A stretch of 30,707 nucleotides of DNA. Origin: a virus. The stretch covers positions 1 to 30,707 of the IMG/VR virus record IMGVR_UViG_3300015263_000319; one strand, given 5' to 3'. How positions within the stretch are numbered: the stretch's first letter is position 1; every line of letters begins with the position of its first letter. Positions 1 through 30,707 of this stretch are shown piece after piece. The position numbers and the translations under genes are program-made. The notes beneath the pieces were generated by a model that was given only the letters and a program-made list of their open reading frames with translations, had not been told where the DNA came from and searched no databases.

Positions 1-766
1 TATTGCTGTGGTACGCATATAGCACCCCCGCAGTGTAGTGGATGAGAGGAATGACCCCTGACGGGTCGGCTATTAGATTTGCCTCAAAGATCTTGGGTGT
101 TCTGTGCTCAATCTCTAGAACATCATCCCTCTTCAGTCTAGAGACGAGAATCTCGTGTTCGTTATCCTCATGTGAAAGCAGGAACATGGTGGCTCTACTT
201 GAGATGAGTTTCTTCATCTTTAAGTATGTGTAGATTGAGCCAACGAATCCTGTATCTACGAACATGCTTCTGCCTGTGATCTTTTGCTTTGGCTTTGTCT
301 CTCTATTGAGCGTTGGTAGGTATAGAAACCTAGCCCCATATCTCTTGACCAGGAGATACATAACGAATGCATCTCTACCGCTCAGGAGTATCTTTTGTCC
401 TGTTCTTCTAGACATTCTGGTGATAAGTCTCATTGACTTATGAACCAGATCATAGTGGTACATCCCGTGAAGTGCTTCATATCGCATTACACGGTAGGAG
501 GGTGCTTCCTTTTGTTTCTCTCTTGCGAGGATTATTTGTTCTTGCAGCAACGCTTTGTTGTGTTCTGTTTGCTGTTCTTTATATTCAGGATGGCTCATCC
601 TTAGTTCTATTGGATCAGTCCACCACATATCAATGAGTTGCTTTACCTCTCTTTCTGCTGCCTTGAGGTATTTAGCAACATCATTTTGATCATGGTTTAC
701 ATAGTCATACAGTTTGCTATTTGATGATAAGTATGGGTTGCTTTCTAAAATATTGGAGAAGTTCAT
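1..766 (-). CDS. Unknown protein, C-terminus cut by the window edge
   Basis: The reading frame is open from the ATG at 766 to the left edge, giving about 255 residues without a stop. An AAAGG lies 7-8 bases before the start, just after the stop of the SLOG gene, so the two are probably co-transcribed. The N-terminal ~90 residues are charged and helical (Lys/Glu/Gln-rich). A more structured part follows with the pattern SGRDAFVMYLL, then YLPTLNRE, then FVDTGFVGSIYTYL. A small-residue loop after a strand, followed by an Asp-Thr-Gly loop, resembles the spacing of type I phosphoribosyltransferases or HAD-like proteins, but no signature is complete. I do not recognise the family; the PRTase-like reading is only a guess from loop patterns. 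The neighbouring NADAR and SLOG genes make a nucleotide or ribose-phosphate role attractive but unproven. Confidence 0.75.
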   Translation of the reverse strand, partial: MNFSNILESNPYLSSNSKLYDYVNHDQNDVAKYLKAAEREVKQLIDMWWTDPIELRMSHPEYKEQQTEHNKALLQEQIILAREKQKEAPSYRVMRYEALHGMYHYDLVHKSMRLITRMSRRTGQKILLSGRDAFVMYLLVKRYGARFLYLPTLNRETKPKQKITGRSMFVDTGFVGSIYTYLKMKKLISSRATMFLLSHEDNEHEILVSRLKRDDVLEIEHRTPKIFEANLIADPSGVIPLIHYTAGVLYAYHSN

Positions 767-777
767 GTGTTGTGCCT

Positions 778-1257
778 TTAGATTGGTACTAGTCCATATG
801 CGCCCATGATCCGTACTGGAATGTCATATGCTTTTGCAATTCTAAATGCCATTCCTGTGCCACCCATTACATTGATAACTTCGCCCGATAGCATCATTCT
901 TTCTGTCGGAGCCCACAAAACTACATGCTTACAGTATGCTTTTAGCGAGTAACCTAGCACCACCATTGCATTTCTACCATGTGCTTTTCTGACCCATGGT
1001 GAGCACTTATGCCATGCAGGGTGGAACTTAGATGCTAGTTCAATTGCTTCTTCTGTGGCCTCGTCTGGTGTAAAGATTTCTGCTAGTCCGCCAGCCCTCA
1101 CTGCTCCTGTTGCGAATGCTGTGTCTGCTCCTATTGCCCCACCAGAGCGAAGTACCCATCCTTCTTCCGCCATTTTCTTTGCGTAGTTTCGCATTCGCTC
1201 CTGTATATTCAATGGGGTTTTTCTTGAGCCTACTCCTGCATACCATTTACTTCCCAT
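778..1257 (-). CDS. SLOG / DprA-like Rossmann-fold nucleotide-binding protein
   Basis: A 159-residue protein. It opens with a short strand and glycine turn (YAGVGSRKTP), then a helix, then GWVLRSGGAIGADTAFATGA. This is the hallmark of the DprA/LOG (SLOG) superfamily: a first strand ending in a Gly-x-Gly/Ser-Arg loop and a second GGAxGxDxAxxxGA loop that binds nucleotide-derived ligands. A C-terminal GGTGMAFRIA followed by DIPV fits the last strand and helix of the family. The length suits a stand-alone SLOG domain rather than full DprA, whose C-terminal winged helix is missing. The family includes cytokinin-riboside phosphoribohydrolases and the ADP-ribose-type second-messenger sensors of Thoeris ThsA; which activity applies here cannot be told. 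The start follows AAAGGA and overlaps the end of the NADAR gene by 11 bases, so the two are probably translated together. Confidence 0.8.
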   Translation of the reverse strand: MGSKWYAGVGSRKTPLNIQERMRNYAKKMAEEGWVLRSGGAIGADTAFATGAVRAGGLAEIFTPDEATEEAIELASKFHPAWHKCSPWVRKAHGRNAMVVLGYSLKAYCKHVVLWAPTERMMLSGEVINVMGGTGMAFRIAKAYDIPVRIMGAYGLVPI

Positions 1258-1690
1258 GTCTCATTTCCTTTCTCTGTTGTTCAATGTAGTCAATGATCCA
1301 TAGTGCTCCACCTTGCACCATTTTGTTTCCGTAAACGTAGTAGTGAGTTAGCGGTAGGGTACTGTTCTTCAGTTTTTCTGCCATGTCTGGACGTATCATC
1401 AGTTTAATGTCTATGGCCTTCTTAATCTTTGCGCGAAATTCTGTGTCTGTATGCTGTAGGACTCTGGGCAGTGAGCGTCCAAGTTTCTTAGCTGCAAATC
1501 CATGCAACTTACGAAACCTGTAGTCTCCAATACCTAGCCAGTACCAGTAGCCTTCGATGCTGGCGAAGTCCCCATCCTCGCAGGTGAATGGCTCATATGT
1601 CCAGTTACTGAGCCATTTGCCTAACTCTGTCTTAGCACCTGAGTAGATGTTCAGGTGAGTCACCCCGTCCTCATGTGGCAAGTAGCCCAT
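1247..1690 (-). CDS. NADAR (YbiA/DUF1768)-like protein
   Basis: A 147-residue protein with the core layout of NADAR-superfamily proteins. LSNWTYEPF is followed by an acidic turn and FASIEGYWYWL, then a helix ending in AAKKLGRSL, and later a helix beginning AIDIKL that leads into RPDMAEKL and LPLTHYYVYG. The family is linked to NAD+/ADP-ribose metabolism, and some members remove ADP-ribose from guanine in DNA (DarT-NADAR pairs) or hydrolyse N-glycosidic bonds in riboflavin precursors. The conserved Ser-Asn, Glu and Ala-Lys-x-Leu-Gly positions are visible, so activity is possible. A GAGGAG lies about 10 bases before the ATG. The gene heads the leftward group NADAR-SLOG-unknown. The assignment is by pattern recognition, not a search; a divergent phage family of the same fold is the main alternative. 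Confidence 0.6.
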   Translation of the reverse strand: MGYLPHEDGVTHLNIYSGAKTELGKWLSNWTYEPFTCEDGDFASIEGYWYWLGIGDYRFRKLHGFAAKKLGRSLPRVLQHTDTEFRAKIKKAIDIKLMIRPDMAEKLKNSTLPLTHYYVYGNKMVQGGALWIIDYIEQQRKEMRHGK

Positions 1691-1787
1691 GTACCCCTGT
1701 CTCCTCTCAAGCGCACAGCGTTAGAAGGAACGGCACACGACACGAACAACTTACAGACAGAGCAGGTAGGCAACACGTAATGACAGG

Positions 1788-1835
1788 GCCGCCCGCTGGT
1801 CGCTTTTCAAAACAAGGGCGGCAGAGGTCTTTAAG
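1788..1835 (-). repeat. Stem-loop plus TTAAAGACC box, copy 1
   Basis: A 7-bp perfect stem (GCCGCCC 1788-1794 with GGGCGGC 1816-1822) has a 21-nt loop. It is followed by AGGTCTTTAAG at 1825-1835; read leftward, a CTTAAAGACCT box then the stem-loop. The same layout is seen at 3668-3714 and, in weaker form, at 2105-2134. It lies about 100 bases before the NADAR start codon, so it could be a promoter box with a 5' hairpin or a processing site. It lacks the T-run of an intrinsic terminator. Confidence 0.5.
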
Positions 1836-1976
1836 CCTGATATTTTTTCCATATACGCGGTTTCGGCGCGCATATATATACCTGGACTTTTATCTGTGCG
1901 TAGACCTGGAACTCCGGTCCCGCGCTGACGGTGGGTGAGGGCTGCTGGATGTAGGTACTGCGTTGGACTGTGGCAC

Positions 1977-1991
1977 TGTCTTGTTTGTAAT
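1977..1991. repeat. 15-mer direct repeat, left copy
   Basis: TGTCTTGTTTGTAAT occurs here and again at 3948-3962. After one mismatch the match continues for TAGT, so 19 of 20 positions agree. The two copies bracket the G+C-rich cassette in direct orientation, 1,971 bases apart. This copy abuts a long palindrome. It could be a recombination scar, a duplicated control element or a protein-binding site. Confidence 0.6.
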
Positions 1992-2031
1992 CTAGTTAAT
2001 GATTCATGCGCCAGCATGAATCCGTAACTAG
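1992..2031. repeat. Long inverted repeat (9-bp plus 7-bp stems)
   Basis: GATTCATGC (2001-2009) pairs perfectly with GCATGAATC (2014-2022) around a 4-nt loop. After a 2x2 mismatch, CTAGTTA (1992-1998) pairs with TAACTAG (2025-2031), giving 16 bp in 40 bases. No T-run follows on either strand, which argues against a standard terminator. Candidate roles are a dimeric protein-binding site, a replication structure or an RNA element. Confidence 0.65.
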
Positions 2032-2050
2032 TGCTGTTCACGTATCAAGT

Positions 2051-2067
2051 CCGCATAAAAAATGCGG
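2051..2067. repeat. Small hairpin with A-rich loop
   Basis: CCGCAT (2051-2056) pairs with ATGCGG (2062-2067) around a five-A loop. Read leftward the loop is five T residues. It lies downstream of the 2161 gene on the minus strand and could help end that transcript, but no T-run follows the stem. Confidence 0.45.
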
Positions 2068-2083
2068 CCAGCCTATGGTAGCG

Positions 2084-2147
2084 CTGACCGCACGACCGCA
2101 CCGGCTTACCAGTCAAGATGCTGGTAAGTCTTAATAAATGCGGTCAG
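2084..2147. repeat. Nested inverted repeats at the end of the G+C-rich cassette
   Basis: An outer 9-bp pair (CTGACCGCA 2084-2092 with TGCGGTCAG 2139-2147) encloses an inner 8-bp perfect stem (CTTACCAG 2105-2112 with CTGGTAAG 2121-2128, 8-nt loop). The box AAGTCTTAATAA follows the inner stem, matching the AGGTCTTWAA box of the elements at 1788 and 3668. It lies directly after the stop codon of the 2161 gene, so a role in ending leftward transcription is possible, although the T-tract is poor. Confidence 0.5.
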
Positions 2148-2160
2148 GTTACTGCGTGAA

Positions 2161-2352
2161 CTACCGAGTGAAGCGACGGCCCTTCCAGCCGTCGATGCAG
2201 ATGCAGGTGCAGATGCACGTGAGGAGCATGAGGCCGCTACCCACGATGACGTCCGACGTGGTGAGGTACGGCAGCGATGCACCGAGCAGGGCCAGAAGCA
2301 CGATGCCCTGCACGAGGAATGCGAGGCCGAGCCATGCCCATGCCGTTCGCAT
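2161..2352 (-). CDS. Small two-helix membrane protein coupled to the macro gene
   Basis: A 63-residue protein starting MRTAWAWLGLAF. It has two hydrophobic segments, about residues 5-27 and 33-52, the second with a cysteine-rich end (LLTCICTCICI), and a short basic tail (GWKGRRFTR). Positive charges at both ends suggest a hairpin with both termini inside the cell. The ATG shares its A with the TGA of the macro-domain gene (TGATG), so translation is almost certainly coupled. The frame is open farther upstream, but that part is an arginine/proline-rich shadow of the macro gene. Base use is G+C-rich like the rest of the cassette. No family is recognised; a membrane anchor or effector working with the macro protein is a guess from coupling. 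Confidence 0.65.
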   Translation of the reverse strand: MRTAWAWLGLAFLVQGIVLLALLGASLPYLTTSDVIVGSGLMLLTCICTCICIDGWKGRRFTR

Positions 2353-2894
2353 CACAGCACCGCCACGTTGCTCGGGTGCTCGTTCTCGAGCTGCAGCACG
2401 ATGAAGCGGTCGTCGAGGTACTGCTTCATCAGCTTCTTCACCTTGGAAGCGGGGAGCTGCGCGCTGCCAGTGCCGATCATCGGGAGGACGATGCCCTGCC
2501 ACCCCTGCTTGTCGGCCTCAGCGACGAGCTGCTTCAGGCACTCCTCGATCTGCTCGAGGGGCACCCCGCCGTCGTTCTGCTGGTGCCAGGTGTTCTTCGT
2601 CATGATGCCCACGCGGTCGAAGCCGAGCGTGTTCGACTTCACGACGAAGATCCTGCAGCTCCCCTGCCGGTGGGTGATGAGCTGGCCGAGCAGCGCAGCC
2701 AGTCCCGAGAACTGCTTCGCCGCCCAGCGCGCCGTCCCGACGCCCATCACTGCCTCGCCGGGCATGCCAGCGTTCACGCCCGTCGTGATGCGGCGGACGC
2801 TTCCGTTGCACGAGAAACACACAGCGTCCAACTTGAGGCCCGCAGCCGCTGCGATGCTGGTCGCGTTCTGCAACAGACCCTTGATGAACCTCAT
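2352..2894 (-). CDS. Macro-domain-like (ADP-ribose-binding) protein
   Basis: A 180-residue protein starting MRFIKG, chosen because AAAGGAG sits 6 bases before this ATG. After an N-terminal strand it has LDAVCFSCN, then a Gly-rich stretch ITTGVNAGMPGEAV, a long central part with strands (CRIFVVKSN), and a late IVLPMIGTGSAQLPASKV leading into a helix. This matches the macro fold: Asp-Ala-(hydrophobic)-Asn at the end of an early strand, a Gly-rich loop near the distal ribose, and the hPxhGTGxxxhP strand-loop near the C-terminus. Macro domains bind or hydrolyse ADP-ribose, ADP-ribosyl protein/DNA or related messengers. The first loop is divergent, so catalysis is uncertain. The gene is followed by a coupled membrane peptide gene. 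Its G+C-rich codon use differs from the virion genes and suggests later acquisition. Confidence 0.65.
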   Translation of the reverse strand: MRFIKGLLQNATSIAAAAGLKLDAVCFSCNGSVRRITTGVNAGMPGEAVMGVGTARWAAKQFSGLAALLGQLITHRQGSCRIFVVKSNTLGFDRVGIMTKNTWHQQNDGGVPLEQIEECLKQLVAEADKQGWQGIVLPMIGTGSAQLPASKVKKLMKQYLDDRFIVLQLENEHPSNVAVL

Positions 2895-2925
2895 GCGGTA
2901 CTCCTTTGCGTTGATGTTGCATTCA

Positions 2926-2953
2926 CTGCGATCACTTCTATGTCCTGCGATCA
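2926..2953. repeat. Two direct CTGCGATCA repeats upstream of the macro gene
   Basis: CTGCGATCA occurs at 2926-2934 and 2945-2953, 19 bases start to start, about 32 and 51 bases before the macro-domain start codon on the minus strand. Spacing near two helical turns would suit a tandem operator. The short length means chance is possible. Confidence 0.3.
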
Positions 2954-3012
2954 ACGTGTCTACTGCGCTCCATGTTGTTGGGGCTGAGGTATGTACTGCA
3001 GCGGCAGTGTTT

Positions 3013-3180
3013 CTACCGCGTGTTGGTCACGATCCAGACGCTCACCTGCCACTCACTCACAGCAATGCTGCGAATGAGCAGAGCAATCCGAGCATCTCCT
3101 TGTTCCTCATACTCTGCAGCGATGAGGAAGAGGTCGAGCATCCGCTGTGCGATCTCAGTCCTGATCTCACGGTCGGTCAT
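3013..3180 (-). CDS. Small helical protein of unknown function
   Basis: A 55-residue protein starting MTDREIRTEIAQ. GAGG lies 6 bases before the ATG, and the start follows the stop of the upstream gene by 8 bases, so this shorter start is preferred over an upstream in-frame one. The sequence is mostly amphipathic helix (charged Glu/Arg with Leu/Ile), ending in a more hydrophobic tail (EWQVSVWIVTNTR). No motif is recognised. It is the second gene of the G+C-rich leftward cassette, and a 118-bp space separates it from the macro gene. Confidence 0.55.
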   Translation of the reverse strand: MTDREIRTEIAQRMLDLFLIAAEYEEQGDARIALLIRSIAVSEWQVSVWIVTNTR

Positions 3181-3188
3181 CACTGACC

Positions 3189-3620
3189 TCAGTAGAGATC
3201 TGCTTCTGTTGCGTCGCACTCGGAGTATAGCATGTCCTCTTCCGTACGGATGACACCGAGCTGTTCGAGTGACGACATGGAGCCGACGTCGATGTTGTCG
3301 ATGGCATCCAGCAAGATGTTCGATGCCAGCATCTCATGGGCTTCTGTGAAACCCATTGGGACCGTAACGCCAGTGCGGTGCGCGAGCTGAGCAGCTTCCA
3401 GAGCCTCGACCATGCCCTCGTTCTCGTTCCAGCTCTTCACGAGGAAGGTCGGCCAGGTGATCTGCACTCCGGGTGCCGCGACGGTCACTTTGGCGACGGG
3501 TGAGCCGTCACGCTTGGAGCGCAGCACAAGCGCCACCTGCTTCACGTTCGCGTACGCACCGATGTACACGTTGCAGATGAAGCCCATGAAGCGCACAACA
3601 ACGTCAGGGATCAGCAACAT
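3189..3620 (-). CDS. Unknown protein, first gene of the G+C-rich cassette
   Basis: A 143-residue protein with GAGG five bases before the ATG. The first ~65 residues look like a small beta domain (alternating Val/Ile, for example AYANVKQVALVLRS and VAKVTVAAPGVQITW). The rest is acidic and helical, ending EEDMLYSECDATEADLY. No cofactor or catalytic motif is visible and I do not recognise the family. It heads the leftward group that continues with the 55-residue gene and the macro-domain gene, about 50 bases after the hairpin-plus-box element at 3668-3714. Confidence 0.65.
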   Translation of the reverse strand: MLLIPDVVVRFMGFICNVYIGAYANVKQVALVLRSKRDGSPVAKVTVAAPGVQITWPTFLVKSWNENEGMVEALEAAQLAHRTGVTVPMGFTEAHEMLASNILLDAIDNIDVGSMSSLEQLGVIRTEEDMLYSECDATEADLY

Positions 3621-3667
3621 AGTTACCTCATCGGGAGGACGCTAGCACGCTCTAACGTAGAGAGTGA

Positions 3668-3714
3668 GGCCGCTCCCTTCGCCTGATCAAAGAGAGCGGC
3701 CACAGGTCTTAAAG
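3668..3714 (-). repeat. Stem-loop plus TTTAAGACC box, copy 2
   Basis: GGCCGCTC (3668-3675) pairs perfectly with GAGCGGCC (3694-3701) around an 18-nt loop. AGGTCTTAAAG follows at 3704-3714. Stem type, loop size and box match the element at 1788-1835. Read leftward it is a CTTTAAGACCT box followed by a stem-loop, about 50 bases before the start of the 3620 gene, so it probably lies in or at the start of that leader. Confidence 0.5.
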
Positions 3715-3845
3715 TCTTTATGATTCTTTATGCAATCGTCTTTAAGTAGGTATCACTATGTTACTTATACTATTAAGATAGTATTGGATCTTAGTGTTAA
3801 GTCCGGATTAACGTACAACTATTACGTGTATATACTAGATAACTG

Positions 3846-3859
3846 TAGTATATATACTA
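3846..3859. repeat. 14-bp A+T-rich perfect palindrome
   Basis: TAGTATATATACTA is self-complementary. It lies in the most A+T-rich part of the region between the two leftward gene groups. It could be an operator or part of a melting region; A+T-rich context raises the chance of coincidence. Confidence 0.4.
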
Positions 3860-3888
3860 TATATAGATATATTAATACGTATAACTGT

Positions 3889-3913
3889 ATTCCCCTGCTT
3901 ATAAGTAGGGAAT
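3889..3913. repeat. Imperfect hairpin in the A+T-rich intergenic region
   Basis: ATTCCC (3889-3894) pairs with GGGAAT (3908-3913); inside, after one bulged base, the stem continues through the self-complementary CTTATAAG at 3898-3905. No T-run follows on either strand. Function unknown. Confidence 0.4.
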
Positions 3914-3947
3914 AGAGTTAGTATGTCTCCCCCACTCTACATGTTCT

Positions 3948-3962
3948 TGTCTTGTTTGTAAT
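3948..3962. repeat. 15-mer direct repeat, right copy
   Basis: Identical to 1977-1991. Together the copies bracket the G+C-rich macro cassette and the two hairpin-plus-box elements at 2105 and 3668. The downstream sequences diverge after about five more bases. Confidence 0.6.
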
Positions 3963-3992
3963 GTAGTAGTTCTTTACTGCAACTATGTAGTA

Positions 3993-4027
3993 CTCACTCA
4001 CCTACACAGTGAGAAGAAGTGAGTGAG
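3993..4027. repeat. 9-bp stem-loop (CTCACTCAC / GTGAGTGAG)
   Basis: A perfect 9-bp stem with a 17-nt loop. The loop itself contains another GTGAG, so an alternative pairing exists. It lies downstream of the 4095 gene on the minus strand. No T-run follows. Confidence 0.4.
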
Positions 4028-4045
4028 AAGTTGAGACTCTCGCAT

Positions 4046-4072
4046 GAAACCCAACGGGGGGGATATGCCCCG
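4046..4072 (-). terminator. Possible weak terminator of the 4095-6137 operon
   Basis: Read leftward, CGGGG (4072-4068) and CCCCG (4059-4055) form a G+C stem with an 8-nt loop, followed by TTGGGTTTC. It lies 22 bases after the stop codon of the last gene of the operon. The T-tract is interrupted, so termination would be inefficient if real. Confidence 0.35.
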
Positions 4073-4094
4073 CGCCACAACTCCTTATCTCCGT

Positions 4095-4466
4095 TTAGAC
4101 GCCGTACAAATCTTCTACGCGCGTGCGAGGCCGAGTCTCTCCGATATAGGATCTTCTTGTTGGATCACTAAAGCGTGGGTACCAACTCGAGTCCTCAGAG
4201 ACATATCTTGTTAAGAAGTCTGCAGTAAGGCGAGTCTCATACAAGAGCCCATATGGGTCATACGGTCGGTTAATCGCATCATACTCATCATAGAATCTAA
4301 TATCCTCAGGGATGAAGCCATGGTGGGCTATCCAGTCATAAATAGCCTGTGCAGCTATGTCTCTGTCCTCCTTGGTCATATCTATCCTATGATCTCTTGA
4401 GGAGTAGACGTAGACAGTATGCCTCATCCTCTCGTAGGGCCATGGACCGCTAGTATTACTTGCCAT
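4095..4466 (-). CDS. Unknown acidic/aromatic protein
   Basis: A 123-residue protein starting MASNTSGPWPYERM at the ATG at 4466, which overlaps the preceding gene by 11 bases. A TTG farther upstream in the same frame has no better ribosome site. The protein is rich in Tyr, Asp and Arg and appears to have one mixed alpha/beta domain (HTVYVYSSRDHRID, then a helix DRDIAAQAIYDWIAHHG). The tail, from about residue 95, is Arg/Pro/Ser-rich and likely unstructured. No family is recognised. It is the last gene of the leftward small-gene operon. Confidence 0.65.
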   Translation of the reverse strand: MASNTSGPWPYERMRHTVYVYSSRDHRIDMTKEDRDIAAQAIYDWIAHHGFIPEDIRFYDEYDAINRPYDPYGLLYETRLTADFLTRYVSEDSSWYPRFSDPTRRSYIGETRPRTRVEDLYGV

Positions 4467-4659
4467 CACTCTTAAATTTAATGTACTGGTCAATAGTCAT
4501 TTCCATGACAAGGGCTCCCTTAGAGTTCCAGAACCCCAACCACCCTGGCCTAGTCTCTTCTATCCTATCTATTGTAATCTCTCCTAGATCTCTTGGTTTT
4601 ATTTTTGAGACTCTCTTAATTGCCTCATCTAGTTGGTCTAGAGTGAAGGTATCGCTCAT
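4456..4659 (-). CDS. Small unknown protein
   Basis: A 67-residue protein: an N-terminal helix (FTLDQLDEAIKRVSKI), then a short beta-rich part (EITIDRIE, GWLGFWNSKGALVMEMT) and a C-terminal helix. The size and layout suggest a compact alpha/beta fold, but no motif is present. It starts three bases after the preceding stop and overlaps the next gene, so it belongs to the same tight operon. Confidence 0.6.
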   Translation of the reverse strand: MSDTFTLDQLDEAIKRVSKIKPRDLGEITIDRIEETRPGWLGFWNSKGALVMEMTIDQYIKFKSDGK

Positions 4660-4662
4660 AGG

Positions 4663-4917
4663 CTACTCATTCTCTTTTACTTCCAAGTATATCCCATATG
4701 CTTCAAGCATTGGTAGTACACCAGTTAGGCACTCCATAGCACACACCTTACAGAATGGTAGACCACCAGGAATAACAAGATGAGTAGTAGCGCCATTATT
4801 CCACGTACAATTAACTACGTCATCAGAGTAGATGCGAACCATCCTCCCCTTATACCAGAAAGCATGAGTGCCATTACATACATGGCACCTCTCCTCAGGC
4901 CTTGCTACTGTTGTCAT
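4663..4917 (-). CDS. Small CxxC zinc-ribbon protein
   Basis: An 84-residue protein starting MTTVARPEERC. The ATG overlaps the TGA of the preceding gene (ATGA), and AGGAGA lies upstream. Two cysteine knuckles, CHVC near residue 11 and CKVC about 42 residues later, would bind one structural metal ion. Between them is a beta-rich segment (FWYKGRMVRIYSDDVVNCTW). The C-terminal helix (PMLEAYGIYLEVK) is amphipathic. Such treble-clef or ribbon folds often bind nucleic acid or protein; the specific role is unknown. Confidence 0.65.
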   Translation of the reverse strand: MTTVARPEERCHVCNGTHAFWYKGRMVRIYSDDVVNCTWNNGATTHLVIPGGLPFCKVCAMECLTGVLPMLEAYGIYLEVKENE

Positions 4918-5126
4918 GGCTCGAGATCTCTCCTGGTTGAGCATAGGCTACATATCCACCCACCCCCAACATCTCTCGATAAGACTACTGGTTCTGCGTC
5001 ATGGCAGATCTTGCACCACTTTGGCTCCTCAGCCCCAAGGCTAACAGTCTCAGTCTTCGACTGGGGTTCTGCCACCTCTGAATTCTCTGCCACTCTCCTC
5101 TTGTTCCTTAGACTCTTGTTCGCCAC
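4914..5126 (-). CDS. Small CxxC zinc-ribbon protein (GTG start proposed)
   Basis: The frame carries CKIC and CSLC separated by about 17 residues, a clear zinc-ribbon pair, ending STRRDLEP. The frame is open to an ATG at 5204, but that would overlap the upstream gene by 155 bases. A GTG at 5126 has GGAGG five bases before it and gives 70 residues, so I prefer it; 77 bases still overlap the 5050-5352 gene. The N-terminal third is charged and probably unstructured. It is coupled to the next gene by an ATGA overlap. Confidence 0.5.
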   Translation of the reverse strand: MANKSLRNKRRVAENSEVAEPQSKTETVSLGAEEPKWCKICHDAEPVVLSRDVGGGWICSLCSTRRDLEP

Positions 5127-5352
5127 AGTATCCTCCGCATTGGACCTTAATCGTTGTAATGCTGCTGCACTGAGGGCACCATATATGATAGACGTGTTGA
5201 TCATGCTCTACGACCTCAACCTTTACTGGGAAGTGTTTCCTTAGCCATAGTGCAAGGTCGCACTCCCCTATCACGCACTCCCTGTACAACGCATCTCCAC
5301 CACACTTCCTACACACACACTTGTCTGGTTCTCTTCCTTCCCATCCAGACAT
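5050..5352 (-). CDS. Small zinc-ribbon protein
   Basis: A 100-residue protein starting MSGWEGREPDKC. It has CVCRKC near residue 12 and CPQC near residue 60, a four-cysteine metal-binding set, with additional cysteines between (RECVIGEC) and after (CGGYC). A helix and strand (LALWLRKHFPVKVEVVEH) lie in the middle, and the tail is Glu/Gly/Arg-rich. The frame stays open upstream to 5709, but that part overlaps two better-supported small genes and reads as a shadow. GGGAGAAG lies about 12 bases before the ATG. No specific family is recognised. Confidence 0.6.
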   Translation of the reverse strand: MSGWEGREPDKCVCRKCGGDALYRECVIGECDLALWLRKHFPVKVEVVEHDQHVYHIWCPQCSSITTIKVQCGGYCGEQESKEQEESGREFRGGRTPVED

Positions 5353-5357
5353 GTTGC

Positions 5358-5471
5358 TTAGTTCTTCTCCCGAATTGACTTTACGATATTGAAGTTGCTC
5401 TCTAGGATAGCTCCAAGATATATCGCCCCAACGTGTGTTATAACCAGAAGCAGAGTCAAAAGTATTGTCAT
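5358..5471 (-). CDS. Tiny single-pass membrane peptide
   Basis: A 37-codon gene with a very strong ribosome site, AAGGAGG six bases before the ATG. The peptide starts MTILLTLLLVITHVGAIYLG, a continuous hydrophobic helix, and ends with a short charged tail (VKSIREKN). The stop lies 5 bases before the next start codon. The ribosome site and the helix together make it more credible than the longer frame running through it. Function unknown; small membrane peptides of this kind are common in early phage operons. Confidence 0.6.
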   Translation of the reverse strand: MTILLTLLLVITHVGAIYLGAILESNFNIVKSIREKN

Positions 5472-5495
5472 GTATACCCTCCTTGTAAGTTAGTA

Positions 5496-5588
5496 CTATT
5501 TTCTTTTCCCGCCTAAGTAAACTTCCATTAATCCTGCCACGATAAAGGCTACAAAAAACATACCAGCCAGCAGAAAGAACCCCCACAC
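5496..5588 (-). CDS. Possible tiny membrane peptide, GTG start
   Basis: A 30-codon frame starting with GTG that shares its G with the TAG of the preceding gene (TAGTG). The peptide is MWGFFLLAGMFFVAFIVAGL followed by a basic tail ending GGKRK, a typical single membrane helix with a positive inside end. No good ribosome site is seen, so expression would depend on coupling. It directly precedes another membrane peptide gene. An internal ATG start is possible. Confidence 0.4.
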   Translation of the reverse strand: MWGFFLLAGMFFVAFIVAGLMEVYLGGKRK

Positions 5589-5953
5589 TACTGCACCAAC
5601 CAGCGGTCATCGCGCGGAGCGCCGTCTTCTGTAGCAGCCGGGGCAGATTTCTTCTCGGCATATCTCCCAAGCTCTTCCTTCGCCTCTTCAATGTCTGCCC
5701 AGGTGACATACCTCCCAGGCGCCTTTAAATCGTCTCTAAGGCACGATCTCTGCTCAACCCATACCGGGATACCACTTGGGAGGAGATCGTGGCTTGTAGA
5801 GCCTCCTGTGGCCTCAGGGACCCATTCTGTGGCGCCCTCATTACCCAATATAGCTCCTCCTGAAATCTCCCCCACCTCTGGAACGGGCCTCTCGTCTGAT
5901 AGTCTCGAGATAGCGAGCCCCACCTGATCGTGTAGCTCTTTGTCGAATCTCAT
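5588..5953 (-). CDS. Unknown small protein
   Basis: A 121-residue protein starting MRFDKELHDQ at the ATG at 5953, with AAGGA about nine bases upstream. It has an N-terminal helix (VGLAISRLSDE), a Gly-rich middle (EISGGAILGNEG) and a C-terminal helix (WADIEEAKEELGRYAEKK) before a disordered tail. It overlaps the preceding gene by 113 bases in another frame, which is unusual. A longer upstream start would overlap even more and is less likely. No family recognised. Confidence 0.55.
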   Translation of the reverse strand: MRFDKELHDQVGLAISRLSDERPVPEVGEISGGAILGNEGATEWVPEATGGSTSHDLLPSGIPVWVEQRSCLRDDLKAPGRYVTWADIEEAKEELGRYAEKKSAPAATEDGAPRDDRWLVQ

Positions 5954-6137
5954 TTGCGAGCGCTTCCTTGAAAGACCTGTAAGCCTCTTTCTCAGTCTCC
6001 CCATCAAGATCTGCATAGTCATATACATATTCAAACTCCTCATTACAAACGTAGCACCTGGTCCTGTAGGGGCGGAATACCCCATGGCACCGTAGGCAAA
6101 TGATATGCTCTCCTGTCTTTAGGCCACGCACACTCAT
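5841..6137 (-). CDS. Small zinc-ribbon protein, first gene of the leftward operon
   Basis: A 98-residue protein starting MSVRGLKTGEH. CLRC and CYVC, 14 residues apart, form a zinc-ribbon-like metal site within the first 35 residues; an acidic segment and a helix (KEAYRSFKEALANEIRQR) follow. The last ~40 residues are Arg/Gly/Ser-rich and overlap the next gene in a different frame. That overlap could mean real overlapping coding or a sequencing frameshift. The gene lies directly downstream of the minus-strand promoter at 6163-6191. As the first product of the operon it could be a regulator, but nothing proves this. Confidence 0.65.
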   Translation of the reverse strand: MSVRGLKTGEHIICLRCHGVFRPYRTRCYVCNEEFEYVYDYADLDGETEKEAYRSFKEALANEIRQRATRSGGARYLETIRREARSRGGGDFRRSYIG

Positions 6138-6159
6138 AACTACGCTAACAGTAGTGGTA

Positions 6160-6173
6160 TGGAATATATTCCA
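6160..6173. promoter_or_regulatory. Perfect 14-bp palindrome, candidate operator
   Basis: TGGAATATATTCCA lies in the middle of the 71-bp space between the divergent leftward and rightward operons. It covers the -10 element of the leftward promoter and would also sit close to any rightward promoter. A dimeric repressor binding here could control both directions. Confidence 0.55.
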
Positions 6174-6191
6174 ACTATATATTGTTGTCCA
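6163..6191 (-). promoter_or_regulatory. sigma70-type promoter for the leftward operon
   Basis: On the minus strand TGGACA (6191-6186) is followed after exactly 17 bases by TATATT (6168-6163). The first ATG lies about 20 bases after the predicted start point. Five of six positions match at each element. On the plus strand TATATT at 6178-6183 may serve the rightward genes, but its -35 is poor. Confidence 0.6.
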
Positions 6192-6208
6192 GTGTGAAAG
6201 GAGGCGCT

Positions 6209-6433
6209 ATGCCAAGAGGACGTCCAAAGAAATCTACCACATCTGGTAGCACTGCACAGGGGGCACCACAAGATATAGATAGGTTCTCAGATGAGCAGTG
6301 GATGGTGTACCAACTAATGACTACACTACTTGAGGCTAGGGTTAAGTCTGGGAGCGTTCCTACAGGCCCAGCCCTTAGGGAGATTGTAGACACGGCAAGG
6401 GTAGCCATCTCTTACATTAGGGAAAAGGTATAA
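6209..6433 (+). CDS. Small basic N-terminus protein, possible DNA binder
   Basis: A 74-residue protein starting MPRGRPKKST. AAAGGAGG four bases before this ATG makes the start firm. PRGRPKK resembles an AT-hook, a minor-groove DNA-binding motif, and the rest is a Gln/Met-containing helical domain (EQWMVYQLMTTLLEARV, then LREIVDTARVAISYIRE). It is the first rightward gene after the divergent operator. A DNA-binding or regulatory role is an inference from the N-terminus and position. It ends in a TAATG overlap with the next gene. Confidence 0.7.
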   Translation: MPRGRPKKSTTSGSTAQGAPQDIDRFSDEQWMVYQLMTTLLEARVKSGSVPTGPALREIVDTARVAISYIREKV

Positions 6434-6768
6434 TGAGCAATACTAAAATAATAAAAAGAGGAAAGGTATCATCTATAAAAAGTAATAAGAGGTATGAATA
6501 CAAGGAGAATGAAGAGACCCTAGCCCCAGAAGATTCAGCAGAATTGGAGGAAGAAGAGTTCCTAAAGGCAATGATTACAACCTCAAAACTTATGGGAGAT
6601 GTGGAGAATAACAGTATTAGGAAATTAATTATATTCCAGAAGAGAGACGGGAAGTGGGATTACAACTATGTAAATCTCAAAACACCTGGAGAGATTATAG
6701 AAGCCTTAGCACCGCTATGGCATGCCGCCAGAACAGCGCTATCTGTGGAGGATGAGTATGACTACTAA
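6433..6768 (+). CDS. Unknown acidic protein
   Basis: A 111-residue protein whose ATG overlaps the previous stop (TAATG). The first 30 residues are Lys-rich, then an acidic stretch (APEDSAELEEEEF) leads into a helix, a beta part (IRKLIIFQKRDGKWDYNYV) and a final helix (GEIIEALAPLWHAARTAL). No known motif. It is tightly packed with its neighbours, so it is translated as part of the 6209-7672 operon. Confidence 0.65.
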   Translation: MSNTKIIKRGKVSSIKSNKRYEYKENEETLAPEDSAELEEEEFLKAMITTSKLMGDVENNSIRKLIIFQKRDGKWDYNYVNLKTPGEIIEALAPLWHAARTALSVEDEYDY

Positions 6769-7108
6769 GAATGAAAGATATGAGGGCGAGCTACCACTTG
6801 GCTTTATTAGGATACACCCATCTAACGATCTTGGGCAGATCATACTTCGTGCTAATTGCATCCACAGCGTTCTCGAGGGGGTCGAGGGCGCTGGGCTGAT
6901 CAACCTAGATGGTGGAGCGGTAGTTGAGTTTGTTACAATTGTTATTGGTGTTATGGGTGGTAAGAAGTTTCAGTTTAAGGTATCAGATTCAACTGAGGAT
7001 ATTCTAGACCAGATACACAGAGCATCTCGTTATATCGTGATGGATGTTGAGAAAGTTGATGACGTTGTAGAAGATAAGTACGAAACAGACCCAGAAAAGG
7101 TGAACTAA
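6758..7108 (+). CDS. Unknown small beta-rich protein
   Basis: A 116-residue protein starting MTTKNERYEG; GGAGG lies six bases before this ATG and 11 bases overlap the previous gene. The sequence alternates strands (GFIRIHPSNDLGQIILRANCIHSVLE, then VVEFVTIVIGV, then KKFQFKVSDS) and ends with a helix and acidic tail. The layout of a short beta-barrel followed by SxDEhxxxI recalls FlbD/LytTR-like small barrels seen in many phages, but this is only a pattern resemblance. No enzymatic motif. Confidence 0.65.
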   Translation: MTTKNERYEGELPLGFIRIHPSNDLGQIILRANCIHSVLEGVEGAGLINLDGGAVVEFVTIVIGVMGGKKFQFKVSDSTEDILDQIHRASRYIVMDVEKVDDVVEDKYETDPEKVN

Positions 7109-7530
7109 TGGTAGAACAGGATAATCTTGGACATGTTGATACACCAGGTACAATGGGAGTATCCGGTCAGGAGTCTGAACATATGCGAGAGATGTATGGT
7201 CTCTTGCGATATGCAATAAAAACATTCCCATGGGATCTGCAGATCGGTCTTACAAATGTCACTACTTTTGATTATGGTAGGAAGAATGACAAGAGGCCAG
7301 CGTACATAAAACAATTTGTACCTGATGATTGGGTAAAGAACATGACTGGGGACACAGGCAAGACAAACCTATACCTAACTATCATGATCCCAAGAGACAT
7401 TGTAAATAGGTATGAAGATAGGGAAGAGGCTAGAGATCCTATTGTTGTAATCACAGACCCAGATGGCTCTGTTGTAACAAAAGATGATCCATATGCATCT
7501 ACAGACACGGTTGCAGAACAGAATACCTAA
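7108..7530 (+). CDS. Unknown protein
   Basis: A 140-residue protein coupled to the previous gene by a TAATG overlap. The N-terminus is polar, then a helix (MREMYGLLRYAIKTF), a beta-rich domain (DLQIGLTNVTTFDYG, KTNLYLTIMIP) and a C-terminal acidic, probably flexible tail (TDPDGSVVTKDDPYASTD). I do not recognise the family. The packing shows it belongs to the same transcript as its neighbours. Confidence 0.65.
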   Translation: MVEQDNLGHVDTPGTMGVSGQESEHMREMYGLLRYAIKTFPWDLQIGLTNVTTFDYGRKNDKRPAYIKQFVPDDWVKNMTGDTGKTNLYLTIMIPRDIVNRYEDREEARDPIVVITDPDGSVVTKDDPYASTDTVAEQNT

Positions 7531-7672
7531 CTGTAAGTACACATGCACAAGTTGTGGGTGTAACTTTGAGGTTAGTAGGCCAAGACCAGAAACGTGTCCA
7601 AGATGTAGTAGCTTTTATGTGAAGTGGATAAATCACAAGGAGGTCCTTAGGGCGGTTAAAGCATTGGGTTGA
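7484..7672 (+). CDS. Small zinc-ribbon protein
   Basis: A 62-residue frame with CTSC and CPRC separated by about 15 residues, the classic two-knuckle zinc ribbon (YTCTSCGCNFEV to ETCPRCSSFYVKW). The start is uncertain: the ATGs at 7484 and 7493 and a TTG at 7511 are all in frame, none with a good ribosome site, and all overlap the previous gene. It is the last gene before a strong terminator. A nucleic-acid-binding role is common for such peptides, but nothing more specific is visible. Confidence 0.6.
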   Translation: MIHMHLQTRLQNRIPNCKYTCTSCGCNFEVSRPRPETCPRCSSFYVKWINHKEVLRAVKALG

Positions 7673-7691
7673 CGTACAAAAGTTCTCCTGT

Positions 7692-7736
7692 AAAATTAGC
7701 ATGTGGCTACCTTTATAGCTGCATGCTAATTTTTTT
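7692..7736 (+). terminator. Strong intrinsic terminator
   Basis: AAAATTAGCATG (7692-7703) pairs with CATGCTAATTTT (7722-7733), and inside, GCTA pairs with TAGC around CCTTTA after two G-U pairs. A run of seven T residues starts at 7730. It separates the small-gene operon from the virion genes; no promoter is visible between it and the next ribosome site. Confidence 0.85.
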
Positions 7737-7749
7737 ATAGGAGAAAACT

Positions 7750-8229
7750 ATGGCTACAGTTGCAACTAACATTACTGAGAATAGCTCTAAGGCTGCGCTA
7801 CAGCGCCTTAATAACTGGCGAGCTCTAAACCAGTCACGACTCAGTGGTCCGTATCTTATGCAGTTTGATAAGACCCTGACTGCCGCAGAAAAGGCAGACT
7901 TTGATGCCTCTGGTGACTTCCTAGAGTTCTTCACATTTCCACAAAATACATACCTAGCACATGCTAATGTTACTGTCCCAGACATGGACAGCAACGGCGC
8001 ACCTCAGATCACCCTAGACCTTATGGCTGGGTCCGCTGTTCTTGTCAACAACGATACTGCTGGGCAGGCTGGTGGAGATGTTAACTACGATGGTCCACTA
8101 GTTGATGTATCTGGAGATGTATTTAAACTAAAGATTGAGACGGTTGCTGCGACAGTCCCGGCTTCATACTCAACTGGGTTCTCCGTCCTGGCACTAGTCT
8201 ACGTCGGTTCACCAGTCGTAATAGCATAA
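7750..8229 (+). CDS. Virion decoration-type protein, paralogue of the 20989 gene
   Basis: A 159-residue protein with AGGAG seven bases before the ATG. After a helical N-terminus it is a beta-rich domain. Residues around FFTFPQNTYLAHANVTVPD, ITLDLMAG and TAGQAGG align in order with FKLPANAKLLYGRL, LTLTLRAT and TVGQAGG of the protein encoded just after the major capsid gene. Both end with a strand pair before the C-terminus. The pair is therefore likely to share a fold and decorate or stabilise the capsid, one copy next to the capsid gene and one here. No enzymatic motif is present. Function is inferred from paralogy and position. Confidence 0.7.
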   Translation: MATVATNITENSSKAALQRLNNWRALNQSRLSGPYLMQFDKTLTAAEKADFDASGDFLEFFTFPQNTYLAHANVTVPDMDSNGAPQITLDLMAGSAVLVNNDTAGQAGGDVNYDGPLVDVSGDVFKLKIETVAATVPASYSTGFSVLALVYVGSPVVIA

Positions 8230-8230
8230 T

Positions 8231-8560
8231 ATGTCTATAGTAGCCCCCTCGACTAGAGCAAGAGCGGTCCTGCCTTTCCCGGCGCAGGTTGATGCTGTTC
8301 AACTTGCAACGGCTAGTGCAGAGACATATACAGTTCCTGATGGTACAGATCTGATAGTGGCTATAGCAGATATTCTCTGTTATGCTAGAATATCTGGTAC
8401 CGCAACAGTACCAGCAGGAGATGTGGCAGATGGAACCGCATCGTTTCCTCTGCCCGCTGGGGTCCCAATGGAGTTTACCGTCCCGCAGGGTGGTGCTCTC
8501 TCAATAATAAGAACAGGCGCTTCTACCGCTACGGTAGTAATCGCTAGGTACTCTCGATAA
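8231..8560 (+). CDS. Small beta-rich virion protein (probable head fibre/decoration)
   Basis: A 109-residue protein rich in Ala, Thr, Val and Gly, with alternating strands (VDAVQLATASAETYTVP, VAIADILCYARI, LSIIRTGASTATVVIARYSR). It starts one base after the previous stop, without a clear ribosome site, so coupling is likely. A compact beta-sandwich is expected, as in many short phage structural proteins. The role is inferred from composition and the surrounding virion genes. Confidence 0.6.
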   Translation: MSIVAPSTRARAVLPFPAQVDAVQLATASAETYTVPDGTDLIVAIADILCYARISGTATVPAGDVADGTASFPLPAGVPMEFTVPQGGALSIIRTGASTATVVIARYSR

Positions 8561-8571
8561 GGAGTTAATAT

Positions 8572-9030
8572 ATGGCTGGATGGACTAACAGAGGTAAGGC
8601 ACGTTGTCTAGGTGGGTGGTTCCAGGCTACCAGCGTTCCTACCGTATTTTACATGGCGCTTGCAACTTCTGCAGTTGCGCCGACCGCTGACACTAATACA
8701 TGGTCAGAACTAACACAGATTGCTACTGGGAATGGGTACACCACAGGTGGGTACTCGCTATCCAGGAATGCTACGGACTTTGACGTTGGCCCAACTGAGG
8801 TAGACGCCTCAGACTATGCATATATCCAAATAAAGGATATTGTATGGACCGCTTCTGGTGGCAACCTGCCTGCTAGTGGTAACGGCGCAAGGTACGCCGT
8901 CCTGACCGACGACAACGTGACTGAGGGATCAAGAGACGTCTTAGCATTCTTTGACCTGTCATCTGACAGGACTGTATCTACGGGACAGACCCTAACGCTA
9001 CAGAACTGCGAACTCAGACTAACTGAGTAA
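8572..9030 (+). CDS. Fibre-like protein with one domain shared by the next gene
   Basis: A 152-residue protein; AAGGAG lies upstream of the ATG. It shows the order Leu-Gly-Gly-Trp helix, FYMALATS strand, an exposed acidic loop, NGYTTGGYSLSRN, then the segment IKDIVWTASGG and the strand VLAFFDLSSDRTVSTGQTLTL. The same order appears twice in the next protein, so this is a one-domain version. Such domains occur in phage structural proteins that form short fibres or head decorations. Placement with other virion genes supports this; receptor binding cannot be judged from sequence. Confidence 0.65.
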   Translation: MAGWTNRGKARCLGGWFQATSVPTVFYMALATSAVAPTADTNTWSELTQIATGNGYTTGGYSLSRNATDFDVGPTEVDASDYAYIQIKDIVWTASGGNLPASGNGARYAVLTDDNVTEGSRDVLAFFDLSSDRTVSTGQTLTLQNCELRLTE

Positions 9031-9043
9031 AAGGTAGGCTAAC

Positions 9044-9859
9044 ATGCCTACCACGACAGGCTGCACCACCGTCCCGTGTGCGAATTCGTGGCTCGACCAC
9101 TTCTTTAATGTTGGTACATGGACAATGCCTACCACATATCTGGGGCTGCTTAGCGCAGCCGCAGATAGTGGTACGTATACAGAGGTACACACTCCAGGAC
9201 TCCTTGGGTACGCAAGAGTAGCCTTAGGGACAGGCGGTAGCTCTAAGTTCGGTACGGCATCTCTGGGGAATTCAACTAATTCTGCTGGGTCATTCGTATT
9301 TACACCATCTAATGGAACGTGGACAAATGCTGCATCGTACTGGGGAATCTTTAATGCATCATCTGGTGGCACACTGCTATTCTATGGAGCGATAGAAGCT
9401 TATGGCCTTCCACTGTCACTAAATGATACTCTAACAATCCCTACAAACTCTATAAACTTCCAGAGAGATACTGGATCGTTTATGAATAATAACTACTGGA
9501 ATATATTTTGGAATCACGCCCTTGGTAAGGCGTCGTACACAACTGGGACAAAGTATATAGGACTATGGGACGGCGACCCAAATGGGGCTGGAGTAGAGTC
9601 AGAGACTGCTGGTTCTAATGGGTACGCTAGGCAGACCGCCCTCATGAACTCTGCAACAAATGCTTTAGCTGACAACTCAACGGCAAGGACGTTCGGAGCT
9701 GCAACAGCCGCTTGGGGGGTTACTGATTATTTTAATATATTGTCCGCGTCTACTGGTGGAACTGCGTATGGTGGTGATGCGTGGGACACTTCTAGGACTA
9801 TTGCAAATGGGGACTCCGCACAGATAGCAGTACAAGATCTTGTCGTGGTGCATAGCTAA
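9044..9859 (+). CDS. Fibre-like protein with two tandem copies of one domain
   Basis: A 271-residue protein. Two units of about 115-125 residues follow each other. The first runs from LDHFFNVGTWTMPTTYLGLL to about residue 135; the second from WNIFWNHALGKASYTTGTKYIGLW to the end. Each has an aromatic helix, a TYLGLx/KYIGLW strand, a glycine-tyrosine-alanine-arginine turn (LGYARV, NGYARQ), a central YWGIF/YFNIL strand preceding a small-residue loop, and a last TIxxGDS/LxLNDTLTI strand. The 8572 protein carries the same unit once. The repeated unit is recognised in fibre-like phage proteins. It ends in a TAATG overlap with the 800-residue repeat protein. Confidence 0.7.
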   Translation: MPTTTGCTTVPCANSWLDHFFNVGTWTMPTTYLGLLSAAADSGTYTEVHTPGLLGYARVALGTGGSSKFGTASLGNSTNSAGSFVFTPSNGTWTNAASYWGIFNASSGGTLLFYGAIEAYGLPLSLNDTLTIPTNSINFQRDTGSFMNNNYWNIFWNHALGKASYTTGTKYIGLWDGDPNGAGVESETAGSNGYARQTALMNSATNALADNSTARTFGAATAAWGVTDYFNILSASTGGTAYGGDAWDTSRTIANGDSAQIAVQDLVVVHS

Positions 9860-12261
9860 TGGCATTCCCGGCAGAGAGGGCGTTTACTAGTAATAATTCA
9901 GGTGGTAACGCCACCTCACACTCTATATCACTTCCTACGCATGCATCTGGAGATTTGCTGCTAGTATGGTTTATCGCCGATGGATCTCCAACAGTATCTG
10001 TAAACACTGGGTCATCTTCTTCTGGGTGGGCAATACAGAAGCAAGGAGCAAATCCTGGTGGAGATGTGACTGGAGCTCTTGTATGGAAGATTGCAGCAGG
10101 AGCATCAGAAACTTTAACACTTGATACAGACGCAAACGAGGGCTCGGCCCACTACTCTGTTTCAATAACTACTGGCACGTTCAAAGCATCAAATCCATTT
10201 GAAGGATATACAATATTCAATTCAAATGATGCAACAAGCCTTGGCTGTTCTATGCCGTCTCCGAGCTGGGGAAGCGCTGATAACCTGTGGTATTCTTTCC
10301 ATGGGTGGGACGGGAATAGGGATTTAACAACCTGGCCTACAACACAAACAGACAGCCGTTCTTATAGTCGGTGGGCTCAAGCAAATGGATGTGGAGCCGC
10401 CGGGTCTTCTGATGAGCAGACAACAGGCACATATAGCGGATCAACTACACTAACCATAGACTCGTCAGATACCATGATTGCGTACGGCGTTGTAATACAG
10501 CCGTACTCAGCAGAGACATGGGCGCTTGATAACTCTGGTACTACTGGAACAAACAGGGGAGACGCCACATCGAATGCTAGCCTTAAAGTTCTTATGTCTG
10601 GCGCTGCATTTGCTGTTAGATCCGCCGGAGCAAATACACAGGCACCAACTGTTGTTCTTGGGTCAATATCTAAAGACTTTGCTGGGGCTGGTGCAAATGC
10701 AGGAGCCAATACACAAGCACCCACTGTTTTGTATGGAAGCACTTCGGTAACTCCTTCTGAGGTTACTGCTGGAGCGAATACTCAGTCGCCAACTACTGTA
10801 GCGGGGTCACTATCGTTTGACTTTGCTGGCGCTGGAGCAACTGCTGGCGGAGCAGTAGTAGACCCAACAGTAGACATAGGCTCTGGTAATATAACTGTCG
10901 AACCAGCGGCTGTAACTGCTGGAGCAAATACTCAGGCTCCGACAGTAGTGCTTGGATCTCTTGCTCCCACGATAACAGAGATAACGGCTGGGGCAAATAC
11001 TCAGGCTCCGACAGTTCTGTATGGCAGTACACTGGCAACGCCAACAGAGGTTACCGCTGGCGCGGCCACTGTTGCTCCAACTGTCATTTATGGAAGTGAT
11101 ACAGTTACTCCTGCTGAGGTAACTGCTGGAGCAAATACACAGAACCCAACCGTACTATATGGGTCTACATCTATAGATAATGTTCAATCAGCCGCAGGGT
11201 CTAATACTCAGAATCCAACGGTAGTACTTGGTAACATATCTATAGATTACGACGGGGCTGGGGCAAGCGCTGGGGCTTCTGTTATAGACCCAACAGTGGA
11301 GGCTGGCGGTAACATAACGGTTACTCCAGCGGCTGTGACGTCTGGGGCAAACACACAATCTCCAGTAGTTCTATATGGATCTGTTTCGGTCAGCAATCCA
11401 ATTGTTGCGGCAGGAGTAAACACTCAAGATCCAACAACCATACTAGGTTCTCTTGTCTTTACTGATATAGCATCTGCAGGAGCTGGAGCAATAGATCCGA
11501 GCGTAAACTTTGGTAGTATAATAGTTTCTTCGGCAACAGTAACCGCAGGAGTAAATACACAAGATCCTACACTATTCTTTAGTTCTGATACGGCTTCGCC
11601 ATCTGCAATAGCTGCTGGAGCAGCAACATCTGTAGGAGCGATCTTACTGTCTTCCATGTCTGTAACTCCAGCGGCAGCTTCTGCTGGGGCGACCGCAAGC
11701 ATAGAGCAGGCAGTAGCGGGATCTCTAAGCTTTACAGAAATATCCTCAGCAGGGGCTCTGTCTTCAGTTGGGAATGTATTTGAATCAAGCATAGTAGTTT
11801 CTCCATCCGCAGTATCGTCTGGTGCAGCTACATCTGTAACTGTTATACAGTCTTCTATGACAGTCTCTCCGTCTGTTATAGCAGCAGGATCTTCTGCTTC
11901 GATATCTTCTGTTGTTCTTGGTGGCTTAGCACTAACCCCGCCTATTGCATCTGCTGCAACATACTCATCTGTAGACATTGGCGTATTTATAGAGCCATCT
12001 AATGCAAGCGCTGGAGCAATAGCATCTATAGCCGGTGTTGAGCAGGGAGAGATAACAATAGTCTTGGGCGGAAGGATATGGACGCACCTTGGTCTAATCC
12101 GAAGGGGAGCTACCGCCTTGACGTCAGCAACTGGTGAATGTTACTCTGATGTAACAATAGATTACGCTAATTCTGGAGCTAATGCTGGTACCTCAGCAAG
12201 CTACTTACGAGTAGGAACAAACCTACAAATTGCAAAGAGCTTGGAAATATATGATGAATGA
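9859..12261 (+). CDS. Long repetitive fibre-like protein
   Basis: An 800-residue protein. Residues 1-220 look like a jelly-roll beta domain (HASGDLLLVWFIADGSP, then GALVWKIAAGASETLTL, ending MIAYGVVIQPY). From about residue 254 to 735 it is built of roughly 23-residue repeats of the type AGANTQAPTVLYGSTSVTPS; later copies decay to AGAATSV-type units. The last ~60 residues are unique (GGRIWTHLGLIRRG to SLEIYDE). Regular Gly/Ala/Thr/Val repeats with no cysteine suggest an extended beta shaft, so a tail or head fibre is the simplest reading. Similar repeat units occur in the 25399 gene product. The ATG overlaps the previous stop (TAATG). Confidence 0.75.
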   Translation: MAFPAERAFTSNNSGGNATSHSISLPTHASGDLLLVWFIADGSPTVSVNTGSSSSGWAIQKQGANPGGDVTGALVWKIAAGASETLTLDTDANEGSAHYSVSITTGTFKASNPFEGYTIFNSNDATSLGCSMPSPSWGSADNLWYSFHGWDGNRDLTTWPTTQTDSRSYSRWAQANGCGAAGSSDEQTTGTYSGSTTLTIDSSDTMIAYGVVIQPYSAETWALDNSGTTGTNRGDATSNASLKVLMSGAAFAVRSAGANTQAPTVVLGSISKDFAGAGANAGANTQAPTVLYGSTSVTPSEVTAGANTQSPTTVAGSLSFDFAGAGATAGGAVVDPTVDIGSGNITVEPAAVTAGANTQAPTVVLGSLAPTITEITAGANTQAPTVLYGSTLATPTEVTAGAATVAPTVIYGSDTVTPAEVTAGANTQNPTVLYGSTSIDNVQSAAGSNTQNPTVVLGNISIDYDGAGASAGASVIDPTVEAGGNITVTPAAVTSGANTQSPVVLYGSVSVSNPIVAAGVNTQDPTTILGSLVFTDIASAGAGAIDPSVNFGSIIVSSATVTAGVNTQDPTLFFSSDTASPSAIAAGAATSVGAILLSSMSVTPAAASAGATASIEQAVAGSLSFTEISSAGALSSVGNVFESSIVVSPSAVSSGAATSVTVIQSSMTVSPSVIAAGSSASISSVVLGGLALTPPIASAATYSSVDIGVFIEPSNASAGAIASIAGVEQGEITIVLGGRIWTHLGLIRRGATALTSATGECYSDVTIDYANSGANAGTSASYLRVGTNLQIAKSLEIYDE
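10621..12060 (+). repeat. Tandem ~69-bp coding repeats
   Basis: Degenerate DNA repeats, each about 69 bases, encode the 23-residue units of the long fibre-like protein. Motifs such as GGAGCAAATAC(A/T)CAG recur many times. The left part is well conserved; the right part has drifted. Such arrays are prone to gain or loss of units by recombination. Confidence 0.7.
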
Positions 12262-12490
12262 TCTTCTTGAACGTATTAAAGGGCTTCCTTTACAGAAGCA
12301 GCGTATAATCTTTATACTTGGTAACATAGCAACGCTACTTGGTTATGTTGCTGCTTTGAATGAGTGGAGTGATGGGATAAAGCCTGGATTCATTGGAGCT
12401 TCGCTCGGAGGATTTATTTGGAACTTTATAAATTATCTATTGGGGAGACCAATAGACAATGTATCGAAAGGCGAGGCAGATGATGAGTAG
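12251..12490 (+). CDS. Small two-helix membrane protein, holin-like
   Basis: A 79-residue protein starting at ATG 12251 (or 12254). It has a basic N-terminal helix (LLERIKGLPLQKQR), a first membrane helix (IIFILGNIATLLGYVAAL), an acidic turn (NEWSDG) and a second (GFIGASLGGFIWNFINYLL), then a polar acidic tail. Two helices with both ends inside match class II holins, but no lytic enzyme gene is beside it, so the lysis role is uncertain. It overlaps the fibre gene before it and the next small membrane gene, so all three are translated together. Confidence 0.6.
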   Translation: MMNDLLERIKGLPLQKQRIIFILGNIATLLGYVAALNEWSDGIKPGFIGASLGGFIWNFINYLLGRPIDNVSKGEADDE

Positions 12491-12776
12491 CTGGGGAGGA
12501 GCGGAAGGGTTATTTCTTATAGGATGCCTTGTGTCGGCAGGGCTAGCATCACTCGGTTGGTGGGCTAAGAAGCTCGACAGAAGGGTTGATGACAAGGTGG
12601 ATAGATCTCAGTTTGATGACTTTAGGGTTGGAATGACAAAGGAATTTGAAGCCCTCCACAGAGAGCTGAAAGAGAGAGATCATATTGTTAACCAAGTAAA
12701 TGTTTCGTTAGCAGTTCTTATGGAAAAAGTATCACGAGTAGAAACATTCATAACAAAGGAGCTTCCTCGTGGCTAA
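12483..12776 (+). CDS. Small membrane protein with coiled-coil tail
   Basis: A 97-residue protein starting MSSWGGAEGLFLIG, chosen because GAGG lies six bases upstream. One membrane helix (residues 8-29, LFLIGCLVSAGLASLGWWA) is followed by a charged stretch and a long helix with heptad character (EFEALHRELKERDHIVNQV, then LAVLMEKVSRVETF). The layout resembles class III holin-like or spanin-like phage proteins, though no lipobox or signal cleavage site is seen. Paired with the preceding two-helix protein it may form a holin pair. Function is inferred from topology only. Confidence 0.6.
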   Translation: MSSWGGAEGLFLIGCLVSAGLASLGWWAKKLDRRVDDKVDRSQFDDFRVGMTKEFEALHRELKERDHIVNQVNVSLAVLMEKVSRVETFITKELPRG

Positions 12777-13227
12777 GGCTAGAATAAAGCAGTACCTCGA
12801 GGTGATTACCTCGACAGGCAGGAAACAGGCTGGTAAAGAATTTTCATTCTATGATATTGAGCTTACTGGAGATGGCAAGTGTGATATTAAAGAATACAAC
12901 GATATATCATCTTACGGATCTCCTGTGCCTATTTTTTATGCATCAACAGACGGACCAATAACCCCAGGGAATGCGCTGTTCGTTGCCGTGCTCGCTTCTA
13001 AGGATGGATTCCTTGGAATTGATGACAACCTAGTTAATGCAAATACATCAATAATTCCCGTAAAGGCTGGAGTATGGACATACATAGGTGGTGGACTTAT
13101 TAAGACTGAAACAGGGATCGGTACATCTTGGAATAGGCTCACAGAGTCAGACGTACAATGGAACACTATGTACTACATGTGCGCCACAGACGAGCTCGCT
13201 GATATAACTGTGGTCGGTGTGCAGTAA
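12769..13227 (+). CDS. Unknown beta-rich protein, GTG start
   Basis: A 152-residue protein starting at GTG 12769, seven bases after AAAGGAG, overlapping the previous gene by 8 bases. It opens with basic residues (AKARIKQYLEVITS), then alternates polar turns and strands (EFSFYDIELTGDGK, NALFVAVLASKDG, AGVWTYIGGGL). It looks like a small virion beta domain. No family is recognised. A TAATG overlap couples it to the next gene. Confidence 0.65.
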   Translation: MAKARIKQYLEVITSTGRKQAGKEFSFYDIELTGDGKCDIKEYNDISSYGSPVPIFYASTDGPITPGNALFVAVLASKDGFLGIDDNLVNANTSIIPVKAGVWTYIGGGLIKTETGIGTSWNRLTESDVQWNTMYYMCATDELADITVVGVQ

Positions 13228-13469
13228 TGAGTAAATATAATATAGATGAAATAGTAGAAAAGATGCTCGAGCATGCAGACAAATACCCAGAGCTAAAGCT
13301 TTATGCAGAAGGATTAAAGAATCTTGATAGAGCATCAAAAAGTACTGCTACATTGACAAAAGATACAAAGAGTACGAAAATAGGAAAGAATACTGAATCT
13401 GGTCCTGGGGTTAGTTTAATCTCTGAGCCAATTGGGAAAAGTGCTGTAGAAGTTTTAGGCGGGAGTTAA
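13227..13469 (+). CDS. Unknown small lysine-rich protein
   Basis: An 80-residue protein with a helical N-terminal half (NIDEIVEKMLEHADKYPELKLYAEGL) and a Lys/Thr/Ser-rich, probably disordered second half (STATLTKDTKSTKIGK). It is coupled to the previous gene by a TAATG overlap. No motif is recognised, and no role can be given beyond membership of the pre-terminase gene cluster. Confidence 0.55.
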   Translation: MSKYNIDEIVEKMLEHADKYPELKLYAEGLKNLDRASKSTATLTKDTKSTKIGKNTESGPGVSLISEPIGKSAVEVLGGS

Positions 13470-13472
13470 GTT

Positions 13473-13895
13473 ATGATGATATCAAATGCTACACAACCAA
13501 CGTTTGGCGGAGGCGCGTCAGGCTGGGGCTCTATGCTAGATAGGATAAGAGCTTCGATGGGCTATAGCATGCCCACTGGTCCTGGTGGTGGAAATCCTAA
13601 TGAAATGGCTCTTAGAAGGAGAAATGGTCAGCGTGGACTAGAAATGTCTGGTCGTGGTGACTCAAGGTTTTCTGCTGCTCCTCCAATGTCTGCACCGGCT
13701 CCTGTAATGGCAAGTGGTGGTGGTCTAATTGGGCAAACAATGGCACCAGCCGGAACAACCCTGTCGCCTCAAATAATGGAAATGCTAAAGAGGAGAGGGG
13801 CTATGCAACTTGGTGGAGCGCCAACGGCGTATGCGATCCCAGATGCAGTAAGAAGTTTTAATCCAACATTCATGGGCATGTCGCCCACTAGGTAA
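13473..13895 (+). CDS. Unknown Gly/Met/Pro-rich protein
   Basis: A 140-residue protein of low complexity, rich in Gly, Met, Ala and Pro (YSMPTGPGGGNPN, PPMSAPAPVMASGGG). Short helices occur (MLDRIRASMG, PQIMEMLKRRGAM). GGGAG precedes the ATG. The composition suggests a flexible virion or assembly factor rather than an enzyme. No family recognised. Confidence 0.55.
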   Translation: MMISNATQPTFGGGASGWGSMLDRIRASMGYSMPTGPGGGNPNEMALRRRNGQRGLEMSGRGDSRFSAAPPMSAPAPVMASGGGLIGQTMAPAGTTLSPQIMEMLKRRGAMQLGGAPTAYAIPDAVRSFNPTFMGMSPTR

Positions 13896-13907
13896 CTGGA
13901 GATTATT

Positions 13908-14138
13908 ATGGCAAGATTTATTAATACAGGAACTTCAATCCCATCTTCGGCTGAGAAGCCAGTGCAGAAGTCTGCAAATTTTGGTGGGTCTGATCAGATG
14001 ATAACTAGTGCTAGCCCGCTTGGTGGCTTCAAGGCAATGCATCCTGGTTCTATGGAGAAGCAGGGTGGGCCTGAGGGTCCGAGTGGAAAGGGTCCACTTT
14101 CAGACACAGGGAGAATGAAGACTACTTCATTTAAGTAA
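13908..14138 (+). CDS. Unknown small polar protein
   Basis: A 76-residue protein starting MARFINTGTSIPSS, with GGAG about seven bases before the ATG. It is rich in Gly, Ser, Lys and Pro (GSDQMITSASPLGGFK, EKQGGPEGPSGKGP) and probably disordered. It has a short space before the terminase small subunit gene. Composition and place resemble the preceding gene; no function can be assigned. Confidence 0.5.
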   Translation: MARFINTGTSIPSSAEKPVQKSANFGGSDQMITSASPLGGFKAMHPGSMEKQGGPEGPSGKGPLSDTGRMKTTSFK

Positions 14139-14140
14139 TT

Positions 14141-14875
14141 TTGGCATATAAAAGAGCGCCTAAGAATCCGAGATCGAAGCGCTCTCCACTGTGGAACAAA
14201 GAAACACTGAAGGAAGATTTAAGCAGGGGCAAGGCAACACTAACATCAATATGCAAGCGGTACGCGGAAGACGAATCAAAGTGGAGAGCGCTTTATAACG
14301 ACGTTAGGAGATGGGCCGAAGAAGACGATGAGTTGAGAGAGCTTCTAGAATCAAATAGAAAGAACACCGACTCAAAGAAGCGCAGTACAGTAAAAGGTGG
14401 GAGGCCGAAGAAGGAGAACGCCTCTAATGCAGACTGGCGAGTCAAATTCTGCGAAAAGCTCTTAGAAACAAAATCTCGTGTTGAGGCTTCCACAGTAACT
14501 CCTTACTCACCAGACGAAATCTATCAGATGCTGAACGAGGGTTATACTTCGTATGATCCTAAGTTTGCAGAGATGGTCCATTTTGTAGAGATGAGGTTTG
14601 TTGCATGGGCTGAGGAAGAGATGTGGCTATCTCTTGCTGATGCTCAGCACCCCAAGGACAGAGCTTGGATAGCAAAAGAAATCCTAAAGGTACGTGATAG
14701 GAATAGATGGGGCGACAAGCTTGATGTAAGCGTCAAGGCTACCCACGTTCATACACTTATAGGCAGGGGAGATATGTTAGCACTTGAGGGAGAGCGTAGG
14801 GAATTCTTTAAGCGACACCTTGACCAGCCAGCTCTGCCTCCAGCGGATATAGTTGAGGCCGAAGTTGTCGAGTAA
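14141..14875 (+). CDS. terS: Terminase small subunit
   Basis: A 244-residue protein. The N-terminal part has a helix-turn-helix-like segment (RGKATLTSICKRYAEDESKWRALYNDVRRWAEED), as in DNA-recognising terminase small subunits, followed by a Lys-rich linker and a second helical domain (EIYQMLNEGYTS, then WLSLADAQHPKDRAWIAKEILKVRDR) that would form the oligomer. The C-terminal tail is Pro/Glu-rich. It directly precedes the large subunit and overlaps it by 11 bases, the usual order for DNA packaging. The start is TTG at 14141 without a good ribosome site, which is odd; a start farther downstream is not supported. It would bind the packaging site and load the large subunit. Confidence 0.7.
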   Translation: MAYKRAPKNPRSKRSPLWNKETLKEDLSRGKATLTSICKRYAEDESKWRALYNDVRRWAEEDDELRELLESNRKNTDSKKRSTVKGGRPKKENASNADWRVKFCEKLLETKSRVEASTVTPYSPDEIYQMLNEGYTSYDPKFAEMVHFVEMRFVAWAEEEMWLSLADAQHPKDRAWIAKEILKVRDRNRWGDKLDVSVKATHVHTLIGRGDMLALEGERREFFKRHLDQPALPPADIVEAEVVE

Positions 14876-16577
14876 TCCAACTGGTCTTCATATCCCATCT
14901 ACCCTGAGCGAGTATAAAGCTCTTTGGGAGTGGATATGTTCTCTTAAGGATGCAAACAGGATGCAAGAATGGGAGTATGTTATGCGGTACTATACGCTGC
15001 ATGATATGTTCTTCTTGCTTAATTTTGTATCTAGTGATGGCAGAACAATACATTCTCATTACGGAAAGCCCCTATACTGGCATGAATTTTATTTAGAATT
15101 CTGCAAGAGAGTACAGCATTATATAGATAATCTTGAGAGCTCTCTAGATGCTAGTGCGCGTAGGGGCGGCAAGTCTACAATAAGAACTAAGCTTGGGTCT
15201 ATACAGATGGCCCTAAGAAATCCTAACATATCAATTGCAATCTTCTCTGTACAGAAGCAGTTGGCAAAGAAACATGTCAGCGTAATCAAAGAAGAACTGC
15301 AAACAAATACCTTGCTAAAGGTTCTATTCCCAGACGTTCTCTTCGACGATCCGCAGATGGCAGCTAAAAACGGAGAAACAATCTGGAGTCTTACAGATGG
15401 ATTGAGGGTAAAGAGAGACCGAGTAAGAAGCACACAAACTATAGAACATGGAGCATTCTTTGGAGGTGGTCCGACAGGGAGCGGATATGATGTAATACAC
15501 TTTGATGACTGCGAAAATGAGTCTGTTGTCTCGTCTCAGGACATGTTAACAAAACTGCATGACGCATATTCGTCCGCTGTTAACCTAGCAACACCAGCGG
15601 TACTTCCACACCCAGTATTCTTTGTTACAAATACATTCTACCACCCAGAAGGGATAGCCTTCAAAAAGTACAAGGAATATAAAGCAAAAGATGAGAGCCT
15701 GGTAAGAATAGAAGCTGGAGAGGATCTTACTCAACCAGGAGACGGCCCAATGGGTGGAACTCCTCAGTATCCATTTACTATAGATATCCTTGAGCAGAAG
15801 TTTACTGAGTCTAACAAGGATAACTATGCTATTCAGTACTGCTGTGACTTTAAGACAGGACATGATAGAAACTTTAGAAGAGAGTGGCTATCATTCTATG
15901 ATGACGACCCACATGATATTATGAAAGGTAAGAACTCATATGTCTGTATTGATGCGTCTAAGGGCGTATACGACCCTATGGGAATACTTGTATGGAGTGT
16001 TGGGCTGGATAAGAAGCTTTATCTAAGTGACGGGAGAAGAAAGAAGCTAGACCCAGCATCTCCTGCATTCTTTGACGAGATATTTAATATTTGTACAACT
16101 ACAATGAATTTCTCAAACAGGCTAGTCCATATACGAGTTGAGCAGATGCATCAGCAAACATGGGCCGAGTTGATTAGGGCAGAATTAAATAGGCGTGGAT
16201 TATTTATAAATATTATACCGTGCAGGGGCAAGTTAGATAAGGGATCTATTAGAAAGTTCGGAGTAGCCAAGCTTGACAGGGAGTGGCAGCGATGGGCTCC
16301 TGCGCTACAGCGCGGGGATATTATACTTCCAAGACCGTCCTCTATGGGTGGCAGGGGCATAATGACACAAGATGAGAATGGCAAGCCATTTGATCTTGTA
16401 GACTACTTTCTATCGTTTGAGTATGACCTATTCCCTAGAGCGCCTAACGATGACCTCCTTGACGCTGGGGCATTAATATGGGACCCTGATGCAGATCCTA
16501 TAGAGTATCCCTCTATCGGTTATAAGAGATATACTCCAGCTACTACTAACACATTTTCATGGATGAGCGCCGGATAA
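14865..16577 (+). CDS. terL: Terminase large subunit
   Basis: A 570-residue ATPase-nuclease that drives DNA packaging. Walker A is SARRGGKST (about residues 97-105), the arginine-rich variant typical of terminases. Walker B is YDVIHFDDCE (about 208-217) with the catalytic acid. FFVTNTFYH fits the coupling motif. In the C-terminal nuclease domain (RNase H fold) the acidic triad is visible: Asp in YVCIDASKG (about 363), Glu in IRVEQ (about 426) and Asp in PNDDLLDAG (about 529-533). Length is normal for the family. The start is TTG at 14865, with GAGG six bases before it. It overlaps the small subunit gene and is followed at once by the portal gene. Confidence 0.92.
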   Translation: MSSNPTGLHIPSTLSEYKALWEWICSLKDANRMQEWEYVMRYYTLHDMFFLLNFVSSDGRTIHSHYGKPLYWHEFYLEFCKRVQHYIDNLESSLDASARRGGKSTIRTKLGSIQMALRNPNISIAIFSVQKQLAKKHVSVIKEELQTNTLLKVLFPDVLFDDPQMAAKNGETIWSLTDGLRVKRDRVRSTQTIEHGAFFGGGPTGSGYDVIHFDDCENESVVSSQDMLTKLHDAYSSAVNLATPAVLPHPVFFVTNTFYHPEGIAFKKYKEYKAKDESLVRIEAGEDLTQPGDGPMGGTPQYPFTIDILEQKFTESNKDNYAIQYCCDFKTGHDRNFRREWLSFYDDDPHDIMKGKNSYVCIDASKGVYDPMGILVWSVGLDKKLYLSDGRRKKLDPASPAFFDEIFNICTTTMNFSNRLVHIRVEQMHQQTWAELIRAELNRRGLFINIIPCRGKLDKGSIRKFGVAKLDREWQRWAPALQRGDIILPRPSSMGGRGIMTQDENGKPFDLVDYFLSFEYDLFPRAPNDDLLDAGALIWDPDADPIEYPSIGYKRYTPATTNTFSWMSAG

Positions 16578-18731
16578 ATGGGAAGAAGAAAGAAAATACA
16601 AGAAGAGCCGATAGAAGATCAGATAGTAAAAAGAATATCTGAGTATATATCTATAGGCGTTCCGCACTGTGAGCCAGAGCACAAGCGCGTAGAAGAGAAT
16701 GCGTCGTTTGAGAGGGGCGAGCAGTGGTCAGAGGGCGACGCCCAAAGACAAAAGGCTAGAGAGCGCCCTGCCCTGCCCCTAAACTCTATGCACAAGCTAC
16801 TCAATGCTGTTGCGAACAGAGAAATCATGGAAAGGTTTAAGCCAAAAGTATTTGCCAGAGGCAGAGAGGACGCCGGTGTAGCAGAGCTTATGGACGTTTC
16901 CTCAAGCTGGACAAGAGATATGGCTGAGACTGAGCATGAGGAAACTCTAGCATTTAGGAAGATGTGTTCAAGCGGCTATGGCGTCATGCATAAGTGGTGG
17001 GACCCAACGCAACTAGACGGCGACGGAATGTTGGTCGATGAGGAAGTTCCCCTTTGGAACATGCTATGGGACCCATCAGCTAGACGCCAGAATCTAGTAG
17101 ATAGGCGGTGGCATCTTTGCGGTAAGTATATAGACAAAGAAGATGCTGAGGCAATGTTTGAGGCTGCAGGAAAGTCCGCAAGGAAACTCAAAGTAAAGTC
17201 TGGAACATCATTTGATGATGATGAACATTATGGTGGGTATGGCGACACATCGCTACCTGGCGGAACTTGGGGACAAATCAAGAATAACAAGTGGATATCA
17301 AGAACTGGGAATGAAGTATTTATAATTGAGGCAGAATGGAAGGAAAGAAAAGCATTCTATAAAGTTGCTTACCCAGTACAATTTGATCAGATGGTTATGG
17401 TTGCCTCTGGAGATCCTCAAGCATTTGTTATTGATCCAATGAACCAGCAGCAGGTAGGGGCTCAACAGTACCAGCAGATGGATGAATCCACTCAGTATGA
17501 GTTCATGATGGGAATTCTTGCTGAGACAACGATGCAGAAATTTGAAAAGCCAGAGGAGTTTAAACCATTCTTAGATCAGTATGAGGGTTTAACTGGTCAA
17601 AAGTTTGATGACTTTGCAAGGTCTTATAGAGATACAGTTCAGTATGCTATACTGTCTGACAATACTCTTATAGATTTTGGAGAGAGACAAGATGGATTCA
17701 CGTATGAGTTCATGACCGGGTTCCCATATGAAACCTCAGAGATGGTTCAGTTCTATGGGATGGTTGATGTAGCAAAAGCCCCTCAGGACTTTAAGAACGT
17801 CTTCTATTCAAATCTTCTTACACTTTATATGACAAGCCCCAAGCAGCACCTCTTAATAGAAGAGGGTGCGCTGAAGGATACGCAGGCATTCTTGAATGAA
17901 TACTCTAAGGTTACTGGCGCAAGCATAGTGCCTGACGGGTTTATAACTGGCGGCAGATTCCAGTTACTAGAACCACCAAGATTTCCTCCAATGCTTGAGT
18001 CTCTTATTAATATCGTTGATGGTTCTGTGCAGGATATATTTGGTCTATCCTCAATTGAGTCTAATACGCAGGGAGACCTTAGGAGAATTTCTGGTAACGT
18101 AGTCCAGTCAGCGAAGGCTGCAACAAACACTCTTCTTGCCATACTGTTTGATGGTCTAAGGCGGTATAGAAAGCGCTGGGGGCTACTAACCGCTAAGTGC
18201 ATAATGACTTACTATGACCCACAGGAGCTCCATAATATTGTTGGAGATGACTATGAGTTCATAGGACAGATGCAGGGCAGAACTTCTTATCTTGATACAT
18301 GGCCCGCAGATATAAGATTTAATATTAAAATTGATGAAGCACCAACGTCTATCTCCGAGCAGATGGAGACAGTTGACTTCCTAACAAGGACTGGCACCAT
18401 AGAAAAGTGGGTCGCCGCTGGTCATCTCCCATTTGACGAGGCTCTAGATCTGTTGGTAACTATTCCTAAGGGCACAAGAGAAAGGATAAAACGAGCCAGG
18501 AACGAGCAACAGAAGATACAAGAGCAGATGGCTGCTCTGCAGAGGCAAATACAGGATCAGATGGCCCTGCAAGAATCGTTTGTTAAATTTATACAAACCC
18601 GTGAAGGAGGTCAACAAATACTTGCAGACTTCTCGCTACTCAATACGATGGCGACGCAGCAAGCGCAAGAAATTGTTAGTAGACAGCAGCAACAAGCGCA
18701 AGAGGCGCAACAAACACAACAGCCACAATAA
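16578..18731 (+). CDS. Portal protein
   Basis: A 717-residue protein, close to P22 portal (725). It starts directly after the terminase stop. Early conserved features are the charged helix and turn FERGEQWSEGDAQRQKARERPALPLN-like region (residues 44-70), then a helix and NREIMERFKPKVFAR, as in P22/podovirus portals. The middle has the wing and stem, and the C-terminus is Gln-rich coiled coil (residues ~640-717), like a barrel domain. Twelve copies would form the ring through which DNA enters and leaves. Position between terminase and scaffold supports this firmly. Confidence 0.85.
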   Translation: MGRRKKIQEEPIEDQIVKRISEYISIGVPHCEPEHKRVEENASFERGEQWSEGDAQRQKARERPALPLNSMHKLLNAVANREIMERFKPKVFARGREDAGVAELMDVSSSWTRDMAETEHEETLAFRKMCSSGYGVMHKWWDPTQLDGDGMLVDEEVPLWNMLWDPSARRQNLVDRRWHLCGKYIDKEDAEAMFEAAGKSARKLKVKSGTSFDDDEHYGGYGDTSLPGGTWGQIKNNKWISRTGNEVFIIEAEWKERKAFYKVAYPVQFDQMVMVASGDPQAFVIDPMNQQQVGAQQYQQMDESTQYEFMMGILAETTMQKFEKPEEFKPFLDQYEGLTGQKFDDFARSYRDTVQYAILSDNTLIDFGERQDGFTYEFMTGFPYETSEMVQFYGMVDVAKAPQDFKNVFYSNLLTLYMTSPKQHLLIEEGALKDTQAFLNEYSKVTGASIVPDGFITGGRFQLLEPPRFPPMLESLINIVDGSVQDIFGLSSIESNTQGDLRRISGNVVQSAKAATNTLLAILFDGLRRYRKRWGLLTAKCIMTYYDPQELHNIVGDDYEFIGQMQGRTSYLDTWPADIRFNIKIDEAPTSISEQMETVDFLTRTGTIEKWVAAGHLPFDEALDLLVTIPKGTRERIKRARNEQQKIQEQMAALQRQIQDQMALQESFVKFIQTREGGQQILADFSLLNTMATQQAQEIVSRQQQQAQEAQQTQQPQ

Positions 18732-18740
18732 GGAGATATA

Positions 18741-19679
18741 ATGGATTTTGAAGAGTACGACGACGAGAACCCTCAAGACGAGGCGAACACCGACGAAGAC
18801 GCAATAATTATAGAAGACGATGAAGAAGATTTAAATTATAGAGCACAGGACGCAAGCGAAGTTGAAGATACTAAAGAGACAGAAAAGCAGCATGATGATG
18901 GAAAAAAGAAAATTGGTAATCCTTTTGCAGCTCTTCGGATAGCAGAGCGTAACAATAAGATCCTTGCGGATCGGCTAGCACAGATCGTTGAGAGACTTGA
19001 CAGCAGGCGTGCTGAGCCAGAGATCGAGGAGGAAGAAGAGATAGTAGACGACGAGACTAATCCAATACCAGCTCTTAGCCAGAAGGTTGATAAGCTGCTA
19101 AAGGAAACAAAGAAGAGCAAGGAAGAGCAAGAGAAGGACAGGAAACTAAGCGAAGTAAGAGAAGTACTTTCTGTCGCTGATGACAGGATTGCAGAGTTCA
19201 GGAGCTCAATAGGCGTTGAAGAGTATAACAATGCTGTTGAGTATGTAGTAAACCTTAAGGTACAAGACTTTGAAGACGTATACCCTGATAAGACTAGAGA
19301 TGAGATTGAAAATCTAGTAGCTAGGGCGGCAATGGAAGAGAAGTATAACCTAGCCAGGAGCGGAAAGAACCCCGCCCAGGTTATTTATGAATATGCCAAG
19401 CGACATGGCTTTAGGCCGCAGAAGGCTAAGTCATCTGAAGATGGCACAACGCAAGTTCGCAAGATAGATCCAAAGCAAACAATCAAGAGGGATAAAGAGC
19501 GACAGGATAAATCTAGAACAATCTCTACGACACCTGGTAAAAACGCTAAAACCCCTTCTGTTGATGACTTTGTTGGAATGTCTGAAGATGAGTTTGATGA
19601 CTACCTAACTCAGCTAGAGAAGGATAAAGGATATAGACGAGGAGGCGGTATGAGAGTTGCGGAGATACTAGACAGTTAA
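18741..19679 (+). CDS. Capsid scaffolding protein
   Basis: A 312-residue, strongly acidic protein with AAGGAG seven bases before the ATG. The first 60 residues are Asp/Glu runs (EDDEEDLNYRAQD), followed by a long coiled coil (residues ~55-145, with NKILADRLAQIVERL and LSQKVDKLLKETKKSKEE), a helical middle and a basic tail (KQTIKRDKERQDKSR). This composition, with its place between portal and major capsid genes, is typical of scaffolds that direct procapsid assembly and are then lost. The basic end would contact the capsid shell. No protease is seen nearby. Confidence 0.8.
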   Translation: MDFEEYDDENPQDEANTDEDAIIIEDDEEDLNYRAQDASEVEDTKETEKQHDDGKKKIGNPFAALRIAERNNKILADRLAQIVERLDSRRAEPEIEEEEEIVDDETNPIPALSQKVDKLLKETKKSKEEQEKDRKLSEVREVLSVADDRIAEFRSSIGVEEYNNAVEYVVNLKVQDFEDVYPDKTRDEIENLVARAAMEEKYNLARSGKNPAQVIYEYAKRHGFRPQKAKSSEDGTTQVRKIDPKQTIKRDKERQDKSRTISTTPGKNAKTPSVDDFVGMSEDEFDDYLTQLEKDKGYRRGGGMRVAEILDS

Positions 19680-19688
19680 GATATGCCC

Positions 19689-19716
19689 TTGACTCTAATA
19701 CGCTTTAAAGTAAAAT
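19689..19716 (+). promoter_or_regulatory. Probable promoter of the major capsid gene
   Basis: TTGACT (19689-19694) and TAAAAT (19711-19716) are 16 bases apart, close to the sigma70 consensus. The 149-bp space between scaffold and capsid genes is large for this packed region, which supports a separate start giving extra capsid transcript. TATACT at 19718 is an alternative -10 but at poor spacing. Confidence 0.5.
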
Positions 19717-19743
19717 GTATACTACCCAGAAATGGAGAACTGC

Positions 19744-19775
19744 CCCGACGCCGGGAGTAAGGTTTCGCAAGCCTT
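19744..19775 (+). ncRNA. Structured leader of the capsid mRNA
   Basis: Two adjacent hairpins: CCCG (19744-19747) with CGGG (19752-19755), loop ACGC; and AAGGTTT (19759-19765) with AAGCCTT (19769-19775), loop CGC, including one G-U pair. They lie in the proposed leader, about 55 bases before the capsid start. No T-run follows, so a terminator is unlikely; mRNA stabilisation or protein binding is possible. It matches no riboswitch that I know. Confidence 0.45.
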
Positions 19776-19804
19776 GGAATTGCCGATAAAATAAATTATT
19801 ACTA

Positions 19805-19828
19805 ATCATTTGTTTTTGGAGAAATGAT
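19805..19828 (+). promoter_or_regulatory. Hairpin presenting the capsid ribosome site in its loop
   Basis: ATCATTT (19805-19811) pairs with AAATGAT (19822-19828), directly against the ATG at 19829. The 10-nt loop holds GGAG (19818-19821). The ribosome site is therefore shown in a loop, a design that can favour rapid ribosome binding or allow a protein to block it. Confidence 0.5.
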
Positions 19829-20977
19829 ATGTCCGAACCACTAAGCTTAAGCGACCCAAGGGTAGTTACCGTTTGGGAAAGAAAGCTTGCTCGTGAAGTA
19901 AGGGTTCGTGGCGTAATCTTCGATAACAAAACCGGACTTGCAGGAACTTCACCGGCTCACCTCTGTATCTTTGAGGATAGCCTAAAGACTCAGGCAGGTT
20001 CTAATGTTGTTAAGAAGCTTAAGTACCAGCTAAACGGCAAGGGCCGCGCTGGAGACAAGCCACTTAAGGGCTACGGCGAGGCGTATAAGACCTCAGTGTT
20101 CCGCATCTATGTGGACACTCTTCGTCACTACGTTGAAACCCAGTCCCCAATTATTCAACAGTGGGTTACTGAAGACACGCTCGATGAGGGCGCAGACGGT
20201 CTAGCAGATTGGTTCGTTACCAGATATGAATTTGGTGCTCACCTTCATGCAACCGGAACTACCCTTATTACTGAAAACGAGTACACAATAAACAATGCAG
20301 TACAGGCAATAAACACAGACTACATTCTCCGTCCAAATGATAAGCCAGCCGGTGGCCTTACGTCTAATGACGTATTCACTGTCGATCTTATCAACGAGGC
20401 GGTAATGAAGCTGAAGCTCGCTAGACCTAAGATTCGTCCAGCTCGCACTCCGATGGGTGACAGATTCGTCTGTATCCTATCACCAGAGCAGGTTAGGGAT
20501 CTCAGGAAGAGTGATAGTGAGTGGTATGCGCTCATGGTCGCAGCCCTTAAGGGTGGCGCTATAAGTGATAACCCAATATTCACTAATGCTCTTGGTGAGT
20601 ACAATGGTGTCATCTTCATCGAAGCCGACCTTCTACCTCCGGGTATGAATGCCGGTGCAACCGCGTTCCTCGACAAGACTCGTAGGGCGTGGATAGGTGG
20701 AGCGTCAGCACTTATGGTCGCGCACGGTAGGGGCTTTACTCCTCCGGGCTTCTCGGCCAATAGGTATCGCTGGGACAGGGAGACCGAAGACTTCGGTCAC
20801 CAGCACCAGCTAGCCGCAACCACGATTGTCGGTATGTCGCGTCCGCGCTACACCGATCCTCGTGATGGCGTTACCAAAGAAGCAGGCGTTTTCGTTCTGG
20901 AGACCTACGCAGATCACAAGTCTGATGGGGCTGCAGTTTATGAACCATGGCTCACCGCTGGTGGCGTCCTAGCATAA
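19829..20977 (+). CDS. Major capsid protein, DUF4043/N4-gp56-like
   Basis: A 382-residue protein, the expected size for an HK97-fold capsid subunit. The N-terminus (DPRVVTVWERKLAREVRVRG) is the helical arm. Then come a strand-rich part with KYQLNGKGRAGDKPLKGYGE, the segment FRIYVDTLRHYVETQSPI, and a long spine helix near LADWFVTRYEFGAHL. FVCILSPEQVRDLR and YNGVIFIEADLLPPG resemble the later strands seen in the N4-gp56 / DUF4043 family. It follows scaffold and has its own promoter and leader, consistent with the most abundant virion protein. G+C content is slightly higher than in its neighbours, in line with codon selection for high expression. Confidence 0.8.
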   Translation: MSEPLSLSDPRVVTVWERKLAREVRVRGVIFDNKTGLAGTSPAHLCIFEDSLKTQAGSNVVKKLKYQLNGKGRAGDKPLKGYGEAYKTSVFRIYVDTLRHYVETQSPIIQQWVTEDTLDEGADGLADWFVTRYEFGAHLHATGTTLITENEYTINNAVQAINTDYILRPNDKPAGGLTSNDVFTVDLINEAVMKLKLARPKIRPARTPMGDRFVCILSPEQVRDLRKSDSEWYALMVAALKGGAISDNPIFTNALGEYNGVIFIEADLLPPGMNAGATAFLDKTRRAWIGGASALMVAHGRGFTPPGFSANRYRWDRETEDFGHQHQLAATTIVGMSRPRYTDPRDGVTKEAGVFVLETYADHKSDGAAVYEPWLTAGGVLA

Positions 20978-20988
20978 GGAGGTAAGAT

Positions 20989-21534
20989 ATGGCTGCACAG
21001 ACATTTACTGCTCCTTCATTCTATGCGTCAGCGGTGCATCTGCCTAATTTCCCTGGCGTTATTGAAAGGTCAATAAGCCTAGACCTAGACACCCTTATAG
21101 GTGCCGATGGTACTGCGGCTACTGTCCTTGAGACTAACGACGTTATTAAAGTTTTCAAGCTTCCAGCCAATGCCAAGCTTCTTTATGGCAGGCTTGACTC
21201 TGAGGACATAGATAGCGGCACGACCCTCACACTAACACTAAGGGCAACTGATGGTACGACTACAAAGAACTTTATAGTCGCATCAACTGTTGGTCAGGCC
21301 GGTGGCTTCACTGACACCAGAGATGCTGCTGGAGTCGGCGTTCAGAATGCCTATAGCGCCAACTCTGCTGTTGGGTATGTTATGCCAGACAACGAGATTG
21401 ACTGGCGCGTCGAAGTTCTAGCGGCTGCAGGTGCCACTGGTGCTGGCGCAGACAACCTAAGGGTTACTGTTGGTTATACTATGGCAGTTGAAAATGGTGA
21501 AGTGAATAGGGTTTTCCCTACTCCTAATCCATAA
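20989..21534 (+). CDS. Capsid decoration-type protein, paralogue of the 7750 gene
   Basis: A 181-residue protein; AAGGAGG lies six to seven bases before the ATG. It is beta-rich (KVFKLPANAKLLYGRL, TLTLTLRATDG, FIVASTVGQAGG, EIDWRVEVLAAAG, LRVTVGYTMAVE). These segments align in order with the 7750 protein. Small beta proteins encoded right after the capsid gene usually decorate or clamp the shell. The hairpin at 21555 follows, so it closes the capsid transcription unit. Confidence 0.75.
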   Translation: MAAQTFTAPSFYASAVHLPNFPGVIERSISLDLDTLIGADGTAATVLETNDVIKVFKLPANAKLLYGRLDSEDIDSGTTLTLTLRATDGTTTKNFIVASTVGQAGGFTDTRDAAGVGVQNAYSANSAVGYVMPDNEIDWRVEVLAAAGATGAGADNLRVTVGYTMAVENGEVNRVFPTPNP

Positions 21535-21554
21535 TCCTAACTAACTAGGAGATA

Positions 21555-21600
21555 TAGGGGAGGGGCGGAAGTAAACTCTTCCTCCCTCCCCTAATTTATT
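21555..21600 (+). terminator. Long G+C hairpin, probable terminator or attenuator
   Basis: TAGGGGAGGG (21555-21564) pairs with CCCTCCCCTA (21584-21593), and inside it GGAAG (21567-21571) pairs with CTTCC (21578-21582), loop TAAACT. The T-rich ATTTATT follows. It ends eight bases before the adaptor ATG and removes room for a ribosome site there, so it may act on both transcription and translation. Confidence 0.65.
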
Positions 21601-22347
21601 ATGCCAAATATTCAAACTTTAAATCAGGATATAATCAGGACACTACACCTAGACTCTGACACAATCGGCTCCAAAATAACCGAAGATGTTAAGAGAGAGG
21701 TTATAAACGCTATGCGATACTATGAGGGTGAAGCCCCATGGTTCCTTCTCAGAAAGGAAACAATAGACCTAGTATCTGATGTATACAAGTATCCAGTCGA
21801 AAAAGAGGTCACTAGTATAGCTAATCGTCCAATCTACATCCCAGACAAATCAGTTCCAGAAGCATCTTGGCCTATTCATCTTACGACATATGATGATGTT
21901 GTAGCTGAGCTTACTGGATCAATAGATTTTGATTTTGGTGACAGTACAATAAACACTGGAACGCCGAGAAAGATGGCGTTTGACGCCTCAGAGCATCAGA
22001 TAATAGTTGCTCCTGTTCCATCTACTGATATATCTCAGATTCAGTTTATTGTTAGTATGGCATCACAGATACCATCATATGAACACGATGGGTCTAGCTG
22101 GTATTTCTATGAACCATTATCTACTGAGCCATTGCCTGATACTTTTTCAAACGTTTGGCTAGAGTATGGATATGACCTAATAAAGTATAGAGCCCTGTCG
22201 CTCCTTCTTGCTGGAGTATACGGTGGTTCTGACTCCGCTATGAATAAGGCAGGATCATATAATCAATTAGCTGGAGCGGAGCTCTCGAGGCTAAGAGTAT
22301 TACACAACAGGAAGGTACAAGCTACATATATCCCAAGGGATATTTAA
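21601..22347 (+). CDS. Head-tail adaptor protein
   Basis: A 248-residue protein. It has an N-terminal helical part (LNQDIIRTLHLDSDTIG, then EVINAMRYYEGEAPWFLLR), a central beta region, and a C-terminal helix pair (VWLEYGYDLIKYRALSLLL, then AGAELSRLRVLHNRKVQATYIPRDI), as in podoviral adaptor proteins that dock under the portal (P22 gp4-like position). It follows the capsid block and precedes the tail hub genes, as expected. No ribosome site is visible: a hairpin sits just before the ATG. Assignment is from layout and position. Confidence 0.65.
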   Translation: MPNIQTLNQDIIRTLHLDSDTIGSKITEDVKREVINAMRYYEGEAPWFLLRKETIDLVSDVYKYPVEKEVTSIANRPIYIPDKSVPEASWPIHLTTYDDVVAELTGSIDFDFGDSTINTGTPRKMAFDASEHQIIVAPVPSTDISQIQFIVSMASQIPSYEHDGSSWYFYEPLSTEPLPDTFSNVWLEYGYDLIKYRALSLLLAGVYGGSDSAMNKAGSYNQLAGAELSRLRVLHNRKVQATYIPRDI

Positions 22348-24395
22348 TGAAAAGTTTTATCTATCCATTTGACTCCTTGAACCCAGATCTTGGAGATAGG
22401 GGCTCATCTGGGTTGCTTGCCGCAATAAATGTAAACCCAGTATCTGGGATGTATTGCCCTGGTCCATCAGTACAAGAGATCAGAGATTTTGCTACATCTG
22501 GCCCGACCTCTATAAATAACCAAATAGTGGCAATGTATCCACATGATGAGCTTATTTTTACTGCATGCAGAACCGGGCAAAAACTCTATGGTGGAGATGT
22601 TTATGGCATAACAATGAACCAGGAAGAGTATGAGGTTACTCCAGCAAGTGGATGGGATAGTACTCCTGCGGCAGACGAGTGGAATTATGCATTCGCATCA
22701 TATGGTGATATCCTTGTAGCTGCGGTACCAGATAACAAACTTGTTTATATGAGCGCCTCATCATTTAGATCTACTCCACTAACTACAAACTTTGAATTTG
22801 AATCAACATTTGGATCTGGCAAGGTTGCCTCGTCATTCTCCCCAGAGGCTAAACATATAGTAACACATGGAGGGCACCTTGTCGCTGCGGGTATAACTGT
22901 TGATTCAACATGGAATAGCCTGGCCGCAGGTACATACGATAACCTTGTGTGGTGGAGCGGATTCGATGACCCTCTCTCATTCGGGGCATATGCGTTTACA
23001 CCAGAGGTCCTTGGTTCAGACTACAAGTTTTTGTATGATACTCCTGGCGGCGTTACTGGGATGATATCCGCTGGCGACTATCTATTTGTATTTAAAGAAA
23101 ATTATATATATATAGTAGAAGGCCCTCCGTTTAGATTCCATCTTCTTGCTACTGGCGTTGGCACGTCATGTCCCAACTCGATTATGTTCCACAAAGACTG
23201 GGTATATTTTATGACTAGATCTGGCCCGGCAAGGATAAATAGCAATGGAGAATATAACCTTCTATGTGAACAAAAAACAAAGACAACACTAAACGTAACT
23301 CAGGGAATGTTTGCTAGCGGGTATGGTGCAGCCCTTTCGCTTGCATCTCATTTTCTATATCCATTCGCCTTTAAAGGATTTAATATACCGTCAACAGAGG
23401 CGTTCAGCAAGGTATACACCGCTGTTTCTGAACAGTATAATATAGTTTATTTCTTATACCCAGCGTCACAAAAAGTATATGAAGGACAAGGCGTTGAGAC
23501 GTTTAGGCTATCTTATACAGTTCTAATGTCATATGATATTGTTACAGGGAATATAGGGTACAGTGTACCTTGGCCCGTAGAACAGACATTTGAGGGTATA
23601 GGGTTGGGCACTACTGTTATGGACCCAAAGATACCATGGGAAACAACAGTCCTATATGGAACAAGCCCGTACTATACAAGAGGCACAAGGAATTGTTTTG
23701 CGATGACAACTCTTTTGTATAAGCCCGATAAGGGCAAAGCGAAGGATGTTATTATAATTGGCACAAGGAACTGGAACTGGTTTGGAAACTTTACAGAATC
23801 TAGTTATGATATGCAATACAATTATCTTGATCCAACGATATTCTATGGGAAAAACTGGAGTATGTATACTAGGACTAACTTTATAACAAAAATTATAAGA
23901 CCAAGTAAATCAACATCCAGGATAGTAAAGATAAGACCGATAATGCGTATCGGGCATGGATATGATAAGATAAAGTTTAGATGCTATGTGTTATCCTTTT
24001 CTGATATTTCCCTATCTGGTCAAGAAATATATAACCATGAAGAGATATGCGAGATGTTCTCTGGCTCAGTATATTACCCGCTAACCCATGATGATTTCTT
24101 GTCTACATATGTATTTGATAATAAGGTTGCTATATCGGAGAGTAACCTTTTAACAAAAGATGGTTCTATAATATTTGAAGACTCAAGATTTGCTGATGAA
24201 CATATTATAATATTTTCGTTTCATACTGGAAAGGATGATCAGATTCTTCTGGTGCCAGTTGGGAAAAGTAAAAGGAACCCTCAATATGAAGAATATATAG
24301 CACTTGGAGACAGATCAAAAGCAAACTTTTGCACGACAACCGGAGTAATAGGGCTTGAAGTGTTCTATGATGAGCAAGGGGTTCTATCTAGATAA
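22347..24395 (+). CDS. Tail hub protein, P22 gp10-like beta-propeller
   Basis: A 682-residue protein starting in a TAATG overlap. The first ~320 residues show beta-propeller blade patterns (LVAAGITVD, NLVWWSGFDDPLSFG, GSDYKFLYDTPGG, LFVFKENYIYIVEGPPFRF, WVYFMTRSGPARI). These match the repeated blades of hub/stabiliser proteins such as P22 gp10. The second half is a beta-rich domain ending in GVIGLEVFYDEQG. It would close the channel below the adaptor. The next two genes repeat its two halves. Length is larger than P22 gp10 (472), and the extra C-terminal domain is unexplained. Confidence 0.7.
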   Translation: MKSFIYPFDSLNPDLGDRGSSGLLAAINVNPVSGMYCPGPSVQEIRDFATSGPTSINNQIVAMYPHDELIFTACRTGQKLYGGDVYGITMNQEEYEVTPASGWDSTPAADEWNYAFASYGDILVAAVPDNKLVYMSASSFRSTPLTTNFEFESTFGSGKVASSFSPEAKHIVTHGGHLVAAGITVDSTWNSLAAGTYDNLVWWSGFDDPLSFGAYAFTPEVLGSDYKFLYDTPGGVTGMISAGDYLFVFKENYIYIVEGPPFRFHLLATGVGTSCPNSIMFHKDWVYFMTRSGPARINSNGEYNLLCEQKTKTTLNVTQGMFASGYGAALSLASHFLYPFAFKGFNIPSTEAFSKVYTAVSEQYNIVYFLYPASQKVYEGQGVETFRLSYTVLMSYDIVTGNIGYSVPWPVEQTFEGIGLGTTVMDPKIPWETTVLYGTSPYYTRGTRNCFAMTTLLYKPDKGKAKDVIIIGTRNWNWFGNFTESSYDMQYNYLDPTIFYGKNWSMYTRTNFITKIIRPSKSTSRIVKIRPIMRIGHGYDKIKFRCYVLSFSDISLSGQEIYNHEEICEMFSGSVYYPLTHDDFLSTYVFDNKVAISESNLLTKDGSIIFEDSRFADEHIIIFSFHTGKDDQILLVPVGKSKRNPQYEEYIALGDRSKANFCTTTGVIGLEVFYDEQGVLSR

Positions 24396-25399
24396 TGCCC
24401 ATAGAGAAATCATTTTTATACGATATAGGAGAATACAATCCAGACGCTGGTTGGGCTGGTAACTCTGGCATTGGGTGGTTAAATAATATGAACCCAGCAG
24501 GAGGGGTATATAATCCAGGACCTGCGATAGCTCAGCCATGGGGAGTTTTCTGGAGAGATATTGGGTCACAGTTATTCTATGACGGAGAATATATGGGTGG
24601 CATAATTGTACCAACTCCTGGCTCTGATCATCCCACGTATATATACGCTCTAGCCGGAGGAACTTACGGATATAAAATAGAAAGAAAATTTGTTAAATAC
24701 AGTGATGGCGGAATAGAAAATGGAGAAGATATAACTCCTACATCTGGGTGGAGTCAAGGAACTGGGCATCAAGAAATAATAGACACTTGGGGTGTTCAGT
24801 TCACTACATTTGGTGTTAATGTTTTTTGCACTGATGGTATATCTGGTCTACACAAATATGACTGGACTGCAGCCAGTAACTTTACTATCGCGGCCTTTGA
24901 TGCAGAGAGCGCAGACCCAATTCCAAAAGTCATTGCATCTCATGGCGGCCACATGATTCTTGGGAATATAAATCTCCCAACGAACTATACTGGTATAAAC
25001 TCTGGTGAGTATCCAAACCTGTTATGGTGGAGCGAATTTGATGGTCCAGAGAATTATGGAACATTACTTGCTGCACCACAGTTTAAAGGATCTGATTATA
25101 AATTCTTATATGATACTCCTGGGGGAATTATTCAAATAGTACCGGCTGGAGATGTTGTCTTCGTCTTTAAAGAGAAAGCGATCTATATCGGAGAGGGTCC
25201 TCCGTTTAGATGGAACCTTCTGTCAAGGACAATCGGTACGCAATTTCCTAATTCATGTGCATATTACGCTGGCGCAGTTTACTTCATGTCAGACTCTGGT
25301 CCAGCTAGGGTTGGAAGATCTGGAGAGGTTGAGCTATTACTTACAGGAAAGGCACAGAGAACGCTGATTGGAACTGGCGCTCTCTTCACTAATACATAA
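24395..25399 (+). CDS. Second tail hub copy, N-terminal (propeller) half
   Basis: A 334-residue protein that matches residues 1-~325 of the preceding gene product. Shared elements in order are a YxP/LYDIG-type start and NPDAGWAGNSG, NLLWWSEFDGPENYG, GSDYKFLYDTPGG, VVFVFKEKAIYIGEGPPFRW, PNSC, AVYFMSDSGPAR. It stops where the first copy continues; the missing C-terminal half is encoded in the next gene. TAATG overlaps join it to both neighbours. The two proteins may form a complex that mimics one hub, or the split may give a second fold with a new job. Confidence 0.7.
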   Translation: MPIEKSFLYDIGEYNPDAGWAGNSGIGWLNNMNPAGGVYNPGPAIAQPWGVFWRDIGSQLFYDGEYMGGIIVPTPGSDHPTYIYALAGGTYGYKIERKFVKYSDGGIENGEDITPTSGWSQGTGHQEIIDTWGVQFTTFGVNVFCTDGISGLHKYDWTAASNFTIAAFDAESADPIPKVIASHGGHMILGNINLPTNYTGINSGEYPNLLWWSEFDGPENYGTLLAAPQFKGSDYKFLYDTPGGIIQIVPAGDVVFVFKEKAIYIGEGPPFRWNLLSRTIGTQFPNSCAYYAGAVYFMSDSGPARVGRSGEVELLLTGKAQRTLIGTGALFTNT

Positions 25400-27165
25400 T
25401 GGCTACTATAACTATATTCCCAGACTGGGTAGAAAACTTTACTCCAGGAGGAAACTGGAGCTTTGATAATAATCCTCCATGGGATTTTGCTCAGCATATC
25501 CAAAATAAAGATTTAGTAAAGGCTCACTTTACTGGTGATGCCACACCGAATCAGGGACTGTTCTGGGCGCATTTTGATAACCCTCCATCGTCACCAGAGC
25601 CAGACAGGAATTCTACCCACCTACTGAACATGAGCGTCACAAAGCAGGCTGGTGGATGGTCTGTTGAACCGTATTGGGAAGTGGCTATAGTAGAGGGATA
25701 CGGTACAACAAATAATTATATCGCAGAGTTCTTTGGTCTTGGATTCGGAACAAATATAAACCTGTATTTTGATGGCACTGCGATTATTGATTATAACAAT
25801 ATAGAGATTGTAGTAACAGTATACACTGACGCTGCAGATGCGGGGAAAAGGATTTCGTTTGATTACGCCGCGATATCGTTTGACCAACTTCCTGATGATC
25901 CGATTACACAGGACCCGCCCACTGGTGTAACTGCAAGTAGAGATTTAACAACTGGCATTTACGTTAGTTGGAATAAGCCGTCTGGTGCCGGAGAATACTT
26001 AATATATAGAAATCAGTCTGGAGTATTCGATGATGGTGACTACGTATGGACAAACCCTAGCGGCAATGACACAGATTGGTTGGACGATTCTGTAAACCCA
26101 AACGAGGACTACTACTATTGGGTTAAGGCCAGAAGCGGCACAGGAGTAGAAAGTGAACCGGCGGCGTCAAACCCTGGGCTCATGCTCCCGCAGGCCGGAC
26201 TTGTTGTAGCGCCAGCGGCGATAACAGCAGGTACTAGCGCTGAGGGTTTTGTATTAGAATTAACTTCAATAGAATTGATACCAAACGCAGCGTCCGCCAG
26301 AACAAGGGCAAAGGCTCCGTTTGAACTAGGTGATAGCGAGGTTGATGGGTTCTTCCAGTGGATGGGCCAGCAGTACTCATATACAAACTATAGCTATAGA
26401 AAACGCGATACATATATGGCTGTAGATTCTGCAAATGATTTGATGTATTGGATGTACCCAACGGCTTCTGAGGAACCATTTGTAAAGCAATTACCAAGAG
26501 TTATTATGTCTATACATAGACCAACCGGGAAGGTTGGCCTATCTAATCCCATCCCTTGGGTTGCAGTTGTTCCTCCGAAGGAATATGCCGCCTTTAGAAA
26601 TAAGACAGGATTTGCTATTCATACCGTTCCTTCAATTCCATTTACTGATAGGTATAATACTGTTCTAATTGTTATACCACTTGAGTACAGTACGGAAGAC
26701 CTATTATCAGACACTGAAGAAGGTCTTAAGGGCCATGCCATGCTTGATGGCCTTATATATACTGGACCAGCATCTAAGTATGCGTCGGCAGAAATAGTAA
26801 CAAAGTTCTTTAGGCCACCAACAGATACTCCAAATATAATGACAAGGATTACTGGAGTGCGCCCAGTATTTTCACATGGCGATGCAGCTAACCTATCGTT
26901 TGGGGCAAAGCTATGGACTAGTTCGACATGGAGAAGAAACGATAATGTATTTGCAGCCAATCCGTCCACTGAATCTAGGCTTATACTTGACGGCAATATA
27001 ATAATATTTGAGGATAGCAAGTATGGCTTAGAACACTGCGTAGGACTAGACTTTGACACAAACAATGGAAGTGACCAATGGCAAAATGGATATCCATACT
27101 ATTCTGGTGGCGGCATAGTTGGAATAGAAGTGTTCTATACTGAGCAGGAAAGTGGGTGGAGATAA
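25399..27165 (+). CDS. Second hub copy, C-terminal half with added beta and Fn3 domains
   Basis: A 588-residue mosaic protein. Residues 1-165 are a new beta-sandwich (ITIFPDWVENFTPGGNW, VEPYWEVAIVEG). Residues ~172-259 form a fibronectin type III domain (PPTGVTASRDLTTGIYVSW, YLIYRNQSG, YYYWVKARSGTGVESEPA). Residues ~266-304 carry repeats like those of the 800-residue protein (LVVAPAAITAGTSAEG). From about 310 the chain matches the C-terminal half of the first hub protein (VIMSIHRPTGKVGLSNPIPW against VLMSYDIVTGNIGYSVPW, and GGIVGIEVFYTEQ against GVIGLEVFYDEQ). An inserted module therefore separates the two hub halves. Surface-binding Fn3 domains in phages often aid host adhesion. Confidence 0.75.
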   Translation: MATITIFPDWVENFTPGGNWSFDNNPPWDFAQHIQNKDLVKAHFTGDATPNQGLFWAHFDNPPSSPEPDRNSTHLLNMSVTKQAGGWSVEPYWEVAIVEGYGTTNNYIAEFFGLGFGTNINLYFDGTAIIDYNNIEIVVTVYTDAADAGKRISFDYAAISFDQLPDDPITQDPPTGVTASRDLTTGIYVSWNKPSGAGEYLIYRNQSGVFDDGDYVWTNPSGNDTDWLDDSVNPNEDYYYWVKARSGTGVESEPAASNPGLMLPQAGLVVAPAAITAGTSAEGFVLELTSIELIPNAASARTRAKAPFELGDSEVDGFFQWMGQQYSYTNYSYRKRDTYMAVDSANDLMYWMYPTASEEPFVKQLPRVIMSIHRPTGKVGLSNPIPWVAVVPPKEYAAFRNKTGFAIHTVPSIPFTDRYNTVLIVIPLEYSTEDLLSDTEEGLKGHAMLDGLIYTGPASKYASAEIVTKFFRPPTDTPNIMTRITGVRPVFSHGDAANLSFGAKLWTSSTWRRNDNVFAANPSTESRLILDGNIIIFEDSKYGLEHCVGLDFDTNNGSDQWQNGYPYYSGGGIVGIEVFYTEQESGWR

Positions 27166-27794
27166 TGCATAATAGCATAAGCAGGATAACAAGAGGTGAC
27201 AATAGGGATAGGTTTAATGCAAATTTGCTTGAACATTCTCTTTCTTCGCACATGTATAATAGGTGGGTACCAGCAATAGAATTTGATAATGTTACAACAA
27301 CCACCGCAGCCACTCTTAGTAGCCCTGGCTCTGAACCATTTCAGGGATGGCAGCTTGGGAATCAGTCTAGGTACTCAATAGCTGCTTATGTCCCAAAGCA
27401 CAGAGAGTGGAGATCTGGCTTAGTTACTATAGTTCCACATATAATGACTCAGGGAACAAGTGGAAATGTTGTTCTTTACTGTGGTATTATTCCATTGGCT
27501 TATGGAGATACAATTACAACGTACCCAACTTCTGGTACTGCATATGATAAGGTTATAGCAGCCAGTGCTACTGTGTATGATTTAACTCCAGTCAAAGAAA
27601 CAACGTACATGTCTAATGGGCTTTGGACAGCACCAGTTGACGATTCAGTTGTTGGTCTTCAAGTCTTTATTGGTAGAAACGGAGCATCAGGATCTGACAC
27701 TATGACTGGAAATGTTATTGTACTTGGTGCAATGATAAAGTATATTGAGGGTGAAAAATCCATAGGTGAGAACTATGACCCAATTAGGAGGTAG
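27165..27794 (+). CDS. Unknown virion-type protein
   Basis: A 209-residue protein starting MHNSISRITRGDN; GGAG lies upstream and the ATG overlaps the preceding stop (TAATG). The N-terminus is polar and helical; the rest is beta-rich (RWVPAIEFDNVTTTTAAT, GLVTIVPHIMTQGTSGNVVLY, VVGLQVFIGRNGASG, GNVIVLGAMIKY), fitting a jelly-roll-like virion protein. No motif identifies the family. Its place after hub genes suggests a tail or tail-tip component. Confidence 0.6.
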   Translation: MHNSISRITRGDNRDRFNANLLEHSLSSHMYNRWVPAIEFDNVTTTTAATLSSPGSEPFQGWQLGNQSRYSIAAYVPKHREWRSGLVTIVPHIMTQGTSGNVVLYCGIIPLAYGDTITTYPTSGTAYDKVIAASATVYDLTPVKETTYMSNGLWTAPVDDSVVGLQVFIGRNGASGSDTMTGNVIVLGAMIKYIEGEKSIGENYDPIRR

Positions 27795-27795
27795 T

Positions 27796-28245
27796 ATGCT
27801 CCGCTTGGCAGAGGATAGAGATATCCAAAGTTTAGTACATCTTGCAAAAGGATACCATAAGGAGATATACCCAGACTATGAGTTTGATAGAGATCGTACT
27901 GTAATAAATATTACAAATATTGTACACTTAGATAATTCTGTATTACTTGTTTTAGAGGATGATGGAAGGATAGTTGGGTGTATAGGATTCGTCCTTACAA
28001 CTCCTATATCTGGCGGACCATTTGGGGCAGCAGAGCTCTTCTGGTTTGTAGATAAGGAGCATAGGGGCGGGTCTACAGGAGTAAGGATGTTGGTTGAAGC
28101 TGAGCGGTATATGGAGAGTAACTACGATATCAAATATCTAGAGATGACGGCTATGGAAACTTCCATGCCAGATAAGGTTCAAGGCTTTTTAGAGAGGCGT
28201 GGGTATACGCCATCTGAGAGGCATTTCCGTAAAGTACTGAATTAA
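27796..28245 (+). CDS. GNAT-family N-acetyltransferase
   Basis: A 149-residue protein with AGGAGG before the ATG. It shows the GNAT order: LAEDRDIQSLVHLAKGYH (helix alpha1), VLLVLEDDGRIVGCIGFVL (strands beta2-3), AAELFWFVDKEHRGGSTGVRMLVEAE (the acetyl-CoA loop, normally Q/RxxGxG/A; here HRGGSTG), and LEMTAMETSMPDKVQGFLERRGYTPSE (strand, helix and last strand). The pyrophosphate loop and the GxxxSE-type ending are both present. It would transfer an acetyl group from acetyl-CoA to an unknown target. Such enzymes occur in podoviral structural operons. Target and role cannot be inferred from sequence. Confidence 0.85.
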   Translation: MLRLAEDRDIQSLVHLAKGYHKEIYPDYEFDRDRTVINITNIVHLDNSVLLVLEDDGRIVGCIGFVLTTPISGGPFGAAELFWFVDKEHRGGSTGVRMLVEAERYMESNYDIKYLEMTAMETSMPDKVQGFLERRGYTPSERHFRKVLN

Positions 28246-28257
28246 TTGAACCCCTCC

Positions 28258-28287
28258 TTGACCCATGTGTTACTATTAAAATAGATA
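28258..28287 (+). promoter_or_regulatory. Possible weak promoter before the ejection genes
   Basis: TTGACC (28258-28263) is followed by TAGATA at 28282-28287 (spacing 18) or by TAAAAT at 28277 (spacing 13). The -10 match or the spacing is weak. The 55-bp space before the next gene is larger than most here. The preceding CCTTGAC context resembles that of the capsid promoter. Confidence 0.3.
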
Positions 28288-28300
28288 TTGGGAGGACTGT

Positions 28301-28723
28301 ATGGCTGGAGTTACTACAAGTTTACTTATAGCTGGCGGTATCGTTGGGGGTCTAGCCCAGGGATATGGGGCCGCTTCTTCTGCAAAGAAGCAGGCTAAGT
28401 TTCAGCAGAAAGAGGCAGATAGGCAGAGAGAATACGAGTACCAGCGGGTACAGAATAAAAGAAATTCTCCTGGGGCTGCTATGGCGCCATGGCTGTTTGA
28501 TTCAATGCTTGGCGTGTTCAAAGGGAGTATGGCTGGAGGCAAGATAGATTTCAATTTAAATGATGCTCGAATGGCGCTTGGTCTAGTTAATGATAAAGGC
28601 GAAAAGGGCGCTCTTTATGGTGGGTATGATGCGTATAGTTCTTGGAAAACTGGAAGAAACAGAGCAAGAAATAGCGGAAAGAACTATTACGCCACTGAAG
28701 TATATAATCCTGGGAGAATGTAA
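28301..28723 (+). CDS. Internal virion (ejection) protein candidate
   Basis: A 140-residue protein with GGGAGG before the ATG. The N-terminus is a glycine-zipper hydrophobic helix (TSLLIAGGIVGGLAQGYGAA), then a strongly charged coiled coil (KKQAKFQQKEADRQREYEYQRVQNK), then a Gly/Ala-rich tail. Small amphipathic or membrane-active proteins at this place are ejected ahead of the DNA in P22 (gp7, gp20, gp16) and T7 (gp14). Position after the hub genes and the glycine-zipper helix support this; no direct homology is claimed. Confidence 0.6.
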   Translation: MAGVTTSLLIAGGIVGGLAQGYGAASSAKKQAKFQQKEADRQREYEYQRVQNKRNSPGAAMAPWLFDSMLGVFKGSMAGGKIDFNLNDARMALGLVNDKGEKGALYGGYDAYSSWKTGRNRARNSGKNYYATEVYNPGRM

Positions 28724-29370
28724 TGAGCCTATATGAAGACAATATTGGCTATTGGTTAGATCCGGCTAGAAGGGACCCTGCAAATGATCCTACGCTACAG
28801 CCTTATCTTGATATGCTTGGTCGCGAGGCAGCTCAAGATCATGCAAGATCTATGTATGATCTTCATGACAGACAAGCAGGGTCGGGCTTACTTGGGACTG
28901 GATATTACCAGGGTATGCGAGTCGCTGCTAACGAACAGTTTGATGAGGCGCTACAGGGAACAAAAGCCCAAGTAATATTTGGCCGACTTAGCGAAGCTGA
29001 GCAGAATGCACTAAATGCACTGGGTCTAGAAAGCAATAGAGATATAGCAAAGTGGGGAAATGAGACTGCAATCAAAACTGCAAACATTGGGGCGTCTGTG
29101 GGGCATGAGGCCAATGCTCTTGCAAGAGCGCAATGGAATGCTAACCAACCATACACAGATCTTATGAATACTATTAATATTCTCAACGGTATAAATGACC
29201 TTGGCGGGTATACAGATATGGCTGGATTTGTACCAAATGCTGCCCCGTACTCTGGACCATCTCCGTTTTTGAATGGAGCAATAGGTGCTCTTGGTGGAGG
29301 ACTACAGGGGTGGGGTACTGCTAAGTCTCTTGGATATGGCAACAAGCCTAACTGGACACCGGCATCATAA
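28723..29370 (+). CDS. Second internal virion protein candidate
   Basis: A 215-residue protein starting in a TAATG overlap. It is mainly helical (LQPYLDMLGREAAQDHARSM, LSEAEQNALNALGLESNRD, AIKTANIGASVGHEANALARAQ) with a Gly-rich C-terminal part (GAIGALGGGLQGWGTAKSLG) that resembles membrane-inserting segments of ejection proteins. It lies between two other internal virion candidates. No catalytic motif is present, such as a lytic transglycosylase Glu. Role inferred from composition and position. Confidence 0.6.
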   Translation: MSLYEDNIGYWLDPARRDPANDPTLQPYLDMLGREAAQDHARSMYDLHDRQAGSGLLGTGYYQGMRVAANEQFDEALQGTKAQVIFGRLSEAEQNALNALGLESNRDIAKWGNETAIKTANIGASVGHEANALARAQWNANQPYTDLMNTINILNGINDLGGYTDMAGFVPNAAPYSGPSPFLNGAIGALGGGLQGWGTAKSLGYGNKPNWTPAS

Positions 29371-30707
29371 TGTACTTTCCAACATTCCCATATACTGCAT
29401 ATATGGCTCTAGGCGGGGCGCAACCAGCCCAGTCCAAGAAGCAATCAACTGCCGATAAGTATGGAGTCAAACCTCTAGACTTTGATCCAGAGGGAAATAT
29501 AGTAATGACACCAGCACAGCGCGCTCGAGGAACCGCTGCGGCTATGGCAGCCCTTGGCGCTGGACTTATGATGGGCGCTAGCACTGCATCTTGGGAAGGT
29601 CTCGGGCAGGGAATGGCTCAGGGATTTGCTGGGGCCACAGAAGCAGCAAATAAGAGCAGAGAAGATTATAATGCAAGAAAGATCACAGAGGCACAAGTTC
29701 GGTCTAAAGGTGCCCAGGATGAGCTAGCTATAAAGTCTGCAGAGTTTAACTATGATTCTGCTGTCGAAAGTAAACAAAAGCAGGATGAGTATGCAAAGAG
29801 AGTTAGAGAAGGAGTAGGGTTTATATTCGATGATATGTACAAGGAGATCGACAAAATTACTGTAGACAGCATCAAGAGTGTAGACCCAAATCCAAAGTAT
29901 GATGTTGATACAGAGTCTGGCCTAAGCGCATATAAGAACCTTCTTAAGGCTCAGTTACTAACTGCTCGCGCTGGGATAGAAACAGGATATGACGTCCCTG
30001 GTGGAATGACTTCGATAGATGCAATCTCTGAGATGCTTCCAAATGTTGCAGCCCTGAAGAGTACGTGGGCTGCTCGTATACAGGGTAGATCTGAGACAGA
30101 GAAGAAGAAGACTACAAACGAGGGGACTGTCGGGATAGCCGCCCAGTTTGGAGAGAAGACTTATCTTGATGAGAATGCAGACGTCAAGGTTCTTAATAAG
30201 TTCAAGCAGCAGGAATATGACCTAAGATCTGCACAAATAAAGAATGCTAATGCACAGACAAAAGCACTCAAGGCTGGTTCCATACCAAACCAACAGATTC
30301 AGGATAATGACATTATCGCTCTTAATGCTAGAATGAATACTAATAGGGAATTGCTTGGTAAGAGTGCTGGGTCTCTAACAAATACAGCAATGACTGTTGG
30401 GGCAAATCTTAAGAATCTGTTCCCAGCGTTTTCTGAGAGCGGAGCTACCGACATTGATCTTCTGAGGCAACTTGCCACACCTGATTCTGCTGTTGCTAAG
30501 GCGTTCTCTACGTCTGGTAAAGAGGGTAATTATCGTACTCTACTACAAGAGGCCGGTAGACTAATGGGCATAGATCAAAGTAATATACCACCTCGTGATA
30601 TTGGTATATTACAAACGGCTCTTCGCAAGAAGATAGAAGAAGCAGAAGGTGTATTTAATAGGCTTGGAATAGTTAAGGATAAAACAACAGGACAATATAA
30701 TATTGAT
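29370..30707 (+). CDS. Large internal virion (ejection) protein candidate, cut by the right edge
   Basis: The frame opens at ATG 29370 in a TAATG overlap and has no stop through the window end (446 codons). It starts MYFPTFPYTAYMALGGAQPA, followed by a Gly/Ala/Met-rich hydrophobic stretch around residues 50-80 (ATAAAMAALGAGLMMGAS is the type of sequence), then long coiled-coil and helical parts. Size, helical content and place as the third of a series match P22 gp16-like or T7 internal core proteins, which form a DNA-delivery channel. No lytic enzyme motif is visible in this part; it could lie beyond the edge. Confidence 0.65.
   Translation, partial: MYFPTFPYTAYMALGGAQPAQSKKQSTADKYGVKPLDFDPEGNIVMTPAQRARGTAAAMAALGAGLMMGASTASWEGLGQGMAQGFAGATEAANKSREDYNARKITEAQVRSKGAQDELAIKSAEFNYDSAVESKQKQDEYAKRVREGVGFIFDDMYKEIDKITVDSIKSVDPNPKYDVDTESGLSAYKNLLKAQLLTARAGIETGYDVPGGMTSIDAISEMLPNVAALKSTWAARIQGRSETEKKKTTNEGTVGIAAQFGEKTYLDENADVKVLNKFKQQEYDLRSAQIKNANAQTKALKAGSIPNQQIQDNDIIALNARMNTNRELLGKSAGSLTNTAMTVGANLKNLFPAFSESGATDIDLLRQLATPDSAVAKAFSTSGKEGNYRTLLQEAGRLMGIDQSNIPPRDIGILQTALRKKIEEAEGVFNRLGIVKDKTTGQYNID

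Follow-up and report, generated by a model that had tools for sequence, protein, structure and literature searches.

In short-tailed phages, the channel is closed by the nozzle, which opens it upon host contact. The nozzles of P22 (gp10), T7 (gp12), Pa223 and VP1 all consist of a seven-blade propeller and a platform, and they are encoded by one gene that yields one chain, which forms a homohexamer; the hexameric state has been described for T7 (PMC6702177). According to Hardies and colleagues, the part of the nozzle protein that is conserved consists of successive propeller blades, which line the channel of the tail (PMC10386132). In the nozzle gp17 of SU10 (PMC9509320) and the muzzle gp44 of crAss001 (PMC10172136), Ig-like domains that form the tip of the tail are inserted into the propeller; these insertions are located between blades 2 and 3 (in crAss001 also in blade 3), and the chain is continuous. 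In the Vibrio phage OWB, the nozzle itself binds a host receptor (PMC7241545). A duplicated tail component is known in the case of the adaptor ring, two paralogues of which ('tubeA') are encoded together in phiGT1 and in Bcep22-like phages, and the authors left open whether these form one hetero-ring or two rings (PMC10386132).

The window analyzed here, 30,707 bases in length, comprises the whole of one IMG/VR virus record. Its products include a terminase (phrog_38, E 4e-30), a portal of the P22 type (PF16510, E 4e-46), and a major capsid protein (phrog_334, E 1.5e-47), and the tail genes are located downstream. The relatives of the capsid protein are podoviruses, the closest being the Paracoccus phage vB_PmaP_KLEP18-1 (35%). 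KLEP18-1 has the gene order capsid, adaptor, nozzle (gp16, 490 aa, single copy), a 133-aa gene, and acetyltransferase, whereas MW202481 contains a single nozzle of 536 aa, with a 264-aa ORF and then an acetyltransferase behind it. The order in the window matches both, but three genes replace their one nozzle (Table 1). The first of these encodes a nozzle of 682 aa (copy 1), and the other two correspond to the parts of a second, split nozzle (copy 2). In contrast, KLEP18-1 and the sequence family to which its nozzle and that of the window belong (PHROG 3287) have one unsplit copy of 475–536 aa that lacks an Fn3 domain. The 248-aa gene upstream of copy 1 has the position of the annotated adaptor of KLEP18-1; its product shows weak similarity to that of the gene preceding the nozzle in Rhizobium phage RHph_Y1_10 (26%, E 3.6e-4) and is 41% identical to its counterpart in the only close relative that was found, the contig L006. 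Elsewhere in the window, the products of a block on the minus strand (781–2954) include one that resembles DprA (phrog_768, E 2e-42) and one with a macro domain (PF01661, E 9e-8), and the G+C content of this block, up to 61%, is unlike that of the remaining window. The otherwise different products of 5588–6085 (minus strand) and 13473–13895 (plus strand) have a ten-residue stretch around MGYSxPTGPG in common (about 90% identical), which may be due to chance.

Table 1. Features of the nozzle region, with positions in the window.
Feature	Position	Strand	Basis or remark
Tail adaptor, 248 aa (P22 gp4 / 'tubeA' position)	21601..22347	+	directly 5' of nozzle copy 1
Nozzle copy 1, 682 aa, unsplit	22347..24395	+	phrog_3287, profile, fold
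Nozzle copy 2, N-terminal piece, 334 aa	24395..25399	+	34% to copy 1; phrog_3287 E 3.2e-14
TAATG stop/start overlap dividing copy 2	25397..25401	+	
588-aa protein: added N-terminal module and nozzle copy 2 C-terminal piece	25399..27165	+	
Domain of unknown fold, residues 1–167 of 588	25399..25899	+	no significant PDB, PHROGs or Pfam match
Fn3 domain, residues 172–255 of 588	25912..26163	+	PF00041; phrog_31 (tail fibre J) E 7.7e-5
VAPAAITAGT, residues 269–278 of 588	26203..26232	+	resembles 23-aa repeat of the 800-aa protein (9859–12261)
Nozzle copy 2, C-terminal piece	26317..27165	+	alignment to copy 1; C-terminal end is the conserved EVFYxEQ...R
212-aa gene and GNAT acetyltransferase	27156..28245	+	3' of nozzle region; GNAT PF00583 E 1.6e-9

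The gene of copy 1 is located immediately behind that of the tail adaptor, with the major capsid gene further upstream, which is the nozzle position. Its product matched the PHROG 3287 profile (E 2.8e-14), and an hhalign comparison with the single-copy nozzle family resulted in a probability of 97.8 (E 9.9e-13). When the sequence of copy 1 alone was used, no chain was found in the PDB, and there was no match at the Pfam level to the nozzles of P22 (gp10), T7 (gp12), Pa223, and VP1. The sequence tie to solved nozzles is indirect and runs via the profile of the single-copy relatives, which retrieved those of Pa223 (9nwi_Y) and VP1 (8zkk_O and 8zkm_E) with E values of 2e-29 to 3e-29. An AF2 model of copy 1 had a mean pLDDT of 46, with values of about 80 across most of residues 165–305. 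Using this model, the top Foldseek matches were the nozzles of Pa223, SU10, VP1, Pan3, P22, and Sf6, with E values from 5e-13 to 1e-6 (e.g. 5.2e-13 for 9nwi_Y and 1.9e-7 for gp10 of P22, 8eap_D). In comparisons with VIA, residues 44–460 aligned to nozzles with Z scores of 16–18.6; because other seven-blade propellers reached 15–16, the assignment rests jointly on sequence, synteny, and fold. Together, these findings identify the 682-aa protein as a podoviral tail nozzle of the P22 gp10 / T7 gp12 type, for which a seven-blade propeller and a platform are likewise predicted. An earlier note, made from the sequence alone, had proposed a P22-like tail hub, and the fold bears this out as a P22 gp10-type nozzle.

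The two following genes match the two halves of copy 1, as the earlier note had claimed for the first ~325 and the last ~340 residues. Residues 2–324 of copy 1 aligned to residues 5–333 of the 334-aa protein (BLASTP, 34% over 346 columns, E 9e-55), and residues 357–677 aligned to residues 339–583 of the 588-aa protein (21%, E 2e-7). The latter, much weaker similarity was also evaluated by shuffling, and the two C-terminal halves reached a Smith-Waterman score of 117, compared to 36.0 +/- 5.6 for 1,000 shuffled sequences (maximum 72). No similarity to copy 1 was found for residues 1–300 of the 588-aa protein (38 versus 40.7 +/- 5.5 for the shuffles), and BLASTP detected none between the 334-aa and the 588-aa proteins. 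The 588-aa protein did not match the PHROG 3287 profile, nor did the C-terminal half of copy 2 match the nozzle family profile significantly. In the 334-aa protein, the residues conserved in the family have been kept, and its BLAST match to the family is better than that of copy 1. The half alignments and the shuffle tests thus showed that the two pieces span a nozzle once and in order, without a gap or large overlap, with both family termini retained and the added module where the two meet. At the level of sequence comparison, the duplication of the nozzle and the splitting of its second copy are, therefore, well supported.

The model of copy 1 indicated where the cut would be located in the fold. 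Its strands stop at residues 303–305 and restart at 357–361; residue 324, to which the end of the 334-aa piece corresponds, is located within this gap, so that the cut falls between blades. The nozzle part of the 588-aa protein restarts at a strand pair, YMAVDSANDLMYWMYP, that is equivalent to YTAVSEQYNIVYFLYP at residues 357–372 of copy 1. Counted from the N-terminus of the predicted seven-blade propeller, the cut would separate the fifth from the sixth blade; as the AF2 models are poor (mean pLDDT of 46 and, for the 588-aa protein, 39), the boundaries of the blades are taken from the centre of copy 1, where its model is better. According to the alignment with copy 1, the 334-aa piece would comprise the N-terminal platform strands and about five blades, and the C-terminal piece the remaining two blades together with the C-terminal platform. 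The central, channel-lining segment is the best-kept part, and it is located in the 334-aa product. Copy 2 would thus differ from the nozzle of SU10 and the muzzle of crAss001 both in that the chain is cut and in the predicted site of the break, between blades 5 and 6.

The 588-aa protein begins with an added module of about 300 aa, and the description of this module in the earlier note was only partly confirmed. The module is present and contains one Fn3 domain, which scored 26.2 bits (E 9.7e-6) when the segment was scanned alone, above the Pfam gathering cut-off of 25, and 21.8 bits within the whole protein. A beta-sandwich had been proposed in addition; for residues 1–167 it is plausible, but there was no significant family or PDB match, and the AF2 model of the 588-aa protein was too poor to reveal one. 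The third proposed element, two tandem repeats of the type found in the 800-aa protein, was not recovered, but there was a single 10-residue match to one 23-aa unit, VAPAAITAGT, with a score of 6.3 bits that was not reached by any of 1,000 shuffles, i.e. a real but short resemblance. The G+C content of the module is 45%, versus 42% for the flanking nozzle parts, which is not decisive for a foreign origin. The 800-aa protein contains many copies of the repeat, with a consensus near VTPAAVTAGANTQAPTVLYGS, and matched phrog_8501, 'minor tail protein' (7.9e-5). The gene at 9044–9859 encodes a 271-aa protein that matched PF23140, the fibre I protein gp80 of podophage GP4, in two stretches (E 2.4e-33).

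Our preferred reading is a tandem duplication of the nozzle gene, after which copy 2 is made as two chains that complete one propeller and carry an Fn3 module at the tail tip, and we assign a probability of roughly 0.55 to it. Alternatively, the two genes could encode two proteins with separate roles, i.e. the 334-aa protein might act as a cap or form a small ring by itself, and the 588-aa protein might be an adhesin or fibre that docks via its nozzle-derived C-terminal domain. This would be in accordance with the separate genes, with the lack of detectable similarity between the two products, with an Fn3 domain of a type found in tail fibres (phrog_31), and with the much higher divergence of the nozzle part of the 588-aa protein compared to that of the 334-aa protein. 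However, taken together the pieces represent every part of the nozzle once, in the right order, and have kept both family termini. In addition, a propeller that lacks some of its blades would probably not be stable by itself, which counts against two separate proteins. We thus regard this alternative as rather unlikely.

The frequency and the age of the duplication were addressed by searches for relatives. Profile searches yielded 35 loci with nozzle relatives, the complete genes of which are mostly 475–536 aa long and present as a single copy. L006 is 54% identical to copy 1, and the contig ends inside that gene. No relative with copy 2 was found when viral and genome contigs were scanned with P0001, P0002, and P0003, their alignments, the capsid, and the portal, and tblastn searches of phages with the products yielded almost nothing. 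When all ORFs of the fetched loci were searched with the nozzle profile, there was one strong match per locus except in the window and in the contig L012, and the window was the only one with two distinct nozzle copies among the 31 loci whose profile match was full-length or partial. In several loci, weak extra matches (E 3e-5 to 0.03) were present in genes just upstream of the nozzle. A tblastn search of 50,697 phage records with two nozzles, which could miss a copy as diverged as copy 1, matched 128 and 145 records in overlapping sets, and PQ859842 (124 kb) was the only one of these with more than one matching place. A duplicated nozzle with a split copy was not found elsewhere in the records searched, and in the open-licence literature we found no report of two nozzle genes. 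In the contig L012 (3592–4976), a frame break near residue 260 divides the nozzle gene in two, close to the split site of copy 2; the N-terminal half of this gene closely follows that of L013, and its C-terminal half resembles another lineage. A genuinely split gene is less likely here than a junction formed by recombination or an error of assembly.

A tree was built on the N-terminal halves of the nozzles. The 334-aa piece formed one group with copy 1 and the homologue of copy 1 in L006 (100/100), and the latter two were nested within this group (100/97). The duplication is, therefore, old, and the tree favours an origin within this lineage before L006 split off, so that a second copy is predicted also for the L006 phage. 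This is different from phiGT1 and the Bcep22-like phages, in which the adaptor was duplicated via fusion of distant lineages and has remained unsplit. The age is of importance for a further explanation, according to which copy 2 is a decaying pseudogene that was broken by mutation and insertion and has no function in the virion. Two broken frames and a fast diverging C-terminal half could be understood in this way, and no relative was found in which copy 2 is conserved. However, the divergence of the two copies predates the parting of copy 1 and L006, and yet 922 codons of copy 2 are still open, the family-conserved residues have been retained in the 334-aa piece, and the boundary is a proper stop/start overlap. 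Decay is, therefore, improbable in our opinion.

The boundary within copy 2 has the same TAATG form as the two preceding gene junctions (22347 and 24395). The frame of the 588-aa gene is closed by a stop codon at 25390 and that of the 334-aa gene by stop codons at 25397 and 25409. The stretch that both frames leave open is thus only about 5 nt long, and a single-base error would need to sit within it. A sequencing error that had joined the genes, against which the earlier note had cautioned, thus found no support, as the TAATG is clean and the frames are closed on both sides. Although the locus is known from the assembled sequence of one metagenomic contig, and L012 has a nozzle frame break close to the same place that is probably artefactual, a breaking or joining of genes by assembly or sequencing is highly improbable, because the overlap between the frames is limited to about 5 nt at a TAATG, the order of the two copies is collinear, and the surrounding gene order agrees with those of KLEP18-1 and MW202481. 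Programmed frameshifting or stop codon read-through that would fuse the two products was also considered and rejected, owing to the mere ~5 nt of shared frame and the in-frame stop at 25409, and no slippery heptamer was seen at the junction. In contrast to copy 1, no Shine-Dalgarno-like motif was seen in the 25 nt upstream of the 588-aa start, which suggests that this gene is translated by coupling to the 334-aa gene.

Under the preferred reading, a podoviral nozzle gene would have been duplicated in tandem, copy 1 would be an ordinary one-chain nozzle, and copy 2 would have been divided into two genes between blades five and six. The upstream chain would supply the N-terminal platform strands and the channel-lining blades, and the downstream chain the last two blades and the C-terminal platform. 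Translation coupled at the stop/start overlap most likely yields both chains in cis, which would also link their amounts, and the chains most likely complete one propeller non-covalently; the position between blades is judged to be the most likely reason that the split is tolerated. The module of about 300 aa, on the new N-terminus of the 588-aa chain, would leave the subunit at an inter-blade loop and most likely be a tail-tip appendage that either contacts a surface or extends the nozzle. Such a role as an appendage or adhesin is plausible by analogy, because Ig-like domains build the tips of SU10 and crAss001 and the OWB nozzle binds the receptor. Nevertheless, an insertion between blades may be located near the channel or at the subunit interface and not on the outside. 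For the tail as a whole, we tentatively propose a nozzle of two kinds of subunit, either as a threefold mixed ring or as two stacked rings, in which one kind is the two-chain propeller that displays the Fn3 module at its cut; we consider this possible but somewhat doubtful.

The earlier note had regarded such an arrangement as new for P22-like tails. The duplicated, split nozzle was not found elsewhere in the records searched, but tip-building Ig-like insertions (SU10, crAss001) and dual adaptors have precedents. In summary, the sequence data for the duplicated, split nozzle point to an unusual tail tip. The question of tail symmetry and tip modules was already raised, and left open, for the phages with dual adaptors (PMC10386132). 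If the preferred reading is true, a nozzle ring would tolerate a cut between propeller blades, and the locus would be a natural example of a short tail that gained a new tip module or a lower symmetry.
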